IMG/VR virus record: IMGVR_UViG_3300026484_000105
Span: 45,993 to 109,992 of that record
Reading direction: 5' to 3' (one strand)
Source of the DNA: a virus
Length of the DNA: 64,000 nucleotides
Part shown: positions 1 to 64,000 of the stretch, in pieces
Layout: each line of letters opens with the position of its first letter
Numbering within the stretch: the stretch's first letter is position 1
Made by a program: the position numbers and the translations under genes
The notes under the pieces: model-generated
What the model saw: only the letters and a program-made list of their open reading frames with translations
Told to the model about the DNA's origin: nothing
The model's database searches: none

Positions 1-1047
1 ATTCTTGATGTAATCAATCTTATTAAGTTCCAAAAATATACGTATACGTTGCTCACCTTTAGATTCGCTACATAACGGACACCCAGCTTGTTTATGTATA
101 TGGTCATCAGGCGTAATTCTAAATTCACCATGTTTTTTACAAATTAATGTAACCTTAGTTTTCTTATTTGTATAATTAACCATACTATAATCATATCTAG
201 AACCGTGTAAATTTATAGCCTTCTCTATCCATTCTTTAGTAGTGTAGTTATAATTATTAGTACATTTAACACACTTAGCCCCATTATAATGGTTCCATGG
301 AATTTGTTCGAAATCACCATGTACCCTACATCTTATAGTAACCTTATTTTTTGAATTTATATATTTAGTTTTACTATAATCATATAGATCACCATGAACC
401 TTTCTCGAACGTTCTATAAATTCTTCTGTAGTTAATGTATCCTGTTCTACCCTACTTACGATACCGCATTGTTTACAGCCACTACCAGATATATGATGAA
501 ATCTGTTTTGTGTAAACTCACCATGTATCGGACAGATGATTTTTATACTACCATCCTTAACGCTATAGCTTTCTGGTATATATAAATACTTACCATTATG
601 CACTTTATTAGCTTTATCAATGAACTTCTTGGCCTTAGATAGAATCTTATTAATAGGAGTTATATAAGCGCATTTGGGACATCCCTGTCCTTTTATATGT
701 TTAGTTGGTTTTTGCTTAAACGGACCGTGTTCTTTACACTGTATAGTTACTGCAGTCCTTGCATCTATGAATTCAACTAATGTATAATTGTACCTATTAC
801 CGTGTGCTTCATGGGCCTTTAATAAGAAGGTTTCTTTTGTCATTCTTAATTTATCTTTAGCACATTCTCTACACCCTTGTTTATTCCGTATATGTGAAAA
901 TGGTCTTTGTTTAAAATCACCATGTATCGGACATGTGATTATTAGTGGTACGTCAGATAGTATGTACTCTGTTTTGTCGTACCTGTATTTGTTGTTATGT
1001 ACTTCTTTGGCTTTCTTTATAAAAGCTTCTGTTTTTGTTGTTTTCAT
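1..1047 (-). CDS. Homing-endonuclease-like zinc-ribbon repeat protein (3' end outside window)
   Basis: At least 349 residues from the ATG at 1047, open to the window edge. It holds five tandem units of about 60-75 residues with the pattern F..KA...H...Y.Y, C..HG.F.Q, then GC..C (for example CPIHGDF, CKEHGPF, GCPKC, GCPLC). After the fifth unit the chain enters KGEQRIRIFLELNKIDY, which resembles the start of the restriction-endonuclease-like domain seen at the C-terminus of similar phage and giant-virus proteins. Family knowledge: such zinc-ribbon-repeat proteins are often free-standing or intron-borne endonucleases. It lies 76 bases downstream of a beta' polymerase gene that ends at its active site and has its own early-type promoter (1068-1090). 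Endonuclease function is inferred; the catalytic part is mostly outside the window. Confidence 0.75.
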   Translation of the reverse strand, partial: MKTTKTEAFIKKAKEVHNNKYRYDKTEYILSDVPLIITCPIHGDFKQRPFSHIRNKQGCRECAKDKLRMTKETFLLKAHEAHGNRYNYTLVEFIDARTAVTIQCKEHGPFKQKPTKHIKGQGCPKCAYITPINKILSKAKKFIDKANKVHNGKYLYIPESYSVKDGSIKIICPIHGEFTQNRFHHISGSGCKQCGIVSRVEQDTLTTEEFIERSRKVHGDLYDYSKTKYINSKNKVTIRCRVHGDFEQIPWNHYNGAKCVKCTNNYNYTTKEWIEKAINLHGSRYDYSMVNYTNKKTKVTLICKKHGEFRITPDDHIHKQAGCPLCSESKGEQRIRIFLELNKIDYIKN

Positions 1048-1067
1048 TTTTTTCCTATTAGTTTATG

Positions 1068-1090
1068 TATGTAAATAATATGCGTTTATT
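1068..1090 (-). promoter_or_regulatory. Early-type promoter upstream of the endonuclease gene
   Basis: On the minus strand the element reads GCATATTATTTACATA, a variant of the CATATATTATTAATGTA core found upstream of genes starting at 30245, 52987 and 57310. It starts about 20 bases before the endonuclease ATG. It has no obvious hairpin after it, and it is a weaker match than the others. Confidence 0.4.
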
Positions 1091-1123
1091 ATCTATTTCA
1101 CTCTAATAGTACCCGTAAAAAAA

Positions 1124-2575
1124 TCAATCTGCGCCTAATAAATTTAGGTGGGTGAAGTGGGGTGATAACGAGTTCTGGTATGCCTCTGTTAATATCGGAT
1201 ATTCATAAACCGTATCAGCCTCTTTCCAATCTACTCCTAAAATGCTAACTTTTCTAGCCTTAACTGTTGTTTTTAGATAAGGTATACTTGGATATATTCC
1301 ACCTAGACCAGTAACAGGGTATCTAGTAAGAAAGCCAGGATATTTATCAACATCTTCATATACAGCTAAGTATATAAGTTCTGCATATGTTATCGGTCTT
1401 AAATATTTGGTATTTATATCATCAGGTATTTCATTAGTATTCTTAATAAACTTAACCTCTTTACCATTATCATATATTAAGGCTAGATAATAATCCTCAA
1501 CAGTTATAGGTTCAGATCTTAATTCATCTTGAGCTAATTTATTTATAACTCCATTAAGTCCTTCATCAGATGTCCACATGTCTTTTGTTTTTGGTTTTAT
1601 ATCTACATTTACTGTTCTCATAGATTTTTTATCTACAAGCATAGCTGTATTACTATGTAAATCAAATATGTTATTTAACATAAGATTATTTAACTGGTAC
1701 TTAGTAATGGGATTGATAGCTTTAGCATATTGATATAAACCTATAACAGTATTATTAAAACTAATTCTATTTTTAGTATTAGTTAAATCATGTATTACTG
1801 ATGGTACTGGTGTGATGACATTTCTGGTAGAATCTCTAAGAGCTCTCTTAGTCCACTTATTTTGTATAAATTTCTTCTTACCATCCATTAAAGAAATATA
1901 ATGATCGTATATCTCAACTATGATAGTTTGTATCTTAAATCTTATTGGATCTAATACCATAGGATCGTTATGTAGAGTAGAGATGTTTTCTAATGCATTT
2001 GTTGTGGTTAGTAGCCTCCTATAAACAGCATTTATTTCATCTTCACTTGGCTTACCATTATCATCAACAATATAATCCCTTAGTCCAGCAGGTATGACTA
2101 AAAAGTGATCTATGAGTATTTCACCCTTACTATATTTTTTAATAAGCTTTATTTTAAATTCCCTGGCATCACTACCATTACTATTTAATTTAATTTTATC
2201 ATACTTTTTCATAAAGAATTCGAAACCAGTATCTCCTTCTTCTGCATTAGAGGAAATGAAATCTCCACCTTTTTCATCCCATTTTGCATAAGTCTTACCA
2301 GATAGTATATCTAAATATAACTTTTTTAAACTTGAGATATGTTTAAAGACAAGTGGGTGTAGAACCTTTATATGTAATTTTATATAACCGAATTTATTAT
2401 TCCGTTCTTCACTTCCGACCCGACCGAAAGTCTCAGTAGAGAATAAACCATTAGTACTGAAGTTTTTAGTAGATGGTTCAAATATACTTAGGTCACTTAC
2501 TTCCCTCATTACACCTATCTGTTTTCTATTTAATAATAGTAAATCTATATTAAAAGGTGGTAAATTTGACAGCAT
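1124..2575 (-). CDS. RNA polymerase beta' subunit, N-terminal piece, ending just before the catalytic motif
   Basis: 483 residues. The N-terminus has the beta' signature FGRVGSEERNNKFGYIKLH followed by VLHPLVFKHI, which corresponds to the ER..R(F/M)GHIEL..PV.H segment of bacterial beta'. Later, RYPVTGLGGIYPS resembles the jumbo-phage beta' region upstream of the active site. The final residues HLNLLGAD align with the lead-in to NADFDGD, and the frame stops right there (TGA). Family knowledge: phiKZ-like phages encode split beta and beta' chains, and the beta' N piece normally contains DxDGD. Position next to the tape-measure/lysozyme gene matches phiKZ gp180 beside gp181, so this is probably the virion polymerase subunit (inference). 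The missing DFDGD suggests an intron or split gene. SD AAAGG precedes the ATG. Confidence 0.82.
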   Translation of the reverse strand: MLSNLPPFNIDLLLLNRKQIGVMREVSDLSIFEPSTKNFSTNGLFSTETFGRVGSEERNNKFGYIKLHIKVLHPLVFKHISSLKKLYLDILSGKTYAKWDEKGGDFISSNAEEGDTGFEFFMKKYDKIKLNSNGSDAREFKIKLIKKYSKGEILIDHFLVIPAGLRDYIVDDNGKPSEDEINAVYRRLLTTTNALENISTLHNDPMVLDPIRFKIQTIIVEIYDHYISLMDGKKKFIQNKWTKRALRDSTRNVITPVPSVIHDLTNTKNRISFNNTVIGLYQYAKAINPITKYQLNNLMLNNIFDLHSNTAMLVDKKSMRTVNVDIKPKTKDMWTSDEGLNGVINKLAQDELRSEPITVEDYYLALIYDNGKEVKFIKNTNEIPDDINTKYLRPITYAELIYLAVYEDVDKYPGFLTRYPVTGLGGIYPSIPYLKTTVKARKVSILGVDWKEADTVYEYPILTEAYQNSLSPHFTHLNLLGAD

Positions 2576-2644
2576 TGCTTTTCCTTTGATAATAATTTTG
2601 AATATTCAATTAAACGATACTTGTATAATAAATAAGGAGTTAAA

Positions 2645-5600
2645 ATGGCTGCAGTTGATGATATAGATTTAGACGATATGGACTTTGAAGATGACGATAT
2701 GGATTTCGGCTTCGATGATCCATTTTCAGAACCACCACCTCCCAAGGATACGAGGGAAGCAGTAAGTAGAACTATAAATAAAGTAGGAAGTAGTTTTATG
2801 GATGACTTTACTGACGATAAGGCTGAAACAGCTGCTGCATTCGTTAAAGAAAGTATTCCAAGTAAGATAAGTGTAGAAGCAAATAATATAATTAATGTTG
2901 GAGAATCATTTAAGAAAGATATCTTAAAGTCTAGTTCGGAAGTAGCAGAGGCTACTAAACCAATGTTAAAAGCTATTGAAGGGTTGGTTCCTAAGGGTGG
3001 TAAGATAGAAACCCTAGTTAATCTAGCTAAAGAAAAACTAGGTATGAACGATGAGCATCGTACTAGTGAAGATGTTGCTGCTGATGCTGCTGCGATGGCT
3101 ACTAGTTCAGTAGTTAACGTTTTAGGAGAGATGCAAGATAGAGATACTATAAGAGAAACTATAACAGCATCTATAGCCGACAAGAAGACACAATCTCAAT
3201 TAGATCTAAGTGCTATTCAGGCAGGACACCTAGAAGCGATAAGTAATTTTAATATAGATGTAACTAATAGTTTTTACAGGAAATCATTAGAATTACAATA
3301 TAGACATTTATTTACAACAACAGAACAACTAGATGTTACTAAACAGGGTTTCGAAACCTTTAAAAATCAATTAGAATCAATCGTTGCTAACAGCGCATTA
3401 CCAGATTTAGTTAAAACAAGAAATTCAGAATTTATGAAACACCGCTTATTAGAAAGAGCTGGTGAGAGTTTATTTGCCAGAACAGGTGTCTTTGATAATA
3501 TAAAGAAAAGACTATCCAATGAAGTACAGGGTGTAACATCCGTATTAACTAGCGGTATTACTAGTCTTGGTGATGCTGCTGACATGGTTAAAAGTACTAG
3601 TGAGATGTCTGCTATGGCTGGCGGTACTGAAGGGATGGTCGGAGGATTACTTGCTGGTGGAGTAAGAGGACTAGTAGGTACTAAAGTAGGTGACATATTA
3701 GGTAAGACTAAGGTTGGTAAAAAAGGTATAGAACTAGTAAGAAATTTTAATCTAGATCCTTCCGAAGCACTTAAAGATATGGCTGATAATAGACCAGATG
3801 GTGTATTTAAAAACATATTAGAAACTCTTGGTGATTTTACTGAAAATAAAGATGCTGAAGCATCATATTCCATTAATAAAGTAGATCGAGATAATGTCTC
3901 AGTATTTGATGGTAGAGCACATACTTCTTTAACTAAGATCATACCTGGACTTTTATCTAAAATCCTAAAAGAAGTTAGTAGTTCAAGAACTGGTAAAGAA
4001 GAAGATGAGTTACGATATGATTATGATACTGGTACTTTTAAAACTACTAGCAGCTTAAAAAATGAAATAACTGAGAAGATTCAAAATGACCTTGTCAGTA
4101 GTGGCGTTAACAGAAACGTTGAAGGTATCATTACAACTATCGTTGAAGAAACTAATCTTAACGTAGACGATGATGAGATAGCTGAAATAAAACAAGCACT
4201 CCTAAGTTATGTTATTAAAGGTAAAAGACTACTAGTTAACAAACTTGAAGAAGATGGTCTCTACGACGAATTAGATCCTAAGTTATCTAAAAAATTTAAA
4301 AAAGCTATAACTGATTTTACAGAAACTAAAGATGATGATCTAAATTATAAAAGAGTTAGGCACCTAAATAATGAATTAGGATATATAAAGGATAGAGCTC
4401 CGTCACCTCAAGAACTACTTAATAAGTATTCTGATGCAGGTAGTATTGATCTTCTAAAAGATGCAGGTATAGTAGAACTTGATAGTGTTACAGGTGAATA
4501 CAAATTAGATAACGCTAGTTATAAGACACATATGACTACTGCTATTAAAACAGCTAAAGATAAAGATCAAGAAGAGGAAGAAGAACCTAAGACGATAGCT
4601 GAGAAATTAGCTGAAAAATATATCAAAAAGAAAAAGAAAGATGTAGATTCTATAACTCAAGAAGAGGAAGAAGAAGCTCCTATAAATAAAGGTTTTATAA
4701 ATAGAGCTAAAGGTAAAGTCTCTTCATTTGGTGGTACGATAGAACAGGACATCATCAATACTATAGATGGTAAGCACGATATAGGTGGTAAAGCTAAGCG
4801 GTTTGCTAAAGAGGCTAACAAATATGTTACAGGTAAAGAGGATCTATCTGGTTACAAATTTAGCACTGAATCTAATCTAAAAAACAATTTAGCACCACAG
4901 ACTAAACGCCGATCATTATTGGGTGATTTCAAAACAGTTAAAACAGAATTATCTGAAATACATTCTGTAGATGACGCTTTAAATAAAGCCAGAAATATAG
5001 ATAATTTCAAAGATACTGAAAGTAAAATAAAAGCTATAAATGATTTAGTGTCTTCTAGTAAAGATCCAAAGGACTTTATAGAAAAAATAAAAGAAACTGA
5101 TGATTATAAAAAATTATCTACAGATATAAAAAATCATATAGATAAACTAGAAAGTAAAGTGCCTACCGTAAAAACAGAAGCAAAGAAATTTGTAGAAGAT
5201 AGGGTAAGCGATTTAAAGGATAATTCGCATTATAAAAATATAGTAGAATCTGATATAGTAAAAGATTCTAAAGCTAAAGCTAAAACCTTAGTAAAAACAG
5301 TAAAAGATAGTAAGATAGTTTCCGATATAAAAGATTCTGAACTTGCTAATAAAGTCACAACTGATATTACTCTATTAAAAGATAGAGTATCCAAACTTAC
5401 GGAACTAACTGATCTTAATAACATAGTTACAGAATTATGGACTAAGGCATCTGAACATTATGATTATCTGGAAACTTTGGAAGATACAAAAAGTAATAGG
5501 GCTAAGAAAAAGGAACTCTATAGATATATAAGATTTTTAGAGAATATAAGATTAGATAAGCTTGATCCTAAAGATGCTAAGTTAAAGGTATCTAAAGCTA

Positions 5601-8600
5601 CTGTTAAATTAGGTAAAATACTTCTAACCAAAACAGCAGAAACATTTACAGAAACATCTAAAGATAAAGTAAGTAAAATTATAACTTCTAGTAAAGACAA
5701 GATAGAAGAAATAAAAGATATAGATGTTAGTAAGGTAAAAGACATTAAGGTATCTGATGCTACGCAGTATGCTATGGATACTGTAGTGACTGCTAAGGTA
5801 AAAAGTAAGCAGTTAAAAGATGACTTTAAGAAAACTGAACTATATAAATCAGCAGAAGATAAATATAAAACAGTAGAAAGTTCCATTAGTAGTAAAATAG
5901 ATAAGACTATAACCGTTACTAAAAAAGCAGAAATATTATCAGAAGTGGATAATGTACTACTTGATAATATAATAAAAGTACAGAAGTCTAATGTAGATGA
6001 GGTACTTAAAAAAGAGAGAATAAGCAAACTAAACGAGTCTAGACAAAAAATAAAAGCAGCTGATGTAAGTAAACTAAGACCAAAAGATTTAACTAGACTA
6101 GTTAGTGATAGTCTAAGTCCTTTAAAAGACATAATTACAGCAGATATAAAAACAAAAGCTTTGGATGCAAAAGATAATATATCAAGCAAAAAAGACGAGT
6201 TTATAAGTAAAGTACAGGATAAGGTACCTGCATTAAAAACTACTGGTAACTTTTCAGAACAATTAACTACAGCTAAAACATATACTTTAGATAAAGTAGA
6301 TACCGTAAAAGATACTACAACTAATATATTGCCTGCAATACCCAATCCTAATTCATTTAGTATAAATGATATTAAGTTAAAAATAGTAGGCTTCTTAGAT
6401 AAATCTTTTAAAGAGTTGGAGAAAGTAGAAGACTATTTAAATAAGAATCCAGATGAGGCTAAAGATAATTCTGACAAAGTAAATAAGATTAGAAAGAATT
6501 TAGCTACATTAAGAAATACAAATCCAGAAGATAAAGAAACTGTATCTACTCTTACAAAAACAATTAAAGAGGATATAGAATCACTAGTAGATAAGATTCT
6601 ACCATCTGAAAAACTTAGTAAGACATATAGTGCTGAAGATATAGAAAAAGAAAGAGCTAAAGATAGAGCTAAAGAGAAAGAAAGTACCGAGAACAGTCTT
6701 TTAGATATAATTAATTCTGATGATCCGTTAGGTACTCTTAAGAATAAGCTTAAAAGGGCTGCAACCAGTAGGATAAAATCCACTGCTACAGGTGCAGTTA
6801 AAGCAGCATTTAATTTTATTAAGAGAGATGCTGAAAGAGGTAAAAGACTAAGAAGTTATCTTAAAAAGAAATTATTCAATAAGAAGAAAACAGGTCCAGG
6901 GATACTCCATAGATCCTTAAATAAAGTACTCAATGCGACAGGCAAGGTAATCACAACTGTAGGTACCACTGGAGCAAATGTCGTAAAAGCGGATATCGAT
7001 AATGGTGAGAAACTAAGGGATAAATTAAAGAATCTATTTAATAAAAAGAGGAATACAGAAACTATAAAGGAAGATGTTCCTGCAAATAGAATAGATTATA
7101 AAGAAGAAAAGAAAAATGGTCCTGGTATAGTTGGGTCAGCAAATAAAGTAAATTCTGCTTTTGATAGGGACGGGTCTGGTCATAGAGATGGGTCATGGTT
7201 GGACAGACTTAAGAAAAAGAAAGATGTGCTTAAAAATAAGAATAAAACATTTTTAGCTAAAGCAAAAGATAGTAGTTTTAGTTGGTTGCCTATATTATTA
7301 GGAGCTTTTAGTTTTATTAAGCCGTTATTGAGTAAGTTGGTATCTGGAATAAAGAATCTTGGTAGTTTTATTGTTAAGGGTATTGGTAAGGCATTTAAGT
7401 CAGTTGGTAGTTTTCTATTAAATGGTATAAAAGGTATATTCGGTAGTCTTGGTAAAATGTTGGCTGGTCCATTGAATGCAGTAAAAGATGTAGCCTCTAA
7501 GGGTCTAGATAAAACTAAAGAATTAGCCAGTAAAGCAGCCGACAAAGTTAAGGGTATAGGTGCTGCTGTATATAATAAAGCTAAAACCTTCGGAAGTAAA
7601 GTAATTAATGGTATGAAGAATACCAAGGGTGGTAAACTTATTGCTAATGGTATTAAAACTACCAAAGATGCTATAACAAGTGTTGGCAGTAAAGCTATAA
7701 GTACTTTGGAAAATAGTAGAGTTGGAAAAGCTACTACTAAACTTGTTGGTAAAGCAGTAGAAAAGGTTCCCACTAAAAGCATCCTTAATTTATTGAAATC
7801 GTTTAAGTCTACAATATTTAAAAAGCTAGGTAAACGAGCAGGTAGTAAAGTTGCTGCTAAATTGGCTGCGAAAACTGCGGCTAGAGTCATTCCTTTTGCA
7901 GGTACTGCATTGTTGGCATATGATGCGGCTAAGATAGGTTATGATATGTTCCATAATGGTACTAGTCTTAAGAGTGCTATTTCTAAACAGATACTTGGTT
8001 TTGATTTATTTGGAGATGAGGCAGCTAAAGATGAAGATGGCAATCTTATTAAACCAGATGAAAAGGGTGTGACGAAGTCTAGTACTGGCGATCACATTGA
8101 TACAGAAAGAAAAGAGAGCAATAAGGAAACAGCTAAGGTTAAAGATGGGGATTCCATTAAACCAAATGAAAAGAGGGTAAAGAGATCCATTGTAAAAAGA
8201 CCTCCTGTAAAGAGATCCAGTACCGATGACTACATTGATGCTGAAAGAAGAGAGGACGATAAGGAAGCTGCTAGAATTGAAAGGGAATTAGTGAATAAGA
8301 AATTTACTGTAAAATCTAGAGATGTTATTGTAGATAAGTATGGTTCTACTATAAGAACGAGATCCAAAAAAGAGTTAATCGCAAATCCAGATGTCGATTC
8401 TAAAGGGGCAAATGGCATTAATAAAGTAGGTGGATCACCTGTTAAGATGGGAGGAATTAAAAACAAAGTTCTACCAATGACCCCTATTAATAATGAAAAA
8501 TTCAAACCTGTTTCAAAATACGATATTCTTAATTCGTTAGCTATTATACAAAAACAAATAGAAGTAGATAGGGGAAAACTCAAAAAGAGAGTAAACACAA

Positions 8601-10120
8601 ATGGCAAGATGGGAATGCTTAATGCGTCATCTTGGGTATTAGGTAGCATTATAGACGAGGTTAGCAATATACCAGACGGTCCTAACTTTACAATTAAGCT
8701 TAATGAGTTAGATAAGGATATGATTGATGTTGCGTCTTCTACCTTGGCTAGATATCCTAAAATAGATCTTAAAGCCATATTTAAGACAGGTAGAGTACAA
8801 AAGCTACCTAAACCAATTATAGAGAAAGAAGAAGTAAAAGAAAAAACTAGCGTATTTGATAAAGGATTAAATCTTTTAAATAAGGCTAAGAATAAAATAA
8901 CTTCATTCTTTGGTTTCAATTCAGATAAGAAGAAAGAAGCAACAAAAGATATTATATCTAATAATAAAAATAAGAAAGTAGGGACTGTAGCTAAAATAGA
9001 TAAGTTACCAGTTAATACAGGTGATTTAGTTAGTGACCTTAAAAGGGATGAGGGCGTAGTTCTACATACATATAAAGATAGTCTAGGTTTAAAAACCATA
9101 GGTACTGGTCACTTAGTAGATAAAAAAGGTGGTATTCCTTTACGTAAGATAATTGGTGAAGACAAAGATAAAATATCTATGGAGGAAAATGATTATATTT
9201 TACAATATGATATAGGTCAAGTTAGTAAAGATTTATATTCTAGGTTACCATGGCTTAAAGATAAGCCAGATAATGTACAGAAGTCATTAGTTAATATGGC
9301 CTTTAATCTTGGCGTTGACGGGTTACTTAAATTTAAAAATACTTTAAAAAGTATAAAGAATGATGAGTACACGAATGCTTCTAGAGGAATGCTTAATAGT
9401 AAATGGGCTAGACAAGTTGGTAACAGAGCTACTAGATTAGCTAGTATAGTTGCGTCTACAGAGTATGATTCTAACAGTACATCTAAGACTGAGAATAAAA
9501 CAGATAGTTCAGTTGCAAGTAAACCATCTATGAAATTAGCATCCAAAGTAAAAGATGTTGTGAGTCCTAGTAATAATGTTACTTATAATAAAGCTGGAAC
9601 AACTACCGTAAGATTTAATGGTAAAGATTTAAAATTAACTAAACAGCAAGCATCTGTTTTAAGTAATTTTAAGGCAAACGGTAAAACACAGGATGCTCTT
9701 AGTCTATTATCAAATATATCTAATGGACATAAAACAGATAGTCTAGTTAGTGTAGATAAAGATACTAATAAACAAAGAATATCTAAGACGTTAGCTATGA
9801 ATAGTGATACTAATAAGGTAATGTCTGTTGAAAGCAATAAAACACTTAGTGCTGTTGCAGAACATGGTGCAATACAAACAGATGAACTAAAAGCACTTAA
9901 TACCACAATGAAGACATCTCTTGAAATACAAAAAGAGACACTTAATGTAATTAGAGAGATGGTTGGTCATACTGGTAAGATAGTTGAACATAATAAAGAT
10001 AGTACTGCAGAGGGTGGTAGTGGTCAGAAAGAACACGAGCATCCAAATAAAGCAGTGCCAGCAATAGAAAAAGAAGTACCACAACCAGGTATCTTTTTAG
10101 AGAAAAGAAAATACGCATAA
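2645..10120 (+). CDS. Giant tape-measure-like virion protein with T4-type lysozyme domain
   Basis: 2491 residues, by far the largest gene here. Residues 1-30 are very acidic. Most of 130-1450 is charged, helical, repeat-like sequence rich in K, D, S and T (many variants of VKD.K and SKI). Residues about 1545-1610 (start WLPILLGAFSFIKPLL) and later Ala/Gly-rich stretches to about 1780 are hydrophobic, as in tail tape-measure proteins. Residues about 2125-2275 form a GH24 (T4 lysozyme) domain with E2136 in RDEG, D2145 in YKDSLG and T2151 in KTIGTGH, spaced as E11-D20-T26 in T4 lysozyme. Probable roles are tail-length ruler and local peptidoglycan digestion during DNA entry, as for phiKZ gp181. 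SD AAGGAG precedes the ATG; the gene is divergent from the polymerase gene. Confidence 0.85.
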   Translation: MAAVDDIDLDDMDFEDDDMDFGFDDPFSEPPPPKDTREAVSRTINKVGSSFMDDFTDDKAETAAAFVKESIPSKISVEANNIINVGESFKKDILKSSSEVAEATKPMLKAIEGLVPKGGKIETLVNLAKEKLGMNDEHRTSEDVAADAAAMATSSVVNVLGEMQDRDTIRETITASIADKKTQSQLDLSAIQAGHLEAISNFNIDVTNSFYRKSLELQYRHLFTTTEQLDVTKQGFETFKNQLESIVANSALPDLVKTRNSEFMKHRLLERAGESLFARTGVFDNIKKRLSNEVQGVTSVLTSGITSLGDAADMVKSTSEMSAMAGGTEGMVGGLLAGGVRGLVGTKVGDILGKTKVGKKGIELVRNFNLDPSEALKDMADNRPDGVFKNILETLGDFTENKDAEASYSINKVDRDNVSVFDGRAHTSLTKIIPGLLSKILKEVSSSRTGKEEDELRYDYDTGTFKTTSSLKNEITEKIQNDLVSSGVNRNVEGIITTIVEETNLNVDDDEIAEIKQALLSYVIKGKRLLVNKLEEDGLYDELDPKLSKKFKKAITDFTETKDDDLNYKRVRHLNNELGYIKDRAPSPQELLNKYSDAGSIDLLKDAGIVELDSVTGEYKLDNASYKTHMTTAIKTAKDKDQEEEEEPKTIAEKLAEKYIKKKKKDVDSITQEEEEEAPINKGFINRAKGKVSSFGGTIEQDIINTIDGKHDIGGKAKRFAKEANKYVTGKEDLSGYKFSTESNLKNNLAPQTKRRSLLGDFKTVKTELSEIHSVDDALNKARNIDNFKDTESKIKAINDLVSSSKDPKDFIEKIKETDDYKKLSTDIKNHIDKLESKVPTVKTEAKKFVEDRVSDLKDNSHYKNIVESDIVKDSKAKAKTLVKTVKDSKIVSDIKDSELANKVTTDITLLKDRVSKLTELTDLNNIVTELWTKASEHYDYLETLEDTKSNRAKKKELYRYIRFLENIRLDKLDPKDAKLKVSKATVKLGKILLTKTAETFTETSKDKVSKIITSSKDKIEEIKDIDVSKVKDIKVSDATQYAMDTVVTAKVKSKQLKDDFKKTELYKSAEDKYKTVESSISSKIDKTITVTKKAEILSEVDNVLLDNIIKVQKSNVDEVLKKERISKLNESRQKIKAADVSKLRPKDLTRLVSDSLSPLKDIITADIKTKALDAKDNISSKKDEFISKVQDKVPALKTTGNFSEQLTTAKTYTLDKVDTVKDTTTNILPAIPNPNSFSINDIKLKIVGFLDKSFKELEKVEDYLNKNPDEAKDNSDKVNKIRKNLATLRNTNPEDKETVSTLTKTIKEDIESLVDKILPSEKLSKTYSAEDIEKERAKDRAKEKESTENSLLDIINSDDPLGTLKNKLKRAATSRIKSTATGAVKAAFNFIKRDAERGKRLRSYLKKKLFNKKKTGPGILHRSLNKVLNATGKVITTVGTTGANVVKADIDNGEKLRDKLKNLFNKKRNTETIKEDVPANRIDYKEEKKNGPGIVGSANKVNSAFDRDGSGHRDGSWLDRLKKKKDVLKNKNKTFLAKAKDSSFSWLPILLGAFSFIKPLLSKLVSGIKNLGSFIVKGIGKAFKSVGSFLLNGIKGIFGSLGKMLAGPLNAVKDVASKGLDKTKELASKAADKVKGIGAAVYNKAKTFGSKVINGMKNTKGGKLIANGIKTTKDAITSVGSKAISTLENSRVGKATTKLVGKAVEKVPTKSILNLLKSFKSTIFKKLGKRAGSKVAAKLAAKTAARVIPFAGTALLAYDAAKIGYDMFHNGTSLKSAISKQILGFDLFGDEAAKDEDGNLIKPDEKGVTKSSTGDHIDTERKESNKETAKVKDGDSIKPNEKRVKRSIVKRPPVKRSSTDDYIDAERREDDKEAARIERELVNKKFTVKSRDVIVDKYGSTIRTRSKKELIANPDVDSKGANGINKVGGSPVKMGGIKNKVLPMTPINNEKFKPVSKYDILNSLAIIQKQIEVDRGKLKKRVNTNGKMGMLNASSWVLGSIIDEVSNIPDGPNFTIKLNELDKDMIDVASSTLARYPKIDLKAIFKTGRVQKLPKPIIEKEEVKEKTSVFDKGLNLLNKAKNKITSFFGFNSDKKKEATKDIISNNKNKKVGTVAKIDKLPVNTGDLVSDLKRDEGVVLHTYKDSLGLKTIGTGHLVDKKGGIPLRKIIGEDKDKISMEENDYILQYDIGQVSKDLYSRLPWLKDKPDNVQKSLVNMAFNLGVDGLLKFKNTLKSIKNDEYTNASRGMLNSKWARQVGNRATRLASIVASTEYDSNSTSKTENKTDSSVASKPSMKLASKVKDVVSPSNNVTYNKAGTTTVRFNGKDLKLTKQQASVLSNFKANGKTQDALSLLSNISNGHKTDSLVSVDKDTNKQRISKTLAMNSDTNKVMSVESNKTLSAVAEHGAIQTDELKALNTTMKTSLEIQKETLNVIREMVGHTGKIVEHNKDSTAEGGSGQKEHEHPNKAVPAIEKEVPQPGIFLEKRKYA

Positions 10121-10148
10121 CTAGTATAGGATAATATCCTATACTAGT
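10120..10148. terminator. Bidirectional hairpin between convergent genes
   Basis: A perfect 12-bp inverted repeat starting ACTAGTATAGGA around the loop TAATA lies exactly between the stop of the giant gene and the stop of the convergent gene at 10152. Confidence 0.75.
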
Positions 10149-10151
10149 ATG

Positions 10152-10760
10152 TTAATATTCAACTTCAATATCAAAAGGAACTCCATCAAAAAGTTCTTTG
10201 TTTTTATCTGCTTTATTGTCAGATATTAATTTTAAGATAGCATCATCCCATTTATCTCTAGGAGTACTTTTAAACATTTTAAATAAAGACTGTATAACAA
10301 ATACATATCTAGTAGATGGGTAGTTGTATTGTGTTATTTTAGAATTCATGCCATGTATGCTGTTTTTATCAACATCAAAACTAGTAAATACAACATCATC
10401 TTTAAGCTTCATTAAACCATTAATTAATTTCTCATCACTAACGATTCTTAAATATGTTAGATGTGTTAGTATGGCAATGTAGTTAACAACTTTAACTTCT
10501 TTACTTTTAGGTATCTTATTAATATCTTTAAAAGTAAGTTTGTTTTTGGTAAGTAATCTTCTTGGATACATAGGAGTTACTATAAAATCCATAGCTGTAC
10601 GCAAACAAGTTATTTTACCTATTAAAGTATTAGTCGCATTAAACGTCGCTCCAAAGGCTAATTTTCTACCGATTATACTCGGCGTACGCGCGCTTATATT
10701 AACATAATCAGTGTCTTCTTTGCCACCCATTGGAATTTTTGGTAAATCAATAGCTTGCAT
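10152..10760 (-). CDS. Conserved-looking virion-type protein, function unknown
   Basis: 202 residues, start overlapping the upstream stop as TAATG. N-terminal segment ISARTPSIIGRKLAF followed by a region with MYPRRLL. I associate this pattern with structural proteins of jumbo phages but cannot name it. The last 30 residues are acidic. It is the last gene of a minus-strand run of four small genes (starts 12465, 11906, 11203, 10760) that are probably co-transcribed; the genes beside it suggest a tail or neck component, which is inference. Confidence 0.6.
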   Translation of the reverse strand: MQAIDLPKIPMGGKEDTDYVNISARTPSIIGRKLAFGATFNATNTLIGKITCLRTAMDFIVTPMYPRRLLTKNKLTFKDINKIPKSKEVKVVNYIAILTHLTYLRIVSDEKLINGLMKLKDDVVFTSFDVDKNSIHGMNSKITQYNYPSTRYVFVIQSLFKMFKSTPRDKWDDAILKLISDNKADKNKELFDGVPFDIEVEY

Positions 10761-11203
10761 TATTTTTCTCTCCCATCCATAATATCTACGATAGTTTTAA
10801 TACCGTATATTCTAACTAACAATAAAGTAGTTATAAATACTGATACATTGCCATTTTTTAATTGCCCTACAAGAGCTGTCGGTAATGTATCTGAACTATT
10901 AACCTTTGAAATAGTAGTTATTATAGATTTAGAAAGGTTATCTAAATCAATACCACGTAACATCATTTCTAGGTGTAGTGAATTAATAAAATCAAGAACA
11001 ACATCTTGCGCCTCTGCCTTTTCCGTAAGCGCATTGAGTATCTCATTTATCGCTGTTTTAGTAAAGAAGGTATTTATGTTTACCTTATTTAAAAAGTTCA
11101 TAAAGTTAAACAGAATAGTTAAGTCATCTATATTTAATGTAAAATTATCTATAGTTGATTTTACGCTCTCAGTTATTACGTCTTTAATATCGTTATTTCT
11201 CAT
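10760..11203 (-). CDS. Small virion-cluster protein of unknown function
   Basis: 147 residues from the ATG at 11203, chosen over an ATG three codons earlier because AAGGA then sits eight bases upstream. Mostly alpha-helical with a Leu/Ile-rich middle (DLTILFNFMNFLNKV) and hydrophobic C-terminal stretch SVFITTLLLVRIYGIK. Its stop overlaps the next gene's start by one base, and its start overlaps the previous gene's end, so translation is likely coupled. No recognised family. Confidence 0.6.
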   Translation of the reverse strand: MRNNDIKDVITESVKSTIDNFTLNIDDLTILFNFMNFLNKVNINTFFTKTAINEILNALTEKAEAQDVVLDFINSLHLEMMLRGIDLDNLSKSIITTISKVNSSDTLPTALVGQLKNGNVSVFITTLLLVRIYGIKTIVDIMDGREK

Positions 11204-11906
11204 TCTCATCATCCTTCATCGCAGAAACAGTATGCACGCTTATTGTTCTATTTGCATTTAAAATTTCTACAGTTAATCTTATTTTTCTAACTAGAAGTAT
11301 ATTAAAAGTTAAATCCATATATGTCTTCCATGTTATCTCTTTAGCAATAAGAGAACTATTTAGCGAAGATCTAGGTTTGCTCTTTAGATTAGTATTCTTA
11401 GATATTATTTCTAAGTGGTTTTCTACTAATTCCTTAGTTTGTTTATTTAAACCTAAATCCGTTAAACACTCTTTTAATAATGCACCTAATATTGAATTTT
11501 CCTTTTCCATATATAGTCTATCAGTTTTTTCAATAAGTAATATATGCAACGATTCATTTTTATCATCTACATTCTTAAGTTTAAACTTTTTGATCATATC
11601 TTCTGTATGCGTCAAAGTTATCATTACCTTAAGTTTTCTAACTCTTAATAAATTAAATGTTAGGTCTATAAACGTTTTCCATGTTATCTCGTTAGCGGTT
11701 ATATTATTTATTAAAGAAGACCTAGTCTTCCTTTTCTGTATCTTTATATCTTTATCATTAGCATTTTTTATATATCTGTTAATGAGAAATTCTATTTTAT
11801 TTATAAGATTAAGCTCCATAAGTATTCTATGGAACAATTTGCCTAAAATTGAATTTTCTTTACTATTGGAAACATTACTGTCAATTTTACTCAACTTACC
11901 TTTCAT
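11193..11906 (-). CDS. Protein with two tandem copies of one ~90-residue domain
   Basis: 237 residues with a clear internal duplication. Copy 1 (about residues 18-110) and copy 2 (about 133-225) share ENSILG, then RSSL, then A.EITWKT..DLTFN.L.VRK in the same order and spacing. The EITWKT/DLTFN pattern looks like a short domain repeated among jumbo-phage structural proteins, but I cannot assign it. Basic overall. SD AGGAG sits seven bases before the ATG. Confidence 0.65.
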   Translation of the reverse strand: MKGKLSKIDSNVSNSKENSILGKLFHRILMELNLINKIEFLINRYIKNANDKDIKIQKRKTRSSLINNITANEITWKTFIDLTFNLLRVRKLKVMITLTHTEDMIKKFKLKNVDDKNESLHILLIEKTDRLYMEKENSILGALLKECLTDLGLNKQTKELVENHLEIISKNTNLKSKPRSSLNSSLIAKEITWKTYMDLTFNILLVRKIRLTVEILNANRTISVHTVSAMKDDENEK

Positions 11907-11982
11907 GTGTTTCTCCTATACCTACTCTACTTAAGGTAACTTCTTTTTTTGTTTTTTAAGTTTATGCTTTCTTTTTACATTA

Positions 11983-12465
11983 CTATTCCTTTTCTATTTG
12001 ATTTTCAATAAGTACATCTACGATGTCTTCTATATTAATAATATATGGTCTTAATTTAATCGAGATACCATATTCTTTTGTTCTAGACATATCTTTAGTT
12101 AAATACTCATATCGCTTAGCTAGTTCTAATGCAGTGGATGAATACTTCTTCCATAAATTTTCAGGTTCAGTAATTATCTTCATAGACGAATCTGTAAACC
12201 ATAAGTTAAATCTTAAATCTTTTATAGAGTTTTCAGTTACCCTTTTTATATTTACAGAATCATTATCAAGTCCTTTTATAATATCATTCATAACATCTAT
12301 GTAATCAAATACATTTAATTCTAGACTTCTAATCCTAAGACTATTATAGTTATCTGAATAGGGTTCTATCTTAATGTTTCTATCAATACATTTTAATTTA
12401 TCTATTAGAGTTTTACAATTATAACATTCTTTATAATAAAATATTTTCTTAAATATATTTAACAA
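11983..12465 (-). CDS. Unknown protein of the same small-gene run (TTG start)
   Basis: 160 residues if translation starts at the TTG at 12465, which has AGGAG five bases upstream; another in-frame TTG lies at 12492 but has no SD. N-terminal LLNIFKKIFYYKECYNCKTL has a CxxC pair. The C-terminal half contains a WKKY segment distantly like the EITWKT repeat of the downstream neighbour, suggesting but not proving kinship. An embedded CATATATTATTAATATAG at 12031-12053 could serve as promoter for the gene starting at 11906. Confidence 0.55.
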   Translation of the reverse strand: MLNIFKKIFYYKECYNCKTLIDKLKCIDRNIKIEPYSDNYNSLRIRSLELNVFDYIDVMNDIIKGLDNDSVNIKRVTENSIKDLRFNLWFTDSSMKIITEPENLWKKYSSTALELAKRYEYLTKDMSRTKEYGISIKLRPYIINIEDIVDVLIENQIEKE

Positions 12466-12551
12466 AACTACTCCTTTAATATTTTTAATCAAACATTAGT
12501 AAATCTTATAAATGATATTTTAATGATATTACTATTTAAAAGGGATAAGCT

Positions 12552-12962
12552 ATGGCAGAACAAAATAACGGTATGTTTAATAGTGCTGATTTAGCAGTAT
12601 TTAAGAAAACCAATGATTTAAGATTAAAACTAATAGACAGCATGACTGAAGACGATGTACCTACTAGAAGTGGAGACATCCGTGTTCTTAACGAAACATT
12701 AGATGCTGCAGATAGACAAGTTATGGAGCTTGCTAAGATTAAAGTTAAACAGCAAGAGAATGAAGGCAATGCTAGAACACTTAACATGGTCGCAGAGATT
12801 CTGGGTAGAGTTAGTGCAAGTGGCGATATTAAACCTATATCTAATAAAGAGATAGAGTTGCCAGATGACTATATACCAGTCGATATAGTTCCAGGTGAAA
12901 CAGATACGTCTCCAGAAGAACTAGATTTAAGTACATTTATAAAGGAAGATGATGAACAGTAG
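12552..12962 (+). CDS. Small acidic helical virion-type protein
   Basis: 136 residues. Residues 20-90 (LIDSMTEDDVPTRSGDIRVL to the ILGRVSASG segment) look like one helical domain; the C-terminus is strongly acidic (DLSTFIKEDDEQ). Similar small proteins sit beside tail or baseplate genes in other large phages, but I cannot give a function. Overlaps the next gene by 14 bases, so the two are probably made together. SD AAAAGGG precedes the ATG. Confidence 0.65.
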   Translation: MAEQNNGMFNSADLAVFKKTNDLRLKLIDSMTEDDVPTRSGDIRVLNETLDAADRQVMELAKIKVKQQENEGNARTLNMVAEILGRVSASGDIKPISNKEIELPDDYIPVDIVPGETDTSPEELDLSTFIKEDDEQ

Positions 12963-13779
12963 TATAAGAACTATATATGGGGTAGATTTGTCGTTAGCTA
13001 ACCTTAAGGGTACAGTTTATAAACCTTTACCAAATACAACATTAAATGAAAAATTTAATATAGAAGTTAGGATACCAAATGAGAAAACGGGTAATCCTAC
13101 ATTAAAAGGTTTTTGTATAGGTAATGGTAATACGCCTACATTGGGTAAAAATGAAGATGGTATTTTATTCTATGGAAGATATAATGCGAATGATGGGGCT
13201 CTTCACTCACATATTCCTTTTATAGTAAGGGAGTTAAGGTACGACTTAAGTTCTATTGATAAGAGTAAATATAGATTAAGAAAAGAGATAGTTAAAGATG
13301 GCGTTAAGTATGTGGCTTATTATATGAAAGTTATAGAACCAGTAGATAGAAAGAGTCAGATACTTGAAATAGCCGTAGCAAATGATGGTACATATGGCAT
13401 TAGTAACTACAACACTAACGATGCTTCTATCCTAAATCCAACCGAAATCGAAACAGAGCAAATAAGTAAGTCGGTAACGAATAAATATATAGTTATATCT
13501 GACCAGATAGGTTTAACTCTAAATAAAGACGAATTGGATGAAATTAGAAAGGGTATGAAAACATTAGGTCTCGATACATTAAGTAACAAAATAAATGAGT
13601 TAGCTGTATGTACTGGACTTGATGGTATTGATGTAGTCAATCATATGGAAGAATCATTCTGTACCCAAATATTTATATTTGCTGATTTGCCGTATGAAGT
13701 TGATTTAGAGCTTATAGAAGATAAGGGTTTCTATAGGGAGATAGAGATTGGTGGGATGGAACCTATATCTATAAGATGA
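12949..13779 (+). CDS. Probable virion structural protein, unknown role
   Basis: 276 residues, beta-rich in appearance, beginning near SIRTIYGVDLSLANLKG. There are two adjacent ATGs; the second (12952) has the better distance from AAGGA. Translationally coupled to the preceding small acidic protein. The long beta-strand pattern and the position between virion-cluster genes suggest a tail or baseplate component; this is inference from context. No domain was recognised. Confidence 0.6.
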   Translation: MMNSSIRTIYGVDLSLANLKGTVYKPLPNTTLNEKFNIEVRIPNEKTGNPTLKGFCIGNGNTPTLGKNEDGILFYGRYNANDGALHSHIPFIVRELRYDLSSIDKSKYRLRKEIVKDGVKYVAYYMKVIEPVDRKSQILEIAVANDGTYGISNYNTNDASILNPTEIETEQISKSVTNKYIVISDQIGLTLNKDELDEIRKGMKTLGLDTLSNKINELAVCTGLDGIDVVNHMEESFCTQIFIFADLPYEVDLELIEDKGFYREIEIGGMEPISIR

Positions 13780-13781
13780 TG

Positions 13782-13801
13782 TTGGGGTCTATCACCTAAC
13801 A
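13782..13801 (+). terminator. Weak hairpin after the structural gene
   Basis: GTTGGGG and CACCTAAC can pair as a short imperfect stem just after the stop at 13779. There is no strong U-tract, so termination would be partial at best. Confidence 0.3.
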
Positions 13802-13848
13802 TTATTAATATAGTCTATTTAATGAATAACTTAAAAAGAGAGTACAAG

Positions 13849-14442
13849 ATGTTAAGAAACATTAAAGAAATAGTACCAGATAATTTTGTGGATACAGTAA
13901 ATATATTAGCCATAGATCCAGGTACTACAACTGTAGGCGTGTCAGTATTTACTATAAATGTAATAACGTTTGAGCTTTTAAATGTGGAGACTATCTTAAT
14001 TGATACAAGTATAAGGTTTGAACCAAGGGATTTAACAAAAGATCTTTTAATAAGATTAAATACTTTGTATAATAGAATGAAAGAACTAATAGCCTATTAT
14101 GATCCACATTTAGTAAGTGTAGAAAATGGTTTCATAAATAGACTTAGACCAGCTGCATACGGTCCATTATCACAGTCTATTATGGCTATAGAGTTAGCCG
14201 CTATGGACGTCAATCCGTTTATAAAGATATTTAAATTTGCACCTAAAACTATAAAGAAAGTCACTACTGCTGGCGGTGCTGCTGGTAAGGTAGATATGTT
14301 GGTTGGTGTTAAAAATATAAATGAGATAACGAGATATATAAATCCAGATTTAATTAGTGAGCATGAGGTAGATAGTATAGCTGTTAATTATACTATGTTA
14401 CAGTATTTAAGAGAGAATCCTATAATACTTTTAATTCTATAA
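13849..14442 (+). CDS. RuvC-like Holliday-junction resolvase
   Basis: 197 residues from the ATG at 13849, preferred over the ATG at 13822 because only the former has a purine-rich SD (AAAGAGAG). RNase H-fold resolvase signature: D23 in ILAIDPGTTTVG, E92 in VSVENGF and a C-terminal acidic pair ending at D175 in SEHEVDSIAVNY. Length and motif order fit RuvC-like nucleases used by large phages to resolve branched DNA before or during packaging. The gene follows a structural gene and precedes the spanins, so it is probably expressed late. Confidence 0.85.
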   Translation: MLRNIKEIVPDNFVDTVNILAIDPGTTTVGVSVFTINVITFELLNVETILIDTSIRFEPRDLTKDLLIRLNTLYNRMKELIAYYDPHLVSVENGFINRLRPAAYGPLSQSIMAIELAAMDVNPFIKIFKFAPKTIKKVTTAGGAAGKVDMLVGVKNINEITRYINPDLISEHEVDSIAVNYTMLQYLRENPIILLIL

Positions 14443-14454
14443 AAAAGGAAAACA

Positions 14455-14949
14455 ATGATAAATTTAGCAATGTTAAAAAATAACAAATGGATAATGATTG
14501 GGTTAGTGCTAATACTTATGATATTAATTTATTTGATTATAGGTAAAGTGGATAACTTATTACATCCAAATTTAGATAAACAAATGGCAAGACAACATGT
14601 GGCTGATAAGGTTATTATAAACGAAGTTGTTAAGAAAAATAAAGAGTTACACGAAATAGTTGTAAAGGATAAAAAAGCTAGCGAGTTAACGATAGGAGTT
14701 ACTAATAAGTATACTGATGAAAAGGTAAAAAAGGATAGTAAGGTTGATAAGAAAACATCTGATTTAAATATGAAACAAAAAATATTAGAAAACAAATCAA
14801 ATGTTAGGGATTTGCCGTTAGGTAATGATAAGCGTACGTTGGCACAGAAGATACTGGATGACAATGATTACCAAAGAAGATTGGAAATTGAGTCTGCCAA
14901 AGTAAATATAAGCGCCATATACGCAGTATATGCTATTGTAAAAGAGTAA
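14455..14949 (+). CDS. Inner-membrane spanin (Rz-like)
   Basis: 164 residues. A single N-terminal membrane segment (about residues 12-30, MIGLVLILMILIYLIIG) is followed by a long, charged, helical periplasmic domain, the usual i-spanin plan. The stop is directly followed by the ATG of a lipoprotein with o-spanin features. Family knowledge: the pair spans the periplasm and fuses inner and outer membrane at lysis. No holin or separate endolysin is adjacent. Confidence 0.75.
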   Translation: MINLAMLKNNKWIMIGLVLILMILIYLIIGKVDNLLHPNLDKQMARQHVADKVIINEVVKKNKELHEIVVKDKKASELTIGVTNKYTDEKVKKDSKVDKKTSDLNMKQKILENKSNVRDLPLGNDKRTLAQKILDDNDYQRRLEIESAKVNISAIYAVYAIVKE

Positions 14950-15288
14950 ATGATGTTAAAATATATTATGATTGGTATAATGACTATTTTCTTAACTGGT
15001 TGTCTTGGTACTCCTGAACCAGTAATACAAACTAAGATAGTCTATGTAGATAAAAAGATATTGGTTAGTCCTCCAAAACATTTGTTGGAGTCGGTAGATA
15101 TTCCAAAACCGCCAAATAAGGAAGTATTTATACATACAGATAATGTTACAAGATTGAACATGATTAGTAAATATACGATAAGTTTATTGAAAGCACTTGG
15201 TGATAGTAATGCCAAAATAAAAGCCATACATGATTGGAGTTCAAGTATGGATAAAGTTTATAACGACAAGGAAGATTATCATAAGTAA
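14950..15288 (+). CDS. Outer-membrane lipoprotein spanin (Rz1-like)
   Basis: 112 residues with a lipoprotein signal peptide: hydrophobic IMIGIMTIFLTGC with lipobox LTGC and acylated Cys at residue 18. The mature part contains a proline-rich motif (SPPKHLLESVDIPKPPNKE) and a C-terminal helix ending in AIHDWSSSMDK, both typical of T4- and phiKZ-type o-spanins. It directly abuts the i-spanin gene. Its presence implies a host with an outer membrane. Confidence 0.8.
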   Translation: MMLKYIMIGIMTIFLTGCLGTPEPVIQTKIVYVDKKILVSPPKHLLESVDIPKPPNKEVFIHTDNVTRLNMISKYTISLLKALGDSNAKIKAIHDWSSSMDKVYNDKEDYHK

Positions 15289-15307
15289 CATTAATGTTAC
15301 TTATGAT
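15278..15307. terminator. Bidirectional palindromic terminator
   Basis: A perfect 30-base palindrome beginning ATCATAAGTAACATT overlaps the o-spanin stop and precedes the stop of the convergent spike gene. Confidence 0.7.
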
Positions 15308-15314
15308 ATGTCTT

Positions 15315-16079
15315 TTAACATGGATCAGGTGGACTGGTTTTACTTCCGATTGACTCTGGGTGTACGTGAGTATGTCCTATGTCCCTATCATTATGCTTAA
15401 TGCAAGAACCGAATATATGGAATTGCGGTACATTGAATGTAGCCTTTGGAGCATTAAGTACAACCTCTTTCTTAAAGTTGGCAGTTAAAGTATCCTTAGC
15501 ACTGTCAAATACAATACTGTTACCTCTACCATCTTCCATCTTTATATTGCCTGCTTTGGTATCAATACTTATATCATATGTGGTTAACTCACCATCATTA
15601 TCAGATGTATGTAACTGTACTTTTTTATTAATTGTATCTATTAAAGTCCAGTACGTGTTATTATCATGTAGGTCTTCCTTAAATACACCAGTATTACTAT
15701 AGTAATTCTTAACCTTCTCTTGTCTTCTCAGATCGAATTCATTATACATAGTTGTCCAGAAGAATTCATCCGTATCTGTATATCTATATATTTGGACCTG
15801 CTCACCTTTCTTTACATTAGGAGCATATACTCTATTACTATAAAGTAATGGTATCCATTTTGCTTTTATACTTACACCTTTCCTAAGTATAATAACTTCA
15901 GTCTCTTCATCAACATTAACGCATGTATTTGGCAATATATCTTTATAATTTATATCACCATCTATATGGGTCATATTCTCTAATGGGAAACATTCTATAA
16001 TATCATCATCTTCTATGATATCTTTAGCTACTATAGCCACTGAGTATCTAGTAAATTTACTAGGTCCATCATACATCAA
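15315..16079 (-). CDS. Baseplate central spike protein (gp5 C-domain/gpV/gp45-like)
   Basis: 254 residues. The N-terminal part is an OB-like or adaptor region; residues about 150-230 are short beta repeats (KVQLHT, GNIKMED, NSIVFDS, VVLNAPKATFNV) as in triple beta-helix spikes. The tip reads DIGHTHVHP then TSPPDPC, with H236, H238 and H240. Family knowledge: Mu gp45 and P2 gpV spikes hold an iron ion at the tip with an HxH motif. Role is membrane piercing at the bottom of the contractile tail. It is convergent with the spanins and preceded by AAGGAG. Confidence 0.75.
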   Translation of the reverse strand: MMYDGPSKFTRYSVAIVAKDIIEDDDIIECFPLENMTHIDGDINYKDILPNTCVNVDEETEVIILRKGVSIKAKWIPLLYSNRVYAPNVKKGEQVQIYRYTDTDEFFWTTMYNEFDLRRQEKVKNYYSNTGVFKEDLHDNNTYWTLIDTINKKVQLHTSDNDGELTTYDISIDTKAGNIKMEDGRGNSIVFDSAKDTLTANFKKEVVLNAPKATFNVPQFHIFGSCIKHNDRDIGHTHVHPESIGSKTSPPDPC

Positions 16080-16114
16080 ATCTCCTTACTTTTAAAATTA
16101 TCATTAAAATGTTA

Positions 16115-16161
16115 TGGGTAAAAAAGAAAAAAAGGGACTAAGTAGCAAATGGCTACTTAGT
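16115..16161 (-). terminator. Intrinsic terminator of the minus-strand gene at 16157-16501
   Basis: On the minus strand a perfect 10-bp stem ACTAAGTAGC with loop CATTT/ATTT overlaps the stop codon and is followed by CCC and a long U-rich tract (16115-16136). Confidence 0.85.
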
Positions 16162-16501
16162 CTAAGCTTATTTTCAACCCTTCACATTCCTTGTTCCATA
16201 CCCTTACGAATTCATTTATGAATCCCTCAGTTGTATTAAACAACTTCATTATCTCTTCTGCATCAGCTGGCTCAACTTGTGCGATTCTATACTCTGTAAT
16301 TGTAAGGACCTCACGATTATCATCTATCTCTGTATCACACATAATGATTAAACGATCGCCTTCACTACACACTTCATCTTCTATCCAGAAATCAGGTATA
16401 GAGTAATCCCCAGTTATTTCGCCGTTATCAATTTTTCTGTTGTACGACGCGCTCTTTATAATCAGGTCTCTGATCCTTGTTAGTGATAAAATAGTTTTCA
16501 T
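16157..16501 (-). CDS. Unknown small early-type protein
   Basis: 114 residues from the ATG at 16501, which has AGGAG five bases upstream; an ATG 14 codons further upstream lacks an SD. No motif recognised; C-terminus FVRVWNKECEGLKISLD. The gene is monocistronic, with its own early-type promoter (16571-16595), a leader hairpin and an intrinsic terminator. That is the usual arrangement of phage early host-takeover genes, but the function is unknown. Confidence 0.65.
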   Translation of the reverse strand: MKTILSLTRIRDLIIKSASYNRKIDNGEITGDYSIPDFWIEDEVCSEGDRLIIMCDTEIDDNREVLTITEYRIAQVEPADAEEIMKLFNTTEGFINEFVRVWNKECEGLKISLD

Positions 16502-16554
16502 AATTACTCCTTGTGTTAGAGGTACCTCTTGGATACTTAACAAAATTATGTCTT

Positions 16555-16570
16555 GATACTACCATGTATC
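16555..16570 (-). promoter_or_regulatory. 5'-leader hairpin, GATAC element copy 1
   Basis: Minus strand GATACATGGTAGTATC: a GATAC/GTATC stem immediately downstream of the promoter at 16571-16595. The same 16 bases recur at 40282-40297 and, with one change, at 26906-26921, each time at the predicted 5' end of a transcript. Confidence 0.6.
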
Positions 16571-16595
16571 TATCAATATAATATATAATTGAATT
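16571..16595 (-). promoter_or_regulatory. Early-type promoter for the gene starting at 16501
   Basis: Minus strand reads AATTCAATTATATATTATATT, matching TTTTCAAYCRTATATWATW seen upstream of the 26884, 40250, 24498, 21599 and 62787 starts. A GATAC hairpin follows directly. Confidence 0.6.
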
Positions 16596-16663
16596 ATATT
16601 GGAAACCTATTTTTTAGTTTTTTAAAGGTAAACAATAAAATGAATATTAATTAAGGATCTACA

Positions 16664-19123
16664 ATGTATATAAAGAAATTAGTTTTAAAAGGATATAAAC
16701 GACTATTTTTAGCTTTTATAAACAAACTTGAATTCACACCAGAGAAAAGAATAAATATCATTGTTGGTAAAAATGGTAGTGGTAAATCTAGTACACTTAA
16801 AGAACTGACTCCCATACCAGCTAATATAAATAAAGATTATGAGGATGGTGGTTATAAAGAAATAGTTCTAGAACATAATAATAAAACGTATCATTTAACA
16901 TCAGGTTTAATTGGTAAAAACAAACATAGTTTTTTAGTAGATAATGAAGAACTCAATCCAGCAGGAACAAGAAAGGTGCAACTGATACTGGTTAAGGAAC
17001 ACTTTAATGTTACTCCTGACATACACGATGTACTTATAGGTCTTAAAAACTTTACAGATATGTCTGTTAAAGAACGTAAAGATTGGCTAACTAATATATC
17101 TACAGTAGATTATACATACGCAATCTCTGTATTTAACAAATTGAAACAAAGAAACAGAGATATAATAGGAGCATTAAAAATATCCCAGTCGGAATTATCC
17201 AAAACTTCAGATGGTATAAAAAGCGACGAGGAGCTAAAAAAGATAGAAGACGAGCTATCTATCCTAAAAGAATTATTAATGGTTTCTACGGCATCTAAAA
17301 CGTCTTTAACAGGTGATATAGAAATTGATGAAGAAACAATAAGACAAATATGTAAAGATGCTAATAAAATCATTAGTAAGATAGTTAAACCAAAAGGATT
17401 ATCCAAGGATATTAATATAGAAACGTTAATAGCTATAGATAAAACAGAAATAGAAACTATTGAAAAGAATATAGAGAAAACTAATAAAGTACTCAAAGAG
17501 CTATCTTTTATAGAGGATAACAAAGAGAAATCCTCAGCCAATATAATAAGCGATAAGCTCTCTTTGATAGAAAGAGAGATAAAGGTATTGGAGGAAAGTA
17601 TGATTGTACCAATCCCCCTTAAAGAGATAACTGACACTCATAATTATTTTAGTTATATCTATCAGGATTTAGTATCTTTAATTACTGTCGTAGTAGATAA
17701 TACATTTGATGAATATAATAAGACTAACCATGATACTGATGTTGCCAAGAAGATAAACTTAGAAAGTAAAGTATCTGATAAAAAATCTTTACTAAATAAG
17801 TTAGAGGTACAATTAGCGACAATGGTACATAACAGAGATCATAATGAAGTAACCTGTACCAAATGTAATAATATATGGTCAATAGGGTATGATAAAAAAG
17901 AACATAAATATATCTTAAGAAAGATAGAAGAAGTAAATAGGACCATCACTTCTATGGAAGCTGAGATTAAAAAACTAGAAGATACTTTAAAATTCTTTAT
18001 AAATAAAATGAATGCTGTAAGCAAAATAAAGGATTTAATTAAATCAGAGTCTAATGCAAATCTACGTAAGATCTTATTATATGTTCTGAATAACAGTGAC
18101 CTTATAAACAATGGTCAAAGTACAATAGATCTGTTATTTAAGATAAATGTTGATTTCAAAGAATGGTTAAGGATACCATCATTACTTATAGAGTATGACG
18201 AGTTAATGAGGGATATGAATGTTATAGAAGCTAAGCGCAAATTGGAGTTAGAGCACTTTAATGTTAATAAAGATAAATTGGAAGCAGAGCTTTCTGATAT
18301 GCTTACTAGAAAGAGATTCTTAAATAGCAGGCTTGATGAATATAATTTATACAGACAATCTATAAATGTACTAAAAGTACTTAATGACAAACTTATAGAA
18401 TTACTTAAACAATCGAGACAGGCAGTTGATATTAACATAAACAATCTAAGGAATATAGAATTGAATAATGTTATAAAAACCCTAAATCTTGAAATAAGTA
18501 GGTTAGAGAGTCAGATAACGGAATCTAGGTATAGTAAACGTATAATAGATGATAACAAGCTAAAGGTAGTTAATCTAAATAAAAGAAAGAAAGCCACTGA
18601 TATTTTAATAGATGGAATGTCACCAACTAATGGTCTTATAGCCAAGTCTATAACGCAGTTCTTAAATATGTTTATAAACGATGTTAATAATGTTATAAAT
18701 TCTGTTTGGAATTATAGCATTGAAGTCCTACCCTGTAATGTTACAGAATCAGCAGATTTAGATTACAAATTTGAAGTTAAAGTAGATGGTCGTAATATTA
18801 TAGAGGATATAAGTAAAACTAGTTCATCTATGCAGGAGATTATAAATTTAGCATTTAAGATTATAAGCATGAAGTATCTTGGTATGGAGGATTACCCATT
18901 ATATTTAGATGAGTATGCTGCTTCATTTGATGCACATCACGCCATAAAGGCTTATGATGTAATAGAGTCATTAAGTGAGTCTAGCTTTAACCAAGTATTT
19001 ATGATTAGTCATTATGAGAATACATATACGAGATTCGCAGATGCCGATATATCAGTTCTTGATCCAGAGAACCTTATGCTGGATAGGGATCTTGAAATAA
19101 ATAGAGTTTTAACTATACTATAG
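16664..19123 (+). CDS. SbcC/Rad50/T4 gp46-like recombination ATPase
   Basis: 819 residues. Walker A GKNGSGKS at 35-42; long coiled coils either side of a zinc-hook CTKC (C398, C401); a signature-like TSSSMQE segment near 720; Walker B YPLYLDE with D749/E750. This is the complete SMC-like architecture of SbcC/gp46, although short, like the T4 protein. Family knowledge: it works with an SbcD/gp47 nuclease in double-strand-break processing and recombination-dependent replication; no gp47 partner was found in this window. SD AAGGA precedes the ATG. Confidence 0.88.
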   Translation: MYIKKLVLKGYKRLFLAFINKLEFTPEKRINIIVGKNGSGKSSTLKELTPIPANINKDYEDGGYKEIVLEHNNKTYHLTSGLIGKNKHSFLVDNEELNPAGTRKVQLILVKEHFNVTPDIHDVLIGLKNFTDMSVKERKDWLTNISTVDYTYAISVFNKLKQRNRDIIGALKISQSELSKTSDGIKSDEELKKIEDELSILKELLMVSTASKTSLTGDIEIDEETIRQICKDANKIISKIVKPKGLSKDINIETLIAIDKTEIETIEKNIEKTNKVLKELSFIEDNKEKSSANIISDKLSLIEREIKVLEESMIVPIPLKEITDTHNYFSYIYQDLVSLITVVVDNTFDEYNKTNHDTDVAKKINLESKVSDKKSLLNKLEVQLATMVHNRDHNEVTCTKCNNIWSIGYDKKEHKYILRKIEEVNRTITSMEAEIKKLEDTLKFFINKMNAVSKIKDLIKSESNANLRKILLYVLNNSDLINNGQSTIDLLFKINVDFKEWLRIPSLLIEYDELMRDMNVIEAKRKLELEHFNVNKDKLEAELSDMLTRKRFLNSRLDEYNLYRQSINVLKVLNDKLIELLKQSRQAVDININNLRNIELNNVIKTLNLEISRLESQITESRYSKRIIDDNKLKVVNLNKRKKATDILIDGMSPTNGLIAKSITQFLNMFINDVNNVINSVWNYSIEVLPCNVTESADLDYKFEVKVDGRNIIEDISKTSSSMQEIINLAFKIISMKYLGMEDYPLYLDEYAASFDAHHAIKAYDVIESLSESSFNQVFMISHYENTYTRFADADISVLDPENLMLDRDLEINRVLTIL

Positions 19124-19146
19124 TCTAACGTAAGTTAGACTATAGT
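19117..19146. terminator. Bidirectional hairpin between convergent genes
   Basis: Perfect 13-bp inverted repeat ACTATAGTCTAAC with loop GTAA, overlapping the stops of both convergent genes. Confidence 0.75.
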
Positions 19147-19751
19147 TACATCTTTCTATCTTTTTTAATATACTTTTCTAGATTCTCTATAAGAGAATTT
19201 CTCTTTCTAAGTAACGCTAAAGTTTCGTAGTACCTAGTTCTAAAAGATTTCTTTATCTTTATCTTATTATTACGTAGGCGCTTAAGTTGTTCAGTCTTTG
19301 TGTCGTCTAATAATACAACAGCAGATGTAAGTACTTCTTCAGTTTTTGTTTCTACGCCTATTGTATCATATATCATTTCATCTATATTTTGCTTTAGCAT
19401 ATTAAGATCATAGTTAACTGGTAGCAGGCCCACATTTATAGCAAGCATTCTCTCTTGATGTTTTAGTCCACTAATAGTAGGCATACTTAATATTCTATCT
19501 GCTGGAATATACGTGTACTCGTTACCGCTACTTAATAGAACTACTATAGGAATATTATTAGCTATGTCTTCTTTAAGATCATCTTCAGTTAAACCAGCTG
19601 GTTCATATATATTTTTGAGTGGATCATCTGCCATTATCTCATTAAGGTTACGTATGCCAGTAACGCTATATTCTGCCATATCAGATAAGATATTATCGAA
19701 TGGAGGTGCTAGTTTAAATTTGCCTTTTGAATTAATTGGTGGTATTATCAT
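19146..19751 (-). CDS. Probable virion protein, unknown function
   Basis: 201 residues. N-terminal PPINSKGKFKLAPPFD is proline- and lysine-rich; the middle contains YTYIPADRILSMP; the C-terminus is strongly basic and helical (FRTRYYETLALLRKRNSLIE). It lies between a convergent ATPase gene and a presumed head protein. I have no family match; structural role is inferred only from neighbours. SD AAAGGA present. Confidence 0.55.
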   Translation of the reverse strand: MIIPPINSKGKFKLAPPFDNILSDMAEYSVTGIRNLNEIMADDPLKNIYEPAGLTEDDLKEDIANNIPIVVLLSSGNEYTYIPADRILSMPTISGLKHQERMLAINVGLLPVNYDLNMLKQNIDEMIYDTIGVETKTEEVLTSAVVLLDDTKTEQLKRLRNNKIKIKKSFRTRYYETLALLRKRNSLIENLEKYIKKDRKM

Positions 19752-19797
19752 AATATTTCCTTTATTTTTATAATCAATAAATTGGAAAGAATAATAA

Positions 19798-19827
19798 AGT
19801 TAGTATAACCATATGGTTATACTAACT
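19798..19827 (-). terminator. Palindromic terminator after the presumed head-protein gene
   Basis: Perfect 30-base palindrome starting AGTTAGTATAACCAT, located just downstream of the stop at 19833 of the minus-strand gene. Confidence 0.65.
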
Positions 19828-19832
19828 AAACA

Positions 19833-21017
19833 TTATTTATCTTCTAATTTATCAGTAGCTAATTTAAGTAGAGCTATGATGTTTCTAACATTATTATAAT
19901 AAGATATAACATTGCTATTTGCTACATTAGGTACTACAGTATTTACGAATTTAAATATCATATTTAAATCTTCATTATTAATGCTATTTTTACTAGGGTC
20001 TAAACTAGCTGTAGTTTTATATAGAGTTTCCGCAGCTTTTATATCTTCTTTACCACCATCTATTAGTGTTTCCATAACATCTTCAATACTATTAATATAA
20101 ACGATTATGCCAAGTATTTCAGCTTGGGTAAAGAATTCATCAGTATTTACGATAGATTCACCTTTAATATCATATTTAACAAAGGTACTAGTTTTACCAT
20201 CTGTAACCATACCACCTATTTTATTTGTATCTATGACAGTAACAACTGCCTTTATATCATCTTCTTTTACATCCTTATTAGTGTCACTATGTTTTTTAAT
20301 AAGTGCTAGCGTAAGCTGATTAGATAACTCATTAGCAGCAGCCTCTTTAATAGCCTGCTCTTCAATAGCTTTAAAGGCACTGTTTATAGGGTTACCATCA
20401 GAATCAGTATCTAAATCAGTACTTATAGCTTTAGTTGCATCACTGCTACCCTTATATCTACTTAAAATATATAGTAATTCTTTAATATATGCAATAAGCT
20501 CCTTTTTATTTTCTACTTTATTTATCATAGTACCAGAAGAAATAAGTTTATTTATTCGTTTTATCTCCATTTCACTTAAACCCTCTGTTACAATACTATC
20601 TTTTTTATTATTTATGGTTTCTCTAAGAGCATTTAAATCTTTATTTAGGAGTTTGGCATTTTTAAATAAAACAACATAAAGTCTCTTTAGACCATTTATT
20701 AATTTATAGAATACCTTTTTAAGTACTTCTAGAACCTTGTAAAAAGTTCCTTTTATGTCCTCATTACTAACGGTACTTACTTCTTCTAAACCGATATTAA
20801 CTAGTGTACTATTATACAATACTAATGCATTGTCAGTATTAGCATCTATATTTTCTAAGGTCAACAATGCATTTTGACCATCTTGCATTAATCTTAAATC
20901 AGTTTGTACCTCATCTTGAATTTCATAAAATTCCTCTATAGACATTCTAATATCTAACGAGTTATTATTAACATCTTCAACAGACAGAGTTATGTCTTCA
21001 CTTAGAAGCTTTTTCAT
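19833..21017 (-). CDS. Presumed inner-head protein
   Basis: 394 residues, acidic, helical. The N-terminus MKKLLSEDITLSVEDV and the later RMSIEEF contain S-x-E tripeptides. Family knowledge: in phiKZ-like phages the head protease cleaves internal head proteins after S-x-E, and such proteins often begin with a short stretch like this. A similar start occurs in the gene at 30345-31796. Residues about 95-125 are basic/hydrophobic (LKKVFYKLINGLKRLYVVLF). Assignment as an inner-head or ejected protein is inference. AAAAGGGA precedes the ATG. Confidence 0.55.
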   Translation of the reverse strand: MKKLLSEDITLSVEDVNNNSLDIRMSIEEFYEIQDEVQTDLRLMQDGQNALLTLENIDANTDNALVLYNSTLVNIGLEEVSTVSNEDIKGTFYKVLEVLKKVFYKLINGLKRLYVVLFKNAKLLNKDLNALRETINNKKDSIVTEGLSEMEIKRINKLISSGTMINKVENKKELIAYIKELLYILSRYKGSSDATKAISTDLDTDSDGNPINSAFKAIEEQAIKEAAANELSNQLTLALIKKHSDTNKDVKEDDIKAVVTVIDTNKIGGMVTDGKTSTFVKYDIKGESIVNTDEFFTQAEILGIIVYINSIEDVMETLIDGGKEDIKAAETLYKTTASLDPSKNSINNEDLNMIFKFVNTVVPNVANSNVISYYNNVRNIIALLKLATDKLEDK

Positions 21018-21049
21018 ATTTATTCCCTTTTATATTTATAATCAATGAA

Positions 21050-21088
21050 AAGTAAAAAAAGAAAAAAGAATACCTAACCAAGGTATTC
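21050..21088 (-). terminator. Intrinsic terminator of the 49-residue gene
   Basis: On the minus strand GAATACC/GGTATTC form a 7-bp stem overlapping the stop codon at 21074, followed by TTTTTTCTTTTTTT. Confidence 0.8.
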
Positions 21089-21223
21089 CTTAAAACTAAA
21101 TTCGCCCTGACCAGCATATCTAGTCTTGGCCTCATCTAGTTTTATTTTTGCAAAGTCAGAGTTGGTATAGTCTCTACCAACTTCTACTCCATCTATGTAA
21201 TATATAAGTGTCACATCTACCAT
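21074..21223 (-). CDS. Small unknown protein, 49 residues
   Basis: A complete small gene: strong SD AAGGAGG, ATG at 21223, stop TAG inside an intrinsic terminator. The product begins MVDVTLIYYIDGVEVGRDY and ends GEFSFKEYLG. Ten bases separate it from the preceding gene, so it shares the promoter at 21708-21733. No known family. Confidence 0.7.
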   Translation of the reverse strand: MVDVTLIYYIDGVEVGRDYTNSDFAKIKLDEAKTRYAGQGEFSFKEYLG

Positions 21224-21233
21224 AAGGTCCTCC

Positions 21234-21599
21234 TTAGTAACGATTCATTGGGAAAGGTCTCCCAAGTAATCGATACACTTCAATAGCAGCGTTACCATCT
21301 AGTCTACGAACCTCTTTGGTAATTTCGTTACCATCAGAATCGTAATCCACGAATTCTTCCTTTGTGATAGTTTTAATACCATCATCAATAACGTAATCAC
21401 CAATATAAACGTCAACTGCAACAACACAATAATAAGAATCATTATGTGTTATTATTGTAGTATCATCTCTATGGTTAGTAAGATCAATATTGTTATCTTT
21501 CAATAATAACCTAGCAGATGTATTCTCACCTACTATAGAGATTAACTCAGGGTTACGTACAACGTTATCGCTTACTTTTACTAATACAAATTTTCTCAT
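21234..21599 (-). CDS. Small unknown early-type protein
   Basis: 121 residues, start MRKFVLVKVSDNVVRNPEL, beta-rich with an acidic middle. First gene of a two-gene unit with the 49-residue gene, read from the promoter at 21708-21733 through a leader of about 100 bases containing two hairpins. Function unknown. Confidence 0.65.
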   Translation of the reverse strand: MRKFVLVKVSDNVVRNPELISIVGENTSARLLLKDNNIDLTNHRDDTTIITHNDSYYCVVAVDVYIGDYVIDDGIKTITKEEFVDYDSDGNEITKEVRRLDGNAAIEVYRLLGRPFPMNRY

Positions 21600-21672
21600 G
21601 TTAATTCCTTCAGCAATAAGTGTAGTTATAGGTTCTGATATTTTATCAGATTACATTAGAATACCTATGATA

Positions 21673-21699
21673 AATAAATCATTAGCTATTTGATTTATT
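21673..21699 (-). promoter_or_regulatory. 5'-leader hairpin of the 21599 transcript
   Basis: A 9-bp inverted repeat (AATAAATCA/TGATTTATT) lies directly downstream of the promoter at 21708-21733. A second short hairpin (TCTGATA/TATCAGA) lies further down the leader near 21636-21652. Confidence 0.5.
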
Positions 21700-21707
21700 C
21701 CTTATTA

Positions 21708-21733
21708 CTGTTTATATTATATATGGTTGAAAA
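21708..21733 (-). promoter_or_regulatory. Early-type promoter for the genes at 21599 and 21223
   Basis: Minus strand TTTTCAACCATATATAATAT, a close match to the shared TTTTCAAYCRTATATWATW element. The element also lies upstream of the divergent RNase H gene, but matching the other copies makes minus the likely direction. Confidence 0.65.
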
Positions 21734-21815
21734 TAAGTCGGAACTTAACTTTACATACTTTTTATATGGTATACTTTTTATTGAAAAAGATACAATAAGT
21801 TATAAGGGATACAGG

Positions 21816-23264
21816 ATGGATGAATTAAAAGATCTTAACTTAGGAGCAGTTGCCTATAGTGATGGTAGTGCTAATAATGTTTTAAAGATATGGGGTTGGG
21901 GATCACATGGTTATATTTATGATCTAGATGACGATAAAGGTATAACTAAGAATAAGGTTTCAGGTCTAACTGTATCTGATATAGGATATTTAGAACCAGG
22001 TGAATTAAAAATAAGGAAACACAAAGTAGTTAACCCGATTAAGTACTTAGATTGGTATGGTGCATATAGTGCCCCTGGTACTAATAATATTGGTGAGATG
22101 CTAGCCATTATAGAGACAGTTGAAGAGCTTATAAAGCTGAAAGTTAAAAAGATAGTTATCTATAGTGATTCACAATATTCTATTAATTCTTTCGATTTAG
22201 CCAAAACCAAAACAGTGGATGCTATAAATAGGGATATTAATGCTAATGTGACCTTGGTACTTAGAGCAAAAGAAATACAGACAATGTTAGAGGAAAAGAA
22301 TATAGATTTTTCTTTAAATAAAATAAAAGCTCATAGTGGGCACTTAGGTAATGTTATAGCAGACGATATGGCTATGTTAGGTAGAATAGAATCTAGTAGA
22401 AAAGCCAATTACATTAATACTGACCTAAGAGATCCAAAAGGATATTGGAAGCCGAAGAATGAAAGACATCCTTTTTTAATTGCTAAACAAATCTTTTTTA
22501 CCAATAATGAACCAAATAGAGATGATGGTTCTATGGATTACTCGCTACTCGGATATAAAGAAGAGATGGAAATAGGTAAGAAGATGCACGTAGCTACTTA
22601 TAGATATGTCTCCTTAAAAGAAAGAGATGAAAATATAGAGTTGGTGAAAAATGTTTATAAGAATTTATTGGGAGAACATTCCGTCGTATCTACTATAAGA
22701 ATGGATCTTATGTTTAAAGCAGATATCTTTAAATACATAGATAGATACGGAACAAAGGCTCTGATGCCTATGTCAAAGAATAGAAGAGGTATAAGTGTCC
22801 TTGAGAAGGAGATCATAGCTAATTCTATAAATCCACCAGCATTAGCTTATATAGCTTTAGATAATATTGGTCTATTGAAAATGATACTTAGAGATTTTAA
22901 TAGACTAAAAGAAGACCCAAATCATAAGACAGCTAAGGAATTTATTGAAATAACTGATTATTATTATACGTTCAATGATAAGAATAATTTAGTTATAAAA
23001 CCAGAGTTAACTAATGATGTGAAAAGTCTTAAATATAATTATGTTAAAGACGGTAAAAAAGCAGATATTATAATTCAGTTTGGTAAAGATATAATTGGCA
23101 GAAACCAAATAAAGAAGATAGAAAAGATGAAACCAAGAATATATTTATGTGTTATGAATAATCGTAATATAAAGTTAGATTACTTTACAGTAATAGATCT
23201 TGAATCAACTGGTGATCAAATGGTATGTAGTAACTATTATACAAAAACAGTATTCTTAAAGTAA
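21816..23264 (+). CDS. RNase H domain protein with long C-terminal extension
   Basis: 482 residues from the ATG at 21816, chosen because AAGGGA precedes it and the RNase H fold begins at once; upstream ATGs lie in the promoter region. Catalytic set D16 (AYSDGSAN), E94 (NNIGEMLA), D118 (IYSDSQY) and D183 (NVIADDMA), with H173 in KAHSGH, all in RNase HI order. Residues 200-482 have no recognised domain. An RNase HI would remove RNA primers or RNA-DNA hybrids during phage replication. It is convergent with the membrane-protein gene at 23395. Confidence 0.82.
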   Translation: MDELKDLNLGAVAYSDGSANNVLKIWGWGSHGYIYDLDDDKGITKNKVSGLTVSDIGYLEPGELKIRKHKVVNPIKYLDWYGAYSAPGTNNIGEMLAIIETVEELIKLKVKKIVIYSDSQYSINSFDLAKTKTVDAINRDINANVTLVLRAKEIQTMLEEKNIDFSLNKIKAHSGHLGNVIADDMAMLGRIESSRKANYINTDLRDPKGYWKPKNERHPFLIAKQIFFTNNEPNRDDGSMDYSLLGYKEEMEIGKKMHVATYRYVSLKERDENIELVKNVYKNLLGEHSVVSTIRMDLMFKADIFKYIDRYGTKALMPMSKNRRGISVLEKEIIANSINPPALAYIALDNIGLLKMILRDFNRLKEDPNHKTAKEFIEITDYYYTFNDKNNLVIKPELTNDVKSLKYNYVKDGKKADIIIQFGKDIIGRNQIKKIEKMKPRIYLCVMNNRNIKLDYFTVIDLESTGDQMVCSNYYTKTVFLK

Positions 23265-23293
23265 GGTAATGTAGCAGTATGCTACATTACCTT
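23263..23293 (+). terminator. Hairpin terminator after RNase H
   Basis: Perfect 13-bp stem AAGGTAATGTAGC with loop AGTAT, beginning at the stop codon. Confidence 0.75.
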
Positions 23294-23371
23294 ATACCTA
23301 CTATTTAAATTACTATAATGTTTTAACCACTATTCAACGCCCATTTAATTAAGTATATGTTATGGGTAAAA

Positions 23372-23391
23372 AGAGTAGTTAATTCTACTCT
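23372..23391 (-). terminator. Intrinsic terminator after the membrane-protein gene
   Basis: Palindrome AGAGTAGTTAATTCTACTCT just after the stop at 23395, followed on the minus strand by TTTTTACCCATAACA. The same CCCATAACA tail follows the terminator at 16115. Confidence 0.75.
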
Positions 23392-23394
23392 AAT

Positions 23395-23991
23395 CTATCT
23401 AAGGTATTTAAACCAAAGATAGTAGTCATAAACATTCTGTAATATATTTAATATAAGCATTACCATAGTAAAACTTACAATGTTTATGTGAAGAATAGAT
23501 ATAGCTACTACGGCTACACCTGAACCAATAGCGCCACCAATAGTTATAGTTAGACCTGATGCTTTTCTAATTAGTCTAAGTGCTTTATTACCAGAATAAG
23601 ATCTAAACTCCTTTTGTTCATACGCCCTAGAAGTCTCTTTTCCTATCTCTTTAATAAGGGCTGACCCGATAATAACACCATATACTATATAACCAGCAAT
23701 AGCTAAGTCATCTGTATAAATAAGACCTACGTAAAGTGCTACCAGGAAAATACTCTCTTGCGTTATAGATGCCAGTTGCCCTCCTTTTAAGCTAACCCAA
23801 TTACTATGTGCTAGCTTTATACCTACAAGAGCCATCATGAATATTATCACCTCAAATATTGGTATTACATCATTGCCTATTGCATTCTTGGCCATGATCA
23901 TGAATGTTGTTAATGCCATCCATGTAGTTGTTCCCAATAGATCACTTATTATCATTGCTCTTGACCATTTTATATAATTTGTTCTTTTCAT
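23395..23991 (-). CDS. Polytopic membrane protein, unknown function
   Basis: 198 residues with about five hydrophobic segments (near residues 15-33, 42-60, 78-95, 98-112 and 145-190), and a charged loop EIGKETSRAYEQKEFRSYSG at about 115-135. The topology suits an inner-membrane protein; it could be a holin-like or superinfection-type protein, but it is larger than most holins and no motif supports a choice. SD AGGAG precedes the ATG, and its own terminator follows. Confidence 0.6.
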   Translation of the reverse strand: MKRTNYIKWSRAMIISDLLGTTTWMALTTFMIMAKNAIGNDVIPIFEVIIFMMALVGIKLAHSNWVSLKGGQLASITQESIFLVALYVGLIYTDDLAIAGYIVYGVIIGSALIKEIGKETSRAYEQKEFRSYSGNKALRLIRKASGLTITIGGAIGSGVAVVAISILHINIVSFTMVMLILNILQNVYDYYLWFKYLR

Positions 23992-24040
23992 TATGTTCTC
24001 CTATTTATTTACCCATAATATCTTTTACTAAAAAATAACA

Positions 24041-24056
24041 GATACCAAGTGGTACC
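24041..24056 (-). terminator. Hairpin downstream of the 24062 gene
   Basis: Minus strand GGTACCACTTGGTATC folds to a 6-bp stem and is followed by TGTTATTTTTTAG, a modest U-tract. Confidence 0.6.
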
Positions 24057-24061
24057 TATTA

Positions 24062-24295
24062 TTAAAAGTATTTAGACAATCTGTCTAAGTCTTTTCTATA
24101 TGAATTAATCTTAGCTGCTTTCTCTCTAGCATCCTCGATAATCCTTTCTGCATCTATGCCAATCATATGTTTGGCTGATAGTATTGATTGAGCGTTTGTT
24201 GAAAATAATTCAGCAGAGTACTCTGCATATAATCTTAAATATATTTTAGAATAGACATGTTTACGTCTATCTTTTTTATTATATCGTTTATACAT
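24062..24295 (-). CDS. Small basic protein, unknown
   Basis: 77 residues, very basic N-terminus (MYKRYNKKDRRKHVYSK), then a helical region. Start overlaps the previous stop by one base (TAATG), with AAGGAG upstream, so it forms a unit with the 67-residue gene. No family recognised; nucleic-acid binding is possible from charge only. Confidence 0.6.
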   Translation of the reverse strand: MYKRYNKKDRRKHVYSKIYLRLYAEYSAELFSTNAQSILSAKHMIGIDAERIIEDAREKAAKINSYRKDLDRLSKYF

Positions 24296-24498
24296 TACTT
24301 CTCCTTTATATTTACTTTAACTGTAACATTTTTACACTCAACGTTTGACCATATTGTAACTATGCTATGACCAAATGAATCACTTTTCACTTCCCAACAG
24401 TGCCCTGTCCTTGTTCCGCTTGAGGGTAATATTTCATATGCCCAACCATTCTTTATTTCAATTGCTTTTTCACATCCGTCTACGCTGATGATATTCAT
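24295..24498 (-). CDS. Small unknown early-type protein
   Basis: 67 residues (MNIISVDGCEKAIEIKNGW start), beta-rich, one base overlap with the next gene. Promoter at 24554-24578 lies about 55 bases upstream. Function unknown. Confidence 0.6.
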   Translation of the reverse strand: MNIISVDGCEKAIEIKNGWAYEILPSSGTRTGHCWEVKSDSFGHSIVTIWSNVECKNVTVKVNIKEK

Positions 24499-24553
24499 CT
24501 CATATCCTTTGTTTTTATTAATTAATAGTTTGCAATAATTATAACTGCAGACT

Positions 24554-24578
24554 CTAATTATATTATATATGATTGAAA
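24554..24578 (-). promoter_or_regulatory. Early-type promoter for the 24498/24295 genes
   Basis: Minus strand TTTTCAATCATATATAATAT, nearly identical to the element at 62807-62832. Confidence 0.6.
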
Positions 24579-24591
24579 AAAGATGGAAACT

Positions 24592-24619
24592 CAGTATAGG
24601 ACTTTTAAGTCCTATACTG
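24592..24619 (-). terminator. Hairpin ending the upstream gene block
   Basis: Palindrome CAGTATAGGACTTTTAAGTC plus CTATACTG lies between the stop at 24668 and the next promoter, so it separates two transcription units on the same strand. Confidence 0.65.
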
Positions 24620-24667
24620 TTACAACATTTATTCTCTAAGTTTAGTTGGATTGGATATCAATGTATC

Positions 24668-24976
24668 CTACTCCTCATCATATGTAAAGTAGCCATAATA
24701 TGTTAATGATGCAATTATATCTGAAGATACATTTATAGCACCTGCACTCAACGGTATTTGATCTTCATTAATTGAAACATAATCCAATTCTGAATTATCT
24801 TTGTCCTTAGTTAGAGTACCATCAGTTAATAAATAACCATATGCAGTACCATCCTCAGCATTTTCATCCAGATACTTTGAGTCTCTATTATTAACAATAA
24901 CAGATATCCTGAACTTACCAGTATGTTCATTAACTATATTTGCTGTTATAACATCCTTAACGTTTACCTTTTCCAT
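24668..24976 (-). CDS. Unknown acidic protein
   Basis: 102 residues, start MEKVNVKDVITANIVNEH, acidic, ending YGYFTYDEE. Strong SD AGGAGG. Last gene of the run 26884-24668 driven by the promoter at 26924-26946. No motif recognised. Confidence 0.6.
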   Translation of the reverse strand: MEKVNVKDVITANIVNEHTGKFRISVIVNNRDSKYLDENAEDGTAYGYLLTDGTLTKDKDNSELDYVSINEDQIPLSAGAINVSSDIIASLTYYGYFTYDEE

Positions 24977-24985
24977 ACTAACCTC

Positions 24986-25555
24986 CTAAATTGTAACCAT
25001 AAATAACTTATCAGTATCTTTAAAATAAATAGTTACATCACTAAACCATTTTTCAATATGATCATTATCCTCAATCATATCGTCAGTGCTAATGAGTAAT
25101 TTATTTTTTGAACTATCTTCATATATGCCGTTATTAAACATATATACAACGTTTCCATCACCACTTTCTAATCTAGCATATGTATCTTTATGCTTATCTA
25201 AATAGGGATGTAAATAATGGAACTTGCCGTACATATTATATTTATTCACGTCTTCAAGCATATTCTTTACCTTAATACTAATATTATTATAACTAGCATT
25301 AGTATTATTTGCTATTTGTTTTTTTATGTCATTTATATTACTACCATTACTTCCTATAACATGTTTTATTTCACAACCAGGAACATAAATAGTTAGATCC
25401 ATCTTTTTCTTAGTTTTAAAACTATTTGGGATTGCTACCGTTGCATCGTAATTACCTAAGTGAATGCTAAAGGCATTTAGTTTTTTTAAGTCATCGTTAG
25501 TTAATAGGTTTAAGTAATTTGAGTAACTATTAAACATTCTTTTATCTGCTCTCAT
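24986..25555 (-). CDS. Unknown protein
   Basis: 189 residues, start MRADKRMFNSYSNYLNLL. No recognised domain; the C-terminus (HIEKWFSDVTIYFKDTDKLF) looks folded and aromatic-rich. Overlaps the preceding gene by 14 bases, so translation is probably coupled. Confidence 0.6.
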   Translation of the reverse strand: MRADKRMFNSYSNYLNLLTNDDLKKLNAFSIHLGNYDATVAIPNSFKTKKKMDLTIYVPGCEIKHVIGSNGSNINDIKKQIANNTNASYNNISIKVKNMLEDVNKYNMYGKFHYLHPYLDKHKDTYARLESGDGNVVYMFNNGIYEDSSKNKLLISTDDMIEDNDHIEKWFSDVTIYFKDTDKLFMVTI

Positions 25556-26228
25556 TTTTCATCCTTTTCTCTATGCTAGCCGCGCTAGGTATGATCTGTA
25601 GTTCTTTCTCATCTTTCTCAGTAGGAAGATCACTATCTTTTACAACTGAAACAACTACACCTTTGCCCTTACTACCAATTACTTGACTAGATGGTTTATC
25701 TTTATGTTTTAAAGCCTCTAATCTTCTAATCTTAGAGTTTAAAAGTTTAACCTCTTCTTTAAGCATAGCGATACTGACATCATCATATGTTTCATCTATG
25801 AATTTCTTACCTAACTCTAAAGCAGCTATTTCCATCAATAAGAACATGAGTACTCTATGATTATGAAATTGTGACTCCCCACAGATCGGAATGTAACCAT
25901 CATGATTACCAATCTCATCTTCTTCTCCGAAATAGAAATGTGAACAACCATCCCATTTTATTATACTACATATATAAACTTCATTAAGGTCAGCAGCAGT
26001 TAAATGATTTTTACCAATATTATAAACTTTAAATTCTATATTAGTGTTAACTGGACAGATCTTAAAATCAACTACGAAGTTAACGATTCTTTCATCTAAT
26101 ATATTCTCTTTAGTATCACCAATGATATAATATGTTTTCTTATCATCAAGAGTTCTTTTATACATAACTTCATTTATAGAAGCGTCTCCAGCTATCATAT
26201 CTAAAACTAATTTAGTATTCTTTTCCAT
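25542..26228 (-). CDS. Unknown protein with C-terminal charged tail
   Basis: 228 residues. The N-terminal 140 residues look globular, with a His/Cys-containing middle (CSHFYFGEEDEIGNHDGYIP). A predicted helix near 150-170 (MLKEEVKLLNSKIRRLEALK) resembles a short coiled coil, and the C-terminus is charged. Second gene of the 26884 unit. No family recognised. Confidence 0.6.
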   Translation of the reverse strand: MEKNTKLVLDMIAGDASINEVMYKRTLDDKKTYYIIGDTKENILDERIVNFVVDFKICPVNTNIEFKVYNIGKNHLTAADLNEVYICSIIKWDGCSHFYFGEEDEIGNHDGYIPICGESQFHNHRVLMFLLMEIAALELGKKFIDETYDDVSIAMLKEEVKLLNSKIRRLEALKHKDKPSSQVIGSKGKGVVVSVVKDSDLPTEKDEKELQIIPSAASIEKRMKNESR

Positions 26229-26245
26229 TTTATTCTCCTTATATT

Positions 26246-26884
26246 TTAACCAGCATTGAAAGATGCTATTGGTATAGTTGGACAGTTAACTTTAAGATTT
26301 GATCTACCTATTTCAGTTATCTTAATTTTGGCATCTTTATTAAAACCAGAATATGATAAAATAACTCTCCTAACCTCATCTTCATTTCTACACACGACTA
26401 ATAGACTATCATATTCATCATAGTCTACACAAACTTCACGTTCAACTAGATATAGAGGAAGGTCTGTATAGGTTACGTATTCAAATTTACCACCTTCATT
26501 TTTAGCATAAAGCCATGCTCTTTCAACAACATTTGAATCCACCTCTAAAAGACTACTTTCACCAAACTCAACCTGTAATGATCCATCATCATGGACCGCA
26601 TTAAGAGTTATATTTTGAACAGCTAGACCAATGTCGGTCATTACCAATAATAAGGTTTTATACTCTACAACGACATACCGTTTTACCCAATTGCCAATTT
26701 TAATATTCTTATCTTTATACACTGATTTAAGTTCATGATTCTCTATGTAGTGTAATCTACCATCAAATATATACCCTGCTGCATATTCAGGTCGGTTGCA
26801 ATCACCGCTGTTGTCACTGCCATAAATGAACTCGTTTACAAGTTTCTCTATTTTACTTTTATCCTCTATTCTACTTTTACTCAT
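26246..26884 (-). CDS. Unknown early-type protein
   Basis: 212 residues; start MSKSRIEDKSKIEKLVNEF with AGGAG upstream. Beta-rich central region and a C-terminus rich in K and I. It is the promoter-proximal gene after the hairpin leader at 26906-26921, the position where phage host-takeover genes are often found. No function can be given. Confidence 0.6.
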   Translation of the reverse strand: MSKSRIEDKSKIEKLVNEFIYGSDNSGDCNRPEYAAGYIFDGRLHYIENHELKSVYKDKNIKIGNWVKRYVVVEYKTLLLVMTDIGLAVQNITLNAVHDDGSLQVEFGESSLLEVDSNVVERAWLYAKNEGGKFEYVTYTDLPLYLVEREVCVDYDEYDSLLVVCRNEDEVRRVILSYSGFNKDAKIKITEIGRSNLKVNCPTIPIASFNAG

Positions 26885-26905
26885 AACTTACTCCTAGGGT
26901 TTATT

Positions 26906-26921
26906 GATACTACCAAGTATC
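26906..26921 (-). promoter_or_regulatory. 5'-leader hairpin, GATAC element copy 2
   Basis: Minus strand GATACTTGGTAGTATC, one base different from copies 1 and 3; begins two to three bases after the promoter element. Confidence 0.6.
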
Positions 26922-26923
26922 TA

Positions 26924-26946
26924 CTACAATAATATACGGTTGAAAA
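26924..26946 (-). promoter_or_regulatory. Early-type promoter for the 26884-24668 gene run
   Basis: Minus strand TTTTCAACCGTATATTATTG; almost the same as the element at 40300-40322, including the flanking AATATTTTC and the following AGTAGATAC. Confidence 0.7.
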
Positions 26947-26986
26947 TATTTCGAAAGTAGAAAAACAAAATGGATACTATTTATTA

Positions 26987-27016
26987 TAGACTATGAACCT
27001 TTGGGTTCATAGTCTA
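26987..27016 (-). terminator. Hairpin ending the topoisomerase-containing unit
   Basis: A 13-bp inverted repeat (TAGACTATGAACC / GGTTCATAGTCTA) around TTTG-type loop overlaps the stop at 27014, upstream of the next promoter. Confidence 0.7.
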
Positions 27017-27445
27017 CATATCAGTAAATTTACTATAATCGGGCATTCTTGAACAAAAATCAATATCTGGATTTTCTTCTTCATCAGAAGCAACTGTTTC
27101 AGCATATCTAGTACCAAATTTAATTGGACGTTTTTCAGGTTGTTTCCAAGTGAAAGAGTTAGTAATTAACATTTTATTTATGTTATGCCTAGGTCCTATC
27201 TCTCTATCAATATATCTAAATTCCCCATTCTTACCATTAGTAAGTAACTCATTTCTATCAATAGATCTTCCATGTTTATCGATAACAATAACATTATCAG
27301 ATGGATAAGTAACAAAACTATTTTGTGTAAAGAATACTAATACGTTAGTTGTAAAATCTGTATTTAGATCTTTCTCTAATAGTTCCAAACCCTCTATATA
27401 ACTTACTTCAGTCCCATCTGTAAAATCTATATGTATTGTAACCAT
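27014..27445 (-). CDS. Unknown protein downstream of topoisomerase
   Basis: 143 residues, start MVTIHIDFTDGTEVSYIEG, with a very strong SD (AAGGAGGGAG). The C-terminus is acidic and ends DFCSRMPDYSKFTDM. It lies 20 bases after topA on the same strand and ends in the hairpin at 26987. No family recognised. Confidence 0.6.
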   Translation of the reverse strand: MVTIHIDFTDGTEVSYIEGLELLEKDLNTDFTTNVLVFFTQNSFVTYPSDNVIVIDKHGRSIDRNELLTNGKNGEFRYIDREIGPRHNINKMLITNSFTWKQPEKRPIKFGTRYAETVASDEEENPDIDFCSRMPDYSKFTDM

Positions 27446-27465
27446 GCTCCCTCCTTAGGTTTTAC

Positions 27466-29823
27466 TTATTTTCTCTTCTTAAATTTCTTACTTGGTTTTT
27501 GATTAACTATATAATCGTTTATCTGTTCTACTGTAAGTTTCTTTATAGCTGATTCAGTCAAATCTTTAGGTAATTTAAAATTACCTTTTGAAACACCATT
27601 AACTACACCATGTCTTTTTATATATGGTCCAAATCTACCATTTATAATACTAATAGGTCCATGTTTTCCAGCATCTCCATCCCACCATAAATTCTTGGCT
27701 TTTTCTACATCAGTAGATTCTATAAGTGGTAAAGCTTGATCTATAGTTACTTCATAAGGATCTAAACCATCATCTTTCTTAAGCTGATAGTAGTTATTTT
27801 TAACCTGTAAATATGGTCCAAACCTACCTATTTTAACATGTACTTCTTCACCAGAACCAGTTGTACCTATGACTCTAGGTATCTTCATGTAATGTTTAGC
27901 TTGTTCCAAAGTCATAGTTTTAACATCTATACCCTTAGGTATAGGAGAAGATTTGGGTTTATACTTAGTCTCCTTATCATATTCGCCTATACTTACATAA
28001 CTACCATGCATACCAGTTTTAACTATGATATCTTTTCCAGTTTCTTTATCTACACCAAGAACTCTGGCTTCAGAATAGTCTACTCTATCACCATCAGCTT
28101 TACTCTCTACAACCTTAACAAAGTCATCGTAGAAATCATGCAAAACCTTCTGCCATTTAATTTTACCTTCGGCAATCATATCGAAGTTATTCTCCATATT
28201 AGCAGTAAACCTAAGATCAACTATATCACTGAAATTTTCTTTCAAATATTTAGTAACCACCCCACCTATAATCGTTGGCATTAACCGCTTATCTTCATTC
28301 TTCTCTACATAACCACGGTTCATGATTGTACTGATTGTAGATGCGTATGTAGATGGTCTACCTATGCCCTCAGATTCAAGCTTCTTAACCAAAGAAGCTT
28401 CAGTATATCTAGCAGGAGGTTTAGTAAAGTTTTGTTCCATGGTTAATGTAGCATTGTCAAATATCGTATTAACATCTATAAGCGGTAAGATCTTCTCATC
28501 AGTAGCAAGAGACGCATTCGGATCATCACTACCCTCCACATAAGCACGCATAAATCCAGGGAATATAATCTTAGTACCCTTAGATACGAATTCGTATTTA
28601 CCATTAGTTCCACCATATATTTTATATGTAGTTAATGCAACCTTGGCTTGTGCCATTTGAGTAGCTACAGTTCTCTTCCATATAAGACTATATAGTTTAA
28701 ACTCTCTAGGTTCTAAATAGCTTTCTATGTCAGATGGTTTAAGTAGCATATTAGTTGGTCTTATTGCCTCATGAGCTTCTTGAGCACCTTTAGATTTAGT
28801 TTTATACTTACGAACATATGGTAACGCATACTCTTTACCAAATGTTTCAATAATAACCTTCTTAGCAGCAGAAGTAGCTACATCGGATAGATTAATTGCA
28901 TCAGTTCTCATGTATGTAATTAAACCACCAGTATGTCCAGAAACATTAATACTACCCTCATATAGTCTTTGTGCCAAAGACATAGTTTGTTTAACGCCAT
29001 AGCCAAGCTTTCTACTGGCTTCTTGTTGTAATGTAGATGTTATAAATGGGGCACTTGGATTTCTCAGACTATCTTTAGATTCAATATCAGTTAACTTATA
29101 AATATTTTTATCACAATCAATTTTAATAAGTCTAGCATCTGCTTCAGTTTTAACCTTAGTAACCTTACCGTCTATCTTATTTAAAGAAGCATTAAAGATA
29201 CTTTTATTATAATTGATCTTTAAGTTATGTTTCCAAAACTCTTCTGGGTCAAAAGCAGTTATCTCATCTTCCCTATCTACTATTATTCTAACAGCAACAG
29301 ATTGGACTCTACCTGCAGATAAACCATATCTAATCTTCTTCCATAACAATGGTGATAATGTAAAACCAACAGCCCTATCCAATATACGCCTCGCTTGCTG
29401 CGCGTCTACTAGGTTTTTATCTAACTCTCTAGGGTGATCCATAGCATGTAATATCGCATCTTTAGTAACCTCATGGAACACGACCCTTCTTACCTCGTGC
29501 TTCTCAATACCTAATGTAGGTATAAGGTGCCAAGCAATAGCCTCACCCTCACGATCATCATCAGCTGCTAATATTATAGTAGTATCACTACCAATATAAC
29601 TTCTTAGTTCTTTTACAACTTTAATTTTATCCTGTGTAACCATGTACTTGGGTTTAAAGTTATCCTTAGGATCAAATCCTAAACTAGACTTAGGTAGATC
29701 CCTTACGTGACCAAAACTTGCAAGTACCTTATAGTCATTATTAAGAAACTTACTTAATGTCCTGGCCTTAGCTGGGCTTTCGCAAATAACTAAGTATTTA
29801 ATTCCCTTCCCTTTCTTTCTCAT
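27466..29823 (-). CDS. topA: Type IA DNA topoisomerase I
   Basis: 785 residues, full bacterial TopA length. TOPRIM domain with E15 (VICESPAKA) and D88-D90-E92 (AADDDREGEAIAWH); catalytic Tyr304 in GGLITYMRTD; the conserved LSAGRVQSVAVR segment near 165-177; EGIGRPSTYA near 485. The C-terminus lacks four-cysteine zinc fingers and instead has two GRFGPY repeats (about 660-705 and 725-775) as in several bacterial TopA proteins. It relaxes negative supercoils. A complete bacterial-type enzyme is unusual in phages, which more often use type II enzymes, and suggests acquisition from a bacterium. It is embedded in the early-type block. Confidence 0.95.
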   Translation of the reverse strand: MRKKGKGIKYLVICESPAKARTLSKFLNNDYKVLASFGHVRDLPKSSLGFDPKDNFKPKYMVTQDKIKVVKELRSYIGSDTTIILAADDDREGEAIAWHLIPTLGIEKHEVRRVVFHEVTKDAILHAMDHPRELDKNLVDAQQARRILDRAVGFTLSPLLWKKIRYGLSAGRVQSVAVRIIVDREDEITAFDPEEFWKHNLKINYNKSIFNASLNKIDGKVTKVKTEADARLIKIDCDKNIYKLTDIESKDSLRNPSAPFITSTLQQEASRKLGYGVKQTMSLAQRLYEGSINVSGHTGGLITYMRTDAINLSDVATSAAKKVIIETFGKEYALPYVRKYKTKSKGAQEAHEAIRPTNMLLKPSDIESYLEPREFKLYSLIWKRTVATQMAQAKVALTTYKIYGGTNGKYEFVSKGTKIIFPGFMRAYVEGSDDPNASLATDEKILPLIDVNTIFDNATLTMEQNFTKPPARYTEASLVKKLESEGIGRPSTYASTISTIMNRGYVEKNEDKRLMPTIIGGVVTKYLKENFSDIVDLRFTANMENNFDMIAEGKIKWQKVLHDFYDDFVKVVESKADGDRVDYSEARVLGVDKETGKDIIVKTGMHGSYVSIGEYDKETKYKPKSSPIPKGIDVKTMTLEQAKHYMKIPRVIGTTGSGEEVHVKIGRFGPYLQVKNNYYQLKKDDGLDPYEVTIDQALPLIESTDVEKAKNLWWDGDAGKHGPISIINGRFGPYIKRHGVVNGVSKGNFKLPKDLTESAIKKLTVEQINDYIVNQKPSKKFKKRK

Positions 29824-29840
29824 GCATTCTCCCTTATTTT

Positions 29841-30245
29841 CTATTTCATTGGTATAGCCAGATTATATACAAGTACATTATCCTCATCATACCCACGATT
29901 CAAAGTAAGCATTATAGTTACAAAAGCATTATTATCGTTATCTAAAAGTTCATCTGATATGAATTCTTTTAAAATTTCAATAACATTAAGCTTCTCCCCA
30001 GCTTTACTAAAGCCAAAACTTTCGAATGTTAACAGTTCTGATTTATACATGGCTTCAAAAGTATCTTCTTCCCTAAAGGCGTATTCGTCATTTACTGGGG
30101 TGATACTAATAAAATCAATATATAACATATCCTCAGATTCATCATACTTATATTTAATACCTTTACTCTTAAGGTGTTCTCTTAATTGCTCACTTAACTT
30201 ATCTAGATCTTTCTTATTCTTATAATTCAACAACGTTGCTTCCAT
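29841..30245 (-). CDS. Unknown early-type protein
   Basis: 134 residues from the ATG at 30245 (AGGAG five bases upstream; the GTG two codons earlier overlaps the SD). Start MEATLLNYKNKKDLDKL. No motif recognised. It is first in the unit topA-27445 and directly follows the promoter at 30281-30303 and its leader hairpin. Confidence 0.6.
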   Translation of the reverse strand: MEATLLNYKNKKDLDKLSEQLREHLKSKGIKYKYDESEDMLYIDFISITPVNDEYAFREEDTFEAMYKSELLTFESFGFSKAGEKLNVIEILKEFISDELLDNDNNAFVTIMLTLNRGYDEDNVLVYNLAIPMK

Positions 30246-30263
30246 ACTCACTCCTTTTAATTT

Positions 30264-30280
30264 ATGTACTATGTATACAT
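30264..30280 (-). promoter_or_regulatory. 5'-leader hairpin of the 30245 transcript
   Basis: ATGTATACATAGTACAT on the minus strand can form a 5-bp ATGTA/TACAT stem right after the promoter core; weaker than the other leader hairpins. Confidence 0.35.
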
Positions 30281-30303
30281 ATTAATAATATATGTACGAA
30301 ATA
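30281..30303 (-). promoter_or_regulatory. Early-type promoter of the topoisomerase unit
   Basis: Minus strand TACATATATTATTAAT, the CATATATTATTAAT subtype shared with 53024-53048 and 57381-57406. Confidence 0.6.
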
Positions 30304-30310
30304 AAATGGA

Positions 30311-30344
30311 GTACTACAGATACGATTTAACGTATCTGTAGTAC
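30311..30344 (-). terminator. Strong palindromic terminator
   Basis: A 34-base near-perfect inverted repeat beginning GTACTACAGATACG, ending one base before the stop codon of the gene at 30345. Confidence 0.75.
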
Positions 30345-31796
30345 CTACATCTTTATAATTTTAATTAGGCTATTCACCATTCCAATTTGTTGCTGTGCTA
30401 ACGTATAATTAGCCATAGCTACTGTTATAAGGCTTGCATTACTGTCAATTAATTTAGTAATTGTTTCTATGCTATCTTTGGTAACAGTAAAATCACTATT
30501 TTCATCTTTCATATAGTCATGTAGAATATTAACCTTCTCTACTATCTCTTTAATTAAGTTAGATATTTCTTCCATATCAACCTTAGATAGAGTCATACCC
30601 ATTTTAGTAGTGTCTTCAACTAGAGTAGGAATACACGCCACGTTAGGTATCAGTCTACCAACTGGAAGTCTATCAACATTATTAGAGGGATTAATAAGCT
30701 TAGTTAACTTAATTCTTATTTCTCTATATGCTTCACTTATTTGTTCAGAAGAGTGTTTCTTTGGTTTAAAAGATCTTCTATAATCTGTATCAGAAAGAAT
30801 TCTACTTAGATTAATACTTAGTTCCTCTAAAGAGTTTATGAGGATCCTATCGAGCAACTCATTATTCTCAGTAACATACTGGGTTACATCTAAAAGATTA
30901 GCTTTCAAACCCAATGTAACTGGAGCTAATCTTGATTCTATATTTACATATTTAAGATCAACTACGGATCTCTTTATGCCAACATAAGCTTTCTTAAGAT
31001 CTTTTAAATCCCCACTATCATTACTCATAGCTATATTTATGATTGCTACTTTTTCATTGAATACTTCAGCCATACTCTTAAATCTTTTATTAACAGCAGA
31101 ATTAATATTACTTATAAAACCACTCTCTACAGACAATGTAATTGTATATTGACTAATGTAATCTATATTATCTAAGCTCTCCTCCATACTCTTAACTAGA
31201 TTTTCCATACTAATTCCATCTTTAGAATCATACTTATAGGTAGTGTAATTTATAGATCGCTTATTAGCATCGTAATAAAAGACATATGTTGGTATAATTG
31301 TATCATAATTCTTAAAGTAATTTATTACTGGTACGAGGAAGAACTTATTGTCAGATTCTATTAATAGTGGTAACGTTCTAAAACTATCAAATTCCAATGA
31401 TACACCTGATCCCTGTTCAGTTAGAATATATAGTATCTCTTTTATCTTATCAAACTTTACCTTTTTATCTACAATGAAGTCCTTTTTGGTATTGAAGAAT
31501 CCTGCATTAGGATCAAGTTCACCTAATCCCTCTTTTCTAAGAGAGTTATATACGTTAATTGCGCCTACACTAGGATTCTCCCCTATAACATACCGTTGCC
31601 CAGAAGATAGCATCTCATCTATAGACGCATTACATAAGATATTATGTTTTTTACACATTATGTTAGTTAGTTTTATAAGAGACTGTTCCGTATATACTGG
31701 ATTTCCAAATATTAAATCAACGTGTGCTTTTTTATATAGTTTACTAACATTAATAGATTCATCCGAACCTTCAATTGATATAGTTAGATCTTCCAT
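30345..31796 (-). CDS. Presumed inner-head protein
   Basis: 483 residues, mostly helical. N-terminus MEDLTISIEGSDESINV carries S-x-E tripeptides (SIE, SDE) like the presumed head protein at 19833. Family knowledge: phiKZ-like inner-body proteins have short N-terminal propeptides cut after S-x-E. C-terminal region is amphipathic helix. It could instead be a tail protein; no catalytic motif seen. It is the last gene of the 40250 block and ends in a strong terminator. Confidence 0.5.
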   Translation of the reverse strand: MEDLTISIEGSDESINVSKLYKKAHVDLIFGNPVYTEQSLIKLTNIMCKKHNILCNASIDEMLSSGQRYVIGENPSVGAINVYNSLRKEGLGELDPNAGFFNTKKDFIVDKKVKFDKIKEILYILTEQGSGVSLEFDSFRTLPLLIESDNKFFLVPVINYFKNYDTIIPTYVFYYDANKRSINYTTYKYDSKDGISMENLVKSMEESLDNIDYISQYTITLSVESGFISNINSAVNKRFKSMAEVFNEKVAIINIAMSNDSGDLKDLKKAYVGIKRSVVDLKYVNIESRLAPVTLGLKANLLDVTQYVTENNELLDRILINSLEELSINLSRILSDTDYRRSFKPKKHSSEQISEAYREIRIKLTKLINPSNNVDRLPVGRLIPNVACIPTLVEDTTKMGMTLSKVDMEEISNLIKEIVEKVNILHDYMKDENSDFTVTKDSIETITKLIDSNASLITVAMANYTLAQQQIGMVNSLIKIIKM

Positions 31797-31797
31797 T

Positions 31798-32421
31798 TTA
31801 TTTCCTTTTTAATTTTCTTTTATCCCAAACATCTTTGATATTCTCAGATTGAGAACCCCATTTTAGATTTATTGCAATATTATTTTCTTTATTATCATCA
31901 AGATGCATTACAACGTATTTCTTACCAGGTTGTGGTCCATGAAATGTTCTACATATTAATCTATGGACATATTCCATTTTAGATTTAGTAGAACCATCTT
32001 TAATAAGTGATACCTTAAGATAATGTCCTGCTGTAACACCTTTAGTAAAATTACCTGTCTTGATGTTTAATATTTCACCTTTGTTACTAGCCATATACCT
32101 ACTGAAGTTGGGTATTCTTTTCCAGATTTTACCATCATTGTGTAATGGTAGAATTTCTTTATTACTCAATTTAATTGTAAAAGGAATCTCTATATAAACT
32201 TCATTCTTTTTACTTATAACTGAATCATCAATATTAAGCTTGTCCTTTTTATCGTTAATCTTTATATAATACCAACCTTTTAGAGTTTTGAATTTCTTAA
32301 TAATAAACTTACGTAAGGAGCTTAAATTAGTATGTGTAAGCGTATTATCATAATTGGTATTTTTATATTTTATAACTTTAGATAAAGCCTCTTTTTTATG
32401 TATCGCAAAATAAGCATCCAT
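31798..32421 (-). CDS. HNH homing endonuclease with NUMOD4-like domain
   Basis: 207 residues. Residues about 95-140 resemble NUMOD4 (IWKRIPNFSRYMASNKGEI). The HNH part follows: EYVHRLICRTFHG, then VMHLDDNKENNIAINLKWG and SQSENIKD, the standard phage HNH pattern with the His, Asn and final Asn-Leu-x-W residues. It is a free-standing mobile endonuclease inserted between two unrelated genes; nothing next to it shows a broken reading frame, so its target gene is not evident. Confidence 0.85.
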   Translation of the reverse strand: MDAYFAIHKKEALSKVIKYKNTNYDNTLTHTNLSSLRKFIIKKFKTLKGWYYIKINDKKDKLNIDDSVISKKNEVYIEIPFTIKLSNKEILPLHNDGKIWKRIPNFSRYMASNKGEILNIKTGNFTKGVTAGHYLKVSLIKDGSTKSKMEYVHRLICRTFHGPQPGKKYVVMHLDDNKENNIAINLKWGSQSENIKDVWDKRKLKRK

Positions 32422-32477
32422 ATAGTATAGTCCTTTATAAGTTGTTCATATAAAAGCGAGGTGAAAAAAAAGCCTTA

Positions 32478-32499
32478 TAGTCAGGAAGATACCCGACTA
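32478..32499 (-). terminator. Hairpin upstream of the HNH gene
   Basis: Minus strand TAGTCGGGTATCTTCCTGACTA (8-bp stem, one G-U) lies just downstream of the stop at 32505 and is followed by a pyrimidine-rich tract with TTTTTTTT. Confidence 0.65.
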
Positions 32500-32504
32500 C
32501 AAGT

Positions 32505-32846
32505 TTATCTCTGACAATGAATGTGTCCATAAGACCATTCTGTTCTTAAATTATTACTTAAGTTTAATCTTACTCTAACGTAATATTTAACATTATATTT
32601 AATAATGTTTCTTAGAGTCAATAAGTCTCTATTGTTAACGTCATCTTTTACCATAAAGACTAAATCATCAGGATTGAAATTATTATCTGAACACACTTCC
32701 CAATCAGTACTATTGTGACTAATATTATCTGGCAGTAATGTGTTTTTTGAATCACCAAAACCATAACCAGATTCTAACATACCTTTTAACACTACCGTTA
32801 GAATATCAATAGCCTCATCTTTAGAATGTTTGTTGGATACACACAT
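32505..32846 (-). CDS. Unknown protein
   Basis: 113 residues, start MCVSNKHSKDEAIDILTVV; ends LRTEWSYGHIHCQR. The ATG follows directly after the stop of a gene remnant (TAAATG), with AAAGGA upstream inside that remnant. No family recognised. Confidence 0.6.
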   Translation of the reverse strand: MCVSNKHSKDEAIDILTVVLKGMLESGYGFGDSKNTLLPDNISHNSTDWEVCSDNNFNPDDLVFMVKDDVNNRDLLTLRNIIKYNVKYYVRVRLNLSNNLRTEWSYGHIHCQR

Positions 32847-32963
32847 TTATTCTTCCTTTCTAACTATATGTAGGGTTAAGTGCCTATTGTCTATCTTAAA
32901 ACTCTCGAACGGATTATTCTCAACATTTACATAATCTATGCAATTACCATTTCTATAGATCTC
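32847..32963 (-). pseudogene. Remnant of a second copy of the HAD-like gene's 3' end
   Basis: The open frame ending at the TAA at 32847-32849 encodes ENNPFESFKIDNRHLTLHI followed by VRKEE, closely matching EDNPFKSFKISNKNLALYM VRKDE at the C-terminus of the HAD-like protein at 33692. There is no ATG, GTG or TTG in frame after the previous stop at 32964-32966. Position just upstream of a small gene is also the same in both copies (TAAATG junction). A partial duplication that decayed, or a recombination scar, explains it. Confidence 0.65.
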
Positions 32964-32983
32964 CTAATAAGTACCAACATTAT

Positions 32984-33427
32984 TTATTTCTTTTTGGTAA
33001 CATTGGATATCGTATAACTGTCTTCCACTTTATCAACTGGTGTCCATTTTGCTTCTGTAAGATTGGCCTCAACGTAATTCACTGGATATTGCATAGTTTC
33101 TTTAACATCTACAACCTCACCATCTTTAATAGTCAAAACAAACTCAAGCCAATCTCTGATTTCATTTTCATGCTGTATCTTGCTACCATATATATTTAGA
33201 TGAAAATTAACATTACTTAACTTTGCAGGTAGAAATGGTGGAGGAATACATTCATCCCAGTAACGAAATGAGTCCTCATCAAGTAAACCAGTAAGGATAA
33301 TGTTACCACCTTTATCAATCGTATATCTATCTAGACCGCAATTTAAATCTTTAGTTTGGTAGTTGCCTTTTGGAATACCAAGTTCCACCAAATCCTCTTC
33401 TATAATAATATCGTCAAACATTCCCAT
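32984..33427 (-). CDS. Unknown protein
   Basis: 147 residues starting MGMFDDIIIEEDLVELGIP, with PPPFLPAKLSN in the middle and a basic C-terminus. The N-terminus and the DRYTI segment look like small phage proteins that begin MGMFDxI and often carry a Cys-containing fold; no function is known. AGGAG precedes the ATG. Confidence 0.6.
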   Translation of the reverse strand: MGMFDDIIIEEDLVELGIPKGNYQTKDLNCGLDRYTIDKGGNIILTGLLDEDSFRYWDECIPPPFLPAKLSNVNFHLNIYGSKIQHENEIRDWLEFVLTIKDGEVVDVKETMQYPVNYVEANLTEAKWTPVDKVEDSYTISNVTKKK

Positions 33428-33504
33428 CTTACATCTCCTATAAATAATCTACTGATTCTAACAACATCTTCACTAATACCATTTTCAACATTATTTTTAT
33501 TCAT
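33400..33504 (-). CDS. Possible 34-residue peptide
   Basis: MNKNNVENGISEDVVRISRL... to a TAG at 33400, with AGGAAA ten bases before the ATG; overlaps the next gene's start by 28 bases. It would bring the ribosome to the 33427 start. May be a leader peptide or chance ORF. Confidence 0.35.
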   Translation of the reverse strand: MNKNNVENGISEDVVRISRLFIGDVRWECLTILL

Positions 33505-33522
33505 TACAAATTTCCTATTTTT

Positions 33523-33702
33523 CTAAAGTAACAATTTATCATCATTAAGTAACTGCAGTAATTTTCCAATGTCTGGATGTTCTTCTTTTTTAACAGCTCT
33601 ACAATACGTATGTTCTGCTATGAATACCGGATTCTTTGCAAGATTCCAATTATTAGACATATCCTTATATACATAATGATACGCAGTAAAATCATTTAGC
33701 AT
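33523..33702 (-). CDS. Small unknown protein
   Basis: 59 residues from the ATG at 33702, which has AAAGG nine bases upstream; an ATG three codons earlier is too close to the SD. Aromatic N-terminal part (FTAYHYVYKDMSNNWN), helical C-terminus. Overlaps the HAD-like gene by 11 bases. Confidence 0.5.
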   Translation of the reverse strand: MLNDFTAYHYVYKDMSNNWNLAKNPVFIAEHTYCRAVKKEEHPDIGKLLQLLNDDKLLL

Positions 33703-34342
33703 TATCTTCATCCTTTCTAACCATATATAATGCTAAATTCTTATTGCTTATTTTAAAACTTTTAAAAGGATTATCTTCTTCAGTTACATAACCAGTAACT
33801 ACATGTGGTCGATATCCTTTTTTAACAAAGATACTAATGTTCCCTATAGAAGCTAAATGCTCTTGACCATCATACCCTTCTAGACCATTTAACTTAGTTA
33901 TGATATCAAGAGTGTTAGCATTAGTTAAGCCCTCATTCATGTCTACCTCAACCACATTTTCCTTTGGTATCACATTACATTTATCACCACATATATCATC
34001 TATTTCATCATCTATGACAACATATGTTTCTATATTATGACCATAATCGGATAAGTATTCACGGATCTGTTCACCTCTGAATTTCTTCTTTCTAGGCGTC
34101 GAACCGATTATACAATTTAAATATTTAAATCTTAGCTTATCCAGTTTTCTTTTAAGTTGTTTTTCAGACCATGAAGATGATATGACTATATTTAAGTCAG
34201 GCACTCTTTCAAGTATGAATTCCAGTCTAACCATCAGGTGTCGTTCAATTGGATCATTGCCAATATTGTTAAAACCATGACTATAGTAACTAGCACCCAT
34301 GATGTTAAGTACGCCATCTACATCTAAGAATAGTATCTTCAT
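33692..34342 (-). CDS. HAD-superfamily phosphatase-like protein
   Basis: 216 residues. Motif I FLDVDGVLN with nucleophile D7 and D9; motif II-like IVISSSWSEKQL near 53-64; GSTPRKKKFRGEQIREYL; and motif IV-like YVVIDDEIDD near 107-116. This order matches the small HAD domain associated with Swiss-army-knife RNA-repair proteins. A polynucleotide or nucleotide phosphatase role in repair of tRNA or nucleic-acid ends is possible but unproven. The C-terminal 60 residues are extra, and a decayed copy of that part lies at 32847-32963. Confidence 0.75.
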   Translation of the reverse strand: MKILFLDVDGVLNIMGASYYSHGFNNIGNDPIERHLMVRLEFILERVPDLNIVISSSWSEKQLKRKLDKLRFKYLNCIIGSTPRKKKFRGEQIREYLSDYGHNIETYVVIDDEIDDICGDKCNVIPKENVVEVDMNEGLTNANTLDIITKLNGLEGYDGQEHLASIGNISIFVKKGYRPHVVTGYVTEEDNPFKSFKISNKNLALYMVRKDEDNAK

Positions 34343-34887
34343 TACCGACCACCAATATGAAAAACGATGGTATCATTTATAATTTTTTTTATTATTAAAC
34401 CTTCAAGAAGTAAAATCTCATTTATATCTCCAGTATAACCTTCAATCATTAATGCGAACCCGAAATCGTCAATATTATACTTACCGAAGTAATGCGTAGT
34501 GGACGCTAATTTCATCATCTCAGGTAATTTCAATTCCCTGTTACAAATTGGTCTGAATTTAACAAGTAGTTCATTACATTCATTGTCTATATAGATAATA
34601 GAATTAAATATATCATCGAGTACATTTAAATCAATATCTATGTCACGGAGGGCTTTCCCGATATTACGTTTAAGAATAAATATTCTACATGCATTGATAG
34701 ACATACAAAAACTATCGTCATCTAAATTTCTTAGATCGTACTCAGTATTAGTAAAACGAGCTGGACGTTCGTGTAAGTTCCCATCAAGATCTTGTTGTAC
34801 GAGCTTCTTTCTATCAACAATAATAATGTTACCAGTAGTTCTAGGTATTGGTTTAAGAAACGGCTCTTTAATAGGGTAATTTTCCAT
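34342..34887 (-). CDS. Unknown protein
   Basis: 181 residues, start MENYPIKEPFLKPIPR; one-base overlap with the HAD-like gene. The central part is beta-rich, the C-terminus (INEILLLEGLIIKKIINDTI) hydrophobic-helical but not membrane-like. AAAGGAG precedes the ATG. No family recognised. Confidence 0.6.
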   Translation of the reverse strand: MENYPIKEPFLKPIPRTTGNIIIVDRKKLVQQDLDGNLHERPARFTNTEYDLRNLDDDSFCMSINACRIFILKRNIGKALRDIDIDLNVLDDIFNSIIYIDNECNELLVKFRPICNRELKLPEMMKLASTTHYFGKYNIDDFGFALMIEGYTGDINEILLLEGLIIKKIINDTIVFHIGGR

Positions 34888-34899
34888 AATATTTCTCCT

Positions 34900-35670
34900 T
34901 TAATTTCTTACTGTTTTATCAAGAGACTTAAAACATTCTAGGTCTAGTGTAGTATCGTGTTCTAAATACTCAGCTGTATTATAAACACACATAGTCTTAT
35001 CTATTTCATGCTTTATATTCATGTGATCTAATAAGGCAGAATGTCCGATAACACACTGATTATAGTATTCGCCAAATAAGGTTATTTCAGTATCTACACC
35101 AATTTCAATATGTTCGTAAAATGGTTTTGCAAACATATTAACATATTGTATGCCGCCATGACTAAATTGTATGATATTCACATTATCAATCTTTAAAGAT
35201 TTAAATTTATCCATATGCTGTTCAAACTTATCCATAAAACCATAATCACCATCAAATAGAATTCCAGAGAATTCTGTAGCCATCAGATCCTCCACATATT
35301 TACTCCTAAATAATTTATTTAAACGATGTTCTAAATTAAATTTTCCTAACGCAATACTGTTTCTATATCTTTTAGGAGTTTTCACTTTGGCCGTTAATTC
35401 ATCTAAGAAAGTCTTTATGCCATCTTTACGAATAGGGCACGCTATATCATCTACGATAAACTCTTTACCATATAAATAATACTTGATGATATCACTACAA
35501 AACATTCTAATATATTTTAAACGTAGCCCAATGTTAACGGAACAATGATATATGATAACTGTATCAAAACGTTTAATATACCTTATGTATTCATCCATCA
35601 TCTCAGCGTTATTATCACTGCTAATAGTGGACCATCCTGGATGGATTAAGATACCTACTTTAGTTTTCAT
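34900..35670 (-). CDS. Unknown protein
   Basis: 256 residues. It begins with a beta-strand and His/Pro loop (KVGILIHPGWSTISSD) typical of a Rossmann-like or phosphoesterase fold and later contains SGILFDGDYGFMDKF and IIQFSHGGIQYV. The pattern strand-loop-D/H suggests an enzyme, but no family can be named. Starts inside the previous gene's stop (ATGA). Confidence 0.6.
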   Translation of the reverse strand: MKTKVGILIHPGWSTISSDNNAEMMDEYIRYIKRFDTVIIYHCSVNIGLRLKYIRMFCSDIIKYYLYGKEFIVDDIACPIRKDGIKTFLDELTAKVKTPKRYRNSIALGKFNLEHRLNKLFRSKYVEDLMATEFSGILFDGDYGFMDKFEQHMDKFKSLKIDNVNIIQFSHGGIQYVNMFAKPFYEHIEIGVDTEITLFGEYYNQCVIGHSALLDHMNIKHEIDKTMCVYNTAEYLEHDTTLDLECFKSLDKTVRN

Positions 35671-36476
35671 TGTTCCTCCTCAATAGGATCCAAATTATAC
35701 TTAGGTATGGAATATGCTTTCTTTTCTTCCATATCTAGGATCGAATATAAACCAGATTTGAGTATCTTAATGAACCCAACCTTCTTACCGATCAGTTCTC
35801 TATGGGTCATACCCAGATCTCTACTGCCATTGACAGTAAAATACTTTATATCATCGAGTATGAGATCTACAATATTACTTTCAGTTTTCCATGTTAACCA
35901 ATATTGATGCTCCTGGAATGTTCCTTCAGAATCTACATTAACAATATACTCTACATCCAACATAGTGTAACAGTACGGACATATAACTCTATGGTTATAG
36001 GGCTTGTGCTCTATGAGAGGAGATATATCATTATTGCAATTATCACATTCTATCTTAATGTCCTCAAGATCCCTAGATTTTATCTTTTCAATAACTGTAG
36101 TACGTGCGTTACTAGTATCTTTACTGCGAACCATAAGTTCTATATCAACATCTTGTTCGCCACCATCATGACGTTTAGAGTAAAACTTTTTACCACCCAT
36201 CAGATCTATAAGATCAGCTTCACTAGCTTTTTTTTCTTTTATTTTGTCAAGTACTTTTTGCACTTTTCTAACCTTTTCTAATAGTGACTTGTCTAGAGGT
36301 GTTTGTATTACACCTTGCAAATCAACAATACTTACTTCAAATCCATCAGTACCCATGGCTTCAGCCACGGTACTTTTAAGTTCTTCCATAAATTCATCTG
36401 GAGTTTGTTTGGATTGTGAAACTATCTTTATACCACCAACTACTTTCTGTTTAAGGTCTTCCATGATTAATTCCAT
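35667..36476 (-). CDS. Zinc-ribbon protein of unknown function
   Basis: 269 residues. A four-cysteine zinc ribbon CDNC...CPYC lies near residues 144-172, between a helical N-terminal half with a coiled-coil segment (SLLEKVRKVQKVLDKIKEKK) and a C-terminal domain. Overlaps the previous gene by 10 bases; a second Met at codon 5 is an equally good start. DNA- or RNA-binding is likely from the ribbon but not shown. Confidence 0.6.
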   Translation of the reverse strand: MELIMEDLKQKVVGGIKIVSQSKQTPDEFMEELKSTVAEAMGTDGFEVSIVDLQGVIQTPLDKSLLEKVRKVQKVLDKIKEKKASEADLIDLMGGKKFYSKRHDGGEQDVDIELMVRSKDTSNARTTVIEKIKSRDLEDIKIECDNCNNDISPLIEHKPYNHRVICPYCYTMLDVEYIVNVDSEGTFQEHQYWLTWKTESNIVDLILDDIKYFTVNGSRDLGMTHRELIGKKVGFIKILKSGLYSILDMEEKKAYSIPKYNLDPIEEEQ

Positions 36477-37165
36477 GCATAAAGATTATTACTGATATAG
36501 CCGCATGTAGCGATAATCTCTTTTTCCATAATTGCTCTACCAGCTATAAGTTCAAGACTTGTTGCATCTACATAGTAATCTTTCTCTTCAGCAAACTCCA
36601 TAAGATCATCTGGTAATATAACATGATCTATCCAACCATCAAACCCTTTAAGTATTTCAACCTTATGATCAGGATGAACTAAATATAACCTATACCATTT
36701 ACAAGTATTCTCTACAGTTATAACTGGTTTATCAGCTTTGGTATGTCTATATACTAAGGGTACATTGCCTTTGGTGCTATAGTACGTAGTATAGTCATTG
36801 TCTATGGTTAGACCTATAAGTATATCTAAGGCCTTAAGTGCGTTGAATTTAACATTAGTGTCGGCACCCTTTAATACCTCTTTTATACTGCCCTCTAATG
36901 GACTTAACATATGTAAATGTTTATATTGATTTATTGTCTCTCCAGTTGACAAGTTAAATATCTTATAACACCGATGTTCAGATGCACTATTTTCCAATTT
37001 ACAAGAATCTGGTTCTAATACTATTATTAAATCACCAGATTCATTTTGTTTATAAACTACATGTCCAAATTTAATTATATCGCCATTGGCATCCAAATGT
37101 CCAATGCATTTTCTACCATTATAATATAAACAACCGTCTCTTATTTCAGTATTTGCTTTTTTCAT
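36467..37165 (-). CDS. Unknown protein
   Basis: 232 residues from the ATG at 37165, chosen because AAGGA lies upstream; the longer frame to 37261 overlaps the preceding gene. Start MKKANTEIRDGCLYYNGRK. No recognised domain. The C-terminal end is CGYISNNLYAWN. Confidence 0.6.
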   Translation of the reverse strand: MKKANTEIRDGCLYYNGRKCIGHLDANGDIIKFGHVVYKQNESGDLIIVLEPDSCKLENSASEHRCYKIFNLSTGETINQYKHLHMLSPLEGSIKEVLKGADTNVKFNALKALDILIGLTIDNDYTTYYSTKGNVPLVYRHTKADKPVITVENTCKWYRLYLVHPDHKVEILKGFDGWIDHVILPDDLMEFAEEKDYYVDATSLELIAGRAIMEKEIIATCGYISNNLYAWN

Positions 37166-37175
37166 TTTATTCCTT

Positions 37176-37871
37176 TTAGTATGCTGTTGGTATCCATTTT
37201 CTACCACCGTAGAAGTCCTCTTTAACACGTAATCTAATTTTAGGTATATAGTAATTCTCATTCAGATCTCTAACATAGTCCTTAACGTCACTTATAAGGG
37301 TATCGTAACTATCCGATTCAAGTTCATATATTGTACGTGGCATAAGGTATGATTGAGTAAGTTCAGATTTCCAATCTCTGATCCCACCATCTGTAAAAGG
37401 TACTTTCACCTCTGCCCTATATACTCCATCCAATTTATGAATAACGGCCCATACGAAGACATCATTATCGTAGTCGGGTGTAGTTTCATCATCAAGGTTT
37501 GACGTAGTTTCCCTTTTATTTGGACTGCTTTTTTCCTTAGCTCCCTCAACTATAGCACAAATGATTTGACAGATTTCATCTGTATTCAAATTTGTTGCTA
37601 TTGGCTTATCATCAGTCCTAATACTTTTTTCTACAGTGGTATAGTCGGTAGTCCATATTTTTATACCTAATGTTTTGGATATCATACTCATAACCTTAAC
37701 TCTACGCACATTTGTAAGTAGTTCAGAAATAGGTTTAAAGTAATTAAACTCAACTCTATAATACACCCTACCCTTAAACCAAGCTTTCTCCTCTACGAAA
37801 ACATCAACATTGTCTTTTATAGCATTTGTAACTATATTAGTTACCATCATTTTTGTATTTAACTTTTTCAT
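37176..37871 (-). CDS. Unknown protein
   Basis: 231 residues. N-terminal helix, then two related-looking beta segments (GRVYYRVEFNYFKP and GVYRAEVKVPFTDGG). A charged linker KEKSSPNKRETTSNLDDET separates two probable domains. Overlaps the exonuclease gene by 35 bases, so it is probably co-translated with it. No family recognised. Confidence 0.6.
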   Translation of the reverse strand: MKKLNTKMMVTNIVTNAIKDNVDVFVEEKAWFKGRVYYRVEFNYFKPISELLTNVRRVKVMSMISKTLGIKIWTTDYTTVEKSIRTDDKPIATNLNTDEICQIICAIVEGAKEKSSPNKRETTSNLDDETTPDYDNDVFVWAVIHKLDGVYRAEVKVPFTDGGIRDWKSELTQSYLMPRTIYELESDSYDTLISDVKDYVRDLNENYYIPKIRLRVKEDFYGGRKWIPTAY

Positions 37872-38520
37872 TTTTCTTTCCTATTATACTTGATATTACC
37901 TCATGTAATAATTTTGTATCATCTACACAATATTTCATTAATTTATCACCAGACATATTAAAACAGTCATTAGCCTCACCAACATGTTTTATTCCTCTAC
38001 CGAGTTCAGCTTTAGCCATATCATTCAGACCAAATGCTAATTCATGTTCTTCAAGATTGTTATAAAATGTGTTCATATCCATAAACTTAAAATTAGTAGG
38101 CAATTCAACCGTATATGTATAATTCCATATTTCTAATGGAGATGCCTTTTTATCATTCATGCCTGTTCTGTCTATAACGATACTTACGTCCTTGTCAGGG
38201 TATTTACTATCTGGATCTACCAAATGTCTAAGCGATACACCTAATGTCTCAGCACGTCTACTTATAGTATTTAAGAACGCATCTAAAAAGCTAACTAAAA
38301 CATAATCATAATCTAAACTATCTAATGTTCTAAAGAAACTTTGTATCATAGATTCCTCATCAGGGAAATCTTTGATATTAAATATGAAAGTACTATCGCA
38401 TGGGCTGTTATCTTTTACGATAACAAACCCATATAATGGACCGACACCTAAATTTTCTCTTATAACAGAATACTCGAAATCAATTGCTGCTATCTTACTA
38501 TGTTTATTTACATCATACAT
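37837..38520 (-). CDS. Stand-alone DEDDy 3'-5' exonuclease
   Basis: 227 residues. Exo I IAAIDFEYSV with D14 and E16; an Exo II-like region VLVSFLDAFLN near residue 80; and Exo III YCVDDTKLL with Y197 and D201 (YxxxD, the family-B polymerase proofreading type). The segment HELAFGLNDMAKAELG also matches family-B exonuclease domains. It is a separate proofreading-like nuclease without a polymerase domain. The first Cys/Asp-rich part is normal for the family. Role could be replication proofreading or nucleotide recycling (inference). Confidence 0.75.
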   Translation of the reverse strand: MYDVNKHSKIAAIDFEYSVIRENLGVGPLYGFVIVKDNSPCDSTFIFNIKDFPDEESMIQSFFRTLDSLDYDYVLVSFLDAFLNTISRRAETLGVSLRHLVDPDSKYPDKDVSIVIDRTGMNDKKASPLEIWNYTYTVELPTNFKFMDMNTFYNNLEEHELAFGLNDMAKAELGRGIKHVGEANDCFNMSGDKLMKYCVDDTKLLHEVISSIIGKKNEKVKYKNDGN

Positions 38521-38531
38521 TTAAACCTCTC

Positions 38532-39143
38532 TTAATTTATTTTAGAATCAGACATAAAACCTACCATTAAGGCCTTGAATGATCTGAATTCTGAAAGTTC
38601 TTCTTCTAATCTTTTACTGGTTATAAACAGTCCAATTGCGGCGATCACCTGGTTGCTAACTTTACCACTATAAATAGATGACCTAATGCTACTTTCGCTA
38701 ACGCCTACTATCTTACCTAAATCAGCATATGTTAGGAGATAATCCTTGCACACCTGTTTTATTAAAGCTTTACCCTCATTGTTAATTCTAGGCTCCGTTT
38801 GTTCTGCAGTATCACTGTCATAGACATTATCTAGAAGTAGGGCCAATTTCATATTTCTACAATGCTTTACGCCAATACCATAATTTATATTAGAATAATC
38901 AAATTCATATTCTAGAATTTCATTACGCATAGTTAATAAGGTTAATAAGGCCTTTTCGTATGTCATTATTTGATGATTACCTTCATAATCGGATATTCCT
39001 ACCATAATTGTTTTACGTAGTTTACTTCTTATCTTAAGTTTCAAGCAAACATTCTTACAATTTATGGATGATGTATATCTATTTATAGTAATGTATGTAT
39101 ATCCTGTGTTCGTTCGTTTCATACTTCGTCCATCTATTCGCAT
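38532..39143 (-). CDS. Helix-turn-helix DNA-binding protein
   Basis: 203 residues. The C-terminal part (about 134-172) reads LTYADLGKIVGVSESSIRSS, a clear HTH with the usual A..LG.S.S.IR pattern. The N-terminal part is basic (MRIDGRSMKRTN, KLKIRSKLRK). Second gene of the 40250 run; a transcription regulator or DNA-organising protein is plausible. Confidence 0.65.
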   Translation of the reverse strand: MRIDGRSMKRTNTGYTYITINRYTSSINCKNVCLKLKIRSKLRKTIMVGISDYEGNHQIMTYEKALLTLLTMRNEILEYEFDYSNINYGIGVKHCRNMKLALLLDNVYDSDTAEQTEPRINNEGKALIKQVCKDYLLTYADLGKIVGVSESSIRSSIYSGKVSNQVIAAIGLFITSKRLEEELSEFRSFKALMVGFMSDSKIN

Positions 39144-39188
39144 CTTATTTCTCCTATTTATTTACTTATCCCACTCATTTGAGTTTTC

Positions 39189-40250
39189 TTAGATTTCCTT
39201 ATTTAAAATCTTAGTTACAATATTAGAACCAACTTCACCTTTTTTGTCATATACTAATCTAGTAAATACATCACCAACTGTTCCAGCTTGTAAGTAATCA
39301 CTAGTTGAAATAAGACTACCTGCATATCTAATCTTTTCTATATTACCAGTAAAGTAAACCGTCTTCTTATCCTTATGAAACAAAGCATACGTTGCAACAG
39401 ATGCCCACGCATGTGATTTATAACCAGGTATATGTATGATTATTACTTTAGCATTGTCTACTTTAGTAAGTATGTCATTCTTAGCCTCTTCGAGGCCGTC
39501 AAGATTATATGCTACTGATCTACGTTCTGTTTGAAGTTTACAATCATATGCATATTTAGCAGTGGGATCACGCTTATCATCAAGGCGTTCTTGCATCTCC
39601 TTTTTAATAGCTGAGACTTTACCAGATACTTTCGTAAAGAACTTATTAACAGATACTTTACCCTCTAGATTAGCTCTCTTAATCTCAGCTTCAAGTTCTT
39701 CCATTCTGGAAGCAGTACTATTTCTAATTGACGTTTGACCATAGTAGAATATGATGGCATCTTTAGGTTCTTTCTTACTAAGAGCCTCCTCACGCTGTTG
39801 ATTTAGTTTAATAGCCAAATTATCTACACCAATATTATTGGCAATACTATGCGCTCTGAAGGTTAATGCTGCACCTTGTCCATCGTTTAAACCAGTTGGC
39901 AACATACCAGTTACTAAATAATTTATCCCGTAATACCCTTCAATAAGTAGAACTATTTCAAAGTCTGATGATTTAGTTTCTGGCTTAATTGGCATACTGA
40001 AAATTTCATGTAACTTAGTATAGATATTTATGAAATTATCATTACCAGGTAACGTCATTAGATCATTATGGTACACATCTAAATGTACCGACCCAATCAT
40101 ATTCTTGATGTCTTCAAACTTAATACCGTTATCAAATATTGAATCACCAATCTTAATAACGTTAACAACACATGTACCAGTTGTTTCATCCATACGTCTA
40201 TTGTCATGCGTAGGTACTCTAAAGTAATTTTCTATTAGATCCAGTTCCAT
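39189..40250 (-). CDS. First gene of the main early-type block, unknown function
   Basis: 353 residues from the ATG at 40250 with AAGGAG six bases upstream; a longer frame to 40292 begins in the leader. It contains a basic helical middle (SRMEELEAEIKRANLEGKV, then KKEMQERLDDKRD) and a Rossmann-like C-terminal part (NAKVIIIHIPGYKSHAW). It is the promoter-proximal product of the longest minus-strand run, so it should be strongly expressed early. It is shorter than the phage-nucleus shell protein and I see no reason to call it that. Confidence 0.6.
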   Translation of the reverse strand: MELDLIENYFRVPTHDNRRMDETTGTCVVNVIKIGDSIFDNGIKFEDIKNMIGSVHLDVYHNDLMTLPGNDNFINIYTKLHEIFSMPIKPETKSSDFEIVLLIEGYYGINYLVTGMLPTGLNDGQGAALTFRAHSIANNIGVDNLAIKLNQQREEALSKKEPKDAIIFYYGQTSIRNSTASRMEELEAEIKRANLEGKVSVNKFFTKVSGKVSAIKKEMQERLDDKRDPTAKYAYDCKLQTERRSVAYNLDGLEEAKNDILTKVDNAKVIIIHIPGYKSHAWASVATYALFHKDKKTVYFTGNIEKIRYAGSLISTSDYLQAGTVGDVFTRLVYDKKGEVGSNIVTKILNKEI

Positions 40251-40281
40251 ATTAAACTCCTTGTTTATCATTGTATTTATT

Positions 40282-40297
40282 GATACTACCATGTATC
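40282..40297 (-). promoter_or_regulatory. 5'-leader hairpin, GATAC element copy 3
   Basis: Minus strand GATACATGGTAGTATC, identical to the copy at 16555-16570, a few bases after the promoter element. Confidence 0.6.
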
Positions 40298-40299
40298 TA

Positions 40300-40322
40300 C
40301 TATAATAATATACGATTGAAAA
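40300..40322 (-). promoter_or_regulatory. Early-type promoter of the main minus-strand block
   Basis: Minus strand TTTTCAATCGTATATTATTA, best match to the shared element. Starts the long run 40250 to about 32478, and possibly to 30345. Confidence 0.7.
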
Positions 40323-40396
40323 TATTTTGAAAATAAAACTTTAATGGCAAACATATGCTTGATGAATAATAAGATAAGTAAATAAAAGGATAAAAT

Positions 40397-41833
40397 ATGG
40401 CTATTAAATTTAATGTACCAAAACCAAGACAGGCCAGGGTACTAATTAATATTGGTGCATCTTTTGACATCCCTACTGGATTTCCAGTTACTGGTGCTAA
40501 AGGAGAAACAATTTGGAATGGTGGAATCGGTTTAACTACTGGAGTTATTGGTAGAAGTAATAACTTTAAATCATCAATCATGCACTATATGATGTTATCT
40601 GCGGCTGATAAAATAGCCTATACAAATGAAACTTCAATGCACCTTTATGATACTGAGGTTACTGCTATACCTGAAAGGCTTGATGAATTAGGTCATAAGT
40701 TTGAGAACCTTGGTTCAGATATTGCTACAAGAGAAGACCCACCTTTGGTTATAACAGATAAATCACAATATGCTGCTGATGAGTGGTCTGCATTACTTAA
40801 GGACTTTTTAGCTGAAAAAGAAAAGAGTAAGGATTCTATTATAGACTATACTCCATTTAAAGATCCAAATACTAAGGGGATGCTTAGAACACAGGTTCCT
40901 ACATTTGTTGAGATTGATTCACTATCTGAATTTGAAGCTGGTACTACTATAGAGATGCTTAATAAAAATAGAACAGATGATTCATCTACAAATACGTTGT
41001 TCATGAGGCAAGCTCTATTTAAAACCAAGTTCTTAGCAGAGTTACCAAGACTTACTACAAATAGCAATACATTCTTTTTCATGACTGCACACCTTGGTGA
41101 AGAGATAGCAATGGGTGGTGGTCCTTATTCTCCTGGTCCAACTAAGAAACTACAGTTCTTAAAAATGGGTGATAAGATTAAAGGTGTATCTGATAAGTTT
41201 CTATTCCTTATGTCCAATGCATGGTACGCGTCAGGCGTTACGGTATTAAAAAATCAAACAACTAAGTTACCAGAATACCCAGCTGATAATAAAGCGGAGT
41301 CTACTGAAACAGAGTTGCAGATAGTTAGACTCACGCAACTTAGAAGTAAATCTGGTATATCTGGCTATACATTAGATATAGTAGTTTCACAAAATGAGGG
41401 AGTTCTTCCTACACTTACAGAGTTTCACCAAATTAAAACGAATGGTAGATTTGGTATAAGTGGTAGTAATATCAGCTATAATTTAGATCTTCTTCCAGAA
41501 GTTAAACTTGGTAGAACCACAGTTAGAAGTAAGATAGATAATAATCCTTTATTAAGAAGAGCTATAAATATAACTAGTGAACTTGCTCAGTTACATAAAT
41601 TTCATCCTAAGTTAGCTGAAGAAGAGTTATTATGTACTCCTATGGAGTTATATGAAGATATAAAGAAACTAGGTTATGATTGGGAGATATTGCTAAATAG
41701 TAGAGGTTGGTGGACTCCTAATAACTATAAAACAGAAATACCTTTCTTAAGTACTATGGACCTTCTTAAGATGAGAAAGGAAAGATATGTGCCTTATTGG
41801 TATCCAAAAGATAAATTAAAAGGAGACAAGTAA
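40397..41833 (+). CDS. RecA/UvsX-like recombinase
   Basis: 478 residues. ATP-binding motif VIGRSNNFKSSIMHY at about 50-64 (GRSNNFKS, G52-S59): as in T4 UvsX, the last Gly of Walker A is replaced by Phe. Walker B FVEID with D174. A further conserved strand FFFMTAHLGEEIAMGGG lies near 225-240. This matches the RecA-like proteins of phiKZ-type phages. Role: strand exchange in recombination-dependent replication and repair. A 30-residue ORF overlaps its stop. SD AAAAGGA. Confidence 0.82.
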   Translation: MAIKFNVPKPRQARVLINIGASFDIPTGFPVTGAKGETIWNGGIGLTTGVIGRSNNFKSSIMHYMMLSAADKIAYTNETSMHLYDTEVTAIPERLDELGHKFENLGSDIATREDPPLVITDKSQYAADEWSALLKDFLAEKEKSKDSIIDYTPFKDPNTKGMLRTQVPTFVEIDSLSEFEAGTTIEMLNKNRTDDSSTNTLFMRQALFKTKFLAELPRLTTNSNTFFFMTAHLGEEIAMGGGPYSPGPTKKLQFLKMGDKIKGVSDKFLFLMSNAWYASGVTVLKNQTTKLPEYPADNKAESTETELQIVRLTQLRSKSGISGYTLDIVVSQNEGVLPTLTEFHQIKTNGRFGISGSNISYNLDLLPEVKLGRTTVRSKIDNNPLLRRAINITSELAQLHKFHPKLAEEELLCTPMELYEDIKKLGYDWEILLNSRGWWTPNNYKTEIPFLSTMDLLKMRKERYVPYWYPKDKLKGDK

Positions 41834-41925
41834 TGTGGTTTATATCTAAAGAGATTATATTCTATATTAAATATAAAACCATGAAATTCATTACTAATTT
41901 AAATAATTATTTAACACCTAGATAA
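41833..41925 (+). CDS. Small 30-residue peptide coupled to recombinase
   Basis: ATG overlaps the recombinase stop (TAATG) with AAAGGAG nine bases upstream. Product MWFISKEIIFYIKYKTMKFI... to a TAA at 41923. Basic and hydrophobic, possibly membrane-associated. The SD and overlap argue for translation; function unknown. Confidence 0.45.
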   Translation: MWFISKEIIFYIKYKTMKFITNLNNYLTPR

Positions 41926-41936
41926 TGTTAGTGGTA

Positions 41937-41984
41937 CAGGAGGGTATCCTGGGTGTAGTTTGGACATAGTGCCCCATAAAGGGG
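41937..41984 (+). terminator. Two small hairpins after the recombinase unit
   Basis: CAGGA/TCCTG (41937-41951) and CCCC/GGGG (41972-41984) stems lie in an unusually G-rich stretch of otherwise AT-rich non-coding DNA. The second is followed by TTAAAA only. They could attenuate transcription into the next gene. Confidence 0.4.
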
Positions 41985-42058
41985 TTAAAAGTAAAGTTAA
42001 TAGATATCCTATAATGGAAACTAAATTAAACATTAATGAAATATAAAAGGAAGTTTAA

Positions 42059-42487
42059 ATGGCTGTAAGTGAGAATTTTGGTACAGTAGATATGTCTACT
42101 CCTAAGAATATGGAGGTTAATAAACCAAAGGTTAATGCATTAAGCATTTTCAATACCCCAAGAGTTGAGGGTGAACCAGACCTAGTTGCAATTATAAATA
42201 AAGAACTATGTACAATTTATGGGGATGTTGCAGGCGCTATGTTTGTTAATAGTGCAGATATAGTAAATATAAAAGATCTCAATCCTATATCGCAACGCAT
42301 TATTATAAATAGATGGTTTACTACAGCTCTATTTATTTATCGTTCTATAAATAATGATAAAGATGTTAATGAGATTTTGTTACATATCATTAATGACGGC
42401 ACGGTTAACGAGTGGAAAGATCAACTAACCCTAGTTGTGATAGAATTCTTTAAAATAAGAAATGTTCTTGGTATAGCTAAAAGCTAG
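42059..42487 (+). CDS. Probable virion or packaging-region protein, unknown
   Basis: 142 residues, helical, N-terminal low-complexity part (NFGTVDMSTPKNMEVNK). First of three genes 42059-44032 on the plus strand, spaced by 10-30 bases. No family recognised. Confidence 0.6.
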   Translation: MAVSENFGTVDMSTPKNMEVNKPKVNALSIFNTPRVEGEPDLVAIINKELCTIYGDVAGAMFVNSADIVNIKDLNPISQRIIINRWFTTALFIYRSINNDKDVNEILLHIINDGTVNEWKDQLTLVVIEFFKIRNVLGIAKS

Positions 42488-42517
42488 TTAATTTGATAAT
42501 ATAAAAAGGATTGAAGA

Positions 42518-43330
42518 ATGAATGAATCTAATCATAATTTAAGATACGCTAAAGTATTAAACAATGAAGATGATAAAGTAGACAATAATAGAACAGTAGC
42601 AATTAAGGTTTTAGGTACAAGTCCCATTGTAGCAGGTGTTTATGTAGATAGAATAACTGGTAAAAATGGTTCAGATTATGGTACGTTAAGTACAATCAGT
42701 ACAAATACACCACGATTGGATAAAGATCATAAGAACTTCTTATTTGACGACACCAAAGATGAAGAGGGTAATTTAAAATACCCAGATAGATTTAAATATC
42801 TTGGTGTAGCTCAGAGTATCATTAGTAAATTATATGTTACGATTTATTATGATAATCTATTTAAAGATATTCTTATTATTCCAGATATGGAAACACTTGG
42901 TACTGATGATGTAGGTATAGATTTTTATGAAAACAATACTATTACGTTAGTAGCATATAGTGTCGGTAGAGGTGATTTTAAAGAACGCCCAGAAAAGTCA
43001 ATAATGCAACCTTTATATGTAGATAATACTGATGGTATACCTGAACCAGATAAGTTTGATAAAACAACTACATTGCTGGTATCTACATTTGGTTTAAGTA
43101 TTAATTCTACATTAAGTAGTAGATTTATAACTTTGGATGATAATAATACCGTTAGTAGTGAAAAAGGTGTGCCTTTACAATATATTCAATTACCAAACAA
43201 TGATGACATATTTGAAGATGGTACTCTAGTTGCTACTAATAATATGATACAACAATTTCATGATGGGCTATGTATAGATTATGTTGGTATGAAAAAAATA
43301 GAAAAAATAGTTATACCTATAGTGTTCTAG
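42518..43330 (+). CDS. Unknown beta-rich protein
   Basis: 270 residues, start MNESNHNLRYAKVLNNED; beta-rich with a repeated D-rich loop pattern. Nine bases separate it from the next gene. Position before the portal region suggests a structural role; this is inference. Confidence 0.6.
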   Translation: MNESNHNLRYAKVLNNEDDKVDNNRTVAIKVLGTSPIVAGVYVDRITGKNGSDYGTLSTISTNTPRLDKDHKNFLFDDTKDEEGNLKYPDRFKYLGVAQSIISKLYVTIYYDNLFKDILIIPDMETLGTDDVGIDFYENNTITLVAYSVGRGDFKERPEKSIMQPLYVDNTDGIPEPDKFDKTTTLLVSTFGLSINSTLSSRFITLDDNNTVSSEKGVPLQYIQLPNNDDIFEDGTLVATNNMIQQFHDGLCIDYVGMKKIEKIVIPIVF

Positions 43331-43339
43331 GAGAATGAC

Positions 43340-44032
43340 ATGGATAAAAAAAGAAAAGACGTTCAGGATTTTATCCTTAAGTATGTAAATAAGATAGCTC
43401 CTGGTGGTTACAACCAGGAGCTATATGAAGACTTGTTTAATAAGATGTCAGATAAACAATTTAAAGAGTTTATGCTAAAACTAAAAAATAAAGAGCTTAC
43501 GATATCTATCATTGCTCCTGTTAGCGGTAGCGTTAAATTAGATACTAAGAGGAACTTTAAAATAGGCAGAGAGCTTGGTCATGAGTTCTTCCAACCGTTA
43601 GTTATAGGACCCAAAGGGAATAAAGCAGATGGGACTTATATACCTAAGTTTAAAACTCCTTTAAAATATCTAGTATTTGATCTACCTATAAGAAGAACAG
43701 CACAACTTCTAATGAAAGGTATATCTGTTGGTACAGATAATAACGTTATTGACTTAACTACTGGTCAAGTTACAGGTGATTCTAAATCATCCAAATTAAC
43801 TAAACCCGAATTAGAACTTCTTGTTGGTATGGGTCTAAATAAAAGTATACTAGAGCTTATGAAGATAAGAGGTGGTGATTTAGGTTCAGCTAGAGCAGCC
43901 GATGCCTCTATAGCTAGAACAGGTATGGTTAGTCAAGATGCGATTGAACCATATGCCACAGGAGTTGTTTCTACAAAAACTCTTAACACTATGTTCAATG
44001 CTGCACATTTAACAACAACATTAAATAAATAA
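43340..44032 (+). CDS. Conserved-looking jumbo-phage protein, unknown function
   Basis: 230 residues. Basic N-terminus; conserved-looking core FDLPIRRTAQLLMKGISV, then KLTKPELELLVGMGLNKS and KIRGGDLGSARAADASIAR. I recall similar sequences next to jumbo-phage structural genes, but not a function. It ends in a hairpin shared with a convergent structural gene. Confidence 0.6.
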   Translation: MDKKRKDVQDFILKYVNKIAPGGYNQELYEDLFNKMSDKQFKEFMLKLKNKELTISIIAPVSGSVKLDTKRNFKIGRELGHEFFQPLVIGPKGNKADGTYIPKFKTPLKYLVFDLPIRRTAQLLMKGISVGTDNNVIDLTTGQVTGDSKSSKLTKPELELLVGMGLNKSILELMKIRGGDLGSARAADASIARTGMVSQDAIEPYATGVVSTKTLNTMFNAAHLTTTLNK

Positions 44033-44061
44033 CTATGTATGGGTATAACCCATACATAGTT
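44031..44061. terminator. Bidirectional hairpin between convergent genes
   Basis: Perfect 13-bp inverted repeat AACTATGTATGGG around TATAA-type loop, overlapping the stop at 44032. Confidence 0.75.
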
Positions 44062-44074
44062 ATCTTTACTTCTT

Positions 44075-46915
44075 TTAAATCTTACCAACTAATGCAGGTG
44101 TAGAATCAATATTACCATCATTATTAACGAAGAATATAGTTTCATTATTCGTATTATGTAATGCTGTATCTTTGATATTAGATTCATCCATAGTAGTGAC
44201 ATCTAAATTATCTATCTCTGATGTGTGTTCCATCACAACCTCTGGTGTAAGGCTAGCTATAATCTCTTCTGTAGTCATACCTGACATAACTACATTAGAT
44301 TCAGATTTAGTTCTAGAGCCATTTACTGTAAGCTCGGTTCTAAGTACCTCAACGCTATTATTTATAGCTACATTTCTAGCAAATATAGGAGGCTTGGACA
44401 TATCTATTATATCTTTACCAACATTGAAAATGACATTAGTACTAACAGACTCCAACTGTTTATAATCTACTATATAACCTATGCCAGTATTTACGCTATT
44501 TGTTCTACCAGTTAATGATACATCAGTAAAAGGATTATGTAGTGCCTCATTAACATTAAAACTACCACCAATAGTTCTAGGTTTATACAGGTCAACCCCA
44601 TACTTACCAACCTGACCAATAACGTTAAAATGCATCTCCTGTCTTAAACTAGGATCAACCCATTCCATCATCACTTCCACACTACGCTTGGTTATTAAGG
44701 TAATATATCCATAATCATTCATAGCCATTTTCAGGTTATCTTTCATATCATTTAACTTAGCACCTATATCAGGTTTAAATAAATCTAGATAAGAGTTAAA
44801 CGTACCTATAAGTACCGAGTTAATATTGTCTGCATAGATTTTATCTTTTCTAAACAATGCATTATAATTATACAACATAAGTTTAGGAGGATCCATTCTA
44901 ATATGACCATTTATACTACTTACTTCTGGTTCAGCATCTAAGAAACACCCGTAAGGTATATCCATACCAACAAGATCGCCATAGAAGTCCTCTAATGCCC
45001 TAAATACTGCAGTTTGAATACTTGCCAACCCTGGAGTAGTATTTGACATTAAACTATTGTAACGTAGCGATAGCCTATCATTATTATCATAGGTATTCAT
45101 AAATTGAATAGTGTCAGAAGATAATGTTTTAACTATCTTAATAAACTTATCTAAGTCCTCACCTATAGTACTCTTACTGTAATAGAAACCAGTAAATCCG
45201 TACAATATAACATCTAAGGTTTTAATACAATCATATTTCTCATCAAAGTATAAATCAACGAACTGATTACTTAATAGCTCATCAATAGTAGACATACCAT
45301 CATTGAAAAATATCTTACCAGTTTTATGTAAACGCGTATTCATTACTTTTACAGCACTATTAAGCATCATATCATTTGTATTTGTAGCTAAATTCCATAT
45401 TAAAGAATCATATACATTTATGCTGTTTATATATTTATGCATATCTTCTGTTTCTATAATGGTTTCTAACATAGGTCTAGACTTTATCAATCTTTCAGCA
45501 TAATCTTCATAATAGTCACTATGAATTAAATCATGGTTTAACTCATCTACAGTTATATCATGATTTAATAATGATGTATAAATATATGTTGATACTTTAG
45601 GATTATCTGAACCAGCTATTTTGGCTAATAATTTAATTACAGTAAGTGCAGCTTGTTTACAATCCATATCATACGAATAACCTGTATTAGGATCAACAAA
45701 ATTTAAAGTATTTTTATAAGTATTATCAAAACTTAATTTAAAGAATGTATCTAGTATAAGTTTCAAAGATACTTTTTCAGTAACAACGAAATTTTTATCT
45801 ATCTTTACTTTAAACGTTTTGGTAAGCTGGGTATGTAAAACATTACTTTTTAATTTGGTGTCCAGTGTATTATCATATGCACTAGTATCTTTTATTACCA
45901 TATCATTATCTACGAACTTATCTGTAAACTGTTTCAATAATAAAGATTTACTGCTAAGATCATCAGAATCATCCAATATATAATGTTCATTTACAGGTTC
46001 TGATATAAACCTATTTACTTTTTTATCGTAAGATGGCTTACTCGGATTATGCTGATTGAATAAATCTAATTCGGGTAGAACACTTATCATATTTACTTTA
46101 GCAACACCTATATGATTCTCAGTTAATATCTTTTGTAATATTATATCAAGTAACTTATTGTTACCAATATGTTTACGTATATATTTCATATTCTTATAAA
46201 GCCAAAACTGTGTCTCTTTACTTAAAATCTTTATATCTACATTTATACCATAATTAGATCTAAAGAAACTATCTACATGGAAACTATGTGTTTCAGATGT
46301 AAATAGAAGATCAGCTCTTATATTTATTGCTTTAAGAACAAGTTTAGTATATAAAGTGGCAAGTAGTGTTGGGTTATATAAATTATCTATTAAAGCGTAA
46401 TCGGATATATTCCATCTATAGAAGTATCCTATAGAAAACTCATTTAATTTATGAATAAGTGTCGTTTCTTGCTCTTCAACATATGCTGGACTAAAAGCCA
46501 ATATAACACCATCTTTAGATTCTATGGTTTCCTCTTTATCTATAGCATATATAATACCTTTTATTAATAACTCATCATCTGGATAGGAATCTATTAGATT
46601 ATCATAAAACGTATCGAACTTAAGTAGCTCCCTTAGAGTAACCTGATTTTCTTTTAATAGTTCTATAGTTAACTTTTTAACTGAACCATCTTCAATGAGC
46701 GTAATATTTATTAAGCTATTTAAATCATGATACTCTCCAGATATATTTTTGTAATATTTCCATGTGTTTTTATTTCTTGGATCACCTCCTAAAATAGAAG
46801 TACCGTATTTCATTACTAGTTCATTATTGATCTGCACTGCAGAATCACGACTATGAACAATCATACTCTTTATTAGACGTATGTTATCTGAAATATAATT
46901 TGTAGTTGCAATCAT
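44075..46915 (-). CDS. Large virion structural protein
   Basis: 946 residues. No catalytic motif. The C-terminal third reads as structural (QVGKYGVDLYKPRTIGGSF; VSLTGRTNSVNTGIGYIVDY). The end is acidic and low complexity (EHTSEIDNLDVTTMDESNIK). It is divergent from the portal gene, in the place where phiKZ-like genomes have large neck or tail proteins; role is inferred from context only. Confidence 0.6.
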   Translation of the reverse strand: MIATTNYISDNIRLIKSMIVHSRDSAVQINNELVMKYGTSILGGDPRNKNTWKYYKNISGEYHDLNSLINITLIEDGSVKKLTIELLKENQVTLRELLKFDTFYDNLIDSYPDDELLIKGIIYAIDKEETIESKDGVILAFSPAYVEEQETTLIHKLNEFSIGYFYRWNISDYALIDNLYNPTLLATLYTKLVLKAINIRADLLFTSETHSFHVDSFFRSNYGINVDIKILSKETQFWLYKNMKYIRKHIGNNKLLDIILQKILTENHIGVAKVNMISVLPELDLFNQHNPSKPSYDKKVNRFISEPVNEHYILDDSDDLSSKSLLLKQFTDKFVDNDMVIKDTSAYDNTLDTKLKSNVLHTQLTKTFKVKIDKNFVVTEKVSLKLILDTFFKLSFDNTYKNTLNFVDPNTGYSYDMDCKQAALTVIKLLAKIAGSDNPKVSTYIYTSLLNHDITVDELNHDLIHSDYYEDYAERLIKSRPMLETIIETEDMHKYINSINVYDSLIWNLATNTNDMMLNSAVKVMNTRLHKTGKIFFNDGMSTIDELLSNQFVDLYFDEKYDCIKTLDVILYGFTGFYYSKSTIGEDLDKFIKIVKTLSSDTIQFMNTYDNNDRLSLRYNSLMSNTTPGLASIQTAVFRALEDFYGDLVGMDIPYGCFLDAEPEVSSINGHIRMDPPKLMLYNYNALFRKDKIYADNINSVLIGTFNSYLDLFKPDIGAKLNDMKDNLKMAMNDYGYITLITKRSVEVMMEWVDPSLRQEMHFNVIGQVGKYGVDLYKPRTIGGSFNVNEALHNPFTDVSLTGRTNSVNTGIGYIVDYKQLESVSTNVIFNVGKDIIDMSKPPIFARNVAINNSVEVLRTELTVNGSRTKSESNVVMSGMTTEEIIASLTPEVVMEHTSEIDNLDVTTMDESNIKDTALHNTNNETIFFVNNDGNIDSTPALVGKI

Positions 46916-46966
46916 TTTTTTCTTTCCTTAATATATTTATATAAACCAAAATAAAGGACTTTATAC

Positions 46967-49576
46967 ATGTCAAATAAAATAGAAGCCAAACTACCATCAG
47001 TTATAAATAAAAACAAGAATCTGGCAGCATTGGTAAGTAAATTGAACACAGATAATCGTACTAACGATGAAAAGAAAGCTATAAAAGTTTCAGGTCTGCC
47101 AGATATATCTAATTCTATAAAAGATAAGATAGCAAACAATGAAACTATAGTAAAGTTGTTCCCTGACATTGAGTTAAGTATACAGATAATGGTATCTTCA
47201 ATCTTGGCTCCAAATGATATGGGTAATACTAACCTAATTTATTCTGCAGATGGAATTGATTTACCAACTGATGTAAAAGCGGGTTTATTAGAGAATATTA
47301 AAACTTATGTATCAAGTAACTATAAACTTGAAGATAAATTAACAGATATAATAAGAGAAGCACTATTTACAAAGGGAGCATATATAGAAGCTGTTATACC
47401 TGAAGCATCAGTTGACAGCATGATTAATGCAAATGATGTAGATGATGTACCTTCTTTAGAAAGTTTGGTAGATGGTAACCTAAATAATTCAACTTTAAAG
47501 ATATTTAAAGAAGATAAAGAAAAGAGATTTACGTATTCTTTAGAAGATATGGATCTTAGTGTTGCTAGAGATAGGAGTGCTGCAAATGTAACATTAGAGG
47601 TAAGTGATGAGGATTTAGGTATAGCAGTTACAGATAACTTTGCTATATTAGGTGCAACTGTTAAGATGGCTAATATTGTTAGAGATAAGGTTAGTTTGGA
47701 AGCTCTAGACAAATCCATAGATAACGATGATGCGGATTTCTTCAATAAGTTATTTAAACCAACTCCTATGCATAAAGATGCTACAACAGTAACAGTATTA
47801 ACATCTGATGAAACTGATAGAGCATCTGTAGGCAAACCCCTAATAATGAAGTTACCAGTAGAAGCTACTATACCAGTATATATAAGTGGTGATGCAACTA
47901 AGCACTTGGGTTATTTTGTATTACTAGATGAAAAAGGTGTTCCTGTTGTTAGTGGTTCTGACTGGTCTATTGACGAAAAGGAATTAGATCAAACACAACA
48001 AAAGAAAGCTAAAAGTATAATTGATAAGGCATCTGCTGCAATAAACGGTTATAGTAAAAAGAACCCGAAGATGGAAAATATTGAAGAGATTTATGGACAT
48101 ATAGTAGATCAGAGACTTAAAGCAAAATTAGCAAATAGTTTATTAGGCGACTTAGCTGATATAAGTGAAGACAACAGTGAAGCATATAGAACTATGCTAA
48201 CCAGAGTTTTAGCTAAACAAAAGACAAAGATACTTTTCATACCATCTGAACTAGTAGCCTTCTATGCATTTAAATATAGGGATAATGGCACAGGCGAATC
48301 TTTACTTGAAACTATATCAGTATTGTCGAGTATTAGAGCCATACTATTATTTGCTAGGATAATGGCCAATATTAAGAATTCTGTTACAACGACTGAAATA
48401 AGTGCTACACTAGATGAGAAAGATCTAGACCCCACTAAAACTATGGAAAAGATCATCTCTGAAGTTATGAAAAGTAGAGGTACCCAAATGCCTATAGGTG
48501 TTACTAGAGTAGAGGATCTCGTTGATTGGACTAAAAAAGTAGGTTACAAGTTTAACTTTAAACATAGTAGTTTACCAGATATGGATATAAGTACTAATGA
48601 AGAAACTACTTCTAAAGCCATACCAGACTCCGATTTAGATGAAGATATTCGTAAACAGATATTAATGTCTTTCTCGTTACCTCCAAAGGCAGTAGAAGAT
48701 GGTTATGATAGTGATTTTGCTACTACTATAGTACAAAATAACCTACTATTTACAAAAAGGGTTATGATGCAACAAGATATACTTATGCCCTTAGTTACTA
48801 AACATGTTCGTATATTATTGAAAAATGATATGGATATCTTCAATGCTATTAAAGCATCTATAGAAAAAAATATCAAGCCTATAATAAGAACTCTTAAGAA
48901 GAGTAAAGATTCTATTATAGGTAATAAAAGGATAAATGAAGATAAACTAATCAATTGGTTAACTACAGCTTATATTAATAATATTGAAATTAGGTTACCT
49001 AGAATAGAAGAACATGAAACAGACAACATGAAAGAAGCCTTCGATAACTATAAGGAAAGTATAGAAGACTACATAGAGATATTCTTTAGTGATGAGGCTC
49101 TTCCAGAAGAGTTGGCTGGCGAGTTATCTGGCAGAATGGAGGATTTTAAAATGGCTATGCAAAATACATTTTTAAGAAAATGGATGGCTGATAATAACTA
49201 TTTACCAGAAGCGCTTAATTCAACAACATTAGATAAAGATGGTAATCCTGTATTTGATGTATATGGCAATTATGAGACTTACTTAGATTCATTCTCTAAG
49301 GTACTTATTCCATTTATTAAAAAGAACAATAAGTTAAAGGAGACAATAGATAAGAAGCTAGCTAAACTAGACGGTGATGGTGAAGCAGATGACAATGACG
49401 ATTATGAATCTGATAACGACAATGTTCAAGATGATGATCCAGATAACAGCGGTGATGATGATGGAGCCGAAAATGAACCTAACGGTGATGGTGGAGATGG
49501 AACTGAAATCGAAGATGAACCTAACGGTGATGGTGGAGATTCTGAAGCAGATCCAGTTGAAGCAGAAAAAGAATAG
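46967..49576 (+). CDS. Portal protein
   Basis: 869 residues, close to the length of phiKZ gp129. Portal-like core near 560-620: PDSDLDEDIRKQILMSFSLP then GYDSDFATTIVQNNLLFTKR and VMMQQDILMPLV, corresponding to the part that binds DNA and contacts the next subunits. The C-terminal 65 residues are highly acidic with two copies of ENEPNGDGGD/EDEPNGDGGD. The dodecameric ring at the head vertex is the DNA entry and exit channel. No terminase gene is present in this window. SD AAAGGA. Confidence 0.78.
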   Translation: MSNKIEAKLPSVINKNKNLAALVSKLNTDNRTNDEKKAIKVSGLPDISNSIKDKIANNETIVKLFPDIELSIQIMVSSILAPNDMGNTNLIYSADGIDLPTDVKAGLLENIKTYVSSNYKLEDKLTDIIREALFTKGAYIEAVIPEASVDSMINANDVDDVPSLESLVDGNLNNSTLKIFKEDKEKRFTYSLEDMDLSVARDRSAANVTLEVSDEDLGIAVTDNFAILGATVKMANIVRDKVSLEALDKSIDNDDADFFNKLFKPTPMHKDATTVTVLTSDETDRASVGKPLIMKLPVEATIPVYISGDATKHLGYFVLLDEKGVPVVSGSDWSIDEKELDQTQQKKAKSIIDKASAAINGYSKKNPKMENIEEIYGHIVDQRLKAKLANSLLGDLADISEDNSEAYRTMLTRVLAKQKTKILFIPSELVAFYAFKYRDNGTGESLLETISVLSSIRAILLFARIMANIKNSVTTTEISATLDEKDLDPTKTMEKIISEVMKSRGTQMPIGVTRVEDLVDWTKKVGYKFNFKHSSLPDMDISTNEETTSKAIPDSDLDEDIRKQILMSFSLPPKAVEDGYDSDFATTIVQNNLLFTKRVMMQQDILMPLVTKHVRILLKNDMDIFNAIKASIEKNIKPIIRTLKKSKDSIIGNKRINEDKLINWLTTAYINNIEIRLPRIEEHETDNMKEAFDNYKESIEDYIEIFFSDEALPEELAGELSGRMEDFKMAMQNTFLRKWMADNNYLPEALNSTTLDKDGNPVFDVYGNYETYLDSFSKVLIPFIKKNNKLKETIDKKLAKLDGDGEADDNDDYESDNDNVQDDDPDNSGDDDGAENEPNGDGGDGTEIEDEPNGDGGDSEADPVEAEKE

Positions 49577-49578
49577 AC

Positions 49579-49606
49579 CTACTAACATGCTTTCGCATGT
49601 TAGTAG
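49579..49606. terminator. Bidirectional hairpin after the portal gene
   Basis: 12-bp inverted repeat CTACTAACATGC with tetraloop TTTC, between the portal stop and the stop of the convergent gene at 49630. Confidence 0.8.
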
Positions 49607-49629
49607 ATTTCTATTTTGACTTGAGTCTA

Positions 49630-51384
49630 TTAAGAATTTCTTTTAATAACCCTTCTCATAATTCTAGTGAGGTCTTCAGAACTTAATTGTTCTGACACAT
49701 ACATATTAGAAAGATCCCAATCATGCATGCCTAATCCAGGTTGATTAACGCCAAGATGAAACCCACCATTAGGCGCTGAGTATCTAATGTGGTCATTATT
49801 TCGGGCACTATAACCAGGACGTATGTTAGTGTTACGCATATTATCATACACTGGTCTAGGAATTGGACCATATTGATTATGCGGGCAACCGTATTCCATT
49901 TGATCAACAGCAGCTTTCCCTCTAATAACATCTATAAGTTCAGGAATTATAACGTCATCAAGAATTGGTCTACCAACTCTGAAGTTTGAGAGTATACTAT
50001 TTAGAAGTAATTTCTTTCTTGGGTCATAATTAACCTGACGTCTTGAGTACTCCATGAGTCCATTTAATGCAGTTTCAAGCTCTCTTAAATTCATTCTATC
50101 TATGATTTGAACAGCATGTTTAAATTCAGTAAGTACTGTAGCTTCCATATCTTGTTTAGGTTTAGACCCCTTCTTAATAATTTCTAGAACTGCATCGTGT
50201 AAGTTCTTTATGATCTCATTTGTGTATTTATGTTTAGGCTTAATTCTTCTAAGAATAGTCCCAACTATATTATAATATATAATACCAGTTGGAATTCCAG
50301 TTTCAACGAAACCTCTAAGTTCAGTCTCAAGAGTAAGAAGCTCTTTATTAGGTAAATTACTAATTAATGTCATGCAATCAGCGACCATAGCAATTGCCTC
50401 AATGGCCTCCTTGCCATTTTCACCAGTATTAACTACAGTCTCATCTTTAGATTTAACTCCATCTTTAGGTGTTTCATGTTTATCATCATGCATAGCTTTC
50501 ATAGATTGATCTAATAAATCCGCACCCTTAGCAGCACATTCATCTTTACTCTTTATTTTACCAGTTTTAAACACCTCACTATACATATCAACAAGGGTAG
50601 TAAATAATTCATCTGTTAAATCTGGGTCAATATCCATAACTGCATCTTTCATATCTTCATAAGATATAGTACCTTTACTATAGTTAAATAGGATTTTATT
50701 TAAATCTATATCTACACTAAACGGTTTATTCCCAAGTTTAATACTAAAGATTCTATCTGCGTCGTTAGGCGCTCTTAGAGCAGTAAGTACATTCCCTTCA
50801 TTAGTTATTTTACTTATAATAACCATGTCTAATATGGACTTGCCGTAACTATGTTCTCTTAAATCTACCTTACGTAAGTCTATGTATGTCGGTTCTCTAG
50901 TGTCAGACATAAGACTCGTTTTCTTCACAATACCACTCATAGCGTTAAATAATACAGTATTAGCCATAGCTAATATAGCTTTACTATCGGGTATAGCACC
51001 ATTGCCAGCAACATTAGGTAAACTCATTCTACTTCTAAAAGATACTGCAAAGATTGGACCGATAGAGTGACTAAAACTTTTACCATTATCAGATCTAAAT
51101 GATAATGATGGTTTAAGTCTGTAGAACGTGTATTCCCCTTCAAACGCTATGATCCTAATAGAATCTCTTTGAACCTTAACGTTATCCATTAAGAACTCGC
51201 TAGTTTTAGCTTCATCAGTTGTTGTTGTAGTAACATGACAATTACCCTTTGGATCAATGTAATCAAACGCTGTGTCAGAAGAAGTAATTGCAGTAGCACC
51301 AGCTAAATAAGACATGCCTGTCGCTTGTAGTTTCGTAAAAACTGATTCAATGTTGTTTATATAAAATACCTTAGTGTTGTTCAT
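49630..51384 (-). CDS. Structural-block protein carrying a DDKHETP motif
   Basis: 584 residues. Beta-rich N-terminal domain and a helical middle. It contains AMHDDKHETPKDG near residue 300, the same DDKHETP heptapeptide as in the neighbouring Q/N-rich protein. The C-terminal 80 residues are rich in N, G, P and Y (YGPIPRPVYDNMRNTNIRPG). No family recognised; the shared motif suggests common regulation, processing or binding of the two products. Confidence 0.6.
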   Translation of the reverse strand: MNNTKVFYINNIESVFTKLQATGMSYLAGATAITSSDTAFDYIDPKGNCHVTTTTTDEAKTSEFLMDNVKVQRDSIRIIAFEGEYTFYRLKPSLSFRSDNGKSFSHSIGPIFAVSFRSRMSLPNVAGNGAIPDSKAILAMANTVLFNAMSGIVKKTSLMSDTREPTYIDLRKVDLREHSYGKSILDMVIISKITNEGNVLTALRAPNDADRIFSIKLGNKPFSVDIDLNKILFNYSKGTISYEDMKDAVMDIDPDLTDELFTTLVDMYSEVFKTGKIKSKDECAAKGADLLDQSMKAMHDDKHETPKDGVKSKDETVVNTGENGKEAIEAIAMVADCMTLISNLPNKELLTLETELRGFVETGIPTGIIYYNIVGTILRRIKPKHKYTNEIIKNLHDAVLEIIKKGSKPKQDMEATVLTEFKHAVQIIDRMNLRELETALNGLMEYSRRQVNYDPRKKLLLNSILSNFRVGRPILDDVIIPELIDVIRGKAAVDQMEYGCPHNQYGPIPRPVYDNMRNTNIRPGYSARNNDHIRYSAPNGGFHLGVNQPGLGMHDWDLSNMYVSEQLSSEDLTRIMRRVIKRNS

Positions 51385-51418
51385 AATATTTTCCTTTTAT
51401 ATTTAAAGTGTGTTGACA

Positions 51419-51445
51419 TAGTGATAACCTTTTAGGTTATCACTA
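51419..51445 (-). terminator. Hairpin between two same-strand genes
   Basis: TAGTGATAACC/GGTTATCACTA stem around TTTT, overlapping the stop at 51443 of the Q/N-rich protein gene. Confidence 0.65.
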
Positions 51446-52987
51446 TGCTTCTTCTATTGTATAAGAAGCATTTAGCTTCGTCTTGTAGATTCTATATCTT
51501 TTGCCCTCATCAGACATTAAGATCATCTGATTTGATCTATCAAACTTTGCCTCATCAGCAATAGTAGTAACCAAATCATCTATCAGTGGGGTTAGTTCAC
51601 TCCTGATATATTTAACAAGTCCTTTAGAAACATCTAAAAGCTCATACTTAATATCTTCATCAGATGTATATATTAAAGTCTTTCTAGTAGCATAATACAT
51701 TGGACCAACTTTAACGCCAACTTTATTATCTTCATGTTCTAGGTTTTTAACGTCATTAGCACCTACAGTTAATGCAGTGAAGATGTCACTAAGAACAGCA
51801 TTTCTAATACCTTTTGATCTAACATCATTCATCTTATCAAATAAGTCTTTAAGGTCTGCTATATCATATATGAAATCATCGACCGTTATACCGCTACCTA
51901 TACTCGCTCTAAATGTAACATTAACCATCTTTGTAAGAGTATCATTTATCTTATTAAAGGCTTTAGAGGTAAGTTTTCTATTTACATTAACCATACTTTT
52001 AATATGCTCAGCTAGCTCTATTAGATCTTTAGATTTTAGAACCATATCTGCAAATATATCATCAGTTGCATCAGTAGTTACCCTATTTATCATATATGTA
52101 TCAACCACAATAAATTCCATAGCAATGTTACTATAGTTTATTTCACTTTCATTAATCATATACTCTATATCAGTAACCATATCGCTTACACTATATACGA
52201 CATTTGGTTTTTCACGATTAAAGATTTTTAACTGTGTATCATCAGCTTTGCTTATATTTGCCTTAACTATAAGATTGGCATTGTTATACACAGATGCATG
52301 TTCATTAAAATTCACCATATCCTCCTTTTCTACTACTTTATAAGAAAAGTATTTATCTGCCATATCAACCTTGATACATTTTTGATTTTCTAATGTAAGA
52401 TAAGGAAATTCATTACCTTCAATAGGTATACGTTTAACCTTAACTTCTGGTTCTTTAGCAACATATGTCTCAGCAGTCTTCGTTTGCATGCTGTTACCGC
52501 CATTTATATAATTAGGCGTTTCATGTTTATCATCGCTAAAACGGTCACTAAAAGTGTTTCCTGATGTAACATTAGCTTTATTCATATTTGTTGCATTAAA
52601 CATACTACCACCCATGTTGCCAGTATTTACATAACCACCTTGATTACCAGCAGCATTATATCTATTAGTTGTTGGCATATGCTGTCTATGTATAGTTCTG
52701 TTATTAACAGTAGCATTCATAGTTCCGCCGTACATTGGCTGTTGCATGCCAGTATTCATATTTTGGTTACCCATATTGTTGTAACTATTCTGATTACCAG
52801 CATTTAGGTACATACCACCTTGTTGCTGTTGCTGCGATGCCATAACTTGTTGCGTATATGTATAAAGTTCAGTCAATGCTGCTAATTGCTGTTGCTGTTG
52901 TCCAGTTAACTGGTAACCCTGATTATACATATTTTGCAGCTGTGTTAACTGATTAAACTGTTGGTCTGTCATTAATTGTTGGTTCAT
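51443..52987 (-). CDS. Protein with N-terminal Q/N-rich low-complexity domain
   Basis: 514 residues. Residues 1-165 are prion-like: rich in Q, N, G, M, T and Y with poly-Q runs (TGQQQQQLAAL, ASQQQQQGGMY) and few charges. The segment ends with RFSDDKHETPNYINGG. Residues 190-514 look like a normal folded domain. It has its own early-type promoter and a leader hairpin. Family unknown. Such domains can drive condensate or filament assembly, which would fit a phage replication compartment, but this is speculation. Confidence 0.65.
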   Translation of the reverse strand: MNQQLMTDQQFNQLTQLQNMYNQGYQLTGQQQQQLAALTELYTYTQQVMASQQQQQGGMYLNAGNQNSYNNMGNQNMNTGMQQPMYGGTMNATVNNRTIHRQHMPTTNRYNAAGNQGGYVNTGNMGGSMFNATNMNKANVTSGNTFSDRFSDDKHETPNYINGGNSMQTKTAETYVAKEPEVKVKRIPIEGNEFPYLTLENQKCIKVDMADKYFSYKVVEKEDMVNFNEHASVYNNANLIVKANISKADDTQLKIFNREKPNVVYSVSDMVTDIEYMINESEINYSNIAMEFIVVDTYMINRVTTDATDDIFADMVLKSKDLIELAEHIKSMVNVNRKLTSKAFNKINDTLTKMVNVTFRASIGSGITVDDFIYDIADLKDLFDKMNDVRSKGIRNAVLSDIFTALTVGANDVKNLEHEDNKVGVKVGPMYYATRKTLIYTSDEDIKYELLDVSKGLVKYIRSELTPLIDDLVTTIADEAKFDRSNQMILMSDEGKRYRIYKTKLNASYTIEEA

Positions 52988-53004
52988 TATCTCTCCTTAT
53001 ATAA

Positions 53005-53027
53005 TGTAGATACTGCGTGTACCTACA
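53005..53027 (-). promoter_or_regulatory. 5'-leader hairpin of the 52987 transcript
   Basis: Minus strand TGTAGGTAC/GTATCTACA, a 9-bp stem with one G-U pair, beginning at the expected transcript start. Confidence 0.6.
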
Positions 53028-53048
53028 TTAATAATATATGTATAACAT
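53024..53048 (-). promoter_or_regulatory. Early-type promoter of the Q/N-rich protein gene
   Basis: Minus strand ACATATATTATTAATGTA, same subtype as 57381-57406. Confidence 0.6.
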
Positions 53049-53064
53049 AAGTTCTAAACTTATA

Positions 53065-54759
53065 CTACATAACCTCATCTATATCAACTTCTATTTCAGA
53101 ATCAATAATTTTCTTATCTTCAACTATTTTACCGTTAAACATCTTATCCAATAACATAATTGTTTCCATTATATCATCTTTTGGCTTTGGTCTACCTGTA
53201 GCCATGTCTAATGTTATGAAAGGATTTATTCTAAGTTTAGGCGTTGGTGCTTTCTTAGATAAATAAAGTATGCTCCCCATGAATAGATCTGGTCCAGTTA
53301 TAGATCTTGTTGCTTTTGGAAATACGGCTGATTTATTTTTGGTAACATTTTTACCACGCTCTTGCAGTTCTAAAACTGAGGTTACCTTATGATACTTATT
53401 GTCACCAGCGTTATCCGTTAGAAGTAAAGTTATGTTCATACTAGCACTCTTTACTATCTGAAAAATCTTTCTTGGCGATAAATTATGATTAAATATTCGT
53501 ACAACTTCATTAACATTAAGATCTTTCTTAACGCTCTTTCTGGTCAGTTCGAATATAGTTTTATTAACACCTAGTATAATATCATACAATATATAGTAAA
53601 GAACATCAATGTACCTGTTAAAGATATTATTGTTGTATGATTTACTATTAAGCAGCCATTCACTATACTTACCAAGTATTACCGCTAATAAATCAAAGAA
53701 GTCATTGACTATAATATTTATCTCTGCTAATTTGGTCATGATCAAACTATCTATATATGATTTTAGTGATATGAAGTGATCCACTATATCCATATATATT
53801 CTGTCTGCACTATAGTTATTTTTAAATATGATTCTACCTAACAATAACTTCCAGTACATTTTTTCATTGCTAACGTCATTACTATTAATAGCGTCAGCTA
53901 ACTCTCTTGCTTTACTAGCACTTGCATCTAATGTATAAATTAGACCAACTACCATATTTTCAACAAATGGGTTATCTGAACCTTTTGGAATTAACACCTT
54001 TACATCATGACCAATATAATTATTTTCTTTAAGACTTCTTGGCTTTAATCTAGTAGATTCATAAATAATGTAATCTTTTTTATACTTTGTAAGATCTTCC
54101 TCATATGTTATAATTGGTTCAATACCACTATACTTCTTAAACGCATCTTTCATACCATATTCTGCCAATAGATATAACGCTATAGGAGGAACAATGCTGC
54201 CTAGATCATCTTTTATCCCTCTTGTAGTGGTTCTATAAATAGTAGAAGATATAACCTGACCAGATATCTTATGCCCATCTTTAATTACATTCCTGTTACT
54301 TCTTTTAAAGATAAGTTTATCTCTAAGTAATCTGATAAACACCTCCTTTTCATTAGGACTCACTACAGTATCAGAAAGAACAGGAACAACGTGATATAAT
54401 GTATCTGATATATGCATCATACCACCATCATCTAAAAATGGCATATATAAGTATCTCTTAGGCAACTTCGCCCCATTATAACTAAAGAGTAATTCTATTT
54501 TGTATAGGTCTGAAACTGCTATATCGTAATTAATTCTATTATTGCCAGTTGTAAATAAGGTATCATACTCTTCTTTTGGAGATAAAACCCTCCAACCATG
54601 ATATTCCAACTTAGGTGTTGCTGACCTCATACTGCTTTTGATAATGGCATCTATATATTCTGGCGCTGATTTAACAGATTCTGTAGCTAATCCATTAACA
54701 ACATCAGGATTGAATGAGGGTGTTACCTCATCCATCATGGCACTTAGGACATCATTCAT
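53065..54759 (-). CDS. RNA polymerase beta subunit, N-terminal piece
   Basis: 564 residues. The region KRYLYMPFLDDGGMMHISDT, then VVPVLSDTVVSPNEKEVFIR and LLRDKLIFKRSNRN, is the jumbo-phage beta N-terminal (protrusion/lobe) signature. Its place between capsid and portal genes matches phiKZ gp123, a subunit of the non-virion polymerase that makes middle and late transcripts; a virion-polymerase beta is the alternative. The other beta and beta' parts of that enzyme are outside the window. AAAAGGAG precedes the ATG. Confidence 0.78.
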   Translation of the reverse strand: MNDVLSAMMDEVTPSFNPDVVNGLATESVKSAPEYIDAIIKSSMRSATPKLEYHGWRVLSPKEEYDTLFTTGNNRINYDIAVSDLYKIELLFSYNGAKLPKRYLYMPFLDDGGMMHISDTLYHVVPVLSDTVVSPNEKEVFIRLLRDKLIFKRSNRNVIKDGHKISGQVISSTIYRTTTRGIKDDLGSIVPPIALYLLAEYGMKDAFKKYSGIEPIITYEEDLTKYKKDYIIYESTRLKPRSLKENNYIGHDVKVLIPKGSDNPFVENMVVGLIYTLDASASKARELADAINSNDVSNEKMYWKLLLGRIIFKNNYSADRIYMDIVDHFISLKSYIDSLIMTKLAEINIIVNDFFDLLAVILGKYSEWLLNSKSYNNNIFNRYIDVLYYILYDIILGVNKTIFELTRKSVKKDLNVNEVVRIFNHNLSPRKIFQIVKSASMNITLLLTDNAGDNKYHKVTSVLELQERGKNVTKNKSAVFPKATRSITGPDLFMGSILYLSKKAPTPKLRINPFITLDMATGRPKPKDDIMETIMLLDKMFNGKIVEDKKIIDSEIEVDIDEVM

Positions 54760-54811
54760 TTCTACTCCTTTTACTACTATTTCATTTAACTCATATAACC
54801 ATAATTTTTAT

Positions 54812-55357
54812 TTACATAAATTCATCAAAATCCTTAAACACTATAGCATCAGCAAGATCTTTTAAATTATAATAAAAATAGTTAGTTGTTTTAACAGCAA
54901 CAATATTAGATCTCCTACTAAACCAATCATGGTTAAAATCGATACCTAAATATTCAGCCCTCTTTTTTTCTTTCTTCATATATGCATCTGCTATAATACT
55001 ATATATATCAAAACGGGTCAAAGCTTTACCATTGTTAAACTCTAAACTAGTAAGTACCTCATCTCTTATATTAATTAATCCATTTAGCTCTTTCTCAATA
55101 TTATCTGTCATTTCAGTTAACAAACTTGCAACAACATGAACTTCATCCTGAACAGTAAGACCAGCTAACAGCACATCATCTGTTGCAACACCCATTGCCA
55201 ATGCCATATTGACATATGATGACGTTAAGTTACCAAACATGTGTGTTTTAGAAATACCAGTCTCTTTAGACCAGTCTCTATCTTTAAATATTTTTATCTT
55301 AGTTCTCATTTCTGAGATAGCCAACCTACCATCTTCTATACTAGTTATTTTTCCCAT
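54812..55357 (-). CDS. Unknown protein of the structural block
   Basis: 181 residues, start MGKITSIEDGRLAISEMRTK, helical; ends FKDFDEFM. Overlaps the preceding gene by 17 bases. No family recognised. Confidence 0.6.
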   Translation of the reverse strand: MGKITSIEDGRLAISEMRTKIKIFKDRDWSKETGISKTHMFGNLTSSYVNMALAMGVATDDVLLAGLTVQDEVHVVASLLTEMTDNIEKELNGLINIRDEVLTSLEFNNGKALTRFDIYSIIADAYMKKEKKRAEYLGIDFNHDWFSRRSNIVAVKTTNYFYYNLKDLADAIVFKDFDEFM

Positions 55358-56054
55358 TTACTTTTCTCCTTGCTTTTAATAGCTCTTTCTTAAATTTACG
55401 CTTGTCCATACAGTCCCAACACATAAGTCCCTCTTCAAGACCATGATAGAAACAAACTTTATTACCTCTTACCTCAATTATATTAGGAGGATAACAACTA
55501 TAGAACATTGGAATGTAGTTATGACTATCAAGTATATCTTTATTACTAACCCCATACTTATTGGTTTTACCTATTTCATCTAACATCTTAAGAATGGTTT
55601 CACCTGCAGCACACTTAGCAGTTTTACATATAGTCTCTGTCGTTGAGGTCAAGCTATTAAAGAATGCAAGATCATCCATTGCACGAATGCTAGCAAGCTC
55701 ACCACGTTTAAATCCACCTTTGCACATAACATCAATAGCACTACCAGTTTGTAAATGCGGATTATTTTTATCTCTACGCTCTGCATGCTCCATAGCACAT
55801 TCTATTTCTGTTATAAGATCTACTAACTGATTCTCTCTAGGATCATTTGTAGGTAGGTATTTATGTTGGTATTCAACTGTTATACTAAATATATCTGATA
55901 ATGATTCTAATTTATATAACTCAGTCTCTAAGTTAAATAATAAACCAAAACGTTCAGTGTAGCTTCTCAACTTTTCTTTATCAGACATAGTTATTTGCTT
56001 ATGTTCTTCCCATGTTCTAGGTTTACTATTAATGTTTAATTTATGATTTTCCAT
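55341..56054 (-). CDS. Unknown protein with C-terminal cysteine motif
   Basis: 237 residues. The last 45 residues contain VCFYHGLEEGLMCWDCMDKR, a likely metal-binding C...H...CxxC group, then a basic tail (KELLKARRKVNG). The rest is helical. It is between a coiled-coil protein and the beta subunit operon. Confidence 0.6.
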   Translation of the reverse strand: MENHKLNINSKPRTWEEHKQITMSDKEKLRSYTERFGLLFNLETELYKLESLSDIFSITVEYQHKYLPTNDPRENQLVDLITEIECAMEHAERRDKNNPHLQTGSAIDVMCKGGFKRGELASIRAMDDLAFFNSLTSTTETICKTAKCAAGETILKMLDEIGKTNKYGVSNKDILDSHNYIPMFYSCYPPNIIEVRGNKVCFYHGLEEGLMCWDCMDKRKFKKELLKARRKVNGKNN

Positions 56055-56065
56055 ATTTATCCTTT

Positions 56066-57310
56066 TTATATAAATGATATTATTGTTTTAAGTATGGTTG
56101 CAACCATACCAACTCCGTTAGCAATATTCTTAGATCTTTCTCCTTTTAATCTTCTTTTATGTAACTCAGCATTACGTCGTTGTTCCATTATTGAATCTAT
56201 ATAGTCCAACCTACCTTTTAATATAGTTTGTTTATAACTAACATATTTCATATCCTTATCTATTTCAGCTATCTCTAACGCTGTTTTATATTTAAGCTCT
56301 TCCAATCTGAATGCATGCATACGTTTAAATTCTTCATTATTTAATTGTGTTTCAGATAACTTTACTTTATTTTCTTCTATAATAACTTTACTTGTAGCTA
56401 TATTTAATTTGGTGTCCTCCATTTGTAGTTTTATATCACCATTATATTTAGCTGCAGATTCATTATCATATATGCCTAACATATCTAATTCATCTATAGT
56501 ATAACTGGTACGATCACTTAGAACCTCCCCATCCTTCTTCAGAATCACTTTTACCCCACTTGGTTTAGTTTTACTCGGGGTAGAAATTAAACGTTGTATA
56601 GAGCTTCCTATAGGCATATAATAAGCTTTATATGGATTATCATTATCTACTATATCTATAGATATAGTAGTTGGATGCTCATCATTAAGTATGTTCTTTC
56701 TTTTTATAGTTTCTATATTTAAATCAGACTTAGGATGCTTTATTATATTAGTAGGAACCCCTTTTGTAATAATTAGGTCATTATTAGGAATATATAGATA
56801 TTTATAGTAATCCAATTCTTTCTTTGGTACGTATGTAATTATCCTTATCACAATGTTATTACTTTCTGTACAATTATGTATCTTACTTTCTATCTCACTA
56901 ACTGTTAAACTAGATAAATCTGATAACGTTCTATAATAATCTACGAGCCCCACTGTATCTACAGCAGTAACATCATAGATAGAATACCTTTCTACTATAT
57001 AGATACCTGCACCATGATTATCATCTACGTCTTCTTTAGATAAATAGTTAAGACCAAAAGATGTAACATCATTATACTGCCTTATTGGTAGAACTATATT
57101 CCTATTATCTACAGTATATACATTATTACCCATAGTACTAAAAACATGTCTGGTATAATCTGGTCTTGCATAGTGTTTATTTTTAGCTATGTTATCATCT
57201 ATATATCCATTATTTAATTTCTTTACTTTGAATATTGCATCTGAATATTGTTCTTCTGGCGCTTCAAAAACTCTGTTAGTATCTGAAACTGGTGTTAGTG
57301 GTACATTCAT
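56066..57310 (-). CDS. Probable virion protein with C-terminal coiled coil
   Basis: 414 residues. The N-terminal 280 residues are beta-rich (for example DNRNIVLPIRQYNDVTSFG). Residues about 290-400 form a long charged helix (ATSKVIIEENKVKLSETQLN onwards) and the end GVGMVATILKTIISFI is a hydrophobic tail. It starts after a leader with a 42-base palindrome and its own promoter. Function unknown. Confidence 0.6.
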   Translation of the reverse strand: MNVPLTPVSDTNRVFEAPEEQYSDAIFKVKKLNNGYIDDNIAKNKHYARPDYTRHVFSTMGNNVYTVDNRNIVLPIRQYNDVTSFGLNYLSKEDVDDNHGAGIYIVERYSIYDVTAVDTVGLVDYYRTLSDLSSLTVSEIESKIHNCTESNNIVIRIITYVPKKELDYYKYLYIPNNDLIITKGVPTNIIKHPKSDLNIETIKRKNILNDEHPTTISIDIVDNDNPYKAYYMPIGSSIQRLISTPSKTKPSGVKVILKKDGEVLSDRTSYTIDELDMLGIYDNESAAKYNGDIKLQMEDTKLNIATSKVIIEENKVKLSETQLNNEEFKRMHAFRLEELKYKTALEIAEIDKDMKYVSYKQTILKGRLDYIDSIMEQRRNAELHKRRLKGERSKNIANGVGMVATILKTIISFI

Positions 57311-57334
57311 TTTTACTCCTTAAATTACTTAGCA

Positions 57335-57376
57335 TACTCATACCTATATCTGCTTAAGCAGATATAGGTATGAGTA
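57335..57376 (-). promoter_or_regulatory. 42-base perfect palindrome in the 57310 leader
   Basis: Both halves (TACTCATACCTATATCTGC to the centre TT/AA) are exact complements; it begins right after the promoter at 57381. As RNA it would form a 19-bp hairpin at the transcript 5' end. Confidence 0.7.
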
Positions 57377-57380
57377 TATT

Positions 57381-57406
57381 ACATTAATAATATATGCTTA
57401 TAATAA
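57381..57406 (-). promoter_or_regulatory. Early-type promoter for the 57310 gene
   Basis: Minus strand AAGCATATATTATTAATGTA, CATATATTATTAATG subtype. Confidence 0.65.
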
Positions 57407-57489
57407 ATTAAAGAACAAAAAACATTTAATGCTAGCAGGTAGTGTCTCACTAATATTAAAGTTGCATGCGTTTATTTCCACGGTAATTT

Positions 57490-57590
57490 GAAAAAGAAAA
57501 AAGAATAGAGGATCGCTACGTTATTTTGCTAACGTATGTCCCCTATTTATGGTAGTATCCTATGTATGCATAGATAATCTATCTATGTCA
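57490..57590 (-). ncRNA. Candidate small phage RNA with own promoter and terminator
   Basis: About 100 bases. It begins after the promoter at 57591-57614 with a 5' hairpin (CATAGAT/ATCTATG, 57569-57587). Its 3' end is a long hairpin (57505-57546) with core TACGTTA/TAACGTA and outer arms ATAGAGGA/TCCCCTAT, followed by TTCTTTTTTCTTTTTC. There is no SD plus ORF in it. Structure and position argue for a transcribed RNA; function unknown. It is next to the capsid gene. Confidence 0.5.
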
Positions 57591-57614
57591 TATAAATAAT
57601 ATATATGTAGAAAA
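57591..57614 (-). promoter_or_regulatory. Early-type promoter of the small RNA
   Basis: Minus strand TTTTCTACATATATATTATT, intermediate between the two promoter subtypes. Confidence 0.6.
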
Positions 57615-57666
57615 TCTTCTAAACTCATTATCTTCTATTTAATAAGGTGGAGGCATAAAAGAGGTC

Positions 57667-57700
57667 GTAACATGACATGGCTAAGACCATGTCATGTTAC
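57667..57700 (-). terminator. Capsid-gene terminator
   Basis: 14-bp perfect stem GTAACATGACATGG with a 6-base loop, about 50 bases after the capsid stop; followed on the minus strand by GACCTCTTTTATG. Confidence 0.7.
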
Positions 57701-57748
57701 TGTATCTAAGTGCATTGGGTATTTACTTATCGCTTTTGAAACTACCTA

Positions 57749-59917
57749 CTAAACTGTTTTAATGTTTTTAGTAATTTTACCTAACGAATCTTCAATTCCA
57801 GAGATGTTAACTACTGACATGATCGGTAGTTGTGGTACATGTAAGAATCTTGGTAATGTAGAAAGTTCTCTAACAATATTACCACCTCTATTTGCAACAA
57901 CATCTAGTGAAACTTCTGGAGACCAGAAACATACACCAAACCCAAGTGGGTTAACTTTTTCATTTTTAGTAGAACCAGTATCACCAAATGTAATAAACAT
58001 TTTACCAGCAACTAATGGATTCATTGTAGTAGCAATATGAACATCAAACTCTGAACCAAGATCAACTTTACCAGAACCATTTGTAAGATATTGTGCAGTT
58101 CTGCTATCTGTACCTATAAGTACTGAAGTTTTACCAGCAGTTCCACCATTAAGAACTTTACTTGCAACAGCATAATTAGAATCAGTAAACATTTTAATAA
58201 CTTCATCTTTGATTTTACCAACAAGCGTACCTTTGATATCTTCCATTTTCTCACCAGATCTAACTGAATCAACATTGTTAGCAACATTTAAGTTAGTTTC
58301 ATTGTAGTATGCATCTACAAAGAATCTTGATACACCAAGGATTGCAGCATCTTTAACATTTCCATTTGCAGTAATTTGTCTTAATGTTTCAGAGAACATT
58401 ACAAGAGCGTTTACGGCTTCAAGAGACATTTTAATACCTGTGAATGCAATTTGAGAAGCAAGGTATGTAGCGTCATTATCAGTATCATTAGAGTTACCAA
58501 TAGTTTTAAGAATTGTAACACCTGATCTAACTGGAACAGTATAGATTTGGTTATGAATATCAACACCAACTAATTGACCTCTTTGTCTAATATTAGAGTT
58601 AGTTGTGTAAGCTTCAACAGAGTAAGCTCTTGGTTTACAAGTTTCAATAACTGCAGCAATTGCTTTGTAGTTTTCATCATCTTCTTCAAGAATGTTTCCA
58701 CCAGCATCTAAGATCTCTACTAATCTAACTGAAGATGCATATAGAGCGATATCACCAATATGTGTATTACCATCACCATGTAGTACTAGCTCTACTCTAA
58801 CAGTATAGTTTTGTGCAAGTTGTGCTAAGATAGCTGAACCAGCTCCATCCCATTTTTTAGTAGCAGCAGTATTTAAAATCATTGCATCTGTTGTAAATGC
58901 CATTGAGATATCTTTGTTATGATCTTGTGTGCTATGTGTAAAGTTTGAATGTGGTAACATTGCAATGTTGAATTTGAAAGTTTCAGTAATTTCTTTATCA
59001 TCAGCATCTTTACCAGTAAGATCAAAGAATACATCTTTAACTTGCACTCTTCTATCAAGAGCATCAGTATTATCCATAACACCTTTAGCAAGTTGTGCAT
59101 CAGTTTGCGAAACACCTAATAGAGAAATAGCTTTACCCATTTTCAATGGAGCAGTTGTAATCTTCTCACCTTTTTCAGCATTAACAGATTTAAGATCAGC
59201 AGCAAGTACACCTTCAGCTTCTTTTCTAAGAACAGGAACAAGTAGGTTTTTATCTACAGATAAAATACTTGGATCATGGATTGCTTTAACGATTGATTTT
59301 TTGTTAAATTTACCTTTATCAGATGCGCCAGAAGTGCTTCTTGTAACTTCATCATAAAGATTGATAACTCTAGCTTCAATAGATGCACCAGAAGTTGTTG
59401 GATCGATTGTAACTGTTGGGAAGAATAGTTCACCAAATGCATCTTGTTTAGAAGCAAGTAAATTATATATAACAGAGAAATAAACTGCAGAGTTTAAAGT
59501 TTGACCATCAAAAGATTCCATAGAGATATTATCCATATCCACCATATCTTCAAGACCAAGAGCATCACCATCAACTGTACCAACTACATTTTGCGCAGTA
59601 ACAGGTTTTAAAGAACCTAGGTTTTCTCTAGCAGCAGTAGGGTCCATTGCAAGACCAGCAACAAGTTGAGCAGCCTTAAGTTGTGCAGCAGTTACCTGAC
59701 CAGCATCCATACCTTCAGTAGAGATAACCGTATCAATAGTATTTTTCACTATCTCATTAAGAGATTCTAAAGAAGCGTTTGCAGTTTGTGCAGTAGCAAC
59801 ATCCATTGATTCAGAAGAGATTACAACCTGTGCAATTTCTGGTCTGTTTGTAAGTCCATGTACTGTAAGACCTGATTTTATTCCATCTACTAGTGTAGCA
59901 ATTTGATTTTTATCCAT
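57749..59917 (-). CDS. Major capsid protein (phiKZ gp120-like)
   Basis: 722 residues, close to the phiKZ capsid length. From about 135 on it has a mature-capsid look (NSAVYFSVIYNLLASKQDAF, FFPTVTIDPTTSGASIEARV). The first 134 residues contain four S-x-E tripeptides ending at E36, E51, E68 and E134. Family knowledge: phiKZ-like head proteases cut after S-x-E, and the N-terminal propeptide is removed on maturation; the ISME/SFDGQ junction at 134 is the best candidate. Codon and base use are less AT-rich and more regular than in neighbours, as expected for a very highly expressed gene. SD AAAGGA. Confidence 0.88.
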   Translation of the reverse strand: MDKNQIATLVDGIKSGLTVHGLTNRPEIAQVVISSESMDVATAQTANASLESLNEIVKNTIDTVISTEGMDAGQVTAAQLKAAQLVAGLAMDPTAARENLGSLKPVTAQNVVGTVDGDALGLEDMVDMDNISMESFDGQTLNSAVYFSVIYNLLASKQDAFGELFFPTVTIDPTTSGASIEARVINLYDEVTRSTSGASDKGKFNKKSIVKAIHDPSILSVDKNLLVPVLRKEAEGVLAADLKSVNAEKGEKITTAPLKMGKAISLLGVSQTDAQLAKGVMDNTDALDRRVQVKDVFFDLTGKDADDKEITETFKFNIAMLPHSNFTHSTQDHNKDISMAFTTDAMILNTAATKKWDGAGSAILAQLAQNYTVRVELVLHGDGNTHIGDIALYASSVRLVEILDAGGNILEEDDENYKAIAAVIETCKPRAYSVEAYTTNSNIRQRGQLVGVDIHNQIYTVPVRSGVTILKTIGNSNDTDNDATYLASQIAFTGIKMSLEAVNALVMFSETLRQITANGNVKDAAILGVSRFFVDAYYNETNLNVANNVDSVRSGEKMEDIKGTLVGKIKDEVIKMFTDSNYAVASKVLNGGTAGKTSVLIGTDSRTAQYLTNGSGKVDLGSEFDVHIATTMNPLVAGKMFITFGDTGSTKNEKVNPLGFGVCFWSPEVSLDVVANRGGNIVRELSTLPRFLHVPQLPIMSVVNISGIEDSLGKITKNIKTV

Positions 59918-59932
59918 AAGGGATCCTTTGTA

Positions 59933-60460
59933 TTATTTTGTTTTGTTTAAAATTAAAAATTTCTTAAAATGTCTACCATCGTATATATCAGTAGGTTTAA
60001 AATACTTAAATGCAAAATTAATTATTTCATTAATAAGATCTTTTTCAAGCCCCTTATTATTGAATTTTATAAAATTACTAAATCCTTTTTTAAGGATCAC
60101 ATAGATAGTATTATTTTCATATGTCAATAGAATAGTACTTTTGATATCAGTATTACAGGTTTTACCTAAGCTTAAAGAATCAACTACATCTTTAGCAGCT
60201 TCTATAGTCTTGCCATTGCTCATTCTGCGAATATCACTACTGAAACCATCAGTACCAGAATCAACAAACATATACTCCTCGATGAATCTATTTATAGCAA
60301 CAAAATCACTTATATCCATCTTAGCCATCTTATTAAGCTTACAACTGGTGTCATTTATTTTAGTTATATCATCGCTTAAAGTGGTCATGTCAATGTTGTT
60401 TGCATCAAGCGATTGTTTAATGTACCATGGTACAAATACCACTTCTATCTCATTATTCAT
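59933..60460 (-). CDS. Unknown protein upstream of the capsid gene
   Basis: 175 residues, start MNNEIEVVFVPWYIKQSLD. C-terminal half beta then helix (TIYVILKKGFSNFIKF). Only 15 bases from the capsid ATG, so probably in the same transcript and perhaps a capsid assembly factor; this is inference. No family recognised. Confidence 0.6.
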   Translation of the reverse strand: MNNEIEVVFVPWYIKQSLDANNIDMTTLSDDITKINDTSCKLNKMAKMDISDFVAINRFIEEYMFVDSGTDGFSSDIRRMSNGKTIEAAKDVVDSLSLGKTCNTDIKSTILLTYENNTIYVILKKGFSNFIKFNNKGLEKDLINEIINFAFKYFKPTDIYDGRHFKKFLILNKTK

Positions 60461-60549
60461 AGAGTTCTCCCTTCTATTATAGTTTTATAAATGTAAACTA
60501 TAAAGATTAACAGCTTATAGCAATTAGACCTAACCATCGCTTCATGCAT
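60457..60549 (-). CDS. Possible 30-residue membrane peptide
   Basis: MHEAMVRSNCYKLLIFIVYI... ends in a TGA overlapping the next ATG (ATGA), the pattern of translational coupling. AAGGAG is only one to two bases before this ATG, so the start is doubtful. Confidence 0.3.
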   Translation of the reverse strand: MHEAMVRSNCYKLLIFIVYIYKTIIEGRTL

Positions 60550-60689
60550 ACTCCTTATAATTATTTATTTACTCATTAAAATTGACTATCTTACGGCATT
60601 TTATAATAAGTATCATAAATACATTTACCTTTAAAAATCTTTTTGATTATTATCAATATCTATGATAAGAATAAATAAAAGGAACCCTA

Positions 60690-62201
60690 ATGCAAAAAAT
60701 AGATATAATCTTTAAATCAATAACTTTATTATATAGAGAATCATTTATACAAGATAATCCCAATAGCAGTAATGATTTAGTTAGAACAGTAATGAAGACT
60801 ATTGTCACTGATGGCAAGTATATGATGATGGGAGGGAGTAGTGATGTTACTGCTAATCTTAAAAAATTTACATTGGATTTATGCAATAATAACGATAGGC
60901 CTTTTGACAAGGAAATGATTAGACAATCAGTTGCATTAATACTTGGTGAAAATACTAATACCTTAGATATCTTAATGAGAACTATAAATGAGGATTTAGA
61001 AACTAATAAATTAAATAGAGTTATCTTAACATTAAAAAGGTATCTTAATAATTACTATAAAGAGTATCAGATTTCAGATATCCTAAGTAATGCTCACTAT
61101 AGATTTAAGAATAATAGATCTGGTATAAAAAGTACTAATGATTTTATTAACAACATGGTTAGTGCTTTAGAATCGCTAGAATTAACGACTAAAAGCAAAG
61201 ACCCAGCTATAGCGAATGAGATAGATCTTGGTGACGATAAGTCATTAGATGAAGTTATGGAAGCGGTTAAGGATGATGGTGTTGCCACAAGTAAATTAAA
61301 GACTGGCTGGCAAGCATTAAATAGGATGACTAGTGGTGGATTTAAAAGAGGTGAGACGGTAACAGTTGGTGCTTTACAACATAAGTATAAATCTGGTTTT
61401 ACGTTAAGTTTATTTGCACAACTTGCAGTATACAATAAACCACAGATGTTAGACGAAACTAAGAAACCACTTATGTTACTAATAAGTCTTGAAGATGATA
61501 TGTCCAATGTTGTTGATTTCTTATATAGATACCTATATAATAATGAACATAATGAGTTACCAGATTTTAGTAAGATAACCGCTAAGGAAGCTTCTAAGTA
61601 TGTTCAGGAGAAACTGGGTGTAAATGGTTATCATGTGAAGATGCTTAGAGTAGATCCAACGGCATGGTCGTTTAAACATTTATTCAACAAGATAATAGAG
61701 TATGAGGCAGCTGGTTATGAGTTACATAGTTTATTTATAGACTACCTAAGCATGATACCAACTATAGGCTGTATAACAACTGGTCCTGGCGGTACGGATC
61801 TTAGAGATCTATTTAGAAGAGTTAGAAACTTCTGTGCAGTAAGAAAGATATTGCACCTTACACCACACCAACTTAGTACTGAAGCTAAACAACTTATTAG
61901 AAATGGTGTACCTGATGCTACATTCGTTAAAGAGATATCTGGTAAAGGTTATTATAGTGGTAGTAGACAATTAGATCAAGAGATAGATTTAGAGTTATAT
62001 ATACATATAGCTAAAATAAATGGTAAACCACATTTAACAGTACAAAGAGGTAAACATAGGGGTGCTCCTATATTAGATGAAAAGTTCCATTATTTTGCAC
62101 TTCCATTTCCAAAACGTGCACCTATACTTGATGATGTTAATGGTGACGATACATCCTATAGTCCTGATGGCGGTTCCGATGACGGTGGATTTGAATTTTA
62201 A
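60690..62201 (+). CDS. DnaB-like replicative helicase
   Basis: 503 residues. RecA-type helicase domain from about 205: TGWQALNRMTSGGFKRGETV, then a Walker A-like GALQHKYKSG (G227-G236) in which Tyr replaces the usual Gly; LISLEDDMS; Walker B LFIDYLSMI with D351; and the GTDLRDLFRRVRNFC and HLTPHQLSTEA segments of DnaB motifs 3 and 4. Residues 1-170 are an N-terminal helical domain. The tail is acidic. It would unwind the phage replication fork. AAAAGGA precedes the ATG. Confidence 0.85.
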   Translation: MQKIDIIFKSITLLYRESFIQDNPNSSNDLVRTVMKTIVTDGKYMMMGGSSDVTANLKKFTLDLCNNNDRPFDKEMIRQSVALILGENTNTLDILMRTINEDLETNKLNRVILTLKRYLNNYYKEYQISDILSNAHYRFKNNRSGIKSTNDFINNMVSALESLELTTKSKDPAIANEIDLGDDKSLDEVMEAVKDDGVATSKLKTGWQALNRMTSGGFKRGETVTVGALQHKYKSGFTLSLFAQLAVYNKPQMLDETKKPLMLLISLEDDMSNVVDFLYRYLYNNEHNELPDFSKITAKEASKYVQEKLGVNGYHVKMLRVDPTAWSFKHLFNKIIEYEAAGYELHSLFIDYLSMIPTIGCITTGPGGTDLRDLFRRVRNFCAVRKILHLTPHQLSTEAKQLIRNGVPDATFVKEISGKGYYSGSRQLDQEIDLELYIHIAKINGKPHLTVQRGKHRGAPILDEKFHYFALPFPKRAPILDDVNGDDTSYSPDGGSDDGGFEF

Positions 62202-62219
62202 GAAAGAAAAAAATATATG

Positions 62220-62249
62220 CTTATAGTAAGACATTAGTCTTACTATAAG
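62220..62249. terminator. Bidirectional hairpin between helicase and YkgJ-like genes
   Basis: 13-bp inverted repeat CTTATAGTAAGAC around TAAT-type loop, with U-rich flanks on the minus-strand side (TTTTTTTCTTTCTT). Confidence 0.75.
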
Positions 62250-62286
62250 TTAGCTCTTAATAAACTATTAGAATATATTTGAGGAA

Positions 62287-62787
62287 TTATGTTCTTTCTT
62301 CATCAACTCTAATCCTAATTGGCTTCATACCCGCAATATCTTTGGTACGTTCATTTGTATAACTAGTCATAAATTCAATATCCAACTTTCTTGTCTTTAC
62401 AGCTAATCTGTACTCTATCTCCTCATCATGCGGTCTAGATGCCATTCCATCAAATGGACACTTTATATACATCTTATTACCGAAGTCTTTACAAATTCTT
62501 GGCCTATGCTCATATACAGAACATTTATCATTTTCTAAAAAGATACATTTATCAGCATCGTTTATTGCCTTGGTACCTTTACGTTTAATCATATAAGAAC
62601 CAGGAATATTTGATTCAACAAGTTTAAGTTTTTTGAACTTAGATTTATAATTCTTTTTGAGTATTCTGAGCTCATTCTCAGTAAAGAGTACATTTGCACC
62701 ACAGCAGTCTCCACCGCAGTTGTTACAAGGCAATTGTGGGTTTTCAACTTCGACATTTCTCATGTCCTCTAATATTTTATCTAACAT
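62287..62787 (-). CDS. YkgJ-family cysteine-cluster protein
   Basis: 166 residues. CNNCGGDCCG (C21, C24, C28, C29) near the N-terminus, then CIFLENDKCSVYEHRPRICK and IKCPF in the middle: the CxxCxxxCC plus C.....C.(I/V)Y..RP..C pattern of the YkgJ family, believed to bind zinc or an iron-sulfur cluster. The biochemical role is not settled. Own early-type promoter at 62807-62832, so it is likely made early. Confidence 0.8.
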   Translation of the reverse strand: MLDKILEDMRNVEVENPQLPCNNCGGDCCGANVLFTENELRILKKNYKSKFKKLKLVESNIPGSYMIKRKGTKAINDADKCIFLENDKCSVYEHRPRICKDFGNKMYIKCPFDGMASRPHDEEIEYRLAVKTRKLDIEFMTSYTNERTKDIAGMKPIRIRVDEERT

Positions 62788-62806
62788 GTGTATCCTTTTT
62801 TATTTA

Positions 62807-62832
62807 CTACTTATATTATATATGATTGAAAA
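62807..62832 (-). promoter_or_regulatory. Early-type promoter of the YkgJ-like gene
   Basis: Minus strand TTTTCAATCATATATAATAT, 20 bases before the ATG; no leader hairpin. Confidence 0.6.
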
Positions 62833-62859
62833 TAAGTGGATTCCAATGAAAGGATATAA

Positions 62860-63066
62860 ATGTATGACTTTTTAGATATACTTGTTCCTACTGCGTTCTT
62901 AATGCCTATGGCGTTAGTATTTATTAATAAGAAAAGAGTACGGTGTACCAATCCTAGATGTAATGGTATAATGGAGAGCTTTATACACATAGGAAATGGT
63001 GTTAGTTCTACTCCAGATAATATACATTTTAAATGTAAAAAATGTGGTAAACAGATACAATGTTAG
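62860..63066 (+). CDS. Membrane-anchored zinc-ribbon protein
   Basis: 68 residues: hydrophobic N-terminal segment (DFLDILVPTAFLMPMALVFI) followed by a zinc ribbon with RCTNPRCNG and KCKKCGK (two CxxC-type knuckles). Monocistronic, ending in a palindromic terminator. Function unknown. Confidence 0.65.
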   Translation: MYDFLDILVPTAFLMPMALVFINKKRVRCTNPRCNGIMESFIHIGNGVSSTPDNIHFKCKKCGKQIQC

Positions 63067-63099
63067 TATAGGTATGGACTTAAGTCCATACCTATACTA
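63064..63099. terminator. Bidirectional palindromic terminator
   Basis: 36-base perfect palindrome beginning TAGTATAGGTATGGACTT, overlapping the stops of both convergent genes. Confidence 0.75.
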
Positions 63100-63297
63100 T
63101 CTACCTATTCTCATGTTATCGATAACTTTACTGAGTAGTTCTGTAGTAAAATCAGATCTAAACATCATAAATAGTGAGCTATATAATGCAACAAAACCCG
63201 TTGTTTCAATTATAGTTGGATCCATATTTTTCACAATTGTGAATACGTATACCCCTACAAATATGAAAAAAGCAAATGTACTCTTCCAATTCTTCAT
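63097..63297 (-). CDS. Small membrane protein (holin-like size)
   Basis: 66 residues, two hydrophobic segments (about 7-22 and 33-46), charged ends. Size and topology would suit a class II holin, but it is made downstream of a cytochrome gene rather than in the spanin cluster. Very strong SD (AAGGAGG). Either lysis or respiratory-membrane function is possible. Confidence 0.6.
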   Translation of the reverse strand: MKNWKSTFAFFIFVGVYVFTIVKNMDPTIIETTGFVALYSSLFMMFRSDFTTELLSKVIDNMRIGR

Positions 63298-63311
63298 CTT
63301 GTCCTCCTTAC

Positions 63312-63401
63312 TTAAAATTTATAATCACTTGTTATTGACTCATCTGCAACTTTACCAACTGCTTCAACTAATTCATCACTTGAAGAATCATACATTCCCA
63401 T
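63312..63401 (-). CDS. Small 29-residue protein
   Basis: MGMYDSSSDELVEAVGKVAD... ending in YKF. AAAGG is eight bases before the ATG. Located between the cytochrome stop and the small membrane-protein gene, in line with both. Acidic, no motif. Confidence 0.45.
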   Translation of the reverse strand: MGMYDSSSDELVEAVGKVADESITSDYKF

Positions 63402-63411
63402 ACTAAAACCT

Positions 63412-63888
63412 TTACTTTAAACTGTTGTAAATTCTTGCTAGTGTATAGTCATCTACACTTTCAGCTGGTATTGGTGGCATCACCATTCCGTTTTTTTGTC
63501 TTCCACCTGTTCTTACATAGGTTTTAAAACTCTCTATACCACCAAATTTACCACTTAGGTTTTGAAGCATCATATCTGGTGTATTATGACACTGAATACA
63601 GACTATACCGTTTAATGCTTTTACACTATTTTTATAGTTATCAAAACTTTCTAGTACAAAATCAAGCTTGCTTTCACTTACTCTTACTCTCTCTTGCATC
63701 CCGTTCATCTGTGAATACATCAAACCAACTACTATAAGAGTAGCAAATACTGCATAACTAAGATACTTATTTAACGGCATCCCTTGTATGGTTTTTTGCT
63801 CTTTTATAAATGAATGCATCTCATCTATCTTTTTAACATACATCGGTATCATATCGTTATAATCTACCTCTTTGTTATCTTGTTGCAT
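63412..63888 (-). CDS. Membrane-anchored monoheme cytochrome c
   Basis: 158 residues. One N-terminal membrane helix (about 42-58, YLSYAVFATLIVVGLMY) after a cytoplasmic segment, then a helical linker and a class I cytochrome c domain with heme-binding CIQCH (C97, C100, H101) and a distal Met in GMVMPPIP (M137), ending in a typical C-terminal helix (DDYTLARIYNSL). It should be exported through the membrane and receive heme from the host maturation system. It would carry single electrons at the periplasmic face. Translation overlaps the upstream exported-protein gene by 14 bases. Very unusual in a phage genome. Confidence 0.85.
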   Translation of the reverse strand: MQQDNKEVDYNDMIPMYVKKIDEMHSFIKEQKTIQGMPLNKYLSYAVFATLIVVGLMYSQMNGMQERVRVSESKLDFVLESFDNYKNSVKALNGIVCIQCHNTPDMMLQNLSGKFGGIESFKTYVRTGGRQKNGMVMPPIPAESVDDYTLARIYNSLK

Positions 63889-64000
63889 CGTCTAAGTCCT
63901 CTCTCATTTCCTCAATTGTTTTTATAACTTTGGCTTGAACGAGTGTAAAAACCTCCCCACTAGCACTTGCAAACATACAACTTATAAAGGTTAAAAGGCT
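63875..64000 (-). CDS. Small exported protein upstream of the cytochrome gene (5' end outside window)
   Basis: At least 41 residues. The visible part begins with a hydrophobic run SLLTFISCMFASASGEVF that looks like the end of a signal peptide (probable cleavage near ASA/SG), followed by TLVQAKVIKTIEEMREDL and DDATR. It overlaps the cytochrome start by 14 bases, so the two are co-translated. Probably a small periplasmic partner; the true start is right of base 64000. Confidence 0.6.
   Translation of the reverse strand, partial: SLLTFISCMFASASGEVFTLVQAKVIKTIEEMREDLDDATR

Follow-up and report, generated by a model that had tools for sequence, protein, structure and literature searches.

Predicted group I introns at the catalytic DxDGD codons of the virion RNA polymerase beta' gene in phiKZ-like phages

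Introduction

Introns in the virion RNA polymerase (vRNAP) genes of phages are already known. In addition, an intron carrying an endonuclease ORF interrupts the polymerase gene gp71-72-73 of phiKZ, and the locus described here resembles this gene in being a jumbo-phage polymerase gene with an intron of this type. The genes differ, because gp71-73 corresponds to the C-terminal half of the beta subunit of the non-virion polymerase (PMC4666361), while ours is a beta' gene; the first-pass annotation of this DNA, which cited gp71-73 as a parallel for beta', was mistaken on this point.

Among the vRNAPs themselves, the subunit scheme published for SPN3US, phiKZ, and 201phi2-1 shows introns (PMC5105663), and in PhiPA3 the vRNAP beta gene contains a putative group I intron whose endonuclease, gp210, nicks the beta gene of phiKZ and lowers phiKZ progeny (Birkholz et al. 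2024, PMC11620839). Our locus shares with PhiPA3 an endonuclease-bearing intron, predicted in our case, among conserved-aspartate codons of a phiKZ-like vRNAP gene. However, the PhiPA3 intron follows NDD in beta and encodes an HNH enzyme, whereas ours lies in DFDGD of beta' and encodes an EDxHD enzyme. In the record of Pseudomonas phage EL, ORF185, located after the truncated beta' (ORF184), is annotated as a putative intron-encoded HNH endonuclease; here, too, beta' is interrupted within DxDGD by an ORF-bearing intron, but the insertion follows the second aspartate (+6), the enzyme is of the HNH type, and the core is distant from ours.

Two further systems are relevant. Proteins of PHROG 559 (VSR/EDxHD), the family to which our endonuclease belongs, are encoded by group I introns in the terminase genes of Bastillevirinae (PMC11878797), i.e., in another host gene and another phage group. 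Tandem group I introns have been described in Twort orf142 and Coxiella 23S rRNA, with internal exons of 23 nt and 34 nt (PMC10136302); the tandem introns discussed below also flank a very short exon, but this has 12 or 6 nt and encodes catalytic residues.

As far as our literature search reached (the genome papers of EL, 2005, and AR9, 2016, lay outside it), we found no account of DxDGD as a hot spot with several insertion positions, of EDxHD introns at this motif, or of 6- or 12-nt exons between group I introns. The term "unreported" in the first-pass annotation is correct in part only, given PhiPA3 beta (PMC11620839) and the ORF after the truncated beta' of EL.

Sequence Data and Scope

The window, a stretch of 64,000 nucleotides, corresponds to C1:45993-109992 of a 109,992-base viral record (contig C1), which is a metagenomic fragment, and the bases to the left of the window were read as well. 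The beta' loci were gathered with four alignment queries, by matching patterns in exon 1 with the catalytic motif excluded; single-protein scans of IMG/VR had returned one relative only, and alignment queries were used instead. The core of the beta' intron was detected with RF00028, both in a local scan and in a family search of the whole contig. Insertion offsets take the end of the first aspartate codon as zero. The features are collected in Table 1.

Table 1. Features of the beta' and beta loci and of interrupted DxDGD motifs; positions refer to the window unless a contig or locus is named.
Feature	Position or loci	Strand	Basis or remarks
beta' ORF, apparent	2575-1124	minus	483 aa, ends LNLLGAD then TGA
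Exon 1, vRNAP beta' N-subunit gene	1126..2575	minus	ORF; PHROG 2986; L005
Group I intron (predicted), 5' part; 1999 nt overall	1..1125, on to C1:45119	minus	U^...G^ solution; L005
Candidate internal guide sequence 5'-GGTACT	1108..1113	minus	candidate, read from the sequence
Endonuclease ORF, 482 aa	C1:47039-45591; first 349 aa = 1..1047	minus	zinc-ribbon/DUF723 repeats + EDxHD nuclease
Group I core	C1:45455-45167	minus	RF00028, full model 1-253 aligned, 42.5 bits
Exon 2, beta' N gene	C1:45118-44952, left of window	minus	starts inside F codon of FDGDKCS
Divergent neighbor, 2491-aa ORF in place of PhiPA3 gp213 tail-fibre gene	2645..10120	plus	ORF + gene order
Second group I intron (predicted), 561 nt, ORF-less, vRNAP beta gene	C1:38136-37576 (L002:2137-1577), left of window	minus	RF00028, 63.9 bits
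Interruption at offset 0	phiLC/U5, Vibrio 2 TSL-2019, L167, L149, L153, L105, L176, L340, L051, L103, L039
Interruption at offset +1	window, L005, L028, L030, L031, L248
Interruption at offset +2	L074, L292
Interruption at offset +6	EL
Interruption at offset +9	Aeromonas phages ACP1, PS2, AhC3_1
Aeromonas +9 insert, 256-258 nt	L012:5441-5698; also L013, L014, L344, L345		between Gly and last Asp codons of DFDGD
Tandem introns (predicted), L044/L339	6435-7441 of L339		GAT^intron^TTC GAC GGA GAT^intron^ACC; 12-nt exon FDGD
Tandem introns (predicted), L050	6447-7200		GAT^intron^TTC GAT^intron^GGT GAT; 6-nt exon FD
Tandem introns (predicted), L062	6447-7342		GAT^intron^TTC GAT^intron^GGT GAT; 6-nt exon FD

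The Interrupted beta' Gene

The first-pass annotation noticed a beta' frame that stops right before DFDGD and, 76 bases downstream, an endonuclease-like gene with zinc-ribbon repeats; both are present as described, the latter as an ORF that starts at 1047 and runs past the window edge. The last base of exon 1, whose 3' end is GGC GCA GAT T, is T1126, the first base of the Phe codon in DFDGD, and the apparent stop is the TGA at 1126-1124. The bases to the left of the window, where that annotation proposed to look for the rest of the gene, do contain such a coding sequence: exon 2 reads ...AACG^TT GAT GGT GAT AAA TGC TCA..., encoding (F)DGDKCSYVILHTKEAIDELHETFRKRSFYITPEGNLTYSASNTVIDIVAKTLSW and a stop. 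With respect to PHROG 2986 (RNA polymerase beta subunit, 539 positions), exon 1 spans positions 3-484 (E=4e-164) and exon 2 positions 491-537 (E=9e-6). Because these ranges adjoin, the two exons are complementary pieces, and their match to one beta' gene is far beyond chance.

When the 1999 nt between ...GCAGAT-T^ and ...AACG^ are excised, ADFDGD is restored, and the result is a protein of 538 aa that aligns over its full length, DxDGD included, with phiKZ-like vRNAP beta' N-subunits at about 40% identity or less, and can thus be assigned to them (295 records matched, 279 phage records covered to at least 80%, best identity 40%). The order tail gene, beta', beta is that of PhiPA3 gp213-gp212-gp211, although with extra genes between beta' and beta, and it is for this order that the enzyme is regarded as the virion RNA polymerase. 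The interval between the two subunit genes, C1:41288-44857 (L002:5289-8858), holds genes absent from that spot in PhiPA3; by eye only, the motif HLTEHLCF of a plus-strand ORF is M16-peptidase-like, and a short ORF resembles nucleoside deoxyribosyltransferases.

On the minus strand, exon 1 is followed by the endonuclease ORF, then by about 470 nt with the group I core, and finally by exon 2. This core, which the first-pass annotation suggested seeking after the endonuclease gene with a covariance model, was matched by RF00028 (E=1.7e-9 locally and 7e-11 when the whole contig was searched), at a score below the Rfam gathering cut-off of 50 bits and with the full model aligned. RF00028 gave one other match only in the whole contig, in the neighboring beta gene; scanned with Rfam defaults, the remainder of the record, window included, gave no match. 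Under the boundary rule of an exon-final U and an intron-final G, the solution that restores xDGD is unique, GATT^G...ACG^TTGATGG. A candidate P1, in which GGTACT would pair with the exon end AGATT leaving one bulged A, is conserved in the window and in its relative L005, and folding did not reproduce it. Collectively, the core and the boundaries support the reading of the interruption as a group I intron inside the Mg2+-binding DFDGD codons, after GAT-T.

The 482-aa ORF matches PHROG 559 (E=6e-88) and DUF723 (E=3e-14), and no solved structure was matched by it in a sequence search. Residues E371, D373, H377, and D397, as well as K400, are invariant in four intron ORFs. The EDxHD signature, E-x-D-G-x-x-H plus a downstream D, is found in the PHROG 559/DUF723 ORFs at offset +1 (window, L028, and L030); the ORFs at offsets 0, +2, and +6 are HNH enzymes of PHROG 59, and the offset-0 intron of L153 holds an additional second ORF that is PHROG 559-like.

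The 79%-identical relative L005, from an independent 206-kb contig, has the intron at the same base with identical boundaries. The 5' intron sequence is common to both, and the endonuclease ORF of L005 is cut down to remnants of both ends, with the start codon gone. Among the 27 pairs of the 3' core shared by the two folds, both of which were predicted from these same sequences, 3 have changed on both sides and 0 on one side, as expected if the intron RNA is still under selection to fold. A core tree groups the two introns with support of 100/100.

For the +1 site, we found no allele that lacks the intron and has near-identical flanks; the comparison can be made at the neighboring base, offset 0, where an intron of 1443 nt is present in the Pseudomonas phages phiLC, U5, and PhiPizzaParty, their beta' halves being deposited as hypothetical proteins. 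The joined flanks of phiLC, which has the intron, and KTN4, which does not, are identical at 180/180 nt across the predicted junction, which argues that the predicted junction is exact, that such insertions are clean, and that this insertion is recent or actively mobile. Together with the RF00028 core, the FDGD-restoring exon, and the endonuclease-less intron of L005, this empty site bears out the initial suggestion of an intron in the beta' active site.

Interruptions at DxDGD in Other beta' Loci

The gathered loci form 183 clusters at 95% DNA identity, and about 28 of them hold genes interrupted inside or directly before xDGD, a frequency that refers to interruptions at xDGD and, as the sample was ranked by similarity, is not an unbiased one. 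Splice solutions were obtained for 27 of the 29 distinct interrupted loci analyzed, and they fall at six positions (0, +1, +2, +6, +9, and +12) within the same 12 bases. In the loci with a single intron, exactly one xDGD-restoring U^...G^ solution exists (24/24, window included). The core tree is poorly resolved (13 of its 25 inner branches are open), and independent insertions can therefore be counted as a lower bound only. These sequence comparisons mark the DxDGD codons as a hot spot of intron insertion.

Three loci have tandem introns at xDGD, separated by an exon of 6 or 12 nt. Rfam matched both cores in L050 and L062, and in L339 the second. The two introns of L339 are the nearest kin of each other (100/99), which suggests a local duplication as their origin, while each intron of L050 and L062 pairs in the tree with the corresponding intron of the other phage. 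A different kind of insert is seen in L069, where 46 nt with a hairpin (TAATG...TTTAG, L069:6353-6398) lie between GACTTTGAT and GGTGAT and directly precede a group I-like intron at +12; this insert is too short to be a group I intron itself.

The +9 insert of the Aeromonas phages has no match in Rfam. Its alignment shows a covarying structure, with double changes at 21 pairs, and by eye a P7-like pairing GCGTA/TACGC (GCATA/TATGC in AhC3_1) and the P3-P7 pseudoknot order can be recognized. It is probably a group I intron, and possibly a diverged one below the reach of Rfam.

Predicted Introns in beta and in Other Phages

The second predicted intron of the contig interrupts the Leu codon that follows NDDPKR; the insertion point of PhiPA3 gp210 lies ten bases upstream. 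When ...GATGATCCAAAGAGGT^ is joined to ^TAAACTTTATTAAT..., the product is NDDPKRLNFINIQNSHTIGMSEMRVPAVRTG, as in the uninterrupted beta of L005, which has no intron at the NDDPKR site.

Group I cores are also present about 4 kb downstream in several beta'-interrupted loci (L248:10290-10593, L103:10278-10559, L062:10909-11198, and L167:10621-11078); in L062, the frame before this core ends at NDD, as in PhiPA3, so that introns in beta and beta' may occur together. Separately, two unannotated segments, OMKO1 117593-117673 and fMGyn-Pae01 49406-49486, resemble the window intron in its group I core, which suggests unrecognized introns in these Pseudomonas jumbo phages.

Alternative Readings

A broken beta' beside an endonuclease ORF could also be a true split gene, in which separate chains, one ending in LGAD and the other carrying DGD, jointly form the active site, as the first-pass annotation envisaged. 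Jumbo-phage RNA polymerases do elsewhere consist of several chains (PMC7598289), and an in-frame GTG lies 63 nt upstream of exon 2 in the window phage, but this GTG sits in the P9 region of the intron and has no ribosome site. Exon 2 of L005 has no in-frame start at all, and none is found upstream in 19 of the 28 interrupted loci; on these grounds the two-chain active site was rejected. Moreover, the tails past GAD are random in both length and sequence, and in intron-less relatives one chain spans the site, so that a split gene appears highly improbable. Still more remote is a pseudogene or an assembly error placing a broken beta' next to a free-standing endonuclease gene: the contig is indeed metagenomic, but the same junction recurs in L005, exon 2 is in-frame and conserved, the intron RNA pairs are maintained by compensatory change, and the same motif is interrupted in the sequenced isolates U5, PhiPizzaParty, phiLC, Vibrio phage 2 TSL-2019, and EL.

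The intron could instead be real but immobile, with an endonuclease that is inactive or acts elsewhere, and be inherited vertically. The nearest relative keeps the intron with the endonuclease deleted, and the close kinship of the two introns in the core tree is what vertical inheritance predicts. Against this, the 482-aa ORF is intact, including the conserved nuclease residues, and the ORFs of the +1 introns in L028 and L030 have been retained as EDxHD-type; we regard immobility as rather unlikely. We are highly confident in the joint reading, that of a group I intron in DFDGD which would be spliced out to give one subunit and would spread by homing.

In this mechanism, the intron RNA would excise itself, joining GCAGATT to TTGATGGTGAT, and the spliced transcript would be translated into a continuous 538-aa subunit with its active site intact. 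The EDxHD endonuclease would then make its cut at or close to the catalytic codons, in intron-less copies of the motif in co-infecting relatives, and the intron would be brought in by homing when the cut copies are repaired. By analogy with PhiPA3 gp210, the endonuclease may also harm the co-infecting phage. The catalytic codons make an ideal address: they are nearly invariant, and an intron lost imprecisely from them would leave the enzyme dead.

Significance

These comparisons indicate that mobile introns repeatedly use as their address, at several positions, those codons of a multisubunit RNA polymerase that are most immutable. They would carry the case of PhiPA3 and phiKZ, where one co-infecting phage uses an intron nuclease as a weapon against the other, over from beta to the catalytic center of beta'. 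For genome annotation, the consequence is that several deposited jumbo-phage genomes present the truncated exon 1 as a whole protein and leave the catalytic exon unannotated. Homing and interference can be tested directly with the near-identical cultured phages phiLC, which carries the intron, and KTN4, which lacks it, and the tandem introns offer natural 6- and 12-nt exons for studying the splice-site fidelity of group I ribozymes.

Whether the 12 bases of xDGD are, beyond this, a contested landing site is in our view an evenly balanced question. Such a site would have drawn at least two unrelated endonuclease families to six positions, with moves to neighboring positions inside one gene, as the tandem sisters of L044 may reflect, and with pairs of introns between which catalytic residues are confined to an exon of 6 or 12 nt. 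If exon skipping does occur at the tandem sites, it would produce an in-frame but catalytically dead subunit, and the accuracy of splicing could gate the activity of the polymerase.
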